64,000 nt of DNA, from the NCBI RefSeq assembly GCF_947495705.1, contig NZ_CANLZR010000007.1, positions 62,001 to 126,000 on the forward strand, given 5' to 3'. This stretch comes from an uncultured Phycicoccus sp. GTDB taxonomy: Bacteria > Actinomycetota > Actinomycetes > Actinomycetales > Dermatophilaceae. The translations under genes and the position numbers were made by a program. A model generated the notes under the pieces. That model had not been told where the DNA came from. It worked only from the letters and a program-made list of their open reading frames with translations, and made no database searches. Shown here piece by piece: positions 1 through 64,000 of this stretch. How positions within the stretch are numbered: position 1 is the first letter of the stretch; each line of letters begins with the position of its first letter.

Positions 1-2326
1 GCCCGGGCACGTCCCCGCCGCCGAGCACCCGGTGCTGCAGCGTGATCCGGTGCAGCTTGCCCCAGTCCCAGCCCTTCGGGTCCTTGCCGAGCTCCCGGGT
101 CAGCTCGAGCCGTGCCTCGACGAGGGCCTGGCGCAGGATCTCGTCCTTGCCTTCGGTGACGTTCGGGGTGAGGGCGTTGTCCCACCAGGCGCTCTCGGGC
201 TCGGCGAGCAGGCCCTGCACGGCGGCGCGCCACCGGTGCCCGCCGTCGGCCTTGAGGCCGGTGGGGAGCTCGTCGTCGAAGAGCAGCTCGCACAGGTTGC
301 GCCACACCGCGTTGTAGTAGGCCGCCGCGGCCGATGCGTCCGAGTCGGCGGCCGGAGTCGTCCGGTCCCAGCCACGCAGCAGCGAGCGGGCCTCCTCGGT
401 GAAGTCGAGGAGGTCCTGCTGGGCGGGCTCGGAGTCGGTGGCCTCGAGCGGCACCCCGAGCAGCGCCGGGACGAGCACCTGGGCGAAGAGGTCGGCGTCG
501 TCCATCTGGATCGAGGCCATGTCGGCCGGCGAGACCTGGTCGAGCTCGTCGAGCCGCTGTGCGATGCGGGTGGAGCGCCAGCCGGCGTCCCACTCGGTCG
601 TGAGGAACGGCGAGCTGCTGTCGGCGACGGCCTGGTTGGCGGCGACGATGAGGCCGTCGGGCGGGTCGAGGGTCCACGGCAGGTCCGAGAACTCGACGAA
701 CCCCGTCCACGCGTACGTCGAGTCCCAGCCCGGCGCCGGCCAGTAGCCCGGCGGTGCCTTGGGAACGGCGGAGCGTCGGATCGGGATCTGCCCGGGCGCC
801 TGGTAGCCGATGTGCCCGGCCCGGTCGGCGTACACGAGGTTCTGCGAGGGGACGGCGAAGTCCCGCGCGGCGTCGCGGAACTCGTCGAAGTCACTGGCGG
901 TGTTGAGCGCGAGGATCGCGTCGGCGGTGCGTCCCGGCAGCAGGCCGGTCCAGGCCAGCGAGACGGCGTACGCCTCGCTGTCATCGCCCTCCTGCTGCGT
1001 GGGTGCTCGCGACCCGGCATCCCGCACGGCCTGGATCACGTCGGACATGATCGGGCCGTTCTCGGTGGAGCGGGTCACGATCGTCTGGTCCGCCCCGCCG
1101 GCGACCTTGATCGTCTCCTGGCGGACCCGCAGCGGCACCCAGTCGCCGTCGCGCTGGTAGGTGTCACCGACGACCCGCTCGAGGTAGAAGTCGGTGACGT
1201 CGGGGTCGAGGTTGGTGAAGCCCCAGGCGATGTCCGCGTTGTGGCCGATGATGACGCCGGGGACCCCGGCGAAGGAGAAGCCCGAGACGTCCAGGGGGCA
1301 CCCCGGGCCCACCGTGCGGCAGTGCAGGCTGTTCTGGATCCAGATGCCGGGCTGGCCGATGCCGAGGTGCGGGTCGTTGGCGAGCAGCGGCTGGCCCGTC
1401 GTGGTCCGTGAGCCCGCCACGACCCACGAGTTCGAGCCGACCCCCTCGCCCCGTCCCACCAGCTCCGGCACCGCGTCCAGCGCCTGCTGCACGGCCGTGT
1501 ACGCGGCCCGGGCGTCGGGGGTCGACAGCTCGCGGGCCACCTCGCCCGCAGCGGGGGCGGACGCTGCGCCCGCGAGCGAGGACGGCAGCGCGGACCCCGC
1601 CGGCGCCCGGCCTGGTCGCCACTCCTCGTCGGAGAGGATCGGCGGGCGCAGGTCGGGCTGGTACGCCGGGTAGATCTGGTCGATCTGGGCGGGGCTGAGG
1701 CGGCCGCTGAGCTGGGCGCGGGCGAGCTCGTTGGTGTAGTCGCCGCGCAGGTCCCACGCCATCGCCTTGAGCCAGGCGAGGCTGTCGACGGGCGACCACT
1801 CCTCGATGTCCCCGATCGGCATCGACAGGCCGAGCACGCTGTACTCGAGCGAGACCTCGCCCGGGCTGCGGCCGCGCAGGTACCGGTTGACCCCCTCGGC
1901 GTAGGCCTGCAGCGCCTGCCGGGTCTCGGGCTCCAGGGTCGGCAGCTCCTGTTCGGCCACCCGGCGCCAGCCCATCGTCCGCACGACCTTGTCGGTCTGC
2001 ACCCCGGGCTGGCCGACGAGCTCGGCGAGCCGCCCCGCCGTGATGTGCCGCCGCAGGTCCATCTCGAAGAAAAGCTCCTGGGCGTGGACGTAGCCCTGGG
2101 CCCGGGCGAGGTCGGTGACGCTGTCGCCGTAGATGTGCGGGACCCCACTGTCGTCCCGCATCACGGTGACGGCGGCCCCCAGCCCGGGCAGGGTGGCCTC
2201 GCCGGACCGGGTCGGCAGCGACTCGCGCACGGTCGAGACGACGATGACCCCGGCGACGAGGGCCACGACGACGACGGCGGCGAGCAGTCCCAGGAACAGG
2301 CGGCGGGCGACGACGAGGCGACTCAC
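1..2326 (-). CDS. Penicillin acylase (penicillin amidase) family protein, 3' end beyond window start
   Basis: Own reading of minus strand from GTG at 2326: VSRLVVARRLFLGLLAAVVVV (signal/TM), then RDDSGVPHIYGDSVTDLARAQGYVHAQ and GSNSWVVAGSRTTTGQPLLANDPHL, typical of penicillin amidases (Ser nucleophile in SNSW). Frame stays open off the left edge, so it is absent from the ORF track. Confidence 0.93.
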   Translation of the reverse strand, partial: MSRLVVARRLFLGLLAAVVVVALVAGVIVVSTVRESLPTRSGEATLPGLGAAVTVMRDDSGVPHIYGDSVTDLARAQGYVHAQELFFEMDLRRHITAGRLAELVGQPGVQTDKVVRTMGWRRVAEQELPTLEPETRQALQAYAEGVNRYLRGRSPGEVSLEYSVLGLSMPIGDIEEWSPVDSLAWLKAMAWDLRGDYTNELARAQLSGRLSPAQIDQIYPAYQPDLRPPILSDEEWRPGRAPAGSALPSSLAGAASAPAAGEVARELSTPDARAAYTAVQQALDAVPELVGRGEGVGSNSWVVAGSRTTTGQPLLANDPHLGIGQPGIWIQNSLHCRTVGPGCPLDVSGFSFAGVPGVIIGHNADIAWGFTNLDPDVTDFYLERVVGDTYQRDGDWVPLRVRQETIKVAGGADQTIVTRSTENGPIMSDVIQAVRDAGSRAPTQQEGDDSEAYAVSLAWTGLLPGRTADAILALNTASDFDEFRDAARDFAVPSQNLVYADRAGHIGYQAPGQIPIRRSAVPKAPPGYWPAPGWDSTYAWTGFVEFSDLPWTLDPPDGLIVAANQAVADSSSPFLTTEWDAGWRSTRIAQRLDELDQVSPADMASIQMDDADLFAQVLVPALLGVPLEATDSEPAQQDLLDFTEEARSLLRGWDRTTPAADSDASAAAAYYNAVWRNLCELLFDDELPTGLKADGGHRWRAAVQGLLAEPESAWWDNALTPNVTEGKDEILRQALVEARLELTRELGKDPKGWDWGKLHRITLQHRVLGGGDVPG

Positions 2327-2373
2327 CCTGCGAGACTAGGTCACCACCACCGACGACACGAGGACGGTCCCTT

Positions 2374-3924
2374 TTGACACCCGCGGGAACGCTGCAGGCT
2401 GCGGCCGGCGGCGAGCCCTCGGGCTTCTCCCTCGACGACCTCACCCTGGCCCTGCTCGTCGGCAGCCTGGTGCTCGTCGTCGCGGTCGCCGCCGTGCGGC
2501 TGTCGTTGCGGTCGGGGCTGCCCTCGCTGCTCATCTACCTCGGCATCGGGCTCGCGCTCGGGGAGTCCGGGCTGGGCATCGCCTACGACTCCGAGCAGCT
2601 CACCCAGGTGCTCGGCTACGCGGCGCTCGTCCTCATCCTCGTCGAGGGCGGGATCACGACCCAGTGGTCGGGCATCCGCAGCTCGGTGGCCCCCGCCGGG
2701 GTGCTCGCGACGGTCGGGGTCGCGGTCAGCGTCCTCGTCGTCGGGTCCGTCGCCCACCTCGTGCTCGGCTGGTCCTGGGAGGTGTCGCTGCTCATCGGCG
2801 CCGTCGTCGCCTCCACGGACGCGGCCGCCGTGTTCTCGGTGCTGCGCCGGGTCCCGCTGCCCCGCCGGGTCTCGGGGATGCTGGAGGCCGAGTCCGGGTT
2901 CAACGACGCACCGGTCGTCCTGCTCGTCACTGCCCTGGCCGCCGGTCTCGCGCCGGGGGCGGAGACCGAGGCGTGGTGGCACATCCTGGTCCTCGCGGTC
3001 CTCGAGCTCGCCGGGGGGACCGCGATCGGCCTGGCGATCGGCTGGCTCGGGGCGCGCCTGCTCCGTCTCGTCGCGACGACGTCCTCCGCCCTCTTCGCCA
3101 TCGGGGTGCTGTCGGTGGCGGTCCTCGCCTACGCGGTGGCGGACGCGGCCCACACCTCCGGCTTCATCGCGTGCTACCTCGCCGCGCTCGTGCTGGGGAA
3201 CCTCCCCCTGCCGCACCGGCCGGCGGTCGTCGGCCTCTCGACGGCCGTCGGGTGGCTCGCCCAGATCGGGCTGTTCGTCCTCCTCGGCCTGCTCGCGTCC
3301 CCCAGCGGCTTCTCGGCCCAGGTCGTGCCCGCCCTCGTGGTGGGCGCCGCGCTGCTCCTGCTCGGGCGGCCGCTGTCGGTCCTCGTCTCCTGCACCCCGT
3401 TCCGGATGCCATGGCGCACCCAGGCCTTCCTGTCGTGGGCGGGCCTGCGCGGCGCCGTCCCCGTCGTCCTCGCCACCGTCCCGGTGACCGCGGGGACACC
3501 GGGGGTCGAGTGGATGTTCGACCTCGTCTTCGTCCTCGTCGTCGTGTTCACCCTCATCCAGGCACCGACGCTCCCGTGGGTCGCGCGCCGGCTCCGGCTG
3601 GCCGGCGGGCACCACCAGATCGACCTGGCCGTCGAGACCACCCCCCTCACCGACCTCGGGGCCGAGCTGCTCGAGATCGACGTGGGCCCGGACTCCCGCA
3701 TCGGTGGGGTGCGGGTCTTCGAGCTGCGCCTGCCCACCGGGGCGAACGTCGCCCTCGTCGTCCGCGGGGGCGGGTCCTTCGTCCCCCGCGACAGCGACGT
3801 CCTGCGGCACGGCGACCAGCTGCTCGTCGTCGCGCCGACGGCCGTCCGCGCCCGGACCGAGAAGCGGCTCTACCAGGTGAGCCGTGGGGGTCGCCTGGCC
3901 GAGTGGACCGACGGCGGACCCTGA
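2374..3924 (+). CDS. Potassium/proton antiporter, CPA1/NhaP2 (CvrA)-like with C-terminal TrkA-C-like domain
   Basis: Multi-TM protein with GVLATVGVAVSVL, ESGFNDAPVVLLVTAL, SWAGLRGAVPVVLAT motifs; C-term LLEIDVGPDSRIGGVRVFELRLP...LRHGDQLLVV. Confidence 0.9.
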   Translation: MTPAGTLQAAAGGEPSGFSLDDLTLALLVGSLVLVVAVAAVRLSLRSGLPSLLIYLGIGLALGESGLGIAYDSEQLTQVLGYAALVLILVEGGITTQWSGIRSSVAPAGVLATVGVAVSVLVVGSVAHLVLGWSWEVSLLIGAVVASTDAAAVFSVLRRVPLPRRVSGMLEAESGFNDAPVVLLVTALAAGLAPGAETEAWWHILVLAVLELAGGTAIGLAIGWLGARLLRLVATTSSALFAIGVLSVAVLAYAVADAAHTSGFIACYLAALVLGNLPLPHRPAVVGLSTAVGWLAQIGLFVLLGLLASPSGFSAQVVPALVVGAALLLLGRPLSVLVSCTPFRMPWRTQAFLSWAGLRGAVPVVLATVPVTAGTPGVEWMFDLVFVLVVVFTLIQAPTLPWVARRLRLAGGHHQIDLAVETTPLTDLGAELLEIDVGPDSRIGGVRVFELRLPTGANVALVVRGGGSFVPRDSDVLRHGDQLLVVAPTAVRARTEKRLYQVSRGGRLAEWTDGGP

Positions 3925-3998
3925 GCGTCCCGCCCGGCGTTCAGGGTCCGCTCAGGCCCGTCCCTCATGGCCGGGATGGCTGAGCCACCGGCAGTCTC

Positions 3999-4904
3999 GT
4001 GCCCATGATCACCGTCGACCACGTCACCAAGAGATACGGCTCCTTCACCGCCCTGGACGACGTCTCGTTCGAGGCGCGCCCCGGCCGGGTCACCGGCTTC
4101 CTCGGCCCCAACGGCGCCGGCAAGACGACCGCGATGCGCGTCGTCGCCGGCCTCACCCCGGCCTCGGCCGGCACGGCGACGGTCCTCGGCCGTCCCTACG
4201 CGACGCTCCCCAACCCCGGCCGCCATGTCGGGCTCCTGCTGGACGCGTCCGCCCAGCATGCGGGTCGGACGGGCCGCGAGGTCCTCACCCTCGGCGCCAT
4301 CCTCACCGGGGTCGAGCGGCGTCGCGTCGACGTGCTCCTCGACCTCGTCGGGCTGACCCCGAAGGAGTCGAACCGGCGGATCCGCAACTACTCCCTGGGG
4401 ATGCGGCAACGGCTCGGCATCGCGCACGCCCTGCTCGGCGACCCCGAGGTGCTCGTCCTGGACGAGCCGGCGAACGGGCTGGACCCCGCGGGCATCCGCT
4501 GGATGCGGGGCCTGCTCCGGGACTTCGCGGCCCGCGGCGGCACCGTCCTGCTGTCCTCCCATCTGCTGAACGAGATCGAGCGGGTCGCGGACGACCTCGT
4601 CGTCATCGGCGGCGGGCGCATCGTCGCCTCGGGACCCACCGAGCAGCTGCTCGCGGGCTCGGGCACGGTCGTGCGCTCCAGCGACGACGCCCGGCTCGCC
4701 GCGACCCTCGCAGCGCAGTCCGTGACGGTGACCCCCGTCGCCGCGGGCGGTCTGCTCGTCGACGCGGACCCCGGAGCCGTGGGCCGGGCCGCGCTCGCGG
4801 CCGGCGTCGCCCTCGTCGAGCTGCGCGGCGGCGACGAGCGGGGGCTCGAGGAGATGTTCTTCGACCTCACCGCCTCCTCGTCCCGCGAGGGGGTGGCCGC
4901 ATGA
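3999..4904 (+). CDS. ABC transporter ATP-binding protein
   Basis: Walker A GPNGAGKTT, signature YSLGMRQRLGIAHALLG, Walker B VLVLDEPANGLD. Confidence 0.95.
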   Translation: MPMITVDHVTKRYGSFTALDDVSFEARPGRVTGFLGPNGAGKTTAMRVVAGLTPASAGTATVLGRPYATLPNPGRHVGLLLDASAQHAGRTGREVLTLGAILTGVERRRVDVLLDLVGLTPKESNRRIRNYSLGMRQRLGIAHALLGDPEVLVLDEPANGLDPAGIRWMRGLLRDFAARGGTVLLSSHLLNEIERVADDLVVIGGGRIVASGPTEQLLAGSGTVVRSSDDARLAATLAAQSVTVTPVAAGGLLVDADPGAVGRAALAAGVALVELRGGDERGLEEMFFDLTASSSREGVAA

Positions 4905-5719
4905 GCGCCACGACGGTCACCGCCGCCGCCCCGGACCGGGCCGTGCCGGGGCTGCCCGAGCCGCTGCCGGGGCCCCGGCCGGCCTCCGGGGTTCCCTTCC
5001 TCCGGCTCGCCGGTGTCGAGCTGCGCAAGATGCTCGACACCCGCGCCGGCCGCTGGCTCGTCATCGGCATCGGCGCCGTCATCGCCGCTGCCCTGACGGT
5101 CCTGCTCGTGCAGGACGGCGGGGAGCACCCCTTCGCCGACTACCTCCAGGCCACGACGATGCCGATGGCGCTGCTCCTGCCGGTCGTCGGGATCCTCGCG
5201 GTGACGTCGGAGTGGTCGCAGCGCACGGCGCTCGTCACGTTCACCCTCGAGCCCCGACGCCCCCGCGTCGCCTGGGCGAAGACCCTTGCCGCGCTGGGCG
5301 TGGGGGTCGTCGCCGTCCTGACCGCGTTCGCCTTCGGTGCCGCCGCGCACGGGGCGGCGGTCGCGTTCCGCGGGGCCACCGGCGACTGGGAGCTCGCGGG
5401 GACCGCCGTGCTCGGGGCCGCGGGCTACGTGCTGCTCGGCCTGCTCCAGGCGGTCGGGTTCGCGATGCTCCTGCGGAACACCCCCGCCGCCGTCGTGGCC
5501 TACTTCGCCCTGCCGACGGCTTGGAGCCTGGTCGGGCAGCTCGTGCCGCAAGCCCGGACCGCCGCGGAGTGGCTCGACCTGAACCGGACGATGGAACCGC
5601 TGTTCACGGGGTCGCTCACCGGCGAGCAGTGGGCACAGCTCGGCACCTCGGTGGGGCTCTGGGTCGCACTGCCCCTGGCGCTGGGCATCTGGTGGATCAC
5701 CCGGGCCGAGGTGAAGTAG
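4901..5719 (+). CDS. ABC transporter permease (ABC-2 type)
   Basis: ATGA overlap with upstream ATPase; multiple TM segments; RTALVTFTLEPRRPRVAWAKTLA. Confidence 0.85.
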   Translation: MSATTVTAAAPDRAVPGLPEPLPGPRPASGVPFLRLAGVELRKMLDTRAGRWLVIGIGAVIAAALTVLLVQDGGEHPFADYLQATTMPMALLLPVVGILAVTSEWSQRTALVTFTLEPRRPRVAWAKTLAALGVGVVAVLTAFAFGAAAHGAAVAFRGATGDWELAGTAVLGAAGYVLLGLLQAVGFAMLLRNTPAAVVAYFALPTAWSLVGQLVPQARTAAEWLDLNRTMEPLFTGSLTGEQWAQLGTSVGLWVALPLALGIWWITRAEVK

Positions 5720-5850
5720 CACGGCCGCGGACCGGCGCGTTCTCGGCGGCCCCGATGCTCCCTTATCCTGGGAGCCGACCGCGCTGCCGTGGGGCCCGCA
5801 CCGACCGTGCCGGGACCGGCGGCGCCCCGACGCCGTCCGAGGAGGACACC

Positions 5851-6207
5851 GTGCCGACGTACGCCTACGCGTGCACCGAGTGCGACCACCGTTTCGAGGT
5901 CGTCCAGTCGTTCAGCGACGACACCCTCACCACCTGCCCCGAGTGCGCCGGCCGGCTCCGCAAGCTCTTCAACGCCGTGGGCATCGTGTTCAAGGGCGGC
6001 GGCTTCTACCGCACCGACTCGCGGGCCGGCGCCGGCAGCGGGTCGTCGGGGTCGGGCGCGTCCAGCGCGTCCACGAGCGGCGGGTCCGGGTCCACCGGCG
6101 GCTCGTCCGCGGGCAGCAACGGGTCGTCCGGCTCGTCGTCGGGCACGGCGGCCGCGTCGTCCACAGGGTCCTCGTCGGGCGGGTCCTCGTCCACAGCCTC
6201 GTCCTGA
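5851..6207 (+). CDS. FmdB family zinc ribbon protein with Ser/Gly-rich C-terminal tail
   Basis: PTYAYACTECDHRFEVVQSFSDDTLTTCPECAGRLRKLFNAVGIVFKGGGFYRTD; CxxC pairs; low-complexity tail. Confidence 0.92.
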   Translation: MPTYAYACTECDHRFEVVQSFSDDTLTTCPECAGRLRKLFNAVGIVFKGGGFYRTDSRAGAGSGSSGSGASSASTSGGSGSTGGSSAGSNGSSGSSSGTAAASSTGSSSGGSSSTASS

Positions 6208-6246
6208 CCGACTCGCCGGGCCGAGACGCCACCTAGCGTCGGGCCC

Positions 6247-6915
6247 ATGGCGCCCCTCCCCCGTCCCTTCCCGGGCCTCACCGGCCCGGGGCGCCGGGCG
6301 CGGTGGCGCCGAGGCCTGTTGCGTCGGGCAGCGGCCGCCTGCTGCGTCGCCGGGGCTGCGTTCGTCGGGTTGCACACGGTTCGCCCGCCGCCCCCGCCCG
6401 GCGTCACGGTCCTCGTCGCAGCCCGGGCCGTGGCCCCCGGGGCGGTGCTCGAGCCGGGCGACGTCGCCGTCCGTTCGGTGCCCCTGCTCGCCCGGCAGCC
6501 CGGCGCGGTGACCACCACCGCGGGCGCCGTCGGGCGTCGCGTCGGCGGCCCGCTCCTGCCGGGCGAGGCGGTCACCTCGTCCCGGCTCGTCCCGCGCACG
6601 GTGGCCGAAGGTCTCGCGGCGAGCGAGGTGGCCCTCCACGTCCTGCTCGCCGACCCCGCCGGGGTCGACCTCCTCGTCCCGGGCCATCGCGTCACGGTCT
6701 ACCCCACGGGTGGGGGCGAAGCCCTCGCCACCGGCGCGCGGGTCCTTGCCGTCGACGCGCAGGTCGTCGATGCCACGACGGCCCTCGGCGGGGGCCCGCC
6801 GGCCGGGCGGGGGGCGGTCCTCGCGCTCCCCGGTGCCGCGGCCCGCGCGGTCCTCGGCGGGCACGGTGGCCTCGAGGGTCCACCCGTCGTCAACGTCGCG
6901 GTCATGGCGCCGTAA
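6247..6915 (+). CDS. SAF domain-containing protein (RcpC/CpaB-like)
   Basis: N-terminal TM, then VLVAARAVAPGAVLEPGDVAVRSVP...GRRVGGPLLPGEAVTSSRLV, typical SAF/CpaB. Confidence 0.8.
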   Translation: MAPLPRPFPGLTGPGRRARWRRGLLRRAAAACCVAGAAFVGLHTVRPPPPPGVTVLVAARAVAPGAVLEPGDVAVRSVPLLARQPGAVTTTAGAVGRRVGGPLLPGEAVTSSRLVPRTVAEGLAASEVALHVLLADPAGVDLLVPGHRVTVYPTGGGEALATGARVLAVDAQVVDATTALGGGPPAGRGAVLALPGAAARAVLGGHGGLEGPPVVNVAVMAP

Positions 6916-7002
6916 CGGCCCTCCCGTGGCGGCGTTGCGCGCAGCGGCCCCGGCGGCGCCCCCCTACGCTCGACGCGACATCGCCTAACGGAAGGACCTG
7001 CC

Positions 7003-7374
7003 ATGCAGGGTTTCAAGAACTTCATCATGCGCGGCAACCTCGTCGAGCTCGCCGTCGCGTTCATCATGGGCGCGGCCTTCGCCACCGTCGTCACCGCGTT
7101 CACCGACGTCGTCATCGAGGCCCTGGCCAAGGCCGGCGGCGCGCCGAGCTTCGACGAGTGGCAGCCCGGCGGCTACCAGACCGTCGGCCCGTTCCTCAGC
7201 GCGCTCGTCGCCTTCCTGCTCATCGCGTTCGTCGTGTACTTCTTCATCGTCAAGCCGTACGAGAGCGCCAAGGAGCGGTTCTTCCCGCAGGAGCCTGCGG
7301 CCGACACCATCGACCCGAACACCGAGCTCCTCAAGGAGATCCGCGACGAGCTCCGCGCGGGCCGCGGCGTCTGA
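7003..7374 (+). CDS. mscL: Large-conductance mechanosensitive channel MscL
   Basis: MQGFKNFIMRGNLVELAVAFIMGAAFATVVTAFTDVVI; C-term TELLKEIRDEL. Confidence 0.96.
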   Translation: MQGFKNFIMRGNLVELAVAFIMGAAFATVVTAFTDVVIEALAKAGGAPSFDEWQPGGYQTVGPFLSALVAFLLIAFVVYFFIVKPYESAKERFFPQEPAADTIDPNTELLKEIRDELRAGRGV

Positions 7375-7390
7375 CCGGCCTCCCCCACCG

Positions 7391-7434
7391 CCGACGAAGG
7401 CGGCGACCCACAGCCGGGTCGCCGCCTTCGTCGG
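7391..7434. terminator. Bidirectional hairpin between convergent mscL and 7439..7663
   Basis: Perfect 19-bp arms ccgacgaaggcggcgaccc / gggtcgccgccttcgtcgg with 6-nt loop acagcc. Confidence 0.85.
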
Positions 7435-7438
7435 TGCG

Positions 7439-7663
7439 CTACTCCCAGTGCGGGGGGCGCTGCTCGCGCAGCCAGCGCTCGTGCGGGCCCTCGTCCTCGC
7501 GGCCCGGCTCGCGCGGCGGCGCGACGTCGGGGGCGTCGTCGGTGCGGGGGTTGGTCGCCGGGCGTACCGCGCGGCGGCGCCGACGGCGCCGGGGCGGCCG
7601 CTCGCCGGCGGGCGGCTCGTCGGGTGGGTCGCCGGCCGGCTCGCCCGCGGGGTGCTCACTCAC
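7439..7663 (-). CDS. Small Arg/Pro-rich hypothetical protein, translationally coupled to upstream helicase-like gene
   Basis: GTG start within GGTGAGTGA, overlapping the stop of the 7656 gene; [35 protein letters not shown]...HERWLREQRPPHWE. Confidence 0.6.
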   Translation of the reverse strand: MSEHPAGEPAGDPPDEPPAGERPPRRRRRRRAVRPATNPRTDDAPDVAPPREPGREDEGPHERWLREQRPPHWE

Positions 7664-10600
7664 CGGGGGCCTGGCGGACCCCGACCGCGTCGAGCACCCG
7701 GGCGACGTCGCGGGCGGGGTCGCGGAACACGTCGGTGGACCAGACCCGCAGGTGCTGCCAGCCCCGCAGCTCCAGCTGGGCGATGCGGAGCCGGTCACGG
7801 TCCCTCGACGACGCGACCCCGGCGTAGTCCGGCCCGTCGGACTCGACGGCGAGCAGCAGGTGCCCGGGCCGGGTGGGGTCCTCGACGGCCAGCTCGACCG
7901 GGGTCGAGGAGGTACCGACGGACTCGTGCACGACGAGGCCCCGGGTCCGCAGCCGGCGGGCGAGGTCGCCGAGCACGACCGACCCCCCCTCACCGTCGGG
8001 CGCGGCCCGGACCTCCTCGGTCGCCGAGGCGGCCTCCGCGTGCTCGAGGAGGTCCCGCAGCAGCCGGGCGCCGACGGTGCGCAACCGGTCCGGGTCGAGG
8101 TCGTCGGCCCGGATCGTGGACACGACGGTGAGGCCGCGACGGGCGCGGGTGAGGGCCACCGCGAGACGCCGATGGCCGGCGTCGGTGCCGAGGGGGCCGA
8201 ACCGGTGCAGCACGCGGCCGTGCGGGGTCTTGCCGAACCCGACGGTGACGATGACGTCGTCCCACGCCTCACCCTGCACGGCGTCGGGGTCGCGCACCCC
8301 GAACGGCTCGGGCCGCGACTCGTCGAAGAAGGCGAGGGCCCGGCCGTCGAGCCCGTCGACCGCGTCCCGGATCGCGGCCTCCAGCAGCCGCCGGTGCCCG
8401 GGCGACAGCGCGACGACGACGAGGGATCGGTCGGGGCGGGCCCGCGCGTGCTCGAGGACGAGCGCGACGACGCGCTCCACCTCGGCGGTGGTGGACTCCA
8501 CGGCCCCCTCCCCCTCCTCGACGACCCCGTGGCCGTCGACCACCTCGTGCCGGAGCACGGGCGCGGAGTCCGTGCCGGGGAAGGTGACGAGCGAGCGGTC
8601 GTACAGGGCGCCGTCGATGAACGTGACGAGCCGCTCGTCCAGGGCCCGGTAGTGCCAGGTGAGCGTCCGCATCGGGAGGGCGCCGTCGAGCGCGTCCAGC
8701 ACCGACTCGGTGCCGGTCTCCTCCGGGGCGTCGACCCCGGCCGACACGACGAACGGGGCCGGCGGCAGCTGCTGGGTGTCGCCGACGAGCACGACCCGGC
8801 GCGCGCGGGAGATGGCCGCGACCGCCTCGGCCGGCGCGACGAGCGAGGCCTCCTCGATGACGACGACGTCGAACAGCTCGCCCGGCGGGAGGACCGACGG
8901 CACGAGCAGCGGGCTCGTCGCCCAGCACGGGCGGACCGCCGTGAGCAGGTCGGGCGCGGCCGCCACGAGCGCCGGCAGCCCACCGGGGCCGTGCCGGGCA
9001 CCGGCCGTGTCGCGCAGCAGGGCCGGCTGGCGCGGGTGGGCGCCGCACACCCGCTCGACGTGCCGGGCGACCGCACCTCGCACCTGCGCGGGTCGGGCGG
9101 CGAGGGCCTCGAGGTCGGCACGCACCACGGTGTCGACGGCGTCGGTGAGAGCCGGCCCGGAGTGGGCGGAGACCCGGTCGTCGAGCTCCGCCACGTGGTC
9201 GGCCAGGGAGCACCACCAGACCCACCGGAGCTCGGTCTCGACGCGGTCGGTGGGCACCCGGCGGTCCCGCAGGTCCTCGACGAGCGGCAGCAGCCCGAGG
9301 GTGTCGAGCCGGTCCAGGGCCCGGCGCTCGTCCGGGGCGGGGTCTAGCCGGGCCTGGGCGGCGGCGGCCAGCCCGTCGACCCGCGCCGCGAGCGTCACGA
9401 GGTCGAGCTCGACGAGGCGCGGCGCGTCGTCGGTGCCGGGGAGCCGGGCGTCGAGCCAGGCCAGGTCGTCGACCAGCTCCTGGTGGGCGAGCTGGGCGCG
9501 GTCGAGCTCGACGGGGATCTCGGGGCGCCCCCCGGAGCCGGCCAGCTCACGCCACGCGTCCCGCTGCTCCTCGGCCTCCTGGAGCGCGGCGTGCAGGTCG
9601 GCCGGCGGGCGCCCGGGACGCAGGAGCGAGCGTGCCTGGCGCCGGATCCGCCACCGGTCCATGAGCCCGAGGTCGGTGCCGGTACGGCGCCGCTCCGCTG
9701 CGGACGCGGTCGCCGCCACGAGGTCGCCGAGGGGGATGTCGAAGACCTCGGGGCGGAAGCGCTCCAGGGTGTTGCGGACCTCGCCGACGGTGTCGAGGAC
9801 CCGCTGCCAGTCCAGGACGGTCGGTGCGGCCGGCAGGTGGATGCCCCGGAAGACGTCGGCGAGCGTCCGCCGGGTCTGCTCGACGAGACCACCGGCGAGC
9901 CGCTCGACCCGCAGGCGGGCCTCCGCCACGTCGTCGGCGTCGTCGAGGGTCGCGCCGAACCACGGGTCGTCGGCTCCGTCGCCGTCCCACGCGGCGAGCC
10001 GGGCCAGCCGCACGAGGGTGGCGGCGGCGTCGTCCAGGGTCTCGCGGTCGAGGCGGGTGAGAGCGGCGCCCGTCACGCGGACCCGGGACCGGGGCGGGGC
10101 GTCGAGCAGGCAGTACCGGCTGACCTCCTCCTGGATCTCGGCGAGCGTCGTCGCCCACGGGTCGCGCCGGCCGTGGAGGGCGGCGAGGTGCCCGTCGAGC
10201 AGCGCCGCCGCGGCCGACCGCTCCCGCTCCCGCTCCGAGACCCTGTCGCCTCGAGCGCCGCGGGGCGCAGCGCCTCCGAGGGACGTCTCCCCCAGCCGTC
10301 GCTCGAGGGCGGTAGCGAGGTCGCGCACGGCGCGGCCTCGGGCATGCCCGCCGTCGGCGAGGTCGAGGACGAGGTCGTCGAGGCCGACCGACGCGAGCCG
10401 CTCCAGGACGGCGTCGATCGAGGCCCGCTTCGGGGAGACGAGGAGGACCCGCTGCTCGTCGGCGGCGAGCGCGGCGACGAGGTTGGCGACGGTCTGGCTG
10501 GCCCCGGTGCCGGGCGGGGTGCGGAGGTAGAGGTGCGAGCCGGCGCGGACGGCCTCGACGGCCTCGCGCTGGGAGGTGTCGGCGTCCAGGGGCAGGACGT

Positions 10601-11405
10601 CGCGGGTCGGGTCGGCGGCCAGGGCCTCGATGTCGGCGCCCACGGACACGGCGGGGAGGGCGTCCTCGTCACCGGCGAGCGCGGCCACGACGTCGTGCCG
10701 CGCGAGGGTGTCGGCCTGGGCCGCGAGGTCCGCGACGAGGGAGACCTTGTGGTACGGGAAGGTCGTGAGGACGACGCGCGGGTCCACGGAGAAGTCCGGC
10801 ACGCCCGCGCAGGCCTGGGCGAGGGCCGCGTACGCCTGGTACGGGTCGACGACCCCGTCGGGGGTGGCGAGGGCCTCGAGCCGGCCGGTGTCGAGGTCGA
10901 TCCCGTGCTCGGACGCGAGGTAGTGCACGAGCGCCGGGTTGACCTCGAGCTCGCCGACCGGGTCGAGGCCCCAGTCGCGGCGTCGGGCGTCCGTGGGACG
11001 CATCCGGCACGAGCGGATGAACACGGGCGCGGCGGGCTCGCGCGGCGCCACCCGGCCGTTGGGCAGGACGACGGTCCAGGAGGCTGTGCCGACCCCGAGG
11101 AACGCGGTGCGGATGCCGTGCTCGGACTCCAGGTGGCGGGCGGTGTCGTGGACCCGGGCGACCCGGCGGGCCGCGTCGTCGAAGGCCTGCGGCTCGCGGA
11201 CGAGCTCGGACAGCAGGGCTGGGTCACCGGACAGCAGGGCGTTCCGGGTCGCGAGGTGCGCGGTCGTCAGGTCGACGGTGCCGACGGGGAGGTCGCGGTA
11301 CCAGAGCAGGGTGTTGGGTCCACCGAGCTCGACGAGGTGACGGGTCCAGTCGGACCGCGCCCTCGCGACGCGCTCGGTTCGGAGGTCGGCGGGATCGGGG
11401 GCCAC
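7656..11405 (-). CDS. DUF4011-type helicase-like AAA_11/AAA_12 protein with C-terminal Vsr/MTES_1575-like nuclease domain (track ORF extends to 11504)
   Basis: TPPGTGASQTVANLVAAL (degenerate Walker A), VVVIEEASLVAPAEAV, VLVGDTQQLPP, TWHYRALDERLV, AVALTRARRGL; C-term VELAVEDP..LLAVESDGPDYAGVASSRDRDRLR..LRVWSTDVFRDP. Start GTG 11405 preceded by GGGGAGG; upstream start at 11504 possible. Confidence 0.85.
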   Translation of the reverse strand: MAPDPADLRTERVARARSDWTRHLVELGGPNTLLWYRDLPVGTVDLTTAHLATRNALLSGDPALLSELVREPQAFDDAARRVARVHDTARHLESEHGIRTAFLGVGTASWTVVLPNGRVAPREPAAPVFIRSCRMRPTDARRRDWGLDPVGELEVNPALVHYLASEHGIDLDTGRLEALATPDGVVDPYQAYAALAQACAGVPDFSVDPRVVLTTFPYHKVSLVADLAAQADTLARHDVVAALAGDEDALPAVSVGADIEALAADPTRDVLPLDADTSQREAVEAVRAGSHLYLRTPPGTGASQTVANLVAALAADEQRVLLVSPKRASIDAVLERLASVGLDDLVLDLADGGHARGRAVRDLATALERRLGETSLGGAAPRGARGDRVSERERERSAAAALLDGHLAALHGRRDPWATTLAEIQEEVSRYCLLDAPPRSRVRVTGAALTRLDRETLDDAAATLVRLARLAAWDGDGADDPWFGATLDDADDVAEARLRVERLAGGLVEQTRRTLADVFRGIHLPAAPTVLDWQRVLDTVGEVRNTLERFRPEVFDIPLGDLVAATASAAERRRTGTDLGLMDRWRIRRQARSLLRPGRPPADLHAALQEAEEQRDAWRELAGSGGRPEIPVELDRAQLAHQELVDDLAWLDARLPGTDDAPRLVELDLVTLAARVDGLAAAAQARLDPAPDERRALDRLDTLGLLPLVEDLRDRRVPTDRVETELRWVWWCSLADHVAELDDRVSAHSGPALTDAVDTVVRADLEALAARPAQVRGAVARHVERVCGAHPRQPALLRDTAGARHGPGGLPALVAAAPDLLTAVRPCWATSPLLVPSVLPPGELFDVVVIEEASLVAPAEAVAAISRARRVVLVGDTQQLPPAPFVVSAGVDAPEETGTESVLDALDGALPMRTLTWHYRALDERLVTFIDGALYDRSLVTFPGTDSAPVLRHEVVDGHGVVEEGEGAVESTTAEVERVVALVLEHARARPDRSLVVVALSPGHRRLLEAAIRDAVDGLDGRALAFFDESRPEPFGVRDPDAVQGEAWDDVIVTVGFGKTPHGRVLHRFGPLGTDAGHRRLAVALTRARRGLTVVSTIRADDLDPDRLRTVGARLLRDLLEHAEAASATEEVRAAPDGEGGSVVLGDLARRLRTRGLVVHESVGTSSTPVELAVEDPTRPGHLLLAVESDGPDYAGVASSRDRDRLRIAQLELRGWQHLRVWSTDVFRDPARDVARVLDAVGVRQAPGE

Positions 11406-11601
11406 GCTCAGGTGTCCTCCCCGTCTCGGGTCGTCGGGAGCGCTCGCCCGGTCGGCAGCCCTCTGACGGGGGCGTGCCTCGCGCGCCCGGCCGCTCGCAG
11501 TCACTCCGGCAGGCTAACAACGGGGGCCCTCGAGCCCGGGGAGGCTCGGGGCGGGTCGGCCGGACGGCTCGGACCGCTCGGCGGCAGCGGGCGCGGTGGC
11601 G

Positions 11602-12888
11602 TCAGGCCACCGGTGCGGGCCGGCGCCCCACGACGCGGGTCGTCAGCGCGAGCACCGCGATGGCCACCGCGAAGCCCAGGGAGGTCAGGGCCAGGGCGTG
11701 GAAGCTCGCCCGGTCGACGATGACACCGGCGATGGCGCCACCCCCGCCGGCCGCGAGCCCCATGAGCACGTCGGCGGCGCCCTGGGCACCGGGACGCTCG
11801 GCCGCAGGCACCCCGTTGGTCAGCAGCGTGGACCCCGACACCAGGGTGCAGGACCAGCCGAGGCCCAGCAGGAAGAGGCCCACCACGAGGGTCCAGGACT
11901 CCCCCGTCGGCGAGGCGGCGGCGAGCAGCGTGGCCGTGGACAGGATGGCCGACCCGGCGATCGCCACGGCGCGGCCGCCGAAGCGGTCGACGGCCATGCC
12001 GGTGAGCGGCGAGAACGCGAACATCCCGAGGACGTGGATGCTGATGACGAAGCCGATGACGGTGAGGTCGGCCCGGCCGTGCGCCATGTGCAGGGGGGTC
12101 ATCACCATGACGCTGACCATGACGGCGTGCCCCAGTGCGAGGGTGCCGAGGCCGAGGCGGGCCACCGGGCGCGCGGCGACGACCCGCAGGCCGCGCACCA
12201 CCGAGCCGTGGGTGTGCTCGCCGTCGCCGTCTCCGTCGGCGATGCGGCGTCGGCGGGCCTCGACGAGCGGGTCCGGGCGCAGGCGCAGGAGGATGACCCC
12301 GACGGCGAGCACCAGCCCGACGAGCGAGAAGGCGAAGGGGCCGACGAGCCGGGGCAGGCCGAGGGCCTCGGCCACGGGCGCGCTCGGGCCGACGAGGTTC
12401 GGGCCGAGGACGCTGCCCACCGTCGTGGCCCACACGACGATGCTGAGGTCGCGGGCTCGCCGGTCGGGCAGGGCGAGGTCGGCGGCCGCGTAGCGGCTCT
12501 GGCTGTTGGACGCCGTCGCGCCGCCGAAGAGCAGGCTCGAGACGAGCAGGAGCGGGAAGCTGCGGATGACACCGGCGGTGATGAGGCCGACGGCGCCCAC
12601 CGCGGCGAGCCCGTAGCCGAGGGCGAGCCCGGGGCGTCGGCCGCGGGCGGCCATGAGCCGGGCCATCGGGATGGCGATGAGCGCGGCCCCGAGCACCTGG
12701 AAGGTGCCGCCGAGGCCGGCGTACTTCGCGGAGCCGGACACCTCCTCGGCCAGCAGGGCGCCGACCGCGACCCCGGCCGAGAGGCCGACCCCACCGAGCA
12801 TCTGCGACGCGACGAGGCTGCGGACGACGTGCCGCTGGGTGGCCGCCCGCTCGGCGAGCATCGTCGACGGGAGCGGCTCGGACGTCAC
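11602..12888 (-). CDS. MFS transporter
   Basis: ~12 TM segments; MLGGVGLSAGVAVGALLAEEVSG, PMARLMAARGRRPGLALGYGLAAVG. Confidence 0.9.
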   Translation of the reverse strand: MTSEPLPSTMLAERAATQRHVVRSLVASQMLGGVGLSAGVAVGALLAEEVSGSAKYAGLGGTFQVLGAALIAIPMARLMAARGRRPGLALGYGLAAVGAVGLITAGVIRSFPLLLVSSLLFGGATASNSQSRYAAADLALPDRRARDLSIVVWATTVGSVLGPNLVGPSAPVAEALGLPRLVGPFAFSLVGLVLAVGVILLRLRPDPLVEARRRRIADGDGDGEHTHGSVVRGLRVVAARPVARLGLGTLALGHAVMVSVMVMTPLHMAHGRADLTVIGFVISIHVLGMFAFSPLTGMAVDRFGGRAVAIAGSAILSTATLLAAASPTGESWTLVVGLFLLGLGWSCTLVSGSTLLTNGVPAAERPGAQGAADVLMGLAAGGGGAIAGVIVDRASFHALALTSLGFAVAIAVLALTTRVVGRRPAPVA

Positions 12889-13060
12889 CGGGGCAGTATG
12901 CCCGCGCCCGGCCGTCTCACCTCACCGCACCCCGACCTCACCGCACCTCGACCTCCTCGCCGCCATGGCGGCCACATGTGGGAAGCGGGCGGGCGGGCGG
13001 CCCGAGCCGGGGCGGACGGCGTGCTGCCGGCGGTCCCGTAGGCTTGTCTGCGGTCTTCCC

Positions 13061-13132
13061 GCCCTCGTAGCTCAGGGGAAGAGCACTTCTCTCCTAAAGA
13101 AGGTGTCGCAGGTTCGAATCCTGCCGGGGGCA
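13061..13132 (+). tRNA. tRNA-Arg (anticodon CCT)
   Basis: Cloverleaf by eye: GCCCTCG/CGGGGGC acceptor, GCTC/GAGC D stem, CTTCT-CTCCTAA-AGAAG anticodon arm, GCAGG-TTCGAAT-CCTGC T arm. Confidence 0.95.
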
Positions 13133-13310
13133 CCTCGTGAAACCCGCGCTCTGACCAGACCTGCCGGCGGACTGGACCGGGACGCCTGACCGCGGGTCAC
13201 TCCTCCCACCCCCAGCTGCCGCCTCGACAGCGTCAACCTTCGGCACGGTTGGCGTCTGTTCCCAGATGACGGCAGATCCGCGACGGCGCGGGCCGGGAAG
13301 GAGTTCCCCG

Positions 13311-13976
13311 ATGAAGCTCACCTCCGCGCGGACGGCCCTCGTCGTGCTCGTCGCTGCTATGGGTCAGCTGGTGTCATCCCCGGCGTCGGCCGGTCCACCC
13401 CCCGGCCCGGTGGACGAGTCGTTGCTCGTTCCGGCCCTCAACCCGGCCTTGGCGCCATGGTCGTGCAAGGCCAAACAGACCGGGCCGGTGTGCACTGGCG
13501 CGCTGGACGCCGTGAACGAGTGGCAGCCGTTCGACTTCTCCTGCGACGCCCCGGTGTACGCCCGGAGCACCTTCCACCGCAGGGCAACGCGGTACTACGA
13601 CTGGGACTACAGGAACTACGACAGGTACGTGCACCAGAACGACCTCGATGAGCTCAGCACGTCCCCGACCGGTCCTGCAACGGCGTTGATCAGTGTGCGG
13701 ACCCGGTTCCATGAGCCGTTCGAAGTCCCCGGCGACCTGTCGACGATGACCGTCGTCACCGAAGGCGTCCCGCTGGACATCCGGCCCGTGCGGGGAGCCC
13801 CGGTGTTGCGGGTGGTCGGGACGCTCGTCGAACCACCCGGAGAGGTCGGCACCTTCAGCGGTCACGTGACCGACCACGGTGTGACCACACGCTACGAAGA
13901 CGCGCCTCTGGACACGGTGGTCTCGGAGGAGACCTTCGTCGAGGCTGTGTGCACGGCCGTCCAGGAACTGCCGTGA
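13311..13976 (+). CDS. Secreted hypothetical protein, 4 conserved Cys, paralogous to 15708..16451
   Basis: Signal peptide MKLTSARTALVVLVAAMGQLVSSPASAG; LVPALNPALAPWSC...CTG...FSCD...VEAVCTAVQ. Confidence 0.85.
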   Translation: MKLTSARTALVVLVAAMGQLVSSPASAGPPPGPVDESLLVPALNPALAPWSCKAKQTGPVCTGALDAVNEWQPFDFSCDAPVYARSTFHRRATRYYDWDYRNYDRYVHQNDLDELSTSPTGPATALISVRTRFHEPFEVPGDLSTMTVVTEGVPLDIRPVRGAPVLRVVGTLVEPPGEVGTFSGHVTDHGVTTRYEDAPLDTVVSEETFVEAVCTAVQELP

Positions 13977-14030
13977 AGTGGGTTCCGGACCGCTCAGGCC
14001 CGCACTAGCGTGGTTCGACTGGGAGTGGCG

Positions 14031-14528
14031 ATGCGCGCAGAGGACCGGCCGGACTACGAGTGGGTGTTCAGCGCCTCGTTCAGCTCGATCACTCGCACCG
14101 TCTTCCTCATCGTGCACGATCGGGAGGCCGCCGAGGAGATCACCCAGGAAGCCTTCGTCAAACTGCTTCAATACTGGGACGCCGTGGCTGGATACGACCA
14201 CCCCCAGGCATGGGTGAGGAAGGTCGCCACCCGGATGGCCGTCCGTCATGCGGCACGCGAACGCCGACGCCCCACACTGGAGGCGCGGGCTCACAGGCCG
14301 ACGGCGGTGGTCCCCTCCGACCCGGCACTCGACGTGATCGAGGCCGTCCGCGATCTGGCGCCAATGCAGCGCGCTGCCGTTGTCCTCCACTACTTCGAGG
14401 ACCGCCCAGTGGGTGAGATCGCCGGCGCCCTTCAGGTATCGGAGTCCACCGTCAAACAGCATCTGTATCGGGCCCGTGCCCACCTGGCCCGCACGCTCGG
14501 CGAGGCGGTGACCGATGATGTCCGTTGA
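14031..14528 (+). CDS. ECF-type RNA polymerase sigma factor (SigE family)
   Basis: Region 2: SFSSITRTVFLIVHDREAAEEITQEAFVKLLQYWD...HPQAWVRKVATRMA; region 4: LAPMQRAAVVLHYFEDRPVGEIAGALQVSESTVKQHLYRARAHL. Confidence 0.93.
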   Translation: MRAEDRPDYEWVFSASFSSITRTVFLIVHDREAAEEITQEAFVKLLQYWDAVAGYDHPQAWVRKVATRMAVRHAARERRRPTLEARAHRPTAVVPSDPALDVIEAVRDLAPMQRAAVVLHYFEDRPVGEIAGALQVSESTVKQHLYRARAHLARTLGEAVTDDVR

Positions 14529-15477
14529 CGATCGGCTTCGCGCCGCCCTCACTGCGTACGCAGCGTGTCTGCCGGAACCAGAGGTCGAGCTGCGGTTCCA
14601 TCGAGTTCTGGCTCTCCACCGGCGCAGGCGTGCCCTCCGACTGGTCAGCGCCGCTGCGGGGCTTGTTGCAGCCTGCGCCGTCGTGAGCATCTCCTTGGGC
14701 TGGCCCGCGCGGCCGGCGGCACTGTGGCCGTCGGGCGACATCACCCCCACGTCCCGCGTAGAGGGGGCCTACGCCGGGTTGGCCAGAGCACTGCCGGACA
14801 TTCCTCGGTCCGCCGGGCGGTGGGGCCTGGACTTCGGCGAGGACGGCCGGATGACGGCGTCCGCGCCGACCGGTTCGGGTCGTAGCCCCGAGCCCGCGGG
14901 GTGGCTGCGCGGGGACGCGGTCACCACCGAGCTCTTCGCCGAGGACGCGTGTCGCGACACCGCGCCGGGCACCTACACGGTGGCGCGACTCGCCGACCGC
15001 GTGGTCCTCGAGGTCGCCGAGGACCGCTGCGCAGCGCGGATGAGCCTCTTGACGGCCACGACCTGGGTCTCGACGCTCGCCACGTCGTGGAACGGCCCCA
15101 GAATCCCCGACAGTCGCTGGGTCCGTGACATCGACGTCGCGGAGCTGCGCAAGCAGGGTTACACCTTGACGCCAGACGCCCTCCGTGCCAACTTCCTCGA
15201 CGACGGTCACGGCCGGTTCCACCTCGAGTTCACGGGAACAAAGTTCTACGTCTTCGTCGAGGACGAGGATGGCTCGTTGGTCCTCGGCGACCAAGGAGAT
15301 GTCTCCTACGACGCACTCGGCAGGTGGGTCCAGAACCTCAGCCTTGCGGTGGAATGGCGACTCGATGGCGATGCGCTCGTCACCGAGAACGTGGATCCGG
15401 TGCACGGAGTCAGGCTGAACCCAGCGACCGCGGAGGAACGGTTCGCCCTTGAAGGCACGTGGCACCGAGCCGGCTGA
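14515..15477 (+). CDS. Single-TM protein overlapping sigma gene; candidate anti-sigma or sensor partner
   Basis: Overlaps sigma stop; short cytosolic N-term, TM VSAAAGLVAACAVVSISLGW, large C-terminal extracytoplasmic region; no HxxxCxxC motif seen. Confidence 0.75.
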   Translation: MMSVDDRLRAALTAYAACLPEPEVELRFHRVLALHRRRRALRLVSAAAGLVAACAVVSISLGWPARPAALWPSGDITPTSRVEGAYAGLARALPDIPRSAGRWGLDFGEDGRMTASAPTGSGRSPEPAGWLRGDAVTTELFAEDACRDTAPGTYTVARLADRVVLEVAEDRCAARMSLLTATTWVSTLATSWNGPRIPDSRWVRDIDVAELRKQGYTLTPDALRANFLDDGHGRFHLEFTGTKFYVFVEDEDGSLVLGDQGDVSYDALGRWVQNLSLAVEWRLDGDALVTENVDPVHGVRLNPATAEERFALEGTWHRAG

Positions 15478-15707
15478 TGACCCAGTGCCTCGGGAAGCCG
15501 AGCCGGAACTCCGTCCCCGCCGCCCCAGTGGCGCCTGGGGGGTCATCGGATCGTCGGCATTCCCGGACGGCGGCTGCCGTTCCATCCGGAGCAGCGGACC
15601 GGCCGTGACGCAGCGCCATGTGCGTTGAGCGGACGTTGAGCGATCGCCACCACGCTGCGTGCACAGACCGGCTCACACAGGGAGCCGAATGCGCTCAGGA
15701 GGCTGAC

Positions 15708-16451
15708 ATGCCCGCACCAACCCTCGCAGTCCTTGCACAGCGCGCCCACCTCTCGAACCCCCGCGTCGCGGCGCTCGTCGCAGGGAGCGCGTCCCTCGCG
15801 CTCCTTCTCACCGCGGCACCCACCTCCGCCGCCGGGAGTGCGGCCGCCGCGCCCCCAGCCGGATCGGCCGGTCAGCCGCTGCGCTCGCTCTCCGCGGGCG
15901 CCGGCAACGAGCGCGAGGTCGACCCGCTCAGCCTGACGCCTGCCCTGAACCCCACCTTCACATGGTCGTGCGCCCGCACCGGAGCGGGGATCACCTGCCA
16001 CGGCGAACGCCGGACCAGCTACGGGCCGGAGCCGGTGGGGTTCGACTGCGACGGGCTGGAGGTCTACGTCACCGGTCGCGGGGAGGACACATCCACTCGT
16101 TGGCACACCGCCGAGGGGCTCGCAACGCGCACCATCACGCAGCGGTCGTTCCCGGAGGACCGGATGACCTTGGCCCCCGACACCTCAGGTCCGGCCGTCG
16201 TCTCGCGGCAGCACTGGACGCAGCACTACCGCTACGGCACGCCCGGTGATGTCACGACGCGGGTCCTCGTGGAGACCGGCCAGGTGCTCATGGTGCACGG
16301 GACGGGCGCCGAGGGGAAGGTGTTCCAGTTGACGGGGCGCACCGAGTTCGCGCCCGGGATGGACTTCGAGTCAGTCGTGCAGTCGAGCGGACGGGACGAC
16401 TTCGCGGCCGGCCGCGACTTCGTCGCCGAGGTCTGCCGCGCGCTGACGTGA
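15708..16451 (+). CDS. Secreted hypothetical protein, 4 conserved Cys, paralogous to 13311..13976
   Basis: Signal peptide ...VAALVAGSASLALLLTAAPTSAAG; LTPALNPTFTWSC...TCHG...FDCD...FVAEVCRAL. Confidence 0.85.
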   Translation: MPAPTLAVLAQRAHLSNPRVAALVAGSASLALLLTAAPTSAAGSAAAAPPAGSAGQPLRSLSAGAGNEREVDPLSLTPALNPTFTWSCARTGAGITCHGERRTSYGPEPVGFDCDGLEVYVTGRGEDTSTRWHTAEGLATRTITQRSFPEDRMTLAPDTSGPAVVSRQHWTQHYRYGTPGDVTTRVLVETGQVLMVHGTGAEGKVFQLTGRTEFAPGMDFESVVQSSGRDDFAAGRDFVAEVCRALT

Positions 16452-16567
16452 CCAGCGGGGGACCCGGGTCGCTGATGCCCATGGGTCGCGCACCGTCCAC
16501 CTTCGAACGTGGCACCGCGGCTGCGGCACGAGTGCGCGAAGGATGCAGTCGGGCGTACATTCCGAGC

Positions 16568-19500
16568 GTGCGACGGATCTTCGCACGCCTGTACGGCGCG
16601 GTGTCGATAGAGGTGGACGGCAGGGCACTCGACCTCGGTCCACCGCGACAGCGCGCGCTCCTCGCGCTCCTGATTGCGCAGGCCGGTCGCGTGGTGCCCA
16701 GTGAGCACCTGCTCGCGGCACTGTGGGGCGAGGTCCCCCCGCGGACGGCTGCGCACGCCGTCCAGGTCTACGTGTCCGATCTCAGACGCCGGCTCTGCGA
16801 GGCGTGCGGCCAGCCGCTCGTGCTGACCCAACGGCCGGGATACCTGCTCGACCTGTCACGCGACGAGGTCGACCTCCTGGTCGTGGAGGACTCCCTCCGC
16901 CACGCGCTGTCCTTGGAGGCGGACGACTCTCCCGGCGCCGGCCTCGCCCGGCTTCGTCCACTGCTGGCGCTCATGGACGCGGACCCGCTCGCCGACGTCA
17001 GGGAGGAAGCGGTCCGTCGCGAGTTGGCGCCTCGGCTCGCCCGGGTGCGGACCGAGGCGTGGATGCTCGCCGCCCGCTGCGCCCTTCGCTCCGGCGACCT
17101 CGACACGGCGTGCTCGGTGGCCGAACGGTGCCTGGCCGAGAACCCGTACGACGAGGAAGCCCATGCCGTGTTCGTGGAGGCCACCTACCGGCAAGGTCGC
17201 CCCGCCGAGGCTTTGCGGTCCCTTGCCGGCGTTCGCCGGCTGCTCGCCGACGAGCTCGGCGTCGATCCCTCGCCGCGGCTCGTGGGACTCCACGAGCGCA
17301 TCCTGGTCCACGACCCGTCCCTCCGAGTCCCGGCCGACCGCCAGGCCCTGCGGAACCCGTACAAGGGCCTTCGCCCCTTCGCTGAGTCCGACGCGCACGA
17401 CTTCTTCGGCCGGCGTGATCTTGCACGGCAGCTCGTGGACCGACTCGCCCAGGGCGCCCGCCTGGTCATCGTCGTCGGCCCGTCGGGAGGGGGCAAGTCG
17501 AGCCTGCTGGCGGCCGGGGTCATCCCCCTGCTGAGGCGAACCCGCCTCAACGGCCTTGACCGGAGCGCTGTCGTGATCCCCCCGCGGACGATGACCACTG
17601 AGGCCGCACTGCGAGCGGCAGTCGTCAGGGAGCGAAAGAAAACCCGACCGGTCGTCCTCGTTCTGGACCAGCTGGAGGACATCCTCGAGGGGGGTGACTG
17701 CGACGGCGTGCTCTCCTGGCTCGCACAGGAAGTGCGAGACGGCGGGCCGCTCCGCGTGGTGGCCGCGCTCCGCGCCGATCGGTACGACCGACCACTGCAG
17801 CACCGCGCGTTCGCCGAGGTGTTCATCGACGGCGTCGTCAACCTCGTCCCCATGACTCCAGCCGAGCTCGAGGAGGCAGTGCGTTCACCGGCCACCGGGG
17901 TGGGCCGCGACGTGGAGCCGGCACTGCTCGCGGAGCTCATCGGCGACACGGTGGCGCAGCCCGCAGTGCTCCCGCTCCTCCAGTTCGCCCTGACCGACCT
18001 CTTCGATCGGGAGACCGGCTCAACGCTGACTCTCGCCACCCACCGCCAGCTCGGTGGCGTCCGCGCCGCCCTGGCCCGACGAGCCGATGGTCTGCGCGAC
18101 GAGCTGGGTCCGGAGCGTGAGCAGGTTCTCGAACGGGTCCTCCTGCGTCTGACCGACGTCGACGACACCGGACGAGCACACCGCAGGGTCGTCCGCATCG
18201 AAGAGGTGGCGGCTGCCTTCCCGGACGCCTCCGAGGTTGCGGCGGTGCTCGGGCGCCTCAACGACCTGCGCCTCATCACCTACGACCGGGACGCCGCGGG
18301 CGGAGGCGTCATCGAGCTGTCCCACGACGCCCTCCTGCACGCGTGGCCCTGGTTCCGCGAGCTCATCGACCGGCATCGCACGGACATCCGGCGGCATCGG
18401 GCGTTCACCACCGCCCTGGAGGCATGGGAGTCAACCGGGCGTGATCCCGACTACCTCCTCACTGAGGCACGCCTCGGCGAGGTGGAGTCCTGGGAAGCGA
18501 CAGGCGCGATCGCGCTGACGCCCCGAGAACGGGCCTTCCTCGAGGCGGGGCAGGAGGCCGCCGCACGGCGAGCGTCGTACGAGCGGGAGCAGGAACGACG
18601 TCGCCTCACACTGGAACGTCGGTCCCGTAGCCGTCTGGTCCTTCTCGGCACCACCGGCATCGCCCTGGTCGTGGCGCTCACGGCAGCGGCGCTCCTCGCA
18701 GGCAGGGAGCCACCCCATGTCGCCCTCGTCCTCCACGACGCCGGCAGCATCGAGCTGGCCATCGAACGAGGCGTCGACGAGGTCGCTCGCACGACGACCC
18801 TGACGCGCGAGAAACTCGTCGTCGACCGTGGCGCCACGCGAGAGCTCCTCCGGCTCACCGCCGATGGATCGGTCGACCTCGTTCTCAGCGCGGCCCTCGA
18901 TGTCGACTACGAGGGCCTCGCCCGTCAGCGGGCCGGAACCCATTTCATGCTCGTCGAACGAGAGGCGACTGGTCCGAACGTGACGGTGCTCGCCTTCGCG
19001 GATCAGGAGCCGGCATTCCTCGCCGGGGCGGCGGCTGCCCTGACCACTCGTACCGGGCGTGTCGCGTTCATCGGCGGAGTCGACTTCGCGGTGCTCCATC
19101 GCTTCGAGGCGGGGTTCGTGGCTGGGGTCGCTGCCGTCGACCCCCTCGTGAGCGTCGACGTCCGGTACCTCACCGCACCGCCTGACTATGCGGGATTCGT
19201 TGACCCGGTCCACTCGAGCACCGCGACACGTCGAGCGCTCGCCGACGGAGCCGACGTCGTGTACCTGGCCGCCGGTGCAGCCCAGAGTGGCGGCCTCCAG
19301 GCACTGGTCGACCTCGCGGAGAGGTCCGACCGTCCGCTGTGGGCGATCGGCGCCGATGAGGACGCGTACTACGACACGCGCTGGCAGACGACGCCGGGAG
19401 CCCGCGACCACGTCCTCGCCTCCACCGTCAAGCGCTTCGACCAGGCCACGCGCAGTGCTCTCGAGGCCTACCTGGGGCCGGGGCTGGGTTCGGGGCAGCG

Positions 19501-19696
19501 GGTGTCGGACCTGGCGAACGGAGAACTGGCGTTCGCGACGACCGGCGGCCACCTGGACCACGTGGCGTCGAGGATCGACGAGCTGCGGCGTGCCGTCGTC
19601 AGTGGCCGACTGGTCGTACCGTGCGTTCCTTCCCGCCTGACCGGCGCCGCGGTCGCGGCCGCAGCCGCCGGTCCGAAGTGCCCGGAGGCTCGATGA
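16568..19696 (+). CDS. SARP/BTAD transcriptional activator fused to nSTAND-type NTPase, TM helix and extracytoplasmic BMP (PnrA/Med-like) ligand-binding domain
   Basis: SARP HTH RRIFARLYGAVSIEVDGRALDLGPPRQRALLALLIAQAGRVVPSEHLLAALWGE; BTAD; YKGLRPFAESDAHDFFGRRDL; Walker A GPSGGGKSS; Walker B VLVLDQLEDIL; TM LVLLGTTGIALVVALTAAALLAG; FADQEPAFLAGAAAALTTRTGRVAFIGGVDFAVLHRFEAGFVAGVAAV...GADVVYLAAGAAQSGGLQA...WAIGADEDAYY. Longer upstream start (16448) possible. Confidence 0.88.
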   Translation: MRRIFARLYGAVSIEVDGRALDLGPPRQRALLALLIAQAGRVVPSEHLLAALWGEVPPRTAAHAVQVYVSDLRRRLCEACGQPLVLTQRPGYLLDLSRDEVDLLVVEDSLRHALSLEADDSPGAGLARLRPLLALMDADPLADVREEAVRRELAPRLARVRTEAWMLAARCALRSGDLDTACSVAERCLAENPYDEEAHAVFVEATYRQGRPAEALRSLAGVRRLLADELGVDPSPRLVGLHERILVHDPSLRVPADRQALRNPYKGLRPFAESDAHDFFGRRDLARQLVDRLAQGARLVIVVGPSGGGKSSLLAAGVIPLLRRTRLNGLDRSAVVIPPRTMTTEAALRAAVVRERKKTRPVVLVLDQLEDILEGGDCDGVLSWLAQEVRDGGPLRVVAALRADRYDRPLQHRAFAEVFIDGVVNLVPMTPAELEEAVRSPATGVGRDVEPALLAELIGDTVAQPAVLPLLQFALTDLFDRETGSTLTLATHRQLGGVRAALARRADGLRDELGPEREQVLERVLLRLTDVDDTGRAHRRVVRIEEVAAAFPDASEVAAVLGRLNDLRLITYDRDAAGGGVIELSHDALLHAWPWFRELIDRHRTDIRRHRAFTTALEAWESTGRDPDYLLTEARLGEVESWEATGAIALTPRERAFLEAGQEAAARRASYEREQERRRLTLERRSRSRLVLLGTTGIALVVALTAAALLAGREPPHVALVLHDAGSIELAIERGVDEVARTTTLTREKLVVDRGATRELLRLTADGSVDLVLSAALDVDYEGLARQRAGTHFMLVEREATGPNVTVLAFADQEPAFLAGAAAALTTRTGRVAFIGGVDFAVLHRFEAGFVAGVAAVDPLVSVDVRYLTAPPDYAGFVDPVHSSTATRRALADGADVVYLAAGAAQSGGLQALVDLAERSDRPLWAIGADEDAYYDTRWQTTPGARDHVLASTVKRFDQATRSALEAYLGPGLGSGQRVSDLANGELAFATTGGHLDHVASRIDELRRAVVSGRLVVPCVPSRLTGAAVAAAAAGPKCPEAR

Positions 19697-19814
19697 GGCC
19701 GGGGTGGATGGTGGCGACGGCGTCGAGGGCACGACGCGCGTCGTCTGCATCGAGGCGCTCCTCGGACGACGTCATGGCCGCGCCGTACGCCCAGGCGGAT
19801 CGACGAGTCCGGCC

Positions 19815-20282
19815 GTGACGGTCACCTTGCGCGAGATCACCGCGGCCAATCTCGGCCCGGTCCTCGAGCTGCGCACCACCCCTGAGCAGGAACGCTTCGT
19901 CAGCACCGTGGCCGATTCGATTGCCGAGGCCGCCGCGAACCCGCATGGGAACCCCTGGAACCGCGCCGTGTACGCCGACGAGGAGCCGGTGGGCTTCGTC
20001 ATGCTGAGCTGGGATGTGGAGCCGCAGCCACCACACATCAACGGGCCCTGGTTCCTGTGGAAGCTCCTCATCGACGTCCGCTACCAGCGCCAAGGCTACG
20101 GGCGAGAGGTGCTGCGCCTCGTCGTGGCGCTGGTGCGCGAGCACGGGGCGACCGAGCTCCTCACCAGCTACGTGCCTGGAAGAGGTGGTCCGGCCGGCTT
20201 CTACGCCCGGCACGGCTTCGTCCCCCGTGGCGACCGCGATCCCGATGGTGAGATCATCCTGCGCCTGGACCTGAGGGCATGA
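19815..20282 (+). CDS. GNAT family N-acetyltransferase (spermine/spermidine acetyltransferase-like)
   Basis: VTLREITAANLGPVLELRTTPEQERFVSTVADSIAEA; LLIDVRYQRQGYGREVLRLVV; GFYARHGFVPRG. Confidence 0.9.
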   Translation: MTVTLREITAANLGPVLELRTTPEQERFVSTVADSIAEAAANPHGNPWNRAVYADEEPVGFVMLSWDVEPQPPHINGPWFLWKLLIDVRYQRQGYGREVLRLVVALVREHGATELLTSYVPGRGGPAGFYARHGFVPRGDRDPDGEIILRLDLRA

Positions 20283-20405
20283 TGGGCGCCGGAGCGCGAT
20301 GCTGCCGGAGTGCCTCCATCGACGGCAGACGGTTTCGATCCGGACCCCGCTGGGCAGTATGAGTGCAGGTCCGGCCCGCGTGGCGACGAGGAAGGTGGCC
20401 CACCG

Positions 20406-21101
20406 ATGGCGCAGCCTGCTCCCTGCGGGGCCCATGTCGTCCTCGTTCCCGGTCTGGGTCTCGACGCCCGCGCGTGGGCCCCCGTTTTTGAACGCCTGCC
20501 GGACGCCACCGTCCTCCCCCTGCCGTCCATGGGAGGCCGCGCCTCACCCGGGACCGACCTGGCCGTCGACGCCCAGAGCCGGCGGCTCGGCGCGTGCCTG
20601 CCCACAGGTGCGCCCCTCGTCCTCGTGGGCCATTCCGCGAGCTGCCCGGTCGTGGTCGACACGGCCTGCCGCGTCCCCGAGGTCGCGGGGCTCGTCCTCG
20701 TCGCCCCCGTGACCGACACCAGGGCACGCACCTGGCCCCGGATGGTCACCCAATGGCTGCGGACGGCCCCGCACGAGCGGCTCTGGGAGGTCCCGGTCCT
20801 CACCCCGCAGTACCGGGCGACCGGCCTCTCGTCGATGTCCCGCGGGATGAACCAGGTGCGGCGGTACCGCACCGATGTCGGCCTCTCGGCCGTGACCGCT
20901 CCCACCCACGTGATCCGGGGGAGCCGGGACCGCATCGCCTCCGAGGACTGGTGTGCCCTGCTGGCCCGACGCCCGCCGGTCGACCTGGTGACGGTCCCGG
21001 ATGCCGCGCACATGGTGCCGCTCACCCACCCCCTGGTCGTCGTCGAGTCGGTCGAGCGGCTCCGCGACGGCGCCGCGGACGACCGCCATCCTGGCCCGTG
21101 A
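20406..21101 (+). CDS. Alpha/beta hydrolase
   Basis: VVLVPGLGLDARAWAPVFERLP; LVLVGHSASCPVV nucleophile elbow; C-term DAAHMVPLTHP. Confidence 0.88.
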   Translation: MAQPAPCGAHVVLVPGLGLDARAWAPVFERLPDATVLPLPSMGGRASPGTDLAVDAQSRRLGACLPTGAPLVLVGHSASCPVVVDTACRVPEVAGLVLVAPVTDTRARTWPRMVTQWLRTAPHERLWEVPVLTPQYRATGLSSMSRGMNQVRRYRTDVGLSAVTAPTHVIRGSRDRIASEDWCALLARRPPVDLVTVPDAAHMVPLTHPLVVVESVERLRDGAADDRHPGP

Positions 21102-21288
21102 CGTCGAGCAGACCACTCGTGCGTCATCGCCGGCGCACCCCGCGGGGCCCGGCCGGCCGGACCGGGGGCTCCGGGCGCTGAAGCGCCTGGTCGTCGGACC
21201 CCTCGAGAAGGCACGCCGGGTTCGGCTCGCCGACATCCGATCTGTCCGAAACGGCTCGATCGGGTCCACGGGACGGTATACCGGACGA

Positions 21289-22275
21289 GTGGACTGGTAC
21301 CTCGACCGCGTCGAGCACGTCAGCGAGCTGCGGCATGAGGTCGTGCGGCACCTCGCTCGGCATGCGGTGCCCGGCAGCGACGAGGCCGTGGCCGACGCCG
21401 AGCTCGTGGTCTCGGAAGCCGTAGGAAACTCCTTCCGGCACACCGGAGGTCCGACCTGGGTATCGTTGTCCTGGACCTCAGAGGTGCCCGTGCTCAGGGT
21501 CTACGACATCGGTCCGGGATTCGAGGTCCCGCAGGGCGAGCTCGCGCTCGCGCTCGCCCCGGACCCCGACCAGGAGTCCGGCCGGGGGCTGCTCATCATG
21601 CGGATGCTCGCTCCCGAGGTCAGCGCCTCCCTGCGCAAGCACGCAGGGGCGGTGTTGTCGGTCCAGCTGCCCGTGCGGCGCCGCCCGGCCGTGAGCATCG
21701 ACCCGCCCAGACGCCGTACCGGCGCCCTCCCCCGCCTCGACGAGGCCCGGGCCGAGGGCGCCTTCGGGAAGGAGTCGTTCCTGCGCGCCCTCGTGGTCCA
21801 GCTGTCGCAGGCGGTCGAGGACCAGCACGGTCCGGATGCCGCCGAGGTGGCGGTCGCCCAGGTCGGCACGGACGTGGGCAGCCAGATGGAGATGGAGTTC
21901 CGCCAGGCCGAGCAGGTCGTGGGCCGGATGTCCCCCGAGCAGCTCGGGCGCTGCTACGTCCGCCTGAAGCATGCCATCGACGGCGGCTTCCGGGTCGTCG
22001 AGGCCACCCCCGAGCGCATCGTCCTCGAGAACACGCGCTGCCCCTTCGGCGACACCGTCCGACGCGCCCCCGCACTGTGCCGGATGACGTCGAGCGTGTT
22101 CGGCGGCATCGCGGCCCGCAACAGCGACAGCGGTGCGTCCGTACTGCTGGAAGAGCGCATCGCCGTCGGCGACCCGGGCTGCCGCGTCGTCGTCTACCTC
22201 GGGGACGTCCCCGCCGAGGTCGAGCCGTTCGCGCACCGCTACGCGCCGGCGGTCGACACCGACCCCGGGCTCTGA
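21289..22275 (+). CDS. HATPase_c (RsbW-like) ATP-binding protein with C-terminal methanogen output domain 1 (MetOD1)-like region
   Basis: VSEAVGNSFRHTGG (N box), VYDIGPGFEVP, GRGLLIMRMLAPEV; C-term RIVLENTRCPFGDTVRRAPALCRMTSSVFGGIAARNSDSGASVLLEERIAVGDPGCRVVVYL. Confidence 0.8.
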   Translation: MDWYLDRVEHVSELRHEVVRHLARHAVPGSDEAVADAELVVSEAVGNSFRHTGGPTWVSLSWTSEVPVLRVYDIGPGFEVPQGELALALAPDPDQESGRGLLIMRMLAPEVSASLRKHAGAVLSVQLPVRRRPAVSIDPPRRRTGALPRLDEARAEGAFGKESFLRALVVQLSQAVEDQHGPDAAEVAVAQVGTDVGSQMEMEFRQAEQVVGRMSPEQLGRCYVRLKHAIDGGFRVVEATPERIVLENTRCPFGDTVRRAPALCRMTSSVFGGIAARNSDSGASVLLEERIAVGDPGCRVVVYLGDVPAEVEPFAHRYAPAVDTDPGL

Positions 22276-22314
22276 CGGGGTCGGGCCTCGTCGGGCCGGC
22301 CCGTCGCGGGTTGG

Positions 22315-22788
22315 TCAGTCCCCCAGCTGCACGGTCTCGTCGGCCGGGGCCACCGTGTCGACATCGGCAGGGCACGCGGCATCCTCGATCTCGGTCTCCC
22401 CCGTGCCGCCGGCGATGCGGTACCGCAGGCAGAGCCGGGCCGAGAAGCCCTCGTACGACAGGCCGCCCCCCGCCTCCGCGCCGGCGGTGACCGCGCCCTG
22501 GACCACGACCCCGTCACCGCCGGTCGTCGCGGTGAGCGGCAGGTCCGGCAGGGCCTCGCGGACGGCCTCCAGCTGTGCGTCCCCGGTGCTGCCACGGGCG
22601 GCGGCCTGCAGGTCCGTCCGCAGCGCCTCGGCCTTGGCCCGCACGGCCGTCACGGCGTCCTCCCGCGCCGCCGACCCGGGGCCGGAGCACCCGCCCAGCC
22701 CGAGCCCCACGAGGATGGCTGCGGCGGCCCCGAGCCGGGTGACCGTGCCCGGTGGGCGGTCACGGCCCCGCCGGGGCGTCCGCCGCAC
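22315..22788 (-). CDS. Putative lipoprotein
   Basis: LGAAAAILVGLGLGGCSGPGS lipobox; start overlaps stop of upstream gene by 1 nt. Confidence 0.75.
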   Translation of the reverse strand: MRRTPRRGRDRPPGTVTRLGAAAAILVGLGLGGCSGPGSAAREDAVTAVRAKAEALRTDLQAAARGSTGDAQLEAVREALPDLPLTATTGGDGVVVQGAVTAGAEAGGGLSYEGFSARLCLRYRIAGGTGETEIEDAACPADVDTVAPADETVQLGD

Positions 22789-25700
22789 TAGAGCCCCATC
22801 TGGCGCAGCGTCGTGTTCATCGACGTCGCATAGTGGGCGTACCCGTCGACCTTCGGGTGGAACGACTGCTGCGACGGCTGCGCACCCTCGCCCGAGGAGG
22901 GCAGCGTGGCCTCGCCGGCCGTCCGGTTCCACGAGGCGACGATGCCGTGGATCGTCTCGGGGTTCCCGCACACGGCCTCACCCGCGAACGGCGCCGACGG
23001 GTTCGAGAACCACACGTAGGTCGTCCCCGCCGCCGCGTTGGCCCGGTCGACGGCCTCCTGCATGTGGACCAGGAGCAGCTCGCCCATCTCGTTGAGCCAC
23101 GGCGCCTCGCCGGTACCGACCCCCGGCACGCACTGACCCTCCCCCTCGAAGAGCGGCGGGTAGCCCATGAGGAGGACCTTGGCGTTCGGCGCCTTCTTGC
23201 GGACCTCGGCGAGCACCGTCACGATCGAGTCCTCCACCTTGCCGCGGATCAGCTCGGGGATCTCCTCGCCCGCGGGCACCGAGCTGCCCGGCAGCTGGGC
23301 GTCCTGACACTTCTTGAGTCCGGCGAAGATGATGCACTCGGCGATGACGTCACCGAACCGCGAGTCGTTGCCGCCGATGGAGAACGTCACGAGCGTCGTG
23401 TCGACGTCGAGGAACCCCTTGTCCAGCTGGGAGAGCTCACCGTACTGCCCGCGGCCGGTCTGGCCCCAGGAGTTGGCCGGCTTCGTCGCCCCGACGGTGT
23501 GGAACGGCAGCAGCTGCTCGGTCTGGGCGCCGGAGCAGGCGATGAGGTGGTGCTCCACCTGCGAGCTGCGGGCGTCGCTGAGCGAGCCGATGGTGCCCGT
23601 GGTCCCGGCGATGGTCGCGCGGCGCGACCAGGTCTGCGTCGAGCGGTGACACGCGTTGCGCGCCTCCGGGTCGTTGCCGTTGTTGTCGCTCTCGTTGTAG
23701 TAGTTCACCCCTCCGTCGGCCGACCCGCCCTCCCCGGAGGAGTACGAGTCACCCATCGACACCACGATGTTGGACGGCTTCGCCGACAGCGGCTGGAAGG
23801 CCACCGCGTCCCACGCGATGTCCTCGTTCTCGATCGGTGAGCTGCCGTCGTCGCCGTCGTAGGTGTTGCTCACCAGGCGCACCTTCGGGGTGCCGTTGAA
23901 CGGGAACGACCCGAGCGAGACCCACTTGTTGTTCATGACCCGCTGGAGCACGACCCGGGTCCGGGTGCCGTTGCCGAGGTCCACCTCGTACCGGGCCTGC
24001 TGGGTGTGGGCGCCGTGGTCGGGCATGTGGACGAAGACCCGGGCCCACTGCGTGAGCGAGCGGTTGAGGGTCCAGGTGCCGGTGATGTCCATCGAGCCGC
24101 CGCGCAGGTCGGCGGTGCGGGTGTGGGTGTACCAGAAGTGCCCGCTGAACCCGGCGCCCAGTTGGTGCAGGTCGGTCTTGGACGGGTACTCGCCGTTGCC
24201 GTCCGCCGCGAAGGTGAGCGAGAACGTGCCCTGGTTGGTGTGCGGGCGCGAGCACCCTGGTCTCACGATCGGCGCCGAGTCGGCCTGGTCGTCGATGACC
24301 AGCGCCCCGGCCGGGAGCCCACCGAGGGCGCAGTTCGGCGGGTACGCCGTGCCGTCCTCCTGGTAGGCGTAGCCCTCGCTGAAGCGCAGCAGCGCGTTGC
24401 CGCAGCTGTAGCTGCAGTCCGACTTCCACGTGCTCGGGATGTGTGACCAGCACCTGAGGTCGTACTGGCCCGCGGCGTTCTTGTGCGCGCAGGGGCCGGC
24501 CGGCTCACCGACGACGGCGGGGTCGTTCGGGGTGTACTTGGCCCCGGGCTCGCAGTCGTTGGCGCTCGTGCAGAACTGGGTGACCGGCGGCTTGACGGCG
24601 GCCCGGTTGGCGGGGCCCGTCGTCGCGTCGCCGTTCCACCAGGCGGCCCGGTAGCCGGCCACCAGCGTCCCGGGGGACTCGAGGATCTCGACCGGGTGAC
24701 CGGCCCAGCCCATGACCTTCTCGGGGTAGGGCCACTGCTGGGGGTTGCGGGCGTCCTCGTAGGTGTACTCGAGGAAGGGTGCGCGGTTGGCGGGGTACTT
24801 CGGGTTGACCGGGTTGTTCAGCCAGCCGACCCCCCAGGCGCCGTTGTAGCTCGAGGCCGAGGACTGCGGGTAGAAGCCCGAGTTGTACGCCCACACCGCG
24901 TAGAACCAGTTCTCGATCTTGTTGACGTCCCCGTTGTTGATCGTCAGGCCCGCGTTGCGGGTCTGGTTCCACTTGTCCTGGAGGATCCGCAGGCCACCGG
25001 CGACGTTGGCGGCGAAGTCCAGCGCGGCCGCGCGCTGGCTGTCGTACGGCAGCGCCGTCTCACCGGGCTTGGTGCGCCCGGCGAGGCGCATGCCGTCGGT
25101 GATCTGGGTGACCCCGTAGCCGCAGTCGGCCTGCGTGAAGTCGATGTCCCAGTCGTTGGCCGAGGACGCGTCGTAGATCTCGAGGCCGTAGTAGTTGCCG
25201 ATCAGGGGGTTGCCCGTCACGCCGGGGACGACGCTGCCGGGCGCCATCCACATGTTCGACTCCTGGGCGATGACGCCGAGGAAGACCTGCGAGGGCACGT
25301 AACCGCCCCCGGACAGCGCCCGCGAGGGAAAGAGCCCCTGCGGGGTGTACGCCGGCATGCCGAGGTTCTTCCAGTTCGACGGGCGGGAGGTGGTCAGCAC
25401 GCCGCGCACCGCCTGGTTGACGGCCCACTCGACCTGGCGCGGCTTGGGCTGCATCGTCTGGTTGCGGACGTCGTTGCGCGCCACCGAGCAGTACCGCTCG
25501 TCCTCGACCGGGTTCGTCGGGGAGCCGGCCGCCGCCACCCGGGCGTCATCGCCGGCCGCAGGCCGCGCGCGCAGGCTCGGGTGCACGTCGGCCGCCGCCT
25601 CCGTCGTCCCCGACGACGGGGTGACGACGAAGGCCGGGTGCGCGCCGGTCGCCCGGACCGTGGTGCGGATCTCCACCGGTCGCTGCAGCTGCGTCGGGTC

Positions 25701-26822
25701 GTCCCCCGTCCCGCTGGGGCTCAGCCCGGAGGCTCGGACCGACTCGATGGCCAGCGCGCCCCGCGTCGAGACGGTGGTGCGTGAGGTGCTGCCCTCGAGG
25801 GCGGTGACCGTGGGCGGCAGCGCCCGCTGCACGGCCACCGGTCCGGTGAGGAACACCTCGCCTCCCGGGGTCCGGGTGATCCCCACCTTGTCGAGCGGGC
25901 CGCTGGCCAGCGTCTCCGCGGTCACCCGGCGGCCGGCGAGGGCAGCGGCCGGCACCCGGTGGTACGTCGCGGTGGCATCGGCGCGGTCGAGGAAGACGAC
26001 GCCGCCGTCCGCGTCGGGCGTGAGCCGGAACGGCGCGTTCTCGCCGATGGCCACGAGGCGGCGGGTCCCGGTGGTGTCAAGGGTGACCAGGGCGTTGGCG
26101 TCGGCGGCGACGATCCGCTCCCCCACCGGGACGGCCGAGGTCAGCTCGCCCGGCACCGTGATGGGCTTGCGGACGGTGCCCTTCGTCGCGTCGATCCGCA
26201 CCACGCGGGTCTGGCCGCCGTCGTCGCCCTCGCGGAACTGGGTGACCACGGCATCGTCGCCGGTGCCGCAGGCAGGCGAGAAGTAGGCGAGGGTGCTCGT
26301 CAGCGGGAGCTTGGTCACCGCTCCGTCGCGGACCCGGACGACCGCCACGAACCCGCCCCGGTCGAACAGCTCGGCCTTGTTCGTCGCGACCCGCGGGGCG
26401 TAGGCGACGACGACCGAGCGGCCGTCCCCGGTCATGCACGCGTTGCCGATCCACGCGTCCGCCTCGACCCCGGGCTCCGCCAGCGTCGCCAGGGTGCGCC
26501 AGGCGTACCCGTCCTCGGCGCGAGCCGCCAGGACGTGCAGCCCCTTGCCGTCGCCGGACGTCGTCCACGCCGTGTCCTCGGAGCGGCGGTGACCCTTGCC
26601 CAGCACCGTGTCGCGCTGGTCCGCGGGCACCTCGACCCGGCCTTCCGTGGGCACCGGACGAGGACGCTCGGCCACCACCGCCCCCCGAGGAGCTGTGCGT
26701 TCTCGCGGGTCGGCCGCGGCAGGGGTGGCCGATGCGGCTCCCTGACCGGCCACCACGCTCGAGAGCAGGAGAGATGCCGCAGCGGCGGCGAGCACGAGAC
26801 GGGGATGCGGGGCGGCGCGCAT
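22788..26822 (-). CDS. Large secreted multidomain protein: propeller-like N-term, lysozyme-like domain, golvesin C-terminal-like domain, SGNH/GDSL hydrolase
   Basis: Signal MRAAPHPRLVLAAAAASLLLSSVVAGQGAASA; VFLGVIAQESNMW...DCGYGVTQITDGM; GSMDITGTWTLNRSLTQWARVFVHMPDHGAHTQQARYEVDLGNG; VSMGDSYSSGEGG...FSIGGNDSRFGD...FHPKVDGYAHYA. Confidence 0.85.
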   Translation of the reverse strand: MRAAPHPRLVLAAAAASLLLSSVVAGQGAASATPAAADPRERTAPRGAVVAERPRPVPTEGRVEVPADQRDTVLGKGHRRSEDTAWTTSGDGKGLHVLAARAEDGYAWRTLATLAEPGVEADAWIGNACMTGDGRSVVVAYAPRVATNKAELFDRGGFVAVVRVRDGAVTKLPLTSTLAYFSPACGTGDDAVVTQFREGDDGGQTRVVRIDATKGTVRKPITVPGELTSAVPVGERIVAADANALVTLDTTGTRRLVAIGENAPFRLTPDADGGVVFLDRADATATYHRVPAAALAGRRVTAETLASGPLDKVGITRTPGGEVFLTGPVAVQRALPPTVTALEGSTSRTTVSTRGALAIESVRASGLSPSGTGDDPTQLQRPVEIRTTVRATGAHPAFVVTPSSGTTEAAADVHPSLRARPAAGDDARVAAAGSPTNPVEDERYCSVARNDVRNQTMQPKPRQVEWAVNQAVRGVLTTSRPSNWKNLGMPAYTPQGLFPSRALSGGGYVPSQVFLGVIAQESNMWMAPGSVVPGVTGNPLIGNYYGLEIYDASSANDWDIDFTQADCGYGVTQITDGMRLAGRTKPGETALPYDSQRAAALDFAANVAGGLRILQDKWNQTRNAGLTINNGDVNKIENWFYAVWAYNSGFYPQSSASSYNGAWGVGWLNNPVNPKYPANRAPFLEYTYEDARNPQQWPYPEKVMGWAGHPVEILESPGTLVAGYRAAWWNGDATTGPANRAAVKPPVTQFCTSANDCEPGAKYTPNDPAVVGEPAGPCAHKNAAGQYDLRCWSHIPSTWKSDCSYSCGNALLRFSEGYAYQEDGTAYPPNCALGGLPAGALVIDDQADSAPIVRPGCSRPHTNQGTFSLTFAADGNGEYPSKTDLHQLGAGFSGHFWYTHTRTADLRGGSMDITGTWTLNRSLTQWARVFVHMPDHGAHTQQARYEVDLGNGTRTRVVLQRVMNNKWVSLGSFPFNGTPKVRLVSNTYDGDDGSSPIENEDIAWDAVAFQPLSAKPSNIVVSMGDSYSSGEGGSADGGVNYYNESDNNGNDPEARNACHRSTQTWSRRATIAGTTGTIGSLSDARSSQVEHHLIACSGAQTEQLLPFHTVGATKPANSWGQTGRGQYGELSQLDKGFLDVDTTLVTFSIGGNDSRFGDVIAECIIFAGLKKCQDAQLPGSSVPAGEEIPELIRGKVEDSIVTVLAEVRKKAPNAKVLLMGYPPLFEGEGQCVPGVGTGEAPWLNEMGELLLVHMQEAVDRANAAAGTTYVWFSNPSAPFAGEAVCGNPETIHGIVASWNRTAGEATLPSSGEGAQPSQQSFHPKVDGYAHYATSMNTTLRQMGL

Positions 26823-26993
26823 GGCTGACTCTTTCGGTCGGGGCTCGGCGGGTACCGAGGCGGCCAGCGTCGCGAGGTGGGTCCGCCCGGTGGAAGGCTC
26901 GCTGCCGCACCGGCATAAGCCCGGCGGCTCCGGCATAGCCCGCGCCGGCCTGCGGCTCGGCGGGGCTGTCTCCCCTCCCCCTCTCCGTTCAGG

Positions 26994-27386
26994 TCAGGGC
27001 TCGCCGATGTCCGCAGCGATCTCCCAGACATTGCCTGCCGGGTCGGCGAGCGCGGCCGTGCGGCGCCCCCAGGGGCGGTCGACGGGCCCGTTGAGGAACG
27101 ACGCCCCTCGCCCGGACAGTTCCTCGTACGCGGTGTCGACGTCGTCGACCTTGATCGTGAACAGCGCCCGTGCCCCCGTCGCGCCGCCCACCGTTGCCGG
27201 CTCCACCAGGGTCGGGGCGTGGTCGACCTGCAGGAGGTTGACCATGAGGTTCGAGAACTGCACGACGGCGGATGCGTCGTCGGCGAAGACGACCTCGGTA
27301 CCGAGGACGTCGACGTAGAAGACCCTCGCCGCGTCGACATCCTCGACGAACAGGGTCACGACCTCGAGCACGGCGAAGTCGCTCAT
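26994..27386 (-). CDS. VOC family (glyoxalase-like) protein
   Basis: EVVTLFVEDVDAARVFYVDVLGTEVVFADDASAVVQF...FLNGPVDRPWGRRTAALADPAGNVWEI. Confidence 0.92.
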   Translation of the reverse strand: MSDFAVLEVVTLFVEDVDAARVFYVDVLGTEVVFADDASAVVQFSNLMVNLLQVDHAPTLVEPATVGGATGARALFTIKVDDVDTAYEELSGRGASFLNGPVDRPWGRRTAALADPAGNVWEIAADIGEP

Positions 27387-27456
27387 GAAGCCTCCGGTCT
27401 TCTGCCACAGGGCATCGTGGTGGGACGAGGGCCCCGGCGGTTGAACCTCACGCCCC

Positions 27457-28152
27457 TCACCGTGGCCCGCGCCCGAGGTAGACGGTGTTCGTCGACTCGC
27501 CGCCGGTCAGGGGGTTCGGAAAGGTCACGACGTGCGCGTCGGCGTGCTCGAACGCCACGCCGAGCCGGTCCAGGAACTCGGGCTCGGGCGGCTCGTCGGA
27601 CCACAGGGCCAGCACCCCGCCCCCGACGAGCATCGCGCCGGCCGCCCGGAGGCCCGGCACCGTGTAGAAGTCGCCGTGGTCCGAGCGCAGCAACCAGTCA
27701 GGGGCGTGGTCGATGTCGACGAGCAGCGCGTCGTACGGTCGCCCACCCCGCCCGGACCTGACCAGGTCGAAGAAGTCGTCCCGCTCGAGCCGGACCCGGG
27801 GGTCGGCCGCCAGCCCCCGGGTGTCGTCGAACAGCTCCCGCCGATGCCAGCCGATGACCGGCTCGAGCGCCTCGATGACGACGAGCTCGGCGACCCGCGG
27901 ATCGGCGGCAGCCGTCCACGCCGTGTATCCGAGGCCGAGCCCGCCGACGAGCACCCTGAGCCGGTCCCCCGTGACCGCCTCGAGCCCGAGCCGCGCGAGC
28001 TCGCGCTCGCCCTCGGTGAACTGGCTCGACATGAGGAAGTCCTCGTCGAGCTTCACCTCGTGGACCTCCCTGGACGTCACAGGGTCGACCCGCCGGCGCA
28101 GGCTGATCGTCCCCCACTCCGTGTCGCTCCAGTCGAGCTCCTCGATCCGCAT
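27457..28152 (-). CDS. Spermidine synthase-like methyltransferase-fold protein
   Basis: LRVLVGGLGLGYTAWTAAADPRVAELVVIEALEPVIGWHR; YDALLVDIDHAPDWLL. Confidence 0.85.
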   Translation of the reverse strand: MRIEELDWSDTEWGTISLRRRVDPVTSREVHEVKLDEDFLMSSQFTEGERELARLGLEAVTGDRLRVLVGGLGLGYTAWTAAADPRVAELVVIEALEPVIGWHRRELFDDTRGLAADPRVRLERDDFFDLVRSGRGGRPYDALLVDIDHAPDWLLRSDHGDFYTVPGLRAAGAMLVGGGVLALWSDEPPEPEFLDRLGVAFEHADAHVVTFPNPLTGGESTNTVYLGRGPR

Positions 28153-28212
28153 CCTCGCAGCGTAGAGGCCGGGAGCGGGGTGGCGGCCCCTCGCGCCGCC
28201 ACCCGGCCCGGG

Positions 28213-28428
28213 TCAGCGCGTCGAGTCGGGGTGGATGCTGCGGGTCTGGGAGCGGGCGTAGCTGCGCGGGAGCCAGTCCTGCGGGTAGACCTTCGGCAGG
28301 ACCTTGGCGACCGCCAGCGCGAGGTACATGACGGTGTTGATGGCGACGAAGACGCCGAGCACCCCGAACCATCCCGATGCGAGCACCGTCTCGGGCAGCA
28401 GGATCCCGGCGGGCAGAGCGGCGCTCAT
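28213..28428 (-). CDS. Small membrane protein coupled to GT2 gene
   Basis: ATGA overlap with 28425; one strong TM GWFGVLGVFVAINTVMYLALAVAKVLP. Confidence 0.75.
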   Translation of the reverse strand: MSAALPAGILLPETVLASGWFGVLGVFVAINTVMYLALAVAKVLPKVYPQDWLPRSYARSQTRSIHPDSTR

Positions 28429-29873
28429 CGACGCTCACCTCCCTCGACGAGGGCGCGGCTGTCGGGCGTCTTGACCACGTGCTGCCACTCCGGGCGCCGC
28501 CCGGCGAGGATGTCGGCGACCCCGCGCAGGTACACGAGGTTGAGGACGGTGGCGTAGACGAGCTCGGGGAAGAGCAACAGACCCAGGAAGCGTGCCCGCC
28601 ACCCCCCGGCCCAGACGCTGACGACCCGCTCGACGACGAACACGGCGCCGACCCCGAGCCAGAACGGGAAGATCACCGCGTCGTCGAGGGCGACGGCCAT
28701 GACGACGATGAGCGCGAAGTACGAGCTGAGGGCCACGACCCCGTACCCGATCCCCAGCTGCTGCGCCCAGTACCTCAGGGTCTGGGGGGTCAGGCCGTAC
28801 GCACCGAGGTTCTCGAGGGCACCCCGCTGCCAGCGCAGCCGCTGGTTCCAGAGGGCCTGCCACGTCGGCATCACCTCGGTGACGACCGAGCACTGCTGCG
28901 GCGAGATCATGAGCGCGCCGAGCGACTTCAGCGCCAGGGTCAGCTCGTTGTCCTCGGTGAGCGCCGCCGTGTCGTAGACGTCACCGTGGCGGCCGGGCAG
29001 GGCACGGCCCCGCTGGGCCGCGACCTCGCGCAGCGCACCGGAGCGGAACACGGACGCGGTCCCGGTGAGCACGAACACCCGCCCGCGCCGACGCCGGATC
29101 TCACGGCTGTACCGGGTGTACTCGTTGCGCTGCAGCTGCCCGAGCAGGCCGGCACCCTCCTCACCGTAGAAGAGGCCCCCGACGGCCATGAGCGCACGGT
29201 CCTCGGCCATCCGGCTCCGCACGGCGGTGAGGTAGCCCTGGTCCAGGACCGTGTCGGCGTCCATGACCATGACGCAGTCGTTCTCCCCGAGGTCCGGGAG
29301 CAGCCGGGCCAGCGCCTGGTTGAGCGCCCCGGCCTTCTTGTGGCTGTTCCGGACGCTGCGGAACACCTCGGCGCCCAGGAGCCGCGCGATGTCCTCGGTG
29401 TCGTCGGTGCAGTTGTCCGCGACGACGACGATCCGGTCCGGCGGGTCCGCCTGCTCGAACAGCGAGGTGAGGGTGGCGCCGATGCGGTCCTCCTCGTTGT
29501 GGGCCGGGATGAGCACGGTGACCGTGACGGGGCCCAGGTACACCCCGGCCGTCCGCGCCATGACGGGCTTCGGCGCGAGGGGGGTCGTCCCGATGTCCTC
29601 GGACCGGCGGTAGCGCGTGGCGATGCGCCGCTCGATGGCCGCGACCCCCGCGGCGAGCAGCAGCGCGATGGCGATGGCGATGGCGATCATCGAGGTCGAG
29701 GGGGCCCGGGTGTCGTAGAGGACCCGCCAGACCCCGAAGAGGAGCCCCTCGCGGGTCTCCACCTGGCCGGTGTCCGAGAGCATGAGCCCGAACACCAACA
29801 TGAGCCCGGCGAAGATGGCCATTCCGAGGACGACCACACCCACCCCTCGCTCCAAACGACGTGAGCCCTTCAT
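28425..29873 (-). CDS. Membrane glycosyltransferase family 2
   Basis: VTVLIPAHNEEDRIGATLTSL; VVADNCTDDTEDIA; VMDADTV; ALTEDNELTLALKSLG; WNQRLRWQRGALEN. Confidence 0.92.
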   Translation of the reverse strand: MKGSRRLERGVGVVVLGMAIFAGLMLVFGLMLSDTGQVETREGLLFGVWRVLYDTRAPSTSMIAIAIAIALLLAAGVAAIERRIATRYRRSEDIGTTPLAPKPVMARTAGVYLGPVTVTVLIPAHNEEDRIGATLTSLFEQADPPDRIVVVADNCTDDTEDIARLLGAEVFRSVRNSHKKAGALNQALARLLPDLGENDCVMVMDADTVLDQGYLTAVRSRMAEDRALMAVGGLFYGEEGAGLLGQLQRNEYTRYSREIRRRRGRVFVLTGTASVFRSGALREVAAQRGRALPGRHGDVYDTAALTEDNELTLALKSLGALMISPQQCSVVTEVMPTWQALWNQRLRWQRGALENLGAYGLTPQTLRYWAQQLGIGYGVVALSSYFALIVVMAVALDDAVIFPFWLGVGAVFVVERVVSVWAGGWRARFLGLLLFPELVYATVLNLVYLRGVADILAGRRPEWQHVVKTPDSRALVEGGERR

Positions 29874-32800
29874 CAGACGTCTCCTCCGACCATCAGTGCG
29901 TGCTGTGTGCCTGACCGGCTGGGCCCTGCGGTGGTCCACTGCGACGAGCCGCCGGCCAGGTGACGCTCGACGAACACGTCGAACGGCACCGGCTCGCCGA
30001 TGAGATACCCCTGCGCGTAGTCGACCCCGAGCTCGCGGACGACCTCGAGGACCGCCTCCTCCGCGACGAACTCGGCCACGGTCTCCTTGCCGAGGTTGCG
30101 GGCGACGCCGACGATCGACCGGAGGATGGCCCGGTCGACGGCGGAGGTGTGGGCGCCCACGACGAACTCCCCGTCGATCTTCACGATGTCGAAGGGGAGG
30201 TGCTTGAGGTAGTAGAAGGACCCGAAGCCGGCACCGAAGTCGTCGATGGCGACCCGGGTGCCCATCGCGCCCAGACGCTGGCTGAACGCCCGCGCGGCGG
30301 CCACGTCGGCCACCGCGGCGGTCTCGGTGGCCTCGACGACGACCTTGTGGGGGGCGACGCCGTGCCGACGCAGCGCTTCGACGAACTCGTGCTCCACCGA
30401 CGCGTCGCCGATCGAGTGGCCCGACAGGTTGATCTCGAGGGTGAGCTCCGGAGCGAGGCCGTGCAGCCGGGAGAGCATGGCGACGGCGTTGCGCACGACC
30501 CAGCGGTCGAGGTCCGGGGCCAGCCCGGCGCGCTCCGCGATGTGGACGAAGCGCCCGGGCGCCACCGGGTGGCCGCGGTCGACGAGCCGCAGCAGCGCCT
30601 CGGCGGCGACGATTCGGTTGGACCGCACGTCGAGGATCGGCTGCAGGTACAGCTCGAACTTGTCGTGCTCGATGGCCGACTCGATCCGCGACATCCACTC
30701 CAGGCGCGCCCCGGAGCGCGGCTGCTGGGTGCCGGAGGCGTCGAGGACGGCGTACCGGTTGCGCCCCGCGTCCTTGGCGTCGTAGAGCAGCATGTCGGCG
30801 AGCGCGAGCGGGTCCACCGACTGCTGGGCGGCCGCGGCGAAGGTGACGACGCCGACGCTCGCTGTGACCCGCCGCTTGACCCCTTCGAGCCTGGAGCAGT
30901 GCGCCCGCACCCGCTGCACGAGCGCCTCGGCGACCGCCTCGGCTCCGGCGAGGTCGGCGTCCGGCAGCAGGACCGCGAACTCGTCGCCGCCGAGCCGGGC
31001 GACGAGGTCGCTCACCCGCAGGTTGTCGCGCAGGAGCGAGGCCGTCGACACGATGAGCTGGTCACCGGCGTCGTGCCCCATCGTGTCGTTGACCTCCTTG
31101 AAGTGGTCGAGGTCGACGAGGAGCAGGGCCCCGGTGGCTCCACGCCGCTGGCACTGGCGCAGGTGCTCGTCGAGCACCTGGTCGAAGCGGCGGCGGTTCG
31201 GCAGCCCGGTGAGCGCGTCGTGGTCGGCGAGGTAGGTGAGCCGCTCCTCGTACCGGCGCCGGTCCGAGAAGTCGACGACGTTGACGAGGATGACCTCGTC
31301 GGCCTCGTCGGAGGCCGTGAGCACCCGGCTCGTCAGCGAGACGTGGGCGTCCTCCGTCACGGCGCTCTCGATCGTCCAGTCGCCCACGAGCAGCTCGCCC
31401 GGCACGGCAAGCGTCCGCTCGAGGTACACCCGCATCTTCTGCCGGTGGGTCGGCGACAGGTCCTCGAACCGCATCCCGACGATCTGCTCGACGGTGCGCC
31501 CGGCGAGGCTCGCGAGCGAGTCGTTCACCTGCAGCACACGCCCGTCGACGTCGAGCACCGCGACGCCGTGCGGGGCGTCCGAGATGAGTCGCTCGGTGCG
31601 CTCACGTTCGGCCTCGAGCGCGCGGATCCGCGCGTGGTCGTCCGAGACGTCGCGGAAGACGAGGAGCACCCGGTCGGGCAGGCCGTAGACCCCGGTGTCG
31701 AGCATCGGCACTGCGTCGACGGCGACGATCCGGGGCTCCTCGAGGTCGGGGTCGTCGGTGACGACGAGGGCGCCGCGCACCGTCTCGCCCGCGAGGGCTC
31801 GCACGAACGGCCGCTCCTCGGTCGGGATCTCCGACCCGTCGAGATAGCGCTCCACGAGGGTCTGCGAGAGGGGGCGGCTCACGCCGTCGACGAGGACGGA
31901 GTCGCCGCTGTCCCCGCTTGCGACCCAGCGCGCCGCGGCCTCGTTGTGCATGAGGATGTCCCCGCGGCGGTTGATGACGAGGATCCCGTCCGGGATGGTC
32001 TCGGTGATCACGCGCAGGTCCTGGGCGTGCAGGCTCGCGTAGCTCGCCGCGTCGGCCACCTCATGGAGCAGCTGGTCGCGTTCCCGCTGCACCGTGGCCA
32101 CCATGATGGCGAGCCCGACCGCCATGAGCATGTAGGTCTGGATGCTCGCGGCCGCTGCGAAGTCGCTGCCGATCCGATCGAACGGCCCGGTCCGGACGCC
32201 GTGGGCGAGGCCGAGGACGAGGACGAGGCTGCCCGTCGCGACGAGGAGGCCCTGGACGGCGGCGAGGGGGAGCGGCAGCCGGATCCCGGACCAGAAGACG
32301 AGGGCGAACGGGAGGAACCCGAGCGGGAGGTTCTGACCCGGCCCGAAGACGAACCACAGCACCCCGGCCGTCGCGAGGACCATCGTCAGGCCCTCGACCA
32401 CCAGACGTCGGGTGACGAGCCCGACCCCGGCGCGCATCGTCAGCCCGGGCGCCGCGATGACGATGACGGCGGCGGCGTTGCGGATCAGCCAGCCGACGAA
32501 GCTGCCCCCGGTCACGGGAACCCCGGCGACGAGGAGACCGAGCATCCCGAACGCGGCGCTCGCGGTGACCGCGACCGTCGTCGCGGCGAGGAAGCGGTAG
32601 AAGTCGGCGAGGCTGACCAGCGTGTTGCGGCGTGGCGTTGCACCCTCGCCGCGGCGCCGGTCCCACGACATGACCCCCCGGACGCCCACCCCGATGACGG
32701 CGTTCGCGACTCCGAGGAAGACCGCAGCAGCCGGCGGGAACCCGGTGACGGCGTTGCCCAGCGTCGCGAGGACCGCGACGAGGGCGCCGACGAGGAGCAC

Positions 32801-32953
32801 CTCGCGACGCGTCGCCGCGTACAGACCCCAGAGGGCCGCGATCCCCGCCGGCGGCCAGAACAGCGCGAGCCCGGTGTCGGGCAGCACGGTGAGACGCGCG
32901 GCGGCGATGGAGAGCGCGAACGCGATGGCGAACAGCGCAGTCCGGATTGGCAT
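29873..32953 (-). CDS. MASE1-PAS-GGDEF-EAL bifunctional diguanylate cyclase/phosphodiesterase
   Basis: MASE1-like N-term LALFWPPAGIAALWGLYAATRR; PAS; VARLGGDEFAVLLPDAD; AAEALLRLVD; IDDFGAGFGSFYYLKHLP. TGATG overlap with GT2 start. Confidence 0.93.
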   Translation of the reverse strand: MPIRTALFAIAFALSIAAARLTVLPDTGLALFWPPAGIAALWGLYAATRREVLLVGALVAVLATLGNAVTGFPPAAAVFLGVANAVIGVGVRGVMSWDRRRGEGATPRRNTLVSLADFYRFLAATTVAVTASAAFGMLGLLVAGVPVTGGSFVGWLIRNAAAVIVIAAPGLTMRAGVGLVTRRLVVEGLTMVLATAGVLWFVFGPGQNLPLGFLPFALVFWSGIRLPLPLAAVQGLLVATGSLVLVLGLAHGVRTGPFDRIGSDFAAAASIQTYMLMAVGLAIMVATVQRERDQLLHEVADAASYASLHAQDLRVITETIPDGILVINRRGDILMHNEAAARWVASGDSGDSVLVDGVSRPLSQTLVERYLDGSEIPTEERPFVRALAGETVRGALVVTDDPDLEEPRIVAVDAVPMLDTGVYGLPDRVLLVFRDVSDDHARIRALEAERERTERLISDAPHGVAVLDVDGRVLQVNDSLASLAGRTVEQIVGMRFEDLSPTHRQKMRVYLERTLAVPGELLVGDWTIESAVTEDAHVSLTSRVLTASDEADEVILVNVVDFSDRRRYEERLTYLADHDALTGLPNRRRFDQVLDEHLRQCQRRGATGALLLVDLDHFKEVNDTMGHDAGDQLIVSTASLLRDNLRVSDLVARLGGDEFAVLLPDADLAGAEAVAEALVQRVRAHCSRLEGVKRRVTASVGVVTFAAAAQQSVDPLALADMLLYDAKDAGRNRYAVLDASGTQQPRSGARLEWMSRIESAIEHDKFELYLQPILDVRSNRIVAAEALLRLVDRGHPVAPGRFVHIAERAGLAPDLDRWVVRNAVAMLSRLHGLAPELTLEINLSGHSIGDASVEHEFVEALRRHGVAPHKVVVEATETAAVADVAAARAFSQRLGAMGTRVAIDDFGAGFGSFYYLKHLPFDIVKIDGEFVVGAHTSAVDRAILRSIVGVARNLGKETVAEFVAEEAVLEVVRELGVDYAQGYLIGEPVPFDVFVERHLAGGSSQWTTAGPSRSGTQHALMVGGDV

Positions 32954-33117
32954 GTGATGGTCCTGGATCCGTGAGCGGGATCCCCTGCAGACAGCCCCCA
33001 TTCTGTCCGCCCCCGCGCGCGCGGGCCAGCGGTGGGGTCAGAACCGACCGACCGGCGGGACAAAGTGTGACCGAATGGCCATCGCGCGCTGGGGCGACAG
33101 CACCCTCATGGCACGCG

Positions 33118-33152
33118 GAGACGCCCCGGACCGCAGGGGTCCGGGGCGTCTC
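33118..33152 (-). terminator. Intrinsic-type hairpin downstream of NlpC/P60 gene
   Basis: Perfect 15-bp arms gagacgccccggacc / ggtccggggcgtctc with 5-nt loop gcagg. Confidence 0.8.
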
Positions 33153-33161
33153 GCGGCGTGA

Positions 33162-33917
33162 TCAGAAGCGGCCGTAGCCGCTGACTCCGGAGAAGAGCGG
33201 GGACTCCTCGGTGACCTCACCCGGCTTGCCGGAGTGGACCATCATCCCGTTGCCGGTGTAGATGCCGACGTGCCACGCGGGCGATCCGAAGAAGACCAGG
33301 TCGCCGGGCTGCGGGTTGCTGACGGGGGTGGCCGCGGCCTGCTGCTGGGCCGCCGTGCGCGGCAGTGAGGTGCCCGCCTGGGCGAAGACGTAGGAGGTGA
33401 AGCCCGAGCAGTCGAAGCCGCTGCTGGGGCTGGTTCCGCCGTAGACGTACGGGATGCCGAGCAGGCTGCGGGCGATGCCGACGACTCCGGTGGCGGCCGG
33501 CGGGACGGTGACCGTGGGCGTGCGGGTAGCGGACCGGCTGGCCCCGGCGTCGGCGCGCTGCTCGACGGCGCGCTCGACCGGCTTGGGCTTGGGCTTCGCG
33601 ACCGCCGTCACACCGTCGACGCCCACGGTCTCGGCCCGGACCGGTGCCGCGGCGGTGGGGGCGACGAGCGCCGGGGCGGCGACGAGGGCGCGTGGGGACC
33701 CGGCCGCCTGCGCCGGGGCCGGCGCGGCCTGCGTCTCGGTGCCGAGCCGCGCTGCCTGGGCCGGCAGCGCGACGGCGGCCACGAGCCCGCCGGAGGCGGC
33801 GAGGACGGCCGAGGCCCTCACGCCGTTCTCGCCCGCGGTGCGGACGATGAACGAGAGCTCGGCCAGGGGGCTGTAGCGGGCAGCAGGACGGTGCCGCCCG
33901 ACGGGGTGCTCGGACAC
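33162..33917 (-). CDS. NlpC/P60 family cell-wall hydrolase
   Basis: GIARSLLGIPYVYGGTSPSSGFDCSGFTSYVFAQAG...PGDLVFFG..WHVGIYTGNGMMVHS; GTG 33917 with GGAGAGG RBS. Confidence 0.93.
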   Translation of the reverse strand: MSEHPVGRHRPAARYSPLAELSFIVRTAGENGVRASAVLAASGGLVAAVALPAQAARLGTETQAAPAPAQAAGSPRALVAAPALVAPTAAAPVRAETVGVDGVTAVAKPKPKPVERAVEQRADAGASRSATRTPTVTVPPAATGVVGIARSLLGIPYVYGGTSPSSGFDCSGFTSYVFAQAGTSLPRTAAQQQAAATPVSNPQPGDLVFFGSPAWHVGIYTGNGMMVHSGKPGEVTEESPLFSGVSGYGRF

Positions 33918-33929
33918 AGTGGACCTCTC

Positions 33930-34075
33930 CATGCCTACGGGGTGAGCTGTCGGGTTCGGGCGGAGGTCGCCCGGCCGCGAGCCTGGTGGCTACGCGGCTT
34001 CACCCCGAGGAGCCGACGAGAGACGGCTCCGAGAGTGGTTCCCCCGCTCCTGCCAGCGGTTGTCGTACTTGAGGA
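33930..34075 (-). ncRNA. Cyclic di-AMP riboswitch (ydaO-yuaA) in leader of NlpC/P60 gene
   Basis: Minus strand contains CCGCTGGCAGGAGCGGGGGAACCAC ... CTCGGGGTGAAGCCGCGTAGC ... GGGCGACCTCCGCCCGAACCCGACAGCTCACCCCGTAGGCAT, matching conserved blocks of the ydaO/yuaA aptamer. Boundaries approximate. Confidence 0.9.
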
Positions 34076-34170
34076 CCCGTGCAGCGGAGGCAGGACTCGG
34101 CGTCCCGCTGCTGGGGCCCGACGTCCGGGGTCGGTCGGGCCCGCCCAACCTAACAAGAGAGAGCCGAAAG

Positions 34171-34186
34171 GTCACAAATCGGTTAC
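34171..34186. promoter_or_regulatory. GTnAC direct repeat upstream of riboswitch/NlpC gene
   Basis: gtcacaaatcggttac; half-sites GTCAC and GTTAC 11 bp apart. Confidence 0.45.
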
Positions 34187-34266
34187 AGGAACTTCTCAGG
34201 AACCCGGGGAACGCTCAGCCCCGGCCGGACGATCCCGGGCGGGGCCTGTGGCGATCGACGCGTCGG

Positions 34267-35046
34267 TCAGTAGTTGGTCGTGACGTGGACGTGGTCGTAG
34301 TGGTTCGCGGTGGCCGAGCCACGGTCCTCCATCATGCTCCAGCCCTCGCCCGGCGCCCAGTAGCGCTGCTGCCAGATGAGGTACTTGACGTTGAACTCAC
34401 CGACGTGCTGCTGGATGTAGGCGGCGATCGCGTCGCCCTGGGAGGCGCTGGCGGTCATGAAGTCGACGGCCTGACCGGTACCGTGCTCGTCGGCGCTGGC
34501 GCGCTTCCCGCCGATGGACGGGGGCCCGTACAGGGAGTCGACGGCGGAGCAGAGCCGCTGCGCGTTCGGGATGAGGCCGATGTTGCTGCACCGGGCGGTC
34601 ACCGACCCGGACCAGGACCCGGACGACGCGGCGGGGGCGGCCGCCTCGGCGGTCGCTGCGGGGGTGGGCTCGGGCTTCGGCTCGGGCTTCGGCTTGGCGA
34701 CGGCCTTGACCCCTTCGACCCCGATGGCGTCGGGCTGGGTCGGGGCCGCTCCGGCGGGTGCCGCGACGGCGGGCTCGTCGCGGGCCGTCGACCGGGACGC
34801 CGCATCGGGCGCGCCACGCTGGGCGAGGGCGAAGGACGACGTCGTCATGGAGAGCTGGGTGGTCCCGTCGGCCTCGGCGTCGGCGGACTCAGCCGGGATG
34901 GTGAGGGCGACGGCGGCGCCCCCGACGACGCTGAGGCTCGCGAGGGACTTGACAGCCCACGAGGCCCCCGCGCGGGGGAACCCGTCGGGCAGACGTCGGA
35001 CACGGCCGGGCGCACGACGGCGACCGGGCTGGCGATGAGAGGACAC
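34267..35046 (-). CDS. Secreted protein with ARB_07466-like/M15-like C-terminal domain
   Basis: Long Ala/Pro/Lys linker then CSNIGLIPNAQRLCSAVDSLYGPPSIGGKR...DEHGTGQAVDFM...YLIWQQRYW...HYDHVHVTTNY. Confidence 0.8.
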   Translation of the reverse strand: MSSHRQPGRRRAPGRVRRLPDGFPRAGASWAVKSLASLSVVGGAAVALTIPAESADAEADGTTQLSMTTSSFALAQRGAPDAASRSTARDEPAVAAPAGAAPTQPDAIGVEGVKAVAKPKPEPKPEPTPAATAEAAAPAASSGSWSGSVTARCSNIGLIPNAQRLCSAVDSLYGPPSIGGKRASADEHGTGQAVDFMTASASQGDAIAAYIQQHVGEFNVKYLIWQQRYWAPGEGWSMMEDRGSATANHYDHVHVTTNY

Positions 35047-35108
35047 AGAGAAATCACTTCCGGGGCGGGTACAACTCGCTCGGTACGCTACGTGACTCGG
35101 GCCGCGAA

Positions 35109-35124
35109 GTCACGTTTCGGTAAC
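35109..35124. promoter_or_regulatory. GTnAC direct repeat upstream of the ARB_07466-like gene
   Basis: gtcacgtttcggtaac; half-sites GTCAC and GTAAC 11 bp apart. Confidence 0.45.
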
Positions 35125-35176
35125 GCGCGTCGCACAGGCAGCCCTCAGATCCGCAGGTCAGGCCCCTGATGGGGGG

Positions 35177-35875
35177 TCACGCCGGGGCGACGAAGACGTG
35201 CTCGGCGATGTCGGCGGGGAGCGAGACCCCCGTCGTCTCCGCCGCACCCTCGCGGCTCACGACGATGCGGGTGCCGTCGCGCCGGACCCGGGCCGGCTGG
35301 CCCGGCATCAGTCCGGCGGAGGTGAGGAGGGAGAGCGCCTCCGAGTCGACCTGGACCGGCTCCCCGATGCGCCGCACGATGACGCTGACTCCGGCCTCGT
35401 CGGCGATGCTCTGGAGGGTGCTGAGGCCCAGCCGGAAGTCGACGACGTCGCCGACCTCGCCGAGCTCCTCGAGCCCGGGGATCGGGTTGCCGTAGGGCGA
35501 CTCCGCATGGTCGGACAGGATCGCCAGGATCTTGCGTTCGACCCGGTCGGACATGACGTGCTCCCAGCGGCACGCCTCCTCGTGGACGTACTCCCATTCG
35601 AGACCGATGACGTCGACGAGGAGCCGCTCGGCGATGCGGTGCTTGCGCATGACGCGGGTGGCGAGCCGGCGACCCTCCTCGCTCAGCTCGAGGTGCCGGT
35701 CACCCGCCACGTGCAGCAGCCCGTCGCGCTCCATGCGAGCCACCGTCTGCGACACCGTGGGCCCGGAGTGCGCCAGCCGCTCGGCGATCCGCGCGCGGAG
35801 AGGCGTGATGCCCTCCTCCTCGAGCTCGAAGATCGTGCGGAGGTACATCTCCGTGGTGTCGATGAGGTCGGTCAC
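35177..35875 (-). CDS. Metal-dependent (DtxR/IdeR/MntR-family) transcriptional regulator
   Basis: VTDLIDTTEMYLRTIFELEEEGITPLRARIAERLAHSGPTVSQTVARMERDGLL...HEEACRWEHVMSDRVE...SPYGNPIPG. Confidence 0.95.
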   Translation of the reverse strand: MTDLIDTTEMYLRTIFELEEEGITPLRARIAERLAHSGPTVSQTVARMERDGLLHVAGDRHLELSEEGRRLATRVMRKHRIAERLLVDVIGLEWEYVHEEACRWEHVMSDRVERKILAILSDHAESPYGNPIPGLEELGEVGDVVDFRLGLSTLQSIADEAGVSVIVRRIGEPVQVDSEALSLLTSAGLMPGQPARVRRDGTRIVVSREGAAETTGVSLPADIAEHVFVAPA

Positions 35876-35885
35876 GAAGGTCAGC

Positions 35886-37097
35886 CTAATCGGAGGTGAC
35901 GACGGCCGGCCCGCGTCGCCGGGGGTCGTAGTGCGGGAGCCACCGCAGCAGCCAGGCGCCACCGGCCAGGGTGAGCACGCCCACTCCGACGCTGGCCACC
36001 CCGATGGAGGCCACCGCTGCGAGCGCGGCGACGACGACCGCGGCCCCGTTGTGCCCGACGAGCGACAGCAGGCGCCACACCCCGAGGAAGGGAGCGCGCC
36101 CGGCGGCCGGGGCGGCGTCGGCGCCGAGGGTCATGACGATCCCCGACCCGAGCCCGTTGCCGACCGCCATGACGACCGCCACCGCGCCGACCGCCACGAG
36201 CGTGCTCGTCAGGGGGAGGACGAGGAGCCCTGCCCCGAGGAGGACCGTGACCGGCAGAGCGACCCAGATCCGCCCCCGCCGGTCCATGAGGGAGCCGGCC
36301 GGGTAGAAGAGGAGGACCTCGACGAACCCCGCCGCCCCGAAGACGAGCGCCGTCTCAGCGGCGGTGAGGCCGACGCTCTCGGCCCACAGCGGCACGACGA
36401 CGACCCGCGAGGACCGGGCCAGCCCGATGGCGAGCACGCCCAGGCCCACCCTGAGCAGGACCGCCCGGTGCCGCCGGACGACGTCGAGCACCCCGACCCG
36501 GGCGGCGGTGGCTCCGGGACCCCCCGGCGGAGCGTGCGCGGCCAGCTCGGGCGAGGCCCACGCGACCGCCGCCGCGAGCAGCCCGCCGGCCACCTGGACT
36601 ACGAACGCGGACTGCGGCCCCCAGACGTGGACCACGGGGGCGGCCACGAGCGGGCCGACGAAGAGCCCGATCCGGCCGACACCGCCGAGCGTCGACATCG
36701 CCCGCGCCCGCATCGACTCGGGCGCGGCGGCCGTCAGGTAGGACTGCCGGGCGAGCAGGAAGACGGCCCCGGTGGGACCGGTGAGCGCGATGGCCAGGGC
36801 GAGGATCGCGAGCGAGGGCGCGGCCAGGGCCAGTGCCGCCGCGGCGGCGTCGGCGACGCCCGCGAGGGCCAGGGCACGCCGCTCCCCGAGCCGGTCGACC
36901 AGCACTCCGGCCGGCACGGCCGACACGAGCTCGGAGACGGTGGCGATCCCCACGAACAGGGCGGCGACGGACACCGACGCGCCGAGGTCCCGGGCGCTCA
37001 GGGCGATGACGGGCAGCGTGGCACCCAGCCCGACCGACCACAGCGCGGTCGGGCCGAACGCCGGGATGGCCACCCGGCGGAGCGAGAAACTCTCCAT
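35886..37097 (-). CDS. MFS transporter
   Basis: MESFSLRRVAIPAFGPTALWSVGLGATLPVIALSARDLGASVSVAALFVG...VSAVPAGVLVDRLGERRAL; ~12 TM. Confidence 0.88.
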   Translation of the reverse strand: MESFSLRRVAIPAFGPTALWSVGLGATLPVIALSARDLGASVSVAALFVGIATVSELVSAVPAGVLVDRLGERRALALAGVADAAAAALALAAPSLAILALAIALTGPTGAVFLLARQSYLTAAAPESMRARAMSTLGGVGRIGLFVGPLVAAPVVHVWGPQSAFVVQVAGGLLAAAVAWASPELAAHAPPGGPGATAARVGVLDVVRRHRAVLLRVGLGVLAIGLARSSRVVVVPLWAESVGLTAAETALVFGAAGFVEVLLFYPAGSLMDRRGRIWVALPVTVLLGAGLLVLPLTSTLVAVGAVAVVMAVGNGLGSGIVMTLGADAAPAAGRAPFLGVWRLLSLVGHNGAAVVVAALAAVASIGVASVGVGVLTLAGGAWLLRWLPHYDPRRRGPAVVTSD

Positions 37098-37108
37098 CGG
37101 CCACTTCT

Positions 37109-37135
37109 CTTGATGTCGAACTACTTGATATCGAG
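37109..37135. promoter_or_regulatory. Two 12-bp near-palindromic repeats CTTGATRTCGAR 15 bp apart upstream of MFS gene; candidate operator
   Basis: cttgatgtcgaa (37109..37120) and cttgatatcgag (37124..37135), directly upstream of start at 37097. Confidence 0.55.
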
Positions 37136-37200
37136 AGATAAGCACAGACGCGTGACGCACGCAACAACCGCGGCCCGGGTCGCGTCGGTAGGTTGGCCGC

Positions 37201-37941
37201 GTGGAGTTGACCGTCCCCCACCGCTTCTGCGGGCCCCCCGAGTCCGGTAACGGCGGCTGGGTGAGCGGCGCCCTCGCCAGTCTCGCCCGCACCTCCGTCG
37301 ACCTGCCTGCCGTCAGCGTACGTCTCACATCTCCCCCGCCCCTGGGCAGGCCGCTGGACGTCGTCGTCGACCACCCCGACCCGCTGACGGGGACCGCGGT
37401 CCTGCAGCTCCTGGCCGACGACTCCCTCGTCGCCGCCGCCAGCGCCGTCCCGGCCCTCGACGGGACCACCCGGACGCCGGCCACGGTCGACGAGGCCCGG
37501 GCCGCGGAGGACCGGTACGAGGGCGACACCGACCACCCGTTCCCCACGTGCTTCTCGTGCGGTCCGCAGCGGGAGCCGGGCGATGCGCTGTGCCTGCGGC
37601 CGGGCCCGCTCGACGACGGCTCCCGTCGCTACGCGACGACGTGGACCGTCCCCGACGACGTCACCGTGCCGGTCGTGTGGGCCGCCCTCGACTGCCCGGG
37701 CGGCTGGTCCGCCGGGATCGCCGGGCGCCCGATGGTCCTCGGGACCATGGCCGCCCAGGTGTGGCGCCGGCCCGAGCCGGGCGAGACCACCGTCGTCACG
37801 GCCTGGCCGCGCGCGGCGCAGGGGCGGCGGTACTGGTCCGCGAGCACCCTGCACGACGCCGACGGTGAGCTGCTCGCTCGCGCCGAGGCCACCTGGATCG
37901 CGGTCGACCCCTCGTCCATCCGCCCCCGGAAGAGCTCGTGA
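37201..37941 (+). CDS. Hypothetical protein, thioesterase/hotdog-like
   Basis: FPTCFSCGPQREPGDALCLRPGPL...VVWAALDCPGGWSA...; ATGA-like overlap with next gene. Confidence 0.75.
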   Translation: MELTVPHRFCGPPESGNGGWVSGALASLARTSVDLPAVSVRLTSPPPLGRPLDVVVDHPDPLTGTAVLQLLADDSLVAAASAVPALDGTTRTPATVDEARAAEDRYEGDTDHPFPTCFSCGPQREPGDALCLRPGPLDDGSRRYATTWTVPDDVTVPVVWAALDCPGGWSAGIAGRPMVLGTMAAQVWRRPEPGETTVVTAWPRAAQGRRYWSASTLHDADGELLARAEATWIAVDPSSIRPRKSS

Positions 37942-38699
37942 CCACCGGCCCCGACGCGCGCCGCACCGCCGTCGTCACCGGCGCGAGCAGCGGCATCGGG
38001 GCCGCCACCGCACGGCTGCTGGCCGCCCAGGGCTTCCGCGTCGTGTGCGCCGCACGCCGCGCCGACCGCGTCGCGGCACTCGCCGCCGACATCGACGGGG
38101 TGGCCGTCCCGTGCGACGTCACCGACGACGGCCAGGTCGCTGCCCTGGCCGAGGCCGCGGGCCCCGTGGTGAGCGTCCTGGTCAACAACGCCGGCGGGGC
38201 CCTCGGGCTCGAGCCCGTGGCCGAGGCGGACGTCGACCTGTGGCAGCGGATGTTCGACACCAACGTCCTCGGCACCCTCAAGGTGACCAAGGCGCTGCTG
38301 CCCGCGCTCGTGGCGGCCGGCGGGCCCGGCATCATCGTCAACGTCGGGTCCATCGCCGGGCTGCTCGCGTACGAGGGCGGCGGCGGCTACACCGTCGCCA
38401 AGCACGGCGTCCACGTCATGACAGAGACCCTGCGCCTCGAGCTCTTCGACCAGCCGGTCCGGGTCACCGAGATCGCGCCGGGCATGGTGCACACCGACGA
38501 GTTCGCGCTCACCCGGTTCGGCGGCGACCGGCAGAAGGCCGACACGGTCTACGCAGGCGTCCCGGGGCCGCTGGTCGCCGACGACGTCGCGGAGGCCATC
38601 GTGTGGATGGCGACCCGCCCGGCGCACGTCAACGTCGACCTCCTCGTCCTCAAGCCGCGCGCGCAGGCGGCCCCGCACAAGGTCCACCGCACCTCCTGA
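37938..38699 (+). CDS. SDR family NAD(P)-dependent oxidoreductase
   Basis: AVVTGASSGIGAATARLLAAQGFRVVCAARR; NNAGGALG; GGGGYTVAKHGVH (YxxxK). Confidence 0.95.
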   Translation: MTTGPDARRTAVVTGASSGIGAATARLLAAQGFRVVCAARRADRVAALAADIDGVAVPCDVTDDGQVAALAEAAGPVVSVLVNNAGGALGLEPVAEADVDLWQRMFDTNVLGTLKVTKALLPALVAAGGPGIIVNVGSIAGLLAYEGGGGYTVAKHGVHVMTETLRLELFDQPVRVTEIAPGMVHTDEFALTRFGGDRQKADTVYAGVPGPLVADDVAEAIVWMATRPAHVNVDLLVLKPRAQAAPHKVHRTS

Positions 38700-38724
38700 C
38701 GCCCCGGCCGCCTCCTCGTCGAAC

Positions 38725-38772
38725 GACGAGAACATGCCGTGACCCCTGCACCCCGCGCGGCATGTTCTCGTC
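38725..38772. terminator. Long perfect inverted repeat after SDR gene
   Basis: gacgagaacatgccg (38725..38739) / cggcatgttctcgtc (38758..38772), 18-nt loop; no U-tract. Confidence 0.55.
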
Positions 38773-38799
38773 TGTCGACCGTGGACCTATCGTCGGGGC

Positions 38800-39330
38800 G
38801 TGGAGCCGTACCGGGAGGCACTCACCGCCGGCGGGCATACGAACTCGCTGGGCCGGGCCGGCGAGGTGCTCGCGGACGTGCAGGGCGACCGCGCGCGGCT
38901 CCCCGAGCTCTTCGCCTGCATCTCGGACCCGGACGCCTGGGTGCGGATGCGGGCGGTCGACACCTTCGAGAAGCTCGTCCGGTCCGACCCTGCCTGCGCC
39001 GGTCCCTACGTCGAGGACATCGTCACCGTCCTCACCCGCAGCGACCAGCCGTCCGTCCAGTGGCACGTCGCCCAGCTGTTCGACGTCATCGAGCTCACCG
39101 CGGCCCAGCGGGAGACGGCCGTGGCGTGGCTGACCGCCCGGGTGGCGACGACCGACGTCGACTGGATCGTCGCGACGCAGGCGATGACGACCCTCCTGGG
39201 CTTCGCCCGGCGAGGGGTCGTCGCGTCGGAGAACCTGCGGCCCCTGCTCGAGGTGCAGGCCGGGCACCGCTCGGCGGCGGTGCGGCGCAAGGCCGCCGCG
39301 TTCCTCGCCGCGCTGCCCGACGGCGGCTGA
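38800..39330 (+). CDS. Hypothetical HEAT-like repeat protein
   Basis: LPELFACISDPDAWVRMRAVDTFEKLVRSDP...VQWHVAQLFDVIELTAAQR...VRRKAAAFLAAL. Confidence 0.75.
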   Translation: MEPYREALTAGGHTNSLGRAGEVLADVQGDRARLPELFACISDPDAWVRMRAVDTFEKLVRSDPACAGPYVEDIVTVLTRSDQPSVQWHVAQLFDVIELTAAQRETAVAWLTARVATTDVDWIVATQAMTTLLGFARRGVVASENLRPLLEVQAGHRSAAVRRKAAAFLAALPDGG

Positions 39331-39368
39331 CCCGGCGCCCGCGCCCGGGCCTCGGCCGGCCGGGAGCA

Positions 39369-40046
39369 TCAGGGCTGGCGGCGGCTCAGCCCCCAGGACG
39401 TGGCGTCGTCGAGGTCGCCCTCGCCGGTCCGGGTGTAGACGAGCCGGTCGTGCAGCCGGTTCCGCCGACCGGCCCAGAGCTCGATCTCGTCGCAGACGAT
39501 GCGGAACCCACCCCAGAAGTCCGGCACCGGGACGTCCTCGACGGAGCCGTGGTCCGGGAACTCCTCCGCCCGCTGCCGGTACGCGGCCTCGAGGTCGGCG
39601 CGCGACCCGATCGGCCGCGACTGGTCCGAGGCCCACGCCGAGATCCGGGAGGCCCACGGCCGCGACCGCCAGTACTCCTCGACCTCCGCCCGGTCGAGCG
39701 CGACGGCCCGGCCGCGGAAACGCACGGCGCGGTACATGGCCGGCCAGGTGAGCCCCGCGGCGATGTGCGGGTTGACCGCCAGCTCCTGCCCCTTGGCCGA
39801 GGTGACCGCGGTGACGAACCCGGGCCCACGCTCGTCGAGGAAGCGCATGAGCACGGTGCGCACGTTGGGGCGGCCGTCGGCGTCGACCGTCGCCACCGCG
39901 GCGGCGAGCGGCTCGAAGACGTCGGACTCGGACTCGGACCGGCGGACGGCGTCGTCGACCCAGGCCCGGACCTGCGCGTACGGGGTGTCGAGGAGCTGGT
40001 CCTCGGCGAGGCCGTCACCGGTGTAGTCGACGCGTCTGGGGTCCAT
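39369..40046 (-). CDS. pdxH: Pyridoxamine 5'-phosphate oxidase
   Basis: NVRTVLMRFLDERG...YWRSRPWASRISAWASDQSRPI...VPVPDFWGGFRIVCDEIELWAGRRNRLHDRLVYTR. Confidence 0.96.
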   Translation of the reverse strand: MDPRRVDYTGDGLAEDQLLDTPYAQVRAWVDDAVRRSESESDVFEPLAAAVATVDADGRPNVRTVLMRFLDERGPGFVTAVTSAKGQELAVNPHIAAGLTWPAMYRAVRFRGRAVALDRAEVEEYWRSRPWASRISAWASDQSRPIGSRADLEAAYRQRAEEFPDHGSVEDVPVPDFWGGFRIVCDEIELWAGRRNRLHDRLVYTRTGEGDLDDATSWGLSRRQP

Positions 40047-40177
40047 GCCGCCAGCGTAGGCCGCCCCCCTCTTCCCGACCTTTCATGCTGCGGTCCGCGC
40101 GAACCGCCGTCCAGGGGCTGGTGAGGCGGACGCAGGCCTGATAAGTCGGGAAGCCGTCGGGGGGCTAGCCTCGCGCC

Positions 40178-41122
40178 ATGACCGATTCCGCGCGCATCGC
40201 GCTGCTCATCGACGCCGACAACGCGCGAGCCCGACGGATCGACGTCATCCTCGGCGAGCTGTCGGCCTTCGGCGAGACGAGTATCCGTCGCGCGTACGGG
40301 AACTGGACCAAGGCGGGCCTCAAGGGGTGGCAGGAGGTCCTGCACGAGAACGCCATCCGCCCGATGCAGCAGTTCGACCAGACCAAGGGCAAGAACGCGA
40401 GCGACATCGCGCTGGCCGTCGACGCCGTTGAGATCCTGCACACCCAGCGCCCGGACGCCTTCGCGATCGTCTCGTCCGACGCCGACTTCACCCCGCTCGT
40501 CATGCACCTGCGCGAGCACGGCGTCGCCGTCTACGGCTTCGGGGACGCCAAGACCCCCGGCCCGTTCCAGAGCGCGTGCACGAAGTTCCTCGTCCTCGAC
40601 CGGCTGTCGGCCGCGAGCGGCCAGACCGAGCCGGCGGCCGCCGTCGAGGACGACGCGACGAACGGCTCCGACACCGGGACCGCGCCGACGTCCGGACGCA
40701 CCCCGGCGAAGAAGGCCGGCGCGACGGGGCGGACGGCGCGCAGCGCCACCGCGCCCGCGACGACGGCCACGCCCGACGACTCCGCGACGGCGAGGAAGAC
40801 CACCGCCGCGAAGGCCACCAAAGCCGCCAAGGCGACGGCGCAGGCCGCGACCTCCCCGGCCGCCGGGCGCGCGACCCGCGCACAGCTCCGCCAGGACACC
40901 CGGCTCGTCGCGCTGCTCCGCCGCGCCGTCGACAGCGCGGCCGACGACTCGGGCTGGGCCAAGATCGGCACCGTCGGGCAGCGCATCTCGAACCAGTCGT
41001 CCTTCGACTCGCGCAACTACGGCTACGCCAAGCTGAGCCGGCTCATCGAGGCCACCGAGCTGTTCGAGATCCGCGACCCCGGCACCCCCGACATGGCGGT
41101 GCGCGACCCCCGCGCCGGCTGA
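40178..41122 (+). CDS. NYN domain protein with C-terminal OST-HTH/LOTUS-like domain
   Basis: IALLIDADNARARRIDVILGEL...GKNASDIALAVDAVEIL...FAIVSSDADFTPLVMHLREHG; C-term WAKIGTVGQRISNQSSFDSRNYGYAKLSRLIEATELFEI. Confidence 0.9.
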   Translation: MTDSARIALLIDADNARARRIDVILGELSAFGETSIRRAYGNWTKAGLKGWQEVLHENAIRPMQQFDQTKGKNASDIALAVDAVEILHTQRPDAFAIVSSDADFTPLVMHLREHGVAVYGFGDAKTPGPFQSACTKFLVLDRLSAASGQTEPAAAVEDDATNGSDTGTAPTSGRTPAKKAGATGRTARSATAPATTATPDDSATARKTTAAKATKAAKATAQAATSPAAGRATRAQLRQDTRLVALLRRAVDSAADDSGWAKIGTVGQRISNQSSFDSRNYGYAKLSRLIEATELFEIRDPGTPDMAVRDPRAG

Positions 41123-41224
41123 GCGGGGCCGTGTCCATCCCCGCGGTCCAGGGGTGGGAGCACGGGGGCGACGACGTGCACAATGGGCCGCGCGACAACG
41201 GCGACGAGCGATAGGACACCCCGT

Positions 41225-43652
<2,428 letters not shown>

Positions 43653-43704
43653 GCAGAACGTCCGAGCGGACGGCGCGCCCACACCGGGGCGGCGCCGAGC
43701 AGGG

Positions 43705-43791
43705 TCAGCGGGCCACGGCGTAGACGACCGCGACGACGAGGAGCACGGCGAGCACCCCGAGCGTCATCCGGCGCCGGAACAGCGGGGTCAT
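43705..43791 (-). CDS. 28-aa single-TM microprotein, ATGA-coupled to MFS gene
   Basis: MTPLFRRRMTLGVLAVLLVVAVVYAVAR; start overlaps MFS stop by 4 nt. Confidence 0.6.
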   Translation of the reverse strand: MTPLFRRRMTLGVLAVLLVVAVVYAVAR

Positions 43792-45095
43792 CGCGCGGGC
43801 TCCGGCATGGGCACGTGGGCGTCGTCCCGCTCGCGCGTGACCGGGGAGGTCGACACGGTGACGCGCGGGCGGCGCTGCGACTCGTAGCTCACCCGGACAT
43901 TCTCGGCCCGCGCCAGCCACACCGACACCGCGACGAGGGTGAGGCCGACGGCGACGGCCCCCACCCCGATGGTCCAGCGCGGCCCGAACTGCTCGCTGAT
44001 CCAGCCGATCATCGGCGCCCCCGCGGGGGTCCCGCCCATGAAGATCGCCATGTACAGGGCCATGACGCGGCCCCGCATCTCGGGGGCGACCCTGGTCTGC
44101 ACCATGGCGTTGGCGGTCGTCAGGGCGGTGAGCGCGGTGAGACCCACCGGCACCAGGGCGGCGGCGAAGGTCCAGAACGTCGGCGCGCTCGCGGCGGCCG
44201 CGGCGGCCACGGCGAACCCGAGCAGCGCCAGGAGGAGCACCCGGAGCCGGGGCTCCTTCCGCCGGGCCGACAGCAGCGCCGCCGTGAGCGAGCCGATCGC
44301 GAGGATCGACCCGAGCAGCCCGAACTCGCTCGCGCCCTTGTCGAACACCTTGGTCGCCATGAGCGCCATCGTGATCTGGAAGTTCATGCCGAAGGTGCCG
44401 AGCACGAAGACGAGCAGCATGACGAGCTGCAGGTCGCGCCGCTGCCGCACGTAGGCGAAGCCCTCACGGATCCCCCCGCGGCCCTTGGCGCGCGCCGGCG
44501 AGCGGAGGTCGGCCACGGAGAGCATCCCGAGGGCCGCGAGCACGAAGACGAAGGTCAGGGTGTTGAGCAGCAGCGCCTCTCCGGTCCCCCACCAGGCGAT
44601 GACGAGACCCGCGACGCCGGGACCGATGAGCCGGCCGCCGTTGAAGGACGCCGAGTTGAGCGCCACCGCGTTCGCGAGCTTGTCGGGCGGCACCATCTCG
44701 GAGACGAAGACCTGGCGCGCCGGGTTGTCGATGGCCGTCGTCACCCCCTGGAGAAGGGCGATGACGTAGACGTGCCACAGCTGGGCCAGCCCGGTGACGG
44801 CCAGCACGCCGAGCACCAGGCTCGAGAGCGCGAGCATGCTCTGGGTCGCGAGGAGGATCCGCCGCCGGGAGAAGCGGTCGGCGATGAGGCCGCTCCACGG
44901 CGCGAGGAGCAGGAACGGCAGGAACTGGAGCCCGGTGACGACGCCGAGCGCGGTGGCCGACCCGGCGGTGAGCACCGTGAGGACGAGCCAGTCCTGGCCC
45001 ACGCGGCCGACCCACGTGCCGATGTTCGAGACGAAGCCACCGAGGAACCAGAGGCGGTAGTTGCGGACCTCGAGCGAGGTGAAGGTGGGGCTCAC
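43788..45095 (-). CDS. MFS transporter (MDR-type)
   Basis: FTSLEVRNYRLWFLGGFVSNIGTWVGRVGQDWLVL; APWSGLIADRFSRRRIL; RVAPEMRGRVMALYMAIFMGGTPAGAP. GTGA overlap with MarR. Confidence 0.93.
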   Translation of the reverse strand: MSPTFTSLEVRNYRLWFLGGFVSNIGTWVGRVGQDWLVLTVLTAGSATALGVVTGLQFLPFLLLAPWSGLIADRFSRRRILLATQSMLALSSLVLGVLAVTGLAQLWHVYVIALLQGVTTAIDNPARQVFVSEMVPPDKLANAVALNSASFNGGRLIGPGVAGLVIAWWGTGEALLLNTLTFVFVLAALGMLSVADLRSPARAKGRGGIREGFAYVRQRRDLQLVMLLVFVLGTFGMNFQITMALMATKVFDKGASEFGLLGSILAIGSLTAALLSARRKEPRLRVLLLALLGFAVAAAAAASAPTFWTFAAALVPVGLTALTALTTANAMVQTRVAPEMRGRVMALYMAIFMGGTPAGAPMIGWISEQFGPRWTIGVGAVAVGLTLVAVSVWLARAENVRVSYESQRRPRVTVSTSPVTRERDDAHVPMPEPAR

Positions 45096-45574
45096 TCGGC
45101 CGCCACCCGTTCCAGGAGCGCGGTCGCGTCGACGAGCAGGGCCCGCTCGGCGTCGGTGAGGTGCTCGAGCCGGGTCGCGAGCCACAGGTCCCGGCGCCGC
45201 CGGGTCTCCTTGATCGTCTGCTTGCCCTGCGCGGTGAGCGAGAGGATGACCTGGCGCCCGTCGGTGGGGTCGTCGGAGCGGGCGACGAGTCCCCGCTCGA
45301 CGAGGGTGTTGACCGTCCGGGTCACGCTCGGCGCCGACACCTGCTCGATCTCGGCGAGCTCCTTGGGCGTCCGGGGTCCGCCCTCGAGCCTGACGAGGAC
45401 CGAGAACTGGTGCGGCGCAACGTCCGTCCTGCTCTCGAAGCGCACCCGGCGCGAGATCCGCATGCAGGCCATCCGCAGGTCGCTGGTCAGGCGGTCCTTC
45501 TGCGTCCGGGACATCGTCGGGGTGGGTGCGGGCACGGGGTTCTCCAGCAGGGGGTCGTCGTCAGTAGTTAGCAC
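45092..45574 (-). CDS. MarR family transcriptional regulator
   Basis: SRTDVAPHQFSVLVRLEGGPRTPKELAEIEQVSAPSVTRTVNTLVERGLVARSDDPTDGRQVILSLTAQGKQ. Confidence 0.95.
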   Translation of the reverse strand: MLTTDDDPLLENPVPAPTPTMSRTQKDRLTSDLRMACMRISRRVRFESRTDVAPHQFSVLVRLEGGPRTPKELAEIEQVSAPSVTRTVNTLVERGLVARSDDPTDGRQVILSLTAQGKQTIKETRRRRDLWLATRLEHLTDAERALLVDATALLERVAAE

Positions 45575-45596
45575 AACTCATTACCTGTGCTAACTA
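45565..45596. promoter_or_regulatory. Candidate MarR operator: perfect 11-bp inverted repeat, 10-bp spacer
   Basis: tagttagcaca-actcattacc-tgtgctaacta overlapping the marR start region. Confidence 0.75.
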
Positions 45597-45678
45597 TTCC
45601 ACGAGACGCCGCCCCAGGGGGCGCCCGGGTCCACGCACGACATCGTCAGCGCTGCACGACCTCGGAGGTCGCGTCACG

Positions 45679-45709
45679 CTGACGTTCCGGGGTGACCCCG
45701 GAACGTCAG
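45679..45709. terminator. 15-1-15 bp perfect palindrome between marR upstream region and NCS2 permease 3' end
   Basis: ctgacgttccggggt-g-accccggaacgtcag. Confidence 0.75.
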
Positions 45710-45724
45710 GCGGCGCCCGGCCGG

Positions 45725-47224
45725 TCAGCCGGTGACCAGACCGGTGATCGGCTCGATGAAGAAGTAGACGACGAAGAGCGCCGCCGTGCCCCACATCATG
45801 GGGTGGATGTCGGCGACCTTGCCGCGCACCACCTTGATGAGCACGAACGCGACGAAGCCGGCCCCGATGCCCACCGTGATCGAGTACGTGAAGGGCATGA
45901 GGATGATCGTGAGGAAGGCCGGGATCGCGATGTCCAGGTCGTCCCAGCTGATCTCGGTGACCTGCTGCATCATGAGGAAGCCGACGAGCACCAGCGCCGG
46001 GACGGCGGCCTCGTTCGGGATGACCTGCACCAGCGGCGCGAACACGACCGCCACGAGGAACAGCAGCCCGGAGACCACGGACGCCAGCCCGGTCCGGGCG
46101 CCCTCGCCCACACCGGACGCCGACTCGATGTACGAGGTGTTCGACGAGACTCCCGCCGCACCGCCGGCGGCCGCCGCGACCGAGTCGACGACGAGGATCC
46201 GCTGGGTGTTCGGCGGGTTCCCCTGCTCGTCGAGCAGCCCGGCCTCGGCGCCGATCGCCGTCATCGTGCCCATCGTGTCGAAGAAGTCGGCGAGCATGAG
46301 CGTGAAGACGAGCAGGACCGCCGCGACGACGCCGACCCGCGAGAACGACCCGAGCAGGCTGAACTCCCCGAGGGTCCCGAAGTTGACCGCCGCGATCTCG
46401 TCGGGCCAGCGGGGGACGTTGAGGTTCCAGCCCGTCGGGTTGACGATGTTGTTGCCCTCGGAGTCGACGCCGGTGACCGTGGGGCCGACCTTCGCGAGGG
46501 CCTCGACGACGAACGCGACGACGGTCATCGTGACGATCGAGATGATGATCGCGCCCTTCACCTTGCGCACCCACAGGGCGATGATGAGGACGAGCCCGAG
46601 CGCGAACACGAGCGACGGCCACCCGGCGAGCTGGCCACCGACCCCGAGCTCGACGGGCACCGGGCCCGCGCCGGTGCGGCGCACGAACCCGGCGTCGACC
46701 AGCCCGATGAGCGCGATGAACAGACCGATGCCCACCGAGATGGCGACCTTGAGCTGCGCCGGGACGGCCCGGAACACCGCCTGCCGGAACCCGGTGAGCA
46801 CGAGGACGAGGATGATGACGCCCTCGAGGACGACGAGACCCATGGCGTCCGCCCAGGTCATCTGGCTCGCGACGGCGTATGCGACGAAGGCGTTGAGCCC
46901 GAGGCCGGTCGCCAGGGCGAGCGGGTAGTTGGCGACGACCCCCATGAGGATCGTCAGCACGCCGGCGACGAGCGCGGTGCCCGCGGCGATGGCCGCGAGG
47001 TTGGGGGCGTCGCCGCCGCCGAGGTACTTGCCGTCCGCGTCCTGCACGTACCCGAGGATCAGCGGGTTGAGCACGACGATGTAGGCCATCGTGAAGAAGG
47101 TGGCGACGCCACCGCGCACCTCCCGGCCGACCGTCGAGCCGCGCTCGTGGATGCGGAAGTAGCGGTCCAGTCGGCTGCCCGGAGCCGTGCCCGCGGGCGT
47201 GGTGGTGGTGGAGGTCGAGGCCAT
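45725..47224 (-). CDS. NCS2 family purine/xanthine-type permease
   Basis: TVGREVRGGVATFFTMAYIVVLNPLIL; ATGLGLNAFVAYAV; FFDTMGTMTAIGAEAGLLDEQGNPPNTQRILVVDS; GVSSNTSYIESASGV. Confidence 0.94.
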   Translation of the reverse strand: MASTSTTTTPAGTAPGSRLDRYFRIHERGSTVGREVRGGVATFFTMAYIVVLNPLILGYVQDADGKYLGGGDAPNLAAIAAGTALVAGVLTILMGVVANYPLALATGLGLNAFVAYAVASQMTWADAMGLVVLEGVIILVLVLTGFRQAVFRAVPAQLKVAISVGIGLFIALIGLVDAGFVRRTGAGPVPVELGVGGQLAGWPSLVFALGLVLIIALWVRKVKGAIIISIVTMTVVAFVVEALAKVGPTVTGVDSEGNNIVNPTGWNLNVPRWPDEIAAVNFGTLGEFSLLGSFSRVGVVAAVLLVFTLMLADFFDTMGTMTAIGAEAGLLDEQGNPPNTQRILVVDSVAAAAGGAAGVSSNTSYIESASGVGEGARTGLASVVSGLLFLVAVVFAPLVQVIPNEAAVPALVLVGFLMMQQVTEISWDDLDIAIPAFLTIILMPFTYSITVGIGAGFVAFVLIKVVRGKVADIHPMMWGTAALFVVYFFIEPITGLVTG

Positions 47225-47350
47225 GGCGAGCAGGCTAATGGCGGGCCGGGGTTCGCGCGTGGCGGGGGTGTCCCGGCGAGACGGGGCGCGGCGGCCGGCT
47301 CGTACGACGCCGCCCGGACCCGCGCCTGCCGCCCTGGCTACGCTGGGCCG

Positions 47351-47617
47351 GTGACCGACGAGACCCGCGAGCCCGACCGCGACGGCGGAGTCCTCGGCGA
47401 CGCGGCCCCGGTCGACCCGCCGCACGTCCCGACCATGACGATCGCGCTGGTCGGCACCGGCCTCTGGGCACTCGCGCTGGTCATCACCCTCGTCGTCCCG
47501 GCACTGCACACGGGCGAGCGGTCCTGGTGGCCCTGGGCGTGCGTCACCGGCATCGCGCTCGGAGTCTTCGCGTGGTGGTACGTCCGCCGCGGCCGGGGGA
47601 ACGCCGCCGACGCCTGA
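47351..47617 (+). CDS. DUF2530-type small membrane protein
   Basis: Two TM segments; TIALVGTGLWALALVITLVVPAL...WWPWACVTGIALGVFAWWYVRR. Confidence 0.8.
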   Translation: MTDETREPDRDGGVLGDAAPVDPPHVPTMTIALVGTGLWALALVITLVVPALHTGERSWWPWACVTGIALGVFAWWYVRRGRGNAADA

Positions 47618-47627
47618 CCCCGCGACG

Positions 47628-47711
47628 CTTTCTCGGGTGACCCGAGAAAGCCCCGCTTCCCCCGAGAAGCCTTCCAGGGGGAAGCGCGGCGATATCGGGT
47701 GACCCGAGAAA
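47628..47711. terminator. Hairpin cluster between convergent genes
   Basis: ctttctcgggt-g-acccgagaaag (47628..47650); cgcttccccc/gggggaagcg (47654..47663/47677..47686); tcgggtgacccgagaaa repeated at 47633..47649 and 47695..47711. Confidence 0.75.
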
Positions 47712-47728
47712 CCCGACGGGCCGGGGGG

Positions 47729-48478
47729 TCAGACCGGGTCGAGCTCGAAGTCGTCGAGGATCGGGGTGGACACCCGCTCGGCGGCCGGTGCCGGGGCGTC
47801 GGCCTCGGAGTGCGCGCCGCAGCCGTGGTCGAGGCTCACGACCTTGCCGTCGGAGGGCGACCACTCGTTGGCGCAGACGCCGAAGAGCGCCCGCAGCGCG
47901 CCCGGCATCGGCACGAAGAACCCACACGAGGAGCACGCCATCGGGGCCTTCTCGGCGACCGGCGTGGTGGGGCCGTGCTCGCCGTCGTACCAGCGCTGCG
48001 CGGCCGCGTCACGGCCCTCCGCCGAGAGCACCCGAGGGCGCCCGAGCCCGAGCTCCCACAGGGCCACGGCGTCGACGTCCTCGTCACCCGTCGCCTCGAA
48101 CCCCGGCTCCAGGAGCGGGTCGGCCTCGACGTAGGGCGTGACGTCGCCGGGGCCGAGGTCGCCGGGGGCCAGGCGGGCGGCGTAGGGCAGCCAGGCCGGC
48201 GAGAGCAGCGCACCGTCGCCCGGCACGAGGTCGACCTCGCACACCGTGACGACCTTCGAGCGCGGCACCCGGGCGACGGACACGGCCCAGCGCCAGCCAC
48301 GGTAGGCCGACGAGGTGGACGCGAAGTAGTGCGTGGCGAGGCGGTCCTCGACCATCTCCATGCCCTGGTGGTCGCCGACCACGTCACCGCCGGCGACGGC
48401 GAGCGCGGCCGCACGAGCGGTGTCGGCGGCCCCCCGCAGGGTGGCGTCGGGGCGGACTGCGGTGGCGGCCGCCATCAC
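47729..48478 (-). CDS. DUF3027-type protein
   Basis: HYFASTSSAYRGWRWAVSVARVPRSKVVTVCEVDLVPGDGALLSPAWLPYAARLAPGDLGPGD; Cys pairs ACSSCGFF...CANEW...CGAHSE. Confidence 0.85.
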   Translation of the reverse strand: MMAAATAVRPDATLRGAADTARAAALAVAGGDVVGDHQGMEMVEDRLATHYFASTSSAYRGWRWAVSVARVPRSKVVTVCEVDLVPGDGALLSPAWLPYAARLAPGDLGPGDVTPYVEADPLLEPGFEATGDEDVDAVALWELGLGRPRVLSAEGRDAAAQRWYDGEHGPTTPVAEKAPMACSSCGFFVPMPGALRALFGVCANEWSPSDGKVVSLDHGCGAHSEADAPAPAAERVSTPILDDFELDPV

Positions 48479-48873
48479 AGCTCGAGATCGGCGGCGACGG
48501 CGCGCAGGACCTGCGCGACCTTGTCGCCGTGCGACTTGTCGGGGTAGTGCCCCCGGCGCAGCGACTCCGACACCGAGTCGAGGAGCTTGATGACGTCCTC
48601 GACGATGACGACCATCTCGTCGGCGGGCTTGCGGTCGCGGACCCGCCGGTTCGTCGCGACGGAGGGGGCCGGGTCGAGCAGCCGGACCGACAGCGCCTGG
48701 GAGCCGCGACGGCCCTCGGCGATGTCGAACTCGATGCGCTGCCCGCCCTTGAGGGCCTCGACCCCCGACGGCAGCGCGGACGCGGGGACGAAGACGTCAC
48801 CCTCGCCGGACTCGCCGGACACGAAGCCGAAGCCCTTTTCGGCGTCGAAGAACTTCACCTTGCCAGTCGGCAC
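48475..48873 (-). CDS. Cold-shock domain protein with C-terminal extension
   Basis: VPTGKVKFFDAEKGFGFVSGESGEGDVFVPASALPSGVEALKGGQRIEFDIAEGRRGSQALSVRLL; ATGA overlap with 48478. Confidence 0.93.
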   Translation of the reverse strand: MPTGKVKFFDAEKGFGFVSGESGEGDVFVPASALPSGVEALKGGQRIEFDIAEGRRGSQALSVRLLDPAPSVATNRRVRDRKPADEMVVIVEDVIKLLDSVSESLRRGHYPDKSHGDKVAQVLRAVAADLEL

Positions 48874-49040
48874 GGTCCACCTCATCCATCGGTCATCGGA
48901 GCAGCACCCACGGCGGGCACCACACCCAAGGCTAACCGCTGCGGGCCCCGGCGCGCTGCCGGGTTCCGGCACCCCCCGCACCGTGCCGCCGAGCGGAAAA
49001 GCCGTCGTCCGATGTCGGCGCGCCGTGGGAAGGTCTGAGG

Positions 49041-50357
49041 GTGTCCGAGACCGTCGACCGGCCGCCCGATGCGACCGTCGTCAGCGCCCCCGCCGAGACC
49101 GACCACCACCTCACGATGCGGGGGTTCTGGGACGCCCTCCCCACCCCGGGGCGGTGGCTCCTCTCGACCACGGCCATCTCCACGCTCGGCCGGGGCATGA
49201 CCCTGCCCTTCACCATCATCTACATCCACGAGGTCCGGGGTGTCGACCTCGACGTCGCGGGGCTGCTCATCGGGCTCATCGCCGTCGTCGCGGTCGTCGT
49301 CACCGCGCCGGTCGGGGTCCTCACGGACCGGCTCGGGGCGCGGCCGGTCGTCATCGCCGGGCTCGCCGCCCAGGTCCTGGGCGCCGTCGTCATGGCCTTC
49401 GCCACGACGGTGCCGACCCTCGTCGCCGCCGTCGTCCTCCTGGGCATCAGCTTCGGGGTCGGCTGGCCGGCGTTCAACGCGATGATCGCGAGCATCGTCC
49501 GGGGCCGGCTGCGCACCCAGTACTTCGGCATCAACTTCGCGCTCGTCAACCTCGGCATCGGGGTCGGCGGCGTCGTCAGCGGGTTCCTCACCGACGTCGA
49601 CCGGCCCGGCACGTTCACCGCGATCTTCCTCGCCGACGCCGTGTGCGTCCTCGTCCCGATCGCGCTGCTGCTCGGCCCGCTCCGCACCGTCGCCGGCCGG
49701 CCGCTGCCCGTCGCCGAGGGCGAGGACGGCGGCATCGGCTACCTCGCGATGCTCCGGCGCCCGGCGGTCCTGTGGATCACCGCGCTCACCTTCCTGTCGA
49801 GCTTCGTCGGCTACGGCCAGATGGAGGCCGGGTTCCCCGCGTTCGCCCGCCAGGTCAGCGAGGTCTCCACGCGCACCATCGGCTTCGCGTTCGCCGCCAA
49901 CACCGCCGTCATCGTGCTCGCCCAGTTCTACGTGCTGCGCCGCATCGACGGGCGGCGGCGCACCCGGGTGTTCCTCGGCCTCGTCGTGCTGTGGGCGGTG
50001 GCGTGGGCGCTGCTCGGGTCCACCGGGATGGTCGCGGGCACGCTCGCCGCCGCGGCCGGGGTCATCGTGTTCCACGTGTTCTTCGGCCTCGGCGAGACGA
50101 TGCTCCAGCCCACCGTCCCGGCGATCGTCAACGACCTCGCGAGCGACCGGGACCGCGGCCGGTACAACGCCCTGTCCGCGATGGCCTTCCAGGTCGGGGC
50201 CATCACGGCACCGGCCGTCGCCGGGGTCATGCTCGACCGCCGGCTCGGCGGCTGGTTCATCGTCGTCCTGCTCGTCTGCCTCGGGGTGGTCGCCCTGCTC
50301 GCCCTCGCCCTCGAGCGGGTCATCAGCCCCGCCGTCAACGGCGTCCGGCCCCGCTGA
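49041..50357 (+). CDS. MFS transporter
   Basis: GRGMTLPFTIIYIHEVRGVDLDVAGLLIGLIAVVAVVVTAPVGVLTDRLGARPVVIAG; ~12 TM. Confidence 0.92.
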   Translation: MSETVDRPPDATVVSAPAETDHHLTMRGFWDALPTPGRWLLSTTAISTLGRGMTLPFTIIYIHEVRGVDLDVAGLLIGLIAVVAVVVTAPVGVLTDRLGARPVVIAGLAAQVLGAVVMAFATTVPTLVAAVVLLGISFGVGWPAFNAMIASIVRGRLRTQYFGINFALVNLGIGVGGVVSGFLTDVDRPGTFTAIFLADAVCVLVPIALLLGPLRTVAGRPLPVAEGEDGGIGYLAMLRRPAVLWITALTFLSSFVGYGQMEAGFPAFARQVSEVSTRTIGFAFAANTAVIVLAQFYVLRRIDGRRRTRVFLGLVVLWAVAWALLGSTGMVAGTLAAAAGVIVFHVFFGLGETMLQPTVPAIVNDLASDRDRGRYNALSAMAFQVGAITAPAVAGVMLDRRLGGWFIVVLLVCLGVVALLALALERVISPAVNGVRPR

Positions 50358-50381
50358 GCCCACGCCGACCCGGCCTGCCGC

Positions 50382-51320
50382 TCAGCCGCCGGCGAGCGCC
50401 TTGACGACCCGCGACGGCGACGGTCGCCCGAGGTGCTCGGCCATCCACATCGAGGTCGCGACGAGGGCGTCGAGGTCGATGCCGGTCTCGACCCCGGCCC
50501 CGTCGAGGGTCCACACGAGGTCCTCGGTGGCGAGGTTCCCGGTGGCCGACCGCGCGTACGGGCAGCCGCCGAGGCCGCCGGTGGACGCGTCGACGACGGT
50601 CACGCCGTCCCGCAGGGCCGCGAGGGTGTTGGCCAGAGCCTGGCCGTAGGTGTCGTGGAAGTGGACCCCGACGGCCTCCGGGCCGATGCCGGCAGCGCCC
50701 AGTGCCTCGAGCAACCGGTGGACGTGCCCGACGGTGCCGACCCCGATGGTGTCGCCGATCGACAGCTGGTCGCAGCCGAGGTCCATGAGCCGGCGGCACA
50801 CGTCGACGACCTGGGCGACCGGCACGGGCCCCTCCCACGGGTCGCCGAAGCACATCGACACGTAGGCGCGCACCCACAGCCCGTCGGCGCGGGCCCGCTC
50901 GACGACCGGCGCGAACATCGCGACGGACTCGGCGACGGTGCGGTTGAGGTTCTTGCGGGCGAACGTCTCGGTGGCGCTGCCGAAGATCGCGACGGCCCCG
51001 ACGCCCGAGGCGAGGGCTCGGTCGAGCCCCCGCTCGTTCGGGACGAGCACGGGACGCTGCGGGCCGCGGCCGTCCGCCCCGAGCAGCCCGAGGAGCTCCT
51101 CGGCGTCTGCGAGCTGCGGCACCCAGCGGGGGTCCACGAACGAGGTCGTCTCCACGGTCGCCAGCCCGGCCGCCCCGAGCCGCCGGACGAACTCCGCCTT
51201 GACCGCCGCGGGGACGGTCGTGGCCTCGTTCTGGAGACCGTCCCGGGGGCCGACCTCGTACACGGTGACCCGCGGCGGCAGGGACGGGTCGGGCTCGACC
51301 TGGGGCAGCACTCGGCTCAT
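50382..51320 (-). CDS. Hydroxymethylglutaryl-CoA lyase family protein
   Basis: VTVYEVGPRDGLQNEATTVPAAVKAEFVRRLGAAGLATVETTSFVDPRWVPQLADAEE; GVHFHDTYGQALANTLAAL; GGLGGCPYARSATGNLATEDLVW. Confidence 0.95.
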   Translation of the reverse strand: MSRVLPQVEPDPSLPPRVTVYEVGPRDGLQNEATTVPAAVKAEFVRRLGAAGLATVETTSFVDPRWVPQLADAEELLGLLGADGRGPQRPVLVPNERGLDRALASGVGAVAIFGSATETFARKNLNRTVAESVAMFAPVVERARADGLWVRAYVSMCFGDPWEGPVPVAQVVDVCRRLMDLGCDQLSIGDTIGVGTVGHVHRLLEALGAAGIGPEAVGVHFHDTYGQALANTLAALRDGVTVVDASTGGLGGCPYARSATGNLATEDLVWTLDGAGVETGIDLDALVATSMWMAEHLGRPSPSRVVKALAGG

Positions 51321-51446
51321 CGCCCGATCCTGACACGTCGGGGCGCGCCGAACCCACCGCGCCGGCGCCCGGTGGCCCGCTAGCCTGCTCCGCGACGACC
51401 CGTCCATGCGGGACGCAGCCCGCCACGACCGCCGAGGGGTCCCGAC

Positions 51447-52169
51447 GTGAGCACCGACGACGAGCACCGCCGCGAGGACGCCGACGAGTTCCGCGACCCC
51501 ACCGCCCCGCCGCCGCTGCCGGACCCCCCGGACGGCCCCGCCGAGACCCAGCCGCTCGGCGTGGAGACCCCGCCGCCGTTCCCGCCGCCCGGCGCGGCGC
51601 AGCCACCCCGGTACGAGCAGCCCACCTACACCCAGCCGAGCTACGGGCTGCCCTCCTACGACCAGCCGCCGCCCACCCCGTACGGAGCGCCGCCGGCCGG
51701 GACCCCGTACGGCACCCCACCGGCCGAGCCGGTGCCCCCGCCGGGCGGGAGCGCACCGACTCCCGCGGCACCGCCCGCCGGCAACCCGTACGGCGGCCCC
51801 GCCGGACCACCGCCGCCCGCCCCGTACGGCGCACCCGCACCGGTCGCTCCGGGCCAGTACCCGTACACCGCCCCGCCGGTGGGCTACGGCCCGCCCCGGT
51901 CGAACACGAGCGCCATCATCCTCACCGTCGCCTCGGGCATCGCCCTCGTGGCCTGCTGCGGCATCTTCCAGCTCCCGGCGCTCGTGCTGGGCATCGTCGC
52001 GCTCACCCGCCAGACCACCGACCCGGCAGGGTCGGCCCGGATGGCCCGCCGCGGGTGGATCGCCTTCGGCATCGGCATCGGGGTCATGGCCCTGCTCGCC
52101 ATCGGGTACATCGCCCTCGGGGTGGGCGGCGCGTTCAGCGGCACCGACTCGCCCTACGGCGGGTTCTGA
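51447..52169 (+). CDS. DUF4190-type membrane protein with Pro/Tyr-rich N-terminus
   Basis: PPPTPYGAPPAGTPYGTPPAEP low-complexity region; SAIILTVASGIALVACCGIFQLPALVLGIVAL...ARRGWIAFGIGIGV. Confidence 0.85.
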   Translation: MSTDDEHRREDADEFRDPTAPPPLPDPPDGPAETQPLGVETPPPFPPPGAAQPPRYEQPTYTQPSYGLPSYDQPPPTPYGAPPAGTPYGTPPAEPVPPPGGSAPTPAAPPAGNPYGGPAGPPPPAPYGAPAPVAPGQYPYTAPPVGYGPPRSNTSAIILTVASGIALVACCGIFQLPALVLGIVALTRQTTDPAGSARMARRGWIAFGIGIGVMALLAIGYIALGVGGAFSGTDSPYGGF

Positions 52170-52204
52170 CCGGCCGGCGCCTCCCGATCGTCACAGCCGA
52201 TATC

Positions 52205-52218
52205 CAGCGAACTCCCAG
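52205..52218 (+). promoter_or_regulatory. Candidate response-regulator box upstream of RR gene (CAGCGAACTCCCAG)
   Basis: Nearly identical to CAGCGGACTCCCAG at 54464..54477 upstream of htrA-like gene; CAG half-sites 11 bp apart. Confidence 0.55.
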
Positions 52219-52241
52219 ACTCGTGCCGGAGACTGGGAGCC

Positions 52242-52955
52242 GTGACCACCACCCAGCCGCCCGAGGCACGACTCCTCGTCGTCGAGGACGAGCCGAACAT
52301 CCGCGAGCTTCTCGCGACGTCCCTGCGCTACGCCGGCTTCGACGTCGCCACGGCCGCGAGCGGGTCCGAGGCCATCAAGGTCGCCGGGGACCACGACCCC
52401 GACCTGTGCGTCCTGGACGTCATGCTCCCCGACATGGACGGGTTCACCGTCACCCGCAAGCTGCGTGACCAGGGCCGTCAGCTGCCCATCGTCTTCGTCA
52501 CGGCCCGGGACTCCGTCGACGACAAGATCAAGGGCCTCACCGTCGGCGGCGACGACTACGTGACCAAGCCGTTCAGCCTCGAGGAGGTCGTCGCCCGCAT
52601 CCGCGCCGTCCTCCGGCGCACCCGCGGCGACGCCGACGAGGACCGTCAGGTCCTGACCTTCGAGGACCTCGAGCTCGACGAGGACTCCCACGAGGTGCGT
52701 CGCGCCGGGCGCGTCATCGAGACGAGCCCCACCGAGTTCAAGCTGCTGCGCTACCTCATGCTCAACCCGAACCGGGTGCTGTCCAAGGCGCAGATCCTCG
52801 ACCACGTCTGGGACTACGACTTCCGCGGCGAGTCCGGCATCGTCGAGTCCTACATCTCCTACCTCCGTCGCAAGATCGACGCCGACGGGGCGGCACCGCT
52901 CATCCACACCAAGCGCGGCGTCGGCTACGTCCTGCGGCTGCCCCCGCAGGTCTGA
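52242..52955 (+). CDS. OmpR-family response regulator (MprA-like)
   Basis: RLLVVEDEPNIRELLATSLRYAGFDVATA...PDLCVLDVMLPDMDGF...VTARD...GGDDYVTKPFSLEEVVARIRAVLRR; winged HTH C-term RKIDADGAAPLIHTKRGVGYVLR. Confidence 0.96.
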   Translation: MTTTQPPEARLLVVEDEPNIRELLATSLRYAGFDVATAASGSEAIKVAGDHDPDLCVLDVMLPDMDGFTVTRKLRDQGRQLPIVFVTARDSVDDKIKGLTVGGDDYVTKPFSLEEVVARIRAVLRRTRGDADEDRQVLTFEDLELDEDSHEVRRAGRVIETSPTEFKLLRYLMLNPNRVLSKAQILDHVWDYDFRGESGIVESYISYLRRKIDADGAAPLIHTKRGVGYVLRLPPQV

Positions 52956-54484
52956 TGCCTGCCGAGACCCAGCCGCACCCGGTCCCGCCGGTCGAGGCCG
53001 ACGACACCGTCGTCGCCCGCGCCACCACCCCCCGACCCTGGGGTCCCGGCGTCCGCCGGCGCCTCGACCTGGTGGTCCGTCGGCTCGAGGCGGTGCCGCT
53101 GCGGACCCGGCTGCTCCTCATCGTCGGGCTGCTCGTCGGGGCGGCCCTGCTGTCGACGAGCCTCATCACGGCCTACCTCCTCAAGAGCGACCTCGACACC
53201 CGCGTCGACGCCGAGCTGCGCAGCGTCCTGTCGCCGGTCGCCACCCAGGCCCTGGCCGACCTGCGGACCCAGGACGACGACCCGCTGCCGTCGTCCTACG
53301 CGTTCGTCCTCCAGACGCCGTCGGGCCAGATCACCCGTCTCCCCACCGGCCAGGAGACGAGCCCGCAGTGGCCGACGCTGACCCAGGACGACCCGCGCGT
53401 CCAGCAGCAGACCGCCTTCACCGTCGGCTCGGACGGCAGCCGGATGCGCTGGCGGTTCGTGGCGGCCCCGGTGGCCGGCAGCGACGCGACGGTCGCCGTG
53501 GGGGTGCCGCTCGAGACGGTCTCGCACACCGTGACCCGCCTGCTCGTCTCGACCGCGCTGCTCGGCACGCTCGCGCTCGTGCTCTCCCTGGTCCTCGGCC
53601 ACTTCGCGGTGCGACGGGCGTTCCGGCCGCTGCGGCGCATCGAGGACACCGCCGCCACGATCGCCGCCGGTGACCTCAGCCAGCGCGTGCCGGTGCGCCA
53701 GGCCGACGACGAGGTCACCTCCCTCTCCCGGAGCCTCAACGCCATGCTCGCCCGCATCGAGTCCTCGTTCGCCGTCCGGGAGGCGAGCGAGGAGCGGATG
53801 CGCCAGTTCGTCGCGGATGCGTCCCACGAGCTGCGGACGCCGCTCGCGACGGTCCGCGGCTACGCGGAGCTGTACCGCCAGGGTGCGGTGCGCGACCCCG
53901 ACGGGGTCGGCAACGCCATGGAGCGCATCGAGGCCGAGTCCGGGCGGATGAGCACCCTCGTCGAGGACCTCCTCGTGCTCGCCCGCCTCGACGAGGAGCC
54001 CGAGCAGCGCCTGACCGACGTCGACCTCACCGTCCTGGCGGCGGACGCCGTCGCCGACGCCCGGGTCCGGGCCCCGGAACGCCGGATCTCGCTGCTCGGG
54101 CTGCACGGCACCCTGGAGCCGACGGTCGTGCGGGGCTCGGAGCCCAAGCTCCGCCAGGTCATGACCAACCTCGTCGCCAACGCCCTCCGGCACACCCCGG
54201 AGGGCACCCCCGTCGAGGTCGCCGTCGGCACCGAGGACGGGGTGGCCGCCGTCGAGGTGCGCGACCACGGCGCCGGGGTCCCCCCGGAGATCGCGACCAA
54301 GGTGTTCGAGCGCTTCTTCCGGGCCGACCCGTCCCGGGGTCGCGGCAGCGGCGGCAGCGGGCTGGGCCTCGCGATCGTCGCCGCCATCGTCTCGGCCCAC
54401 CGTGGCCGGGTCGGGGTCGCCCGGACCCCCGGCGGCGGGGCGACCTTCGTCGTGCGCTTCGCACAGCGGACTCCCAGCGGCTGA
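52955..54484 (+). CDS. Sensor histidine kinase (HAMP, HisKA, HATPase; MprB-like)
   Basis: FVADASHELRTPLATVRGYAELYRQG; NLVANALRHTPEGTPV; VRDHGAGVPPE; GSGLGLAIVAAIVSAHRG. Confidence 0.96.
   Translation: MPAETQPHPVPPVEADDTVVARATTPRPWGPGVRRRLDLVVRRLEAVPLRTRLLLIVGLLVGAALLSTSLITAYLLKSDLDTRVDAELRSVLSPVATQALADLRTQDDDPLPSSYAFVLQTPSGQITRLPTGQETSPQWPTLTQDDPRVQQQTAFTVGSDGSRMRWRFVAAPVAGSDATVAVGVPLETVSHTVTRLLVSTALLGTLALVLSLVLGHFAVRRAFRPLRRIEDTAATIAAGDLSQRVPVRQADDEVTSLSRSLNAMLARIESSFAVREASEERMRQFVADASHELRTPLATVRGYAELYRQGAVRDPDGVGNAMERIEAESGRMSTLVEDLLVLARLDEEPEQRLTDVDLTVLAADAVADARVRAPERRISLLGLHGTLEPTVVRGSEPKLRQVMTNLVANALRHTPEGTPVEVAVGTEDGVAAVEVRDHGAGVPPEIATKVFERFFRADPSRGRGSGGSGLGLAIVAAIVSAHRGRVGVARTPGGGATFVVRFAQRTPSG
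54464..54477 (+). promoter_or_regulatory. Candidate response-regulator box upstream of htrA-like gene (CAGCGGACTCCCAG)
   Basis: 13/14 match to 52205..52218; third CAG half-site at a further 11-bp step (54486..54488). Confidence 0.55.
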
Positions 54485-54554
54485 CCAGCCGGCACCCACC
54501 TCGGGGACGTTGACTGGAGCGGACGTCGACCCCCCGAAGGAGCACCGAGACACG

Positions 54555-55946
54555 ATGCACGAGCAGCAGCCCACGCCCACCGGCGAGAACTCCCCGGGGA
54601 CCACGCCCCAGTGGTACACCCCGCACGGTGGCACGGCCACCACGGAGCGCCCGACGGCCCCGGGGTCGCCGGCCGCTCCCCCGCACGACCATCCGTCCAC
54701 CCCAGGCGCCCCGACGCCGCCCACGGCCCCTCCCCCTGTCTCGGGGCCGTTCGGGCCGTCGGGGCCGTCCGGACCGCAGGGGTCGCCCCCGAGCGGGTCC
54801 GGGCGGCGCCGCACGGCGGAGATCACCGCCGTCGCGGTGCTCGCCGCCGTCCTGTCCTCCGGCGGCACCCTCGCCGCGACCCGGCTGTGGGACGACGCGC
54901 AGACCCCCTCCGCTGCGCAGAGCTCGTCCACCCAGCTGGGCCGCGGCACGGACCAGGCGCCGGTGCAGCAGGCCGATGCGGCGAACCCCGACTGGGCGGC
55001 CACGGCCGCTGCGGTCTCGCCGAGCGTCGTCGCGATCAGCGCGGAGTCCCCTCAGGGCGCCGGGCAGGGCTCCGGCGTCATCATCGACGACCAGGGCCAC
55101 GTCGTGACGAACAACCACGTCGTCGCCGGCGCCCAGAAGCTCACCGTCACCCTGAACGACGGCCGCGCCTACCCGGCCGAGATCCGCGGCACCGACCCGT
55201 CGACGGACCTGGCCGTCATCACGATCACCGACGGCCCGAGCGACCTCACCCCGGTCGCCTTCGGTGACTCCGACGCCCTCGAGGTCGGCGACCCGGTCAT
55301 GGCCGTCGGCAACCCGCTGGGGCTGGCCGGGACGGTGACGACGGGCATCGTCAGCGCCCTCAACCGTCCCGTGACGACGGAGGCGGAGCAGCCGGGTCCG
55401 CGCAACTCCAGCACCCAGCAGGCCGAGCCGGTCGTGACGAACGCGATCCAGACCTCGGCCGCGATCAACCCGGGCAACAGCGGCGGGGCGCTCGTCAACG
55501 CGTCCGGCCAGCTGGTGGGAATCAACTCGTCCATCGCCTCGCTCGGGACCGCGAGCGGCGGGCAGGCCGGAAGCATCGGCATCGGTTTCGCCATCCCGGT
55601 CACGGAGGTGCGGTCCATCGCGACCCAGCTCATCGAGACGGGGACCGCCGTCCACGCCTACCTCGGGGTCGTGCCACAGACGGGGACCGCGTCCGACGGG
55701 TCCGCCACGCGCGCCGGCGCCGAGATCCGGTCCGTGGAGCAGGACACGCCCGCCGCGGCCGCGGGGCTCGAGCCGGGCGATGTCGTCATCGCGGTCAACG
55801 GCGAGCCGGTCGACTCCGCGGAGTCGCTCGTCGGGGTCGTCCGGGAGCAGACCGTGGGCTCCACCGTCACGCTCACGGTGCTCCGCGACGGGACGCGCCT
55901 GGAGCTCAGCGCGACGCTGACCGAGCGGAGCAGCACCACCGGCTGA
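54555..55946 (+). CDS. HtrA/DegP-type trypsin-like serine protease with PDZ domain (PepD-like)
   Basis: TNNHVVAGA (His), DPSTDLAVI (Asp), INPGNSGGALVN (Ser); PDZ AGLEPGDVVIAVNGEPVDSAESL. Confidence 0.95.
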   Translation: MHEQQPTPTGENSPGTTPQWYTPHGGTATTERPTAPGSPAAPPHDHPSTPGAPTPPTAPPPVSGPFGPSGPSGPQGSPPSGSGRRRTAEITAVAVLAAVLSSGGTLAATRLWDDAQTPSAAQSSSTQLGRGTDQAPVQQADAANPDWAATAAAVSPSVVAISAESPQGAGQGSGVIIDDQGHVVTNNHVVAGAQKLTVTLNDGRAYPAEIRGTDPSTDLAVITITDGPSDLTPVAFGDSDALEVGDPVMAVGNPLGLAGTVTTGIVSALNRPVTTEAEQPGPRNSSTQQAEPVVTNAIQTSAAINPGNSGGALVNASGQLVGINSSIASLGTASGGQAGSIGIGFAIPVTEVRSIATQLIETGTAVHAYLGVVPQTGTASDGSATRAGAEIRSVEQDTPAAAAGLEPGDVVIAVNGEPVDSAESLVGVVREQTVGSTVTLTVLRDGTRLELSATLTERSSTTG

Positions 55947-55962
55947 GCCCACCCACGGGCCC

Positions 55963-56012
55963 GCACGGGGCACCCGACACGCGGTGAGTACGCGTGCTCA
56001 GGTGCCCCGTGC
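55963..56012. terminator. Inverted repeat after htrA-like gene
   Basis: gcacggggcacc (55963..55974) / ggtgccccgtgc (56001..56012). Confidence 0.5.
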
Positions 56013-56034
56013 GTCGTCCTGGGACCCTGGGGCC

Positions 56035-57897
56035 ATGACCCACCGGGATGACGTGCTGCGGCTCGAGCAGGAGTTCGCCGACGCGATGCAGCGGATGTAC
56101 ACGGTCGGCAACGGCCTCGCCCGCCTGCGCGCTGACCTCGAGCAGCAGGATGCGCGTCGGCAGGCGGCGCCCGCTGCACCGCTCCCCCCGATGACAGCCA
56201 CCCCGCCCCCGGTGTCCCAGGCCGGCGCGGCTGCACCCGCCGGCGCGCCCGCCGCGGCCGGGCCCTCCGTCCCACCCGGTCCCGGCGTCCCGCCGCCACT
56301 GCCCCCGACGGCCGTGCTCCCGGCCCCCGAGCCCTGGTACCGGCGCGAGGGAGCCGTGACGCGGGTCCTGGCCATCGCCGGCGCCGTCGTCACGCTGGTC
56401 GGCGTCGCGTTGCTCCTCGTCCTGGCCGCCCGGCAGGGCTGGTTCGGGCCGGAAGCCCGGGTCGCAGCCGGTGCCGCCCTCGCCGTCGTCCTGGCTGGGC
56501 TCGGGGTGCGTGGGGGGACCCGCGACCGGGCCGACGGCCGGCCCGGCGGTACCTCCTCGGTCGCCCTCGTCGCGACCGGCGCCGCCGCCGCCTACCTCGA
56601 CGTCGTCGCTGTCACGGCCCTCTACGGATGGGTGCCGTCCGGGGTCGGCCTGGCCCTCTGCGTCGCGGTCGCGGTCGCCGGCCTCGGGCTGGCGCGCCGG
56701 TGGTCCAGCGAGCTGCTCGCCGTCCTCATGGTGGCCGGAGCGGCCGTCCTCTCGCCGGTCGTCGCCGACGGACCCGGATGGCTCGTCTCGGCCGTCCTCG
56801 CCGTGCTCGCCGTCGTCGGCTGGTGGGCGGCCGGTGACCGCCCCGCGCCCCGGCTCACGATCGTGCGGACGACCCCGGTGGCGCTGTCGCTGCTCGTGGG
56901 CGCCTTCGTCGTCGACGGTCGCAACGGACTGCTGGCCCTGCTCGCCGTCGGTGGCGTCACCCTCCTGGCTGTCCTCGTCACGTCCACGCTCACCGTGCGC
57001 CGGCACCGACGGGACGTCACGTCGTCGGTCGCGGTGCTCGTCGTCGCGGTCGGCCTCCTCGCCGTGAACGCCGCGCAGGCCGACCCCGTCCGGACCTCGG
57101 CCCACGCCGCCGTCGCGGCGGCGCTGCTGCTCGCGGCATCGGCCGGCGGCCGGGCGCCGCTGGGCCCGCTGCCGGTGCACCTCGTCTCGACGGTCGCGTC
57201 GGTCGGGGCGTTCTCGGCGGTCCTGGCCGTCCTGGCCGGGGCGCCCAGCGGCTTCGTCGGCACCGGGCTGCTCCTCCTCGCCCTCGGCCACGTCGCCGTG
57301 GCCGGCGCCACGCGCTCGCGCATCTCGCTCGCCATCGGCAGCGCGGTCGCGGCGGTCGCACTGCTCGGCTGGCTCGACCACCCGGCGGCCATGCTGTCCG
57401 CCGATCTCGCCACGGCCCACGACCTGCCCGTCGCCTTCGTCGACAGTGGCCTCGCGGCGGCCCTCCTGGCGGTCCTGACCTGGGCGGTGGCCAACGTGCG
57501 CCGGGTGCCTGCCGCGCTCCGCCGGGCGACCCGCGTCGGCGCGGTGGCGCTGGGGCTGGTGGCCGGGGCGACGATGCTCGTCAGTGTCGGCACCCTGACC
57601 GGCGACCGCCTCGGCGACGTGGCCGTCGGCTTCACGGCCGGGCACGCCCTGGCCACCGTCGCCTGGATGGTCACCGCAGCCGTCCTGCTCCTGCACTCGC
57701 TCGAGCACCGGTCCGACCTGGCCCTGCGCGGCGGGCTGCTCCTCGTCGCCGTCGCGGTCGCCAAGCTGTTCCTCTTCGACCTCTCCGCCCTGGACGGCAT
57801 CGTCCGGTCGATCGCGTTCATCGCGACCGGGCTGCTGTTGCTCGCGACGGGGAGCCGGTACGCCAAGGCCTGGGAGCGGACCCGCCGGAACCCCTGA
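56035..57897 (+). CDS. DUF2339-type multi-TM membrane protein
   Basis: WYRREGAVTRVLAIAGAVVTLVGVALLLVLAARQGWFGPEARVAAGAALAVVLAGLG; terminal KLFLFDLSALDGIVRSIAFIATGLLLLATGSRYAKAWE. Confidence 0.85.
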   Translation: MTHRDDVLRLEQEFADAMQRMYTVGNGLARLRADLEQQDARRQAAPAAPLPPMTATPPPVSQAGAAAPAGAPAAAGPSVPPGPGVPPPLPPTAVLPAPEPWYRREGAVTRVLAIAGAVVTLVGVALLLVLAARQGWFGPEARVAAGAALAVVLAGLGVRGGTRDRADGRPGGTSSVALVATGAAAAYLDVVAVTALYGWVPSGVGLALCVAVAVAGLGLARRWSSELLAVLMVAGAAVLSPVVADGPGWLVSAVLAVLAVVGWWAAGDRPAPRLTIVRTTPVALSLLVGAFVVDGRNGLLALLAVGGVTLLAVLVTSTLTVRRHRRDVTSSVAVLVVAVGLLAVNAAQADPVRTSAHAAVAAALLLAASAGGRAPLGPLPVHLVSTVASVGAFSAVLAVLAGAPSGFVGTGLLLLALGHVAVAGATRSRISLAIGSAVAAVALLGWLDHPAAMLSADLATAHDLPVAFVDSGLAAALLAVLTWAVANVRRVPAALRRATRVGAVALGLVAGATMLVSVGTLTGDRLGDVAVGFTAGHALATVAWMVTAAVLLLHSLEHRSDLALRGGLLLVAVAVAKLFLFDLSALDGIVRSIAFIATGLLLLATGSRYAKAWERTRRNP

Positions 57898-57928
57898 CGC
57901 GAGGGTCGGACTCTGCCAGAGTGTCCGG

Positions 57929-58588
57929 GTGCAGGCGCTGCAGGGACGTTGGGTGACGGACGCCCGGAAGGCCGTCCCCGGCGCTGACGGGCAGCTGCTG
58001 GCCGATGTGGGCCGTGACCTGCTGGCCCGCTGGGGCGAGCCGCACCGCGGCTACCACGGCACCTCGCACCTCGCCGAGGTCCTCGCGGCCGTCGACACCC
58101 TGTGCCGCGCCGGCAAGGTCGGGCGGCGGGACCGGTCCGTCGCCGTGCTCGGGGCCTGGTTCCACGACGCCGTCTACGACATCGGCGACGTCGAGGGCGG
58201 CGGCAACGAGCGGCGCAGCGCCGCCCTCGCCTCGCGGACCCTGGCCGAGCTGGGGGCGGACCCCGACCTCGTGGACGACGTCGTGACCGCGGTGCTCGAC
58301 ACCGCCGACCACGACCTCGGCGGAGGGGGCAGCCCGAGCCGGGAGGTCCTGCACGACGCCGACCTGTGGGTGCTGGCGGCACCCACGCCGCGCTTCGACG
58401 AGTACTGCCGGGAGGTGCGTCGCGAGTACGCGGCCGTGCCGGCCGCTGCCTACTCGGCTGCCCGGGCCGCCGTCCTGCGCCCCTTCCTGCTCCGGGACCA
58501 CGTCTACCGGACCGAGCACGCCCGGCGCGCCTGGGAACCGACGGCACGCGAGAACCTCGCCCGCGAGCTCACCAGGCTCGCGGCCTGA
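57929..58588 (+). CDS. Predicted HD-superfamily metal-dependent phosphohydrolase
   Basis: YHGTSHLAEVLAAVDTL; LGAWFHDAVYD; NERRSAALA; VLDTADHDLGG..VLHDADLWVLA. Confidence 0.85.
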   Translation: MQALQGRWVTDARKAVPGADGQLLADVGRDLLARWGEPHRGYHGTSHLAEVLAAVDTLCRAGKVGRRDRSVAVLGAWFHDAVYDIGDVEGGGNERRSAALASRTLAELGADPDLVDDVVTAVLDTADHDLGGGGSPSREVLHDADLWVLAAPTPRFDEYCREVRREYAAVPAAAYSAARAAVLRPFLLRDHVYRTEHARRAWEPTARENLARELTRLAA

Positions 58589-59345
58589 GCACCGCCTCGA
58601 GGATGGGCCAGTAGAAGTCGCGGGAGCACAGCCCCTCGAGCTCGGGCCAGGTGACCCAGCGGCAGACGTCGACGTCGTCGAGGGTCCGGCGCAGCCGCGG
58701 ACGGACCGCGGGCAGGTCGGCCCGGTAGAGCTGCATGAGGTCCTGACCCTCCCGCCACAGGCCCCCGGCGGACCGGCGGTGGAAGCGCTCGTATCCCACA
58801 GGGGCCAGCGCGGAGTCGTGCAGGACGAGCCCGCTCTCCTCGTGGAGCTCGCGGAGGGCGTTCTGGCGCACCGACTCCCCCGGCTCCCGCCAGCCCCCTG
58901 GCGGGCCCCACTGGTCGCGCCGGACGGAGTGGACGACGAGGTGGTCACCGGCGGCGTCGCGGACGAACACCATCGCCGCGAAGACCCGGGCCGGGGCTGC
59001 CTCCCGCGCCGACCGGATGAGGTCGACGTCGGCCGTGGTCCCGTCCGGGAACCGGACCTCGCGCACCCGGGCGACCCCCGTGTCGCCCCGGCGCTTCTGC
59101 ATCCGCAGCCCGCTGGCGACGAGCGCCCGGAGCAGGTCGCGCGGAGGTGTGGGCCGGGCACCCGCTGCGACGACGGCCGCGTACCGCTCCTCGGGGATGT
59201 CGTAGTGGTCCCCCTCGAAGCCGCGGGCCGGGATGCCGCACCCGCGGGCGAAGGCGTGCAGCTCTTCGAGGCTCGTGTCGCTGACGAGGTGCGACCACCG
59301 TCGTCCGTGGGCCTCGAACCTCGGGGGGTCGATGAGGATGGCCAC
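58569..59345 (-). CDS. DUF4031-NUDIX hydrolase fusion
   Basis: N-term AILIDPPRFEAHGRRWSHLVSDTSLEELHAFARGCGIPARGFEGDHYDIPEERYAAVVAAGA; NUDIX box GGWREPGESVRQNALRELHEESGL. Confidence 0.88.
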   Translation of the reverse strand: MAILIDPPRFEAHGRRWSHLVSDTSLEELHAFARGCGIPARGFEGDHYDIPEERYAAVVAAGARPTPPRDLLRALVASGLRMQKRRGDTGVARVREVRFPDGTTADVDLIRSAREAAPARVFAAMVFVRDAAGDHLVVHSVRRDQWGPPGGWREPGESVRQNALRELHEESGLVLHDSALAPVGYERFHRRSAGGLWREGQDLMQLYRADLPAVRPRLRRTLDDVDVCRWVTWPELEGLCSRDFYWPILEAVLRPRAW

Positions 59346-59468
59346 GGCCCGATCGTAGGCGGGCGGGCCGCACCCTGTGGAAAACCCCGCGGCCGGTGGA
59401 CCGCCCTTTCCTAGGGTCGGGGGACCGGGGTCGGCCACCAGGGCCGGCCGCCACCGAAGGGGGAACCC

Positions 59469-59759
59469 ATGGCCGCCCAGTTCCAGGTCGACACCGACCG
59501 CATCGCCGCCGCGAGCGCCGACGTCGCGCGCATCTCCGCCGAGATCGAGGGCCAGGTGGCCGTCATGCTCGCCCGGCTCACCGGACTCCAGGACGCCTGG
59601 ACCGGCACGGCGTCGGCGCAGTTCCAGGGCGTGGTGACGCAGTGGCGCGGCACCCAGCACCAGGTGCGCGAGTCGCTCGACGCCATCGGCCGGGTGCTCG
59701 GCGCCGCCGGCGCCCAGTACGCCGAGACCGAGGCGCAGGCGGTGCGCATGTTCACGTGA
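59469..59759 (+). CDS. WXG100 family (ESAT-6-like) type VII secretion target
   Basis: 96 aa, helical, AWTGTASAQF WxG motif in turn; RRESLDAIGRVLGAAGAQYAETEAQAVR-type tail. Confidence 0.9.
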   Translation: MAAQFQVDTDRIAAASADVARISAEIEGQVAVMLARLTGLQDAWTGTASAQFQGVVTQWRGTQHQVRESLDAIGRVLGAAGAQYAETEAQAVRMFT

Positions 59760-59777
59760 CGAGGACGGCCGCTGCCG

Positions 59778-62327
59778 CTACTCGGTGGCGATCGCGCGGA
59801 GGACGTCGAGGCGCGCCGCCCGGCGGCCCGGCCACACCGCTGCCAGCACACCGACGACGGCCGCCACGGCCACGAACCCGGCGAGCTGCACCCACGGGAT
59901 GGCCAGGACGTCGATGCCGTCGTCGGCCAGCGACCGTTGCAGCGCCACCGCGAAGACGAGCCCCAGGACGATCCCCAGCACCGCGCCGAGCACCGCGATC
60001 GCCACCGACTCCAGGCGCAGCATCGTGCGCAGCTGACGGCGGCTGAGCCCGACCGCACGGAGCAGGCCGATCTCGCGGACCCGCTCGACGACCGAGAGCG
60101 CGAGGGTGTTCACGATGCCGAGCACTGCGATGACGACGGCGAGACCGAGTAGGGCGTAGACGATGAAGAGCAGGCGGTCGATGGGTTCGCGCTGCTCGGC
60201 CGCGTACTCCGCCTGGTCGGCCACGCTCACCGTCGGCAGGTCGGCGACCGCGGCGTCGAGTCCCTGCCGCAGCGCGACGCGGTCGGCGCCCGGGGCTGCG
60301 ACGACGTACGTCGCGCGGTCGGTCGGGGGGACGCCGAGCTCGTCGAAGGCGTCGATCGACATCGTGACGTCGGACTGGAGCACCGCGTCCTGCTCGTACG
60401 TCGCGACGACCCGGGCCGCGGACTCCTCCCCGGCGAAGTCGATGGTCACCGCGGAGCCCACCTGCAGCCCCTGGTCCGCGGCGTACGTCGACGCGACGGC
60501 CACCGCGGCCACCCCGAGGTCGGTGAGCGCCCCGGTGAGGATGGTGGGCCGCGCCACCCGCACGACTCCCGCAGGGTCGATGCCTGTCGCGAACTCCCGG
60601 TCGCCGTCGACCTCGAGCAGTGCGTTCCGCACGCGGACGACCTCCTCGACGCCCTCCACCCGGCTGACATCGTCGGTGATGCTCGCCGAGAAGCCCTGCC
60701 CCACCACACTCGAGACGACGTAGTCGGCGACGACGTCCTCGGCGAGGGACTTGTCGATGCTCGCCTTCGCCGAGGCTCCGAGGACGGCCATCAGGGTCAC
60801 GAGCGAGACCCCGATCATCAGCGCCGACGCGGTGGCGCCGGTGCGGCGCGGGTTGCGGCGTGCGTTCTGCTCGGCTATTCGTCCGACGGCACCGAAGGAG
60901 CGGCGGTACGTCCAGCCGAGGGCCGCGAGCACCGGGCGGCCGAACATCGGGCTGAGCAGGGCCGTCCCCACGAGCACCCCGAAGGTCCCGGCGCCGAGCA
61001 CGTAGGTCGGCTCGCTCCCCCAGCCGGCCAGGCCGCCGCCCATCGCGACCGCCCCGGCGACGAGCAGCACCGACCCCACCGCGAGCCGCCACCGCATCCC
61101 GCCCTCGGCGAGGTGGGCGTCGTCGCGCATGGCCGCCACCGGGGGCACCGAGCCGGCCCGTCGGGCCGGCAGGTAGGCCGCGGCGAGGGTGACGACGACC
61201 CCGACGACGAGGGCCACGACGATGGTGCGCGGACGGAGCACGAGCTCGCTGACCCCGAGGTCGAGCCCGACGCGCCCGAACACCCAGCGGATGCCGATGG
61301 CCAGCAGGATGCCGAGGCCGATACCCACCGCGGACCCGACGACGCCGACCAGGCCGGCCTCGGCCAGCACCGACCGCGCCACCTGCCGCCGGCTCGCCCC
61401 GATCGCCCGCAGCAGCGCGAGTTCGCGGCTGCGCTGGGCGACGAGGATCGTGAACGTGTTGACGATGAGGAACGCCCCCACCGTGAGGGCCACCCCGGCG
61501 AACACGAGGAGGAAGGTCGTGACGAACGAGAGCGCCTCGTCGATCCGCGTGGAGGCGCGCGCGGCGGTCGCGTCACCCGTCGCCGCCTCGAACCCGTCCG
61601 GGAGCACGGCCTCGACCGCGGCGAGCAGGTCATCCTGGCTCGTGCCGTCGGCGGCGGTGACCCACACCTGCGACCAGGCGTCCGCGCCCTCGAGGTAGAG
61701 CTCCTGGGCCTGGCCTGCGTCGAGCATGACGACGCTCGCGCCGACGAGCGAGGTCCCGGCGAAGTCGGCCGTGCCGACGAGGGTGGCCTCGACCCGAGGC
61801 TGGGTCCCCGACGTGACGAGCGGGACGGCGTCGCCCTCGACGTAGGCCGCACGGGCCGCGGTGTTCGCGTCGAGGACGACCTCCCCGGCGGCCCCCGGCC
61901 AGCGTCCCGTCTCGAGAGTGGCGGTCGGCACGCCGTTGGCGGCCGGGCCCGAGTTGTACGACACCGCGATGCCGGGAGGACCGTTGCCGCCGATCAGCTT
62001 GCCGGAGCCGTCGACGACGTAGGTCCCGAAGGTCGTGATCCGGCCGTCGGCGCGGGCCGCGCCCGGCACCGCGGCCAGCTCGGCGACGAGGGAGTCCGGG
62101 ACGGTGCGGGTCCCGCCCGCACCGGCACCGGGGCCGCCGCTGCCCCCGCCGGCGCGGACGATGACGTCGCCGACCGCGCCGCTCGTCAAGCCGGTGAAGG
62201 CGCGGTCGAGGGTGTCGGTGAAGACGTAGGACCCGGCGACGAACGCGACGCCGAGGATGACGGCGACAGCGCTGAGGACGAGGCGCAGCTTGTGCGCGAT
62301 GATGCCCCGCCAGGTGGCGCGCAGCAC
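59778..62327 (-). CDS. ABC transporter permease (FtsX/MacB family)
   Basis: VLRATWRGIIAHKLRLVLSAVAVILGVAFVAGSYVFTDTL; NTFTILVAQRSRELALLRAIGASRRQV (twice-type FtsX repeats). Confidence 0.94.
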   Translation of the reverse strand: MLRATWRGIIAHKLRLVLSAVAVILGVAFVAGSYVFTDTLDRAFTGLTSGAVGDVIVRAGGGSGGPGAGAGGTRTVPDSLVAELAAVPGAARADGRITTFGTYVVDGSGKLIGGNGPPGIAVSYNSGPAANGVPTATLETGRWPGAAGEVVLDANTAARAAYVEGDAVPLVTSGTQPRVEATLVGTADFAGTSLVGASVVMLDAGQAQELYLEGADAWSQVWVTAADGTSQDDLLAAVEAVLPDGFEAATGDATAARASTRIDEALSFVTTFLLVFAGVALTVGAFLIVNTFTILVAQRSRELALLRAIGASRRQVARSVLAEAGLVGVVGSAVGIGLGILLAIGIRWVFGRVGLDLGVSELVLRPRTIVVALVVGVVVTLAAAYLPARRAGSVPPVAAMRDDAHLAEGGMRWRLAVGSVLLVAGAVAMGGGLAGWGSEPTYVLGAGTFGVLVGTALLSPMFGRPVLAALGWTYRRSFGAVGRIAEQNARRNPRRTGATASALMIGVSLVTLMAVLGASAKASIDKSLAEDVVADYVVSSVVGQGFSASITDDVSRVEGVEEVVRVRNALLEVDGDREFATGIDPAGVVRVARPTILTGALTDLGVAAVAVASTYAADQGLQVGSAVTIDFAGEESAARVVATYEQDAVLQSDVTMSIDAFDELGVPPTDRATYVVAAPGADRVALRQGLDAAVADLPTVSVADQAEYAAEQREPIDRLLFIVYALLGLAVVIAVLGIVNTLALSVVERVREIGLLRAVGLSRRQLRTMLRLESVAIAVLGAVLGIVLGLVFAVALQRSLADDGIDVLAIPWVQLAGFVAVAAVVGVLAAVWPGRRAARLDVLRAIATE

Positions 62328-62329
62328 GC

Positions 62330-63106
62330 TCAGGCCTCGAGCTCGGCGAGGCGGGCCATCCACTCCAGGACCGCCTCCGTCGTGGGCTCCCGCAGCTCGC
62401 CGACGACCCGGCCGTCGGCGAGGAAGACGACCCGGTCGGTCCAGCTCGCCGCCCCCGGGTCGTGGGTGACCATGACCACCGTCTGGTCGTGGTCGTCGAC
62501 GGCCCGGCGGAGGAAGCCGAGCACCTCGGCGCCCGACGTGGAGTCGAGGTTGCCCGTGGGCTCGTCGGCGAAGACGACATCCGGCTGGCCCATCAGCGCA
62601 CGAGCGCAGGCCACCCGCTGTTGCTGGCCGCCGGACAGCTCGCCCGGCCGGTGGCCCAGCCGGTCCCGCAGCTTGACGGTGTCGATGACCTCGTCGAACC
62701 AGGCGGGGTCCGGAGTCCGCCCCGCGATGGCCAGCGGGAGGGTGATGTTCTCCTCGGCCGTCAGGGTGGGGACGAGGTTGAAGGCCTGGAAGACGAAGCC
62801 GATCCGGTCCCGCCGCAGCTCGGTCAGCGCCCGCTCCTTGAGCGTGGTGAGGTCGACCTCCCCGAGCAGCACCCGGCCCGAGGTCACCTCGTCGAGCCCG
62901 GCCGCGCAGTGCATGAGGGTCGACTTGCCCGACCCGGACCGGCCCATGATGGCGGTGAACTCACCGGCGTGCAGGTCCAGGGTCACCCCGTCGAGGGCGA
63001 CGACGCGGGTCTCGCCGGTGCCGTAGACCTTGGTGAGGTCCTCGACCCGGGCGGCGGCACGTCGGGCCGGAGCGGACGGGGCGGGGGTGGGGTCTGTGAC
63101 CGTCAT
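62330..63106 (-). CDS. ABC transporter ATP-binding protein (LolD/MacB type)
   Basis: GRSGSGKSTLMHCAAGLD; LSGGQQQRVACARALMGQPDVVFADEPTGNLDS. Confidence 0.96.
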   Translation of the reverse strand: MTVTDPTPAPSAPARRAAARVEDLTKVYGTGETRVVALDGVTLDLHAGEFTAIMGRSGSGKSTLMHCAAGLDEVTSGRVLLGEVDLTTLKERALTELRRDRIGFVFQAFNLVPTLTAEENITLPLAIAGRTPDPAWFDEVIDTVKLRDRLGHRPGELSGGQQQRVACARALMGQPDVVFADEPTGNLDSTSGAEVLGFLRRAVDDHDQTVVMVTHDPGAASWTDRVVFLADGRVVGELREPTTEAVLEWMARLAELEA

Positions 63107-63172
63107 GCGTCGTCCTCGGAGCGCCGGATTGGGCGAGCGGCCGGAAGCGACCACCCTGCGTTGGACCCAACG

Positions 63173-64000
63173 CTAGGCGACGGTGTGATGGTTCCGTGTG
63201 CGTGGGCTGTCCCGAACGGCTCTGGGGAGCTCGGATGCCGGCACGGCGTCCCCCTCCGGGCCACCCACGGTGGCGGCCGAGAGCTCGGGGACCTCGACCG
63301 ACCAGACCTCGCGCAGCGTCGGATGGTCGTGGTCGCCGTGGTCGACGCCGGTGACCCAGGTGAGCTCGACGCGGTCGGGCAGGACCCGGCAGAGCGCGAC
63401 GTTGTTGTCGAACCACGGCCCCTCCGTGACGGTCCACGGGTACGCCGGGTCCGGCACGCGTCGCGACCGTGAGGCGAGGAACCGCATCGGGCGCACGAGC
63501 GACCGGGTGAGCATCGAGACCGCCACCCGCACGCCCCGGGGCATCGGGTTGCGGATCGGTGAGCACACCGCCTGCACGATGCGGGACCGCGCGCCGTGAC
63601 GGGTCGGCTCGGTGACCTCGGCGAAGTACGAGTTGTGCACGTCGCCGGACAGGAACATCACCGTCTGCGGGGCCGGGCCCCGGTGGCCGCGGGCGAGGTC
63701 CATCACGAGGTCGAACACCTCGTCGAAGCCCGAGGTGAAGGCCGCCCAGTGCTCGAGGTCGATGCTGCGGCGCATGCGCTCGGCCAGGTCCGCGGGGAGC
63801 CGGCCGTAGGCACCCTGGGCGACGGCCTCGTCGATGGCCTCGAAGTCGTGCAGGCCAGGCGGCAGGAGGAACGGCAGGGAGGTGCCGATGAAGACATGCC
63901 GGTGGCCGCCCCGCAGGGTGTCGTCGAGCCACTCCATCTCGACCGGGTCGAGCATCGACCGGCCGTCGGGCCGCAGGTCGCGGGCCGCCCGGGAGTCGAG
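63173..64000 (-). CDS. Alkaline phosphatase D (PhoD)-like metallophosphoesterase, 5' end beyond window
   Basis: MLDPVEMEWLDDTLRGGHRHVFIGTSLPFLLPPGLHDFEAIDEAVAQGAYG; TVMFLSGDVHNSYFAEV; frame open to 64000. Confidence 0.88.
   Translation of the reverse strand, partial: LDSRAARDLRPDGRSMLDPVEMEWLDDTLRGGHRHVFIGTSLPFLLPPGLHDFEAIDEAVAQGAYGRLPADLAERMRRSIDLEHWAAFTSGFDEVFDLVMDLARGHRGPAPQTVMFLSGDVHNSYFAEVTEPTRHGARSRIVQAVCSPIRNPMPRGVRVAVSMLTRSLVRPMRFLASRSRRVPDPAYPWTVTEGPWFDNNVALCRVLPDRVELTWVTGVDHGDHDHPTLREVWSVEVPELSAATVGGPEGDAVPASELPRAVRDSPRTRNHHTVA

Follow-up and report, generated by a model that had tools for sequence, protein, structure and literature searches.

The window analysed here, a 64-kb stretch of DNA, contains a cassette of five open reading frames on the same strand, all of which were present as the initial annotation had described them. 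They encode two secreted proteins with four cysteine residues each (4-Cys proteins A and B), an ECF sigma factor, a partner protein with one transmembrane segment (TM) and a large membrane-anchored regulator. The genes and features of the locus are as follows.

13061..13134, + strand: tRNA-Arg(CCT), identified by ARAGORN, left boundary of the variable region with the cassette
13232..13259, + strand: predicted promoter of the cassette sigma factor, GTCAACC-N15-GTCTGT, whose end lies 51 bp upstream of the protein A start codon (ATG)
13311..13976, + strand: secreted 4-Cys protein A, 221 aa (BLASTP, alignment, AF2 model)
14031..14528, + strand: ECF sigma factor, 165 aa (Pfam Sigma70_r2, r4_2)
14518..15477, + strand: one-TM partner, putative anti-sigma factor/sensor (TM, conserved N-terminus, predicted lipocalin-like domain)
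15623..15642, + strand: direct repeat CGTTGAGCG-GA-CGTTGAGCG with an 11-bp period, candidate SARP operator before protein B
15708..16451, + strand: secreted 4-Cys protein B, 247 aa, divergent paralogue of A (BLASTP, alignment, hhalign)
16568..19696, + strand: SARP/BTAD-nSTAND1-TM-Bmp membrane-anchored regulator (Pfam, TM)

The cassette starts directly after the tRNA-Arg(CCT) gene and its GC3 (0.80-0.89) differs from that of the 44 other genes of the window (0.956 ± 0.017). In the compared congeners, the upstream MFS gene and the tRNA-Arg gene are syntenic whereas everything 3' of the tRNA differs, no synteny being detected downstream of it, and the 4-Cys gene was found in none of 11 congeners. 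The cassette region is best read as a horizontally acquired segment beside tRNA-Arg. A variable, tRNA-linked region of foreign composition that encodes a STAND NTPase might also represent a defence or toxin island whose effector would be the STAND protein. This is extremely improbable, since no PADLOC match was obtained for A, B, the partner or the SARP protein, and since the STAND protein bears a DNA-binding SARP/BTAD head and has relatives with a conserved operator logic.

Comparison of the two secreted proteins by BLASTP revealed 28% identity across 192 residues (E 7e-9), and independent profiles of A-type and B-type relatives matched each other with an hhalign probability of 98.6 (E 1e-15). 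By these computed comparisons A and B are true paralogues, as the initial annotation had proposed. Its assignment of four equivalent cysteines was also borne out: these residues (52, 61, 78 and 214 in A, corresponding to 88, 97, 114 and 243 in B) were kept in all 17 aligned homologues, in which R94, R105, G141, G152 and G170 (A numbering) were likewise invariant. Both proteins possess a hydrophobic N-terminal segment of the signal-peptide type, in agreement with the secreted status that had been claimed for them. Neither A nor B matched any entry in Pfam, NCBIfam, PHROG or PADLOC. The A-type profile had no sequence match in the PDB, no plasmid match was found for A, and searching genome contigs with peptide patterns was unsuccessful for finding relatives of B. 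The AF2 model of A (mean pLDDT 88, pTM 0.77) consists of nine strands followed by a C-terminal helix. When this model was compared with PDB structures, none stood out as the 4-Cys fold (best Foldseek E 0.055; best Z 8.0), the top matches being generic beta-barrels. Within the predicted nine-strand beta fold, the 4-Cys proteins probably form two disulfides. Most likely, although our confidence in this assignment is low, they act outside the membrane as binding or protective envelope proteins.

Homologues of the 4-Cys proteins, carried by some soil-type bacteria, are rare (8 of 396 genomes of the order and 4 of 394 genomes of the class). A survey of their neighbourhoods revealed that a trio of sigma, partner and 4-Cys genes recurs in at least nine loci from two families, namely in the window, in genomes G042 and G319, in Humibacillus xanthopallidus and in five Nocardioides species (pinisoli, ganghwensis, zg-1230, alpinus and guangzhouensis). 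These loci differ in gene order and context. Humibacillus additionally contains a second, very divergent ECF-partner-4-Cys set (L013; hhalign E 7e-7). When a class sample of the same size (394 genomes) was searched with the partner profile, the full-length protein (E<1e-60) was found in exactly the four genomes that possess a 4-Cys gene, and the next matches (E>=6e-11) covered mainly the N-terminus. Under independent placement this coincidence would have a probability near one in a billion. The four genomes, however, include two congeneric ones; because the lineages are related, sequence counts overstate the number of independent events. Two outcomes had been set in advance as counting against the initial annotation, an absence of relationship between A and B and an absence of a conserved neighbourhood of the secreted family, and neither was observed. 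As judged from the computed linkage, the conserved unit is the sigma-partner-4-Cys trio. The proposal of an envelope-signalling module was largely right, except that the locus appears to hold two modules and the five genes do not form a single conserved unit.

The sigma factor of the trio contains the sigma2 and sigma4 domains only (Pfam Sigma70_r2, E 2e-6, and Sigma70_r4_2, E 2e-15, both above cut-off) and is 55-66% identical to its orthologues. Against the SigE-family model TIGR02983 it scored 109.3 bits (E 1.7e-31), below the curated cut-off of 141.55. The motif GTCAACC-N15-GNCTGT was found before the lead gene in nine of the nine sigma-bearing loci, and in the Nocardioides loci it precedes both the sigma gene and the 4-Cys gene. 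Altogether these loci contain 14 instances at gene starts, each with at most one mismatch. The boxes are 99% identical whereas the spacers are 39% identical, which argues that the motif does not merely reflect common descent of the whole sequence. The copy at 13232-13259 is the only exact match in the 64 kb and one of three in the whole genome; its location upstream of A indicates that the gene of protein A is very probably a target of the sigma factor. The motif was absent before seven 4-Cys genes without the cassette sigma (at least three mismatches) as well as upstream of three window genes, those of B, the sigma factor and the SARP protein (at least four mismatches). The window and Humibacillus sigma genes are operon-internal and, as expected, have no motif of their own. 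As far as can be judged from sequence, the GTCAACC motif provides the AAC-type -35 box of an autoregulated promoter. These shared promoters raise the module idea from mere adjacency to a predicted regulon.

It could be argued that the sigma factor belongs to the ordinary envelope-stress ECFs and has a broad regulon, in which the 4-Cys gene is one minor target. The S. coelicolor sigma-E sites include GTCAACC...CGTCTT (PMC6767563) and resemble the window promoter, whose -10 element (CGTCTG) fits general ECF promoters too, and degenerate sites escape scans for exact matches. Nevertheless, we consider a broad regulon improbable, because exact matches are few genome-wide and, in the examined genomes, lie mostly within coding sequence except at the cassette, and because the full-length partner and the 4-Cys protein co-occur tightly.

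The start of the partner gene overlaps the stop of the sigma gene. A single TM was located in the partner (residues 42-60); together with the Pfam domains of the sigma factor, this confirmed the annotated pair of an ECF sigma and a one-TM protein. The cytosolic N-terminus of the partner, about 24 residues long (MSVDxRLR..), is conserved, with M1, V3, R6, L7, R8, L11, A15, P21 and E24 invariant. The extracytoplasmic part is beta-rich and ends in a C-terminal domain (domain 2, residues ~192-319) that is predicted to be lipocalin-like: comparison of the model with PDB entries 5cyb and 3ge2 gave Foldseek probabilities of 0.94-0.98, but E values of 0.04-0.06 (Z 6.6-6.9). The partner model has a pLDDT of 63.8 and is weak outside domain 2. 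No known anti-sigma domain was detected in the partner with Pfam or NCBIfam. It shares with anti-sigma factors that it is encoded with the sigma factor, anchored in the membrane and equipped with a cytosolic N-terminus. The N-terminal module occurs alone in about 50 further genomes, and 14 of 16 fetched distant matches had an ECF sigma gene within a 3-kb stretch. This linkage to ECF sigma genes elsewhere supports a role as an anti-sigma-type anchor, and we infer that the partner is a putative anti-sigma factor/sensor.

The large gene, which has a GTG start (alternative GTG at 16448), encodes a protein of the order BTAD-nSTAND1-TM-Bmp with the TM at residues 691-709 (Pfam nSTAND1, E 1.5e-84; Bmp, E 1.4e-24; BTAD, E 8e-21; Trans_reg_C, E 2.5e-11). 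The OmpR-type DNA-binding domain and the BTAD identify it as a SARP; against the AfsR model NF053617 it reached 124 bits, below the full-length cut-off of 1430. This layout is in accordance with the ligand-binding transcription factor of the initial annotation, but the BMP domain is not conserved, as relatives carry a WD40-like propeller. The SARP-nSTAND1 of Demequina has such a WD40-like C-terminus. In the relatives as well as in the window protein, one strong hydrophobic TM candidate follows the STAND domain.

SARP sites described in the literature consist of direct repeats with a period of 11 or 22 bp (PMC10936776). At loci that lack the cassette sigma, ATACCG repeats with an 11-bp period were found before the 4-Cys genes of genomes G105, G115, G224 and G251, and one or two copies of the pattern ATACCGN5ATACC are present per 3-4 Mb genome, against none in the control. 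A second ATACCG site lies before an unlinked SARP-nSTAND1-type gene in G115 and G224. In G105 one site is shared by the 4-Cys gene and a divergently oriented SARP gene, and Demequina salsinemoris has a full site at the SARP gene and only a partial one at the 4-Cys gene. Two-component genes are found next to or near the 4-Cys genes of G115, G251 and G054, which makes other control possible. Upstream of B and of the SARP gene of the window, no repeat of the ATACCG type was detected. The repeat of CGTTGAGCG before B differs from ATACCG, is not accompanied by a clear -10 and represents one instance only. No other 9-mer is repeated with a spacing of 11 in the 64 kb, a repeat of this type arises in 35 of 20000 Markov shuffles of the intergenic region, and the core pattern of the repeat has a unique exact match genome-wide. 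On sequence evidence, the ATACCG repeats of the relatives and the one repeat of the window have the form of SARP direct-repeat operators. As the SARP-STAND-BMP gene follows B and has no repeat of its own, a B-SARP operon is plausible, and the two genes look like a second unit, of the SARP-STAND/4-Cys type of Demequina and others.

B and the SARP-STAND-BMP gene might nonetheless be chance neighbours in the tRNA-linked variable region, only the sigma, the partner and A being functional. The foreign composition of the region and its variability among congeners would be consistent with this, as would the finding that a BMP-type SARP was not present at any other 4-Cys locus. We regard such a chance association as rather unlikely, given that SARP-nSTAND1 genes adjoin 4-Cys genes in G105 and G117, that distant SARP-nSTAND1 and 4-Cys genes have a rare operator in common in G115 and G224, and that the genome has no second copy of the 11-bp repeat found before B.

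Taken together, the paralogy, linkage, motifs and domain/TM layout computed here make it likely that one acquired segment holds a fusion of two extracytoplasmic-sensing units, both of which have a 4-Cys protein as their secreted output. In the first unit, the partner would tether the ECF sigma factor at the membrane via its conserved cytosolic N-terminus, and its beta-barrel ectodomain would detect an envelope or external cue. The freed sigma factor would transcribe the operon 4CysA-sigma-partner from GTCAACC-N15-GNCTGT, with the 4-Cys protein as its main known target; as the sigma gene lies within its own target operon, sigma would be positively autoregulated. In the second unit, the membrane-anchored SARP-nSTAND1 protein would detect an extracytoplasmic solute via its BMP domain and bind the 11-bp direct repeat before 4CysB, thereby activating 4CysB, and the SARP gene would be self-activated by read-through from 4CysB. 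The 4-Cys proteins would be exported and have their role outside the membrane. For the more general proposal that the 4-Cys beta-family is a dedicated output of ECF sigma/lipocalin-type partner and BMP/WD40-like SARP-nSTAND1 receptors, with wirings that swap between lineages and are combined here, we see the chances as evenly balanced.

Since the secreted proteins are encoded with two unrelated kinds of transmembrane sensors and are apparently their main targets, they could also be autocrine or paracrine ligands of the partner ectodomain or of the SARP BMP domain, in a positive feedback loop. However, BMP and lipocalin-like folds bind small molecules as a rule, and the same 4-Cys type is found with three different ectodomains (lipocalin-like, BMP and WD40-like), to which a common output fits better than a common ligand. 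A role as ligands thus seems quite improbable.

Neither a signal nor a target is known for many actinobacterial ECF sigma factors and large SARP-STAND proteins. If the more general proposal of a dedicated 4-Cys output is true, it would establish a new envelope response as well as SARPs that sense extracytoplasmic cues and have a predicted cognate operator. The conserved promoters of the cassette point to both the predicted target gene and the predicted binding sites, so one reporter strain could identify the signals of the ectodomains and also reveal the envelope function of a secreted family without a database match. In the literature, of which our coverage was incomplete, no description was found of the motif, of a sigma group with a lipocalin partner or of SARP-nSTAND1 proteins with secreted targets.

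Several elements of the cassette resemble known systems. The fold predicted for partner domain 2 may be like that of the S. pneumoniae lipocalin-like lipoprotein SP_0198 (PDB 3ge2/5cyb), but domain 2 forms the ectodomain of a TM protein linked to a sigma factor and no sequence relationship between the two was detected. As in RpoE-RseA and BldN-RsbN, the ECF sigma consists of sigma2 and sigma4 only and is overlapped by a partner with one TM; the AAC-type -35 box is also shared, as is a positive autoregulation that is deduced here from the promoter. Unlike in these systems, the partner has no recognisable anti-sigma domain and carries a short conserved MSVDxRLR N-terminus and a predicted lipocalin-like ectodomain, and the predicted target set of the sigma is very small and built around one secreted family. 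With the AfsR-type large SARPs (SARP-NOD/STAND) the regulator has in common the OmpR-type DNA-binding domain, the BTAD, the STAND NTPase and, as predicted here, 11-bp direct-repeat sites. It differs from them by a single TM after the STAND domain, by having an extracytoplasmic domain of the BMP (or WD40-like) type where they have a cytosolic TPR, and by its predicted target, which is a secreted protein and not an antibiotic gene.

The gene of the one-TM partner, the putative anti-sigma factor or sensor encoded with the cassette ECF sigma, is split at the identical place, after the first beta domain, in Humibacillus and in genome G319.

7309-8495 of locus L012 (Humibacillus), split partner gene
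10397-11569 of locus L041, split partner gene

An exact GTCAACC-N17-CTGT lies between the two parts in G319, which suggests that the split partner constitutes two genes. Across Actinobacteria, the partner's N-terminal RLR-TM module, for which no family entry was found, is common beside ECF sigmas and is joined to varied ectodomains (L122-L137). Humibacillus also carries a second ECF set (L013:6152-9817), divergent from the cassette type, in which the sigma is bracketed by two paralogous one-TM partners and a distant secreted four-cysteine (4Cys) protein comes next.

In the Ornithinibacter MAG G054 (L014:1-1618), two 4Cys genes, one A-like and one B-like, are divergently oriented, and a histidine kinase/response-regulator cluster is located about 2 kb from this pair. 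In the window, the GNAT and alpha/beta-hydrolase genes downstream of the cassette (19815-21101) have a likewise low GC3 of 0.86-0.87, so the acquired segment may reach about 21100.

In G117 (L027:1480-6629), a broken 4Cys remnant and a SARP-nSTAND1 gene are neighbours, and a transposase-like insertion lies close by. A second family, secreted or lipoprotein, with a VPDGW motif and no match in Pfam, was found at the predicted ATACCG operator, adjoining SARP-nSTAND1 genes.

8835-9578 of L101, VPDGW-family gene
5160-5933 of L100, minus strand, VPDGW-family gene
6300-6629 of L027, VPDGW-family gene

This family looks like an additional target at that operator.
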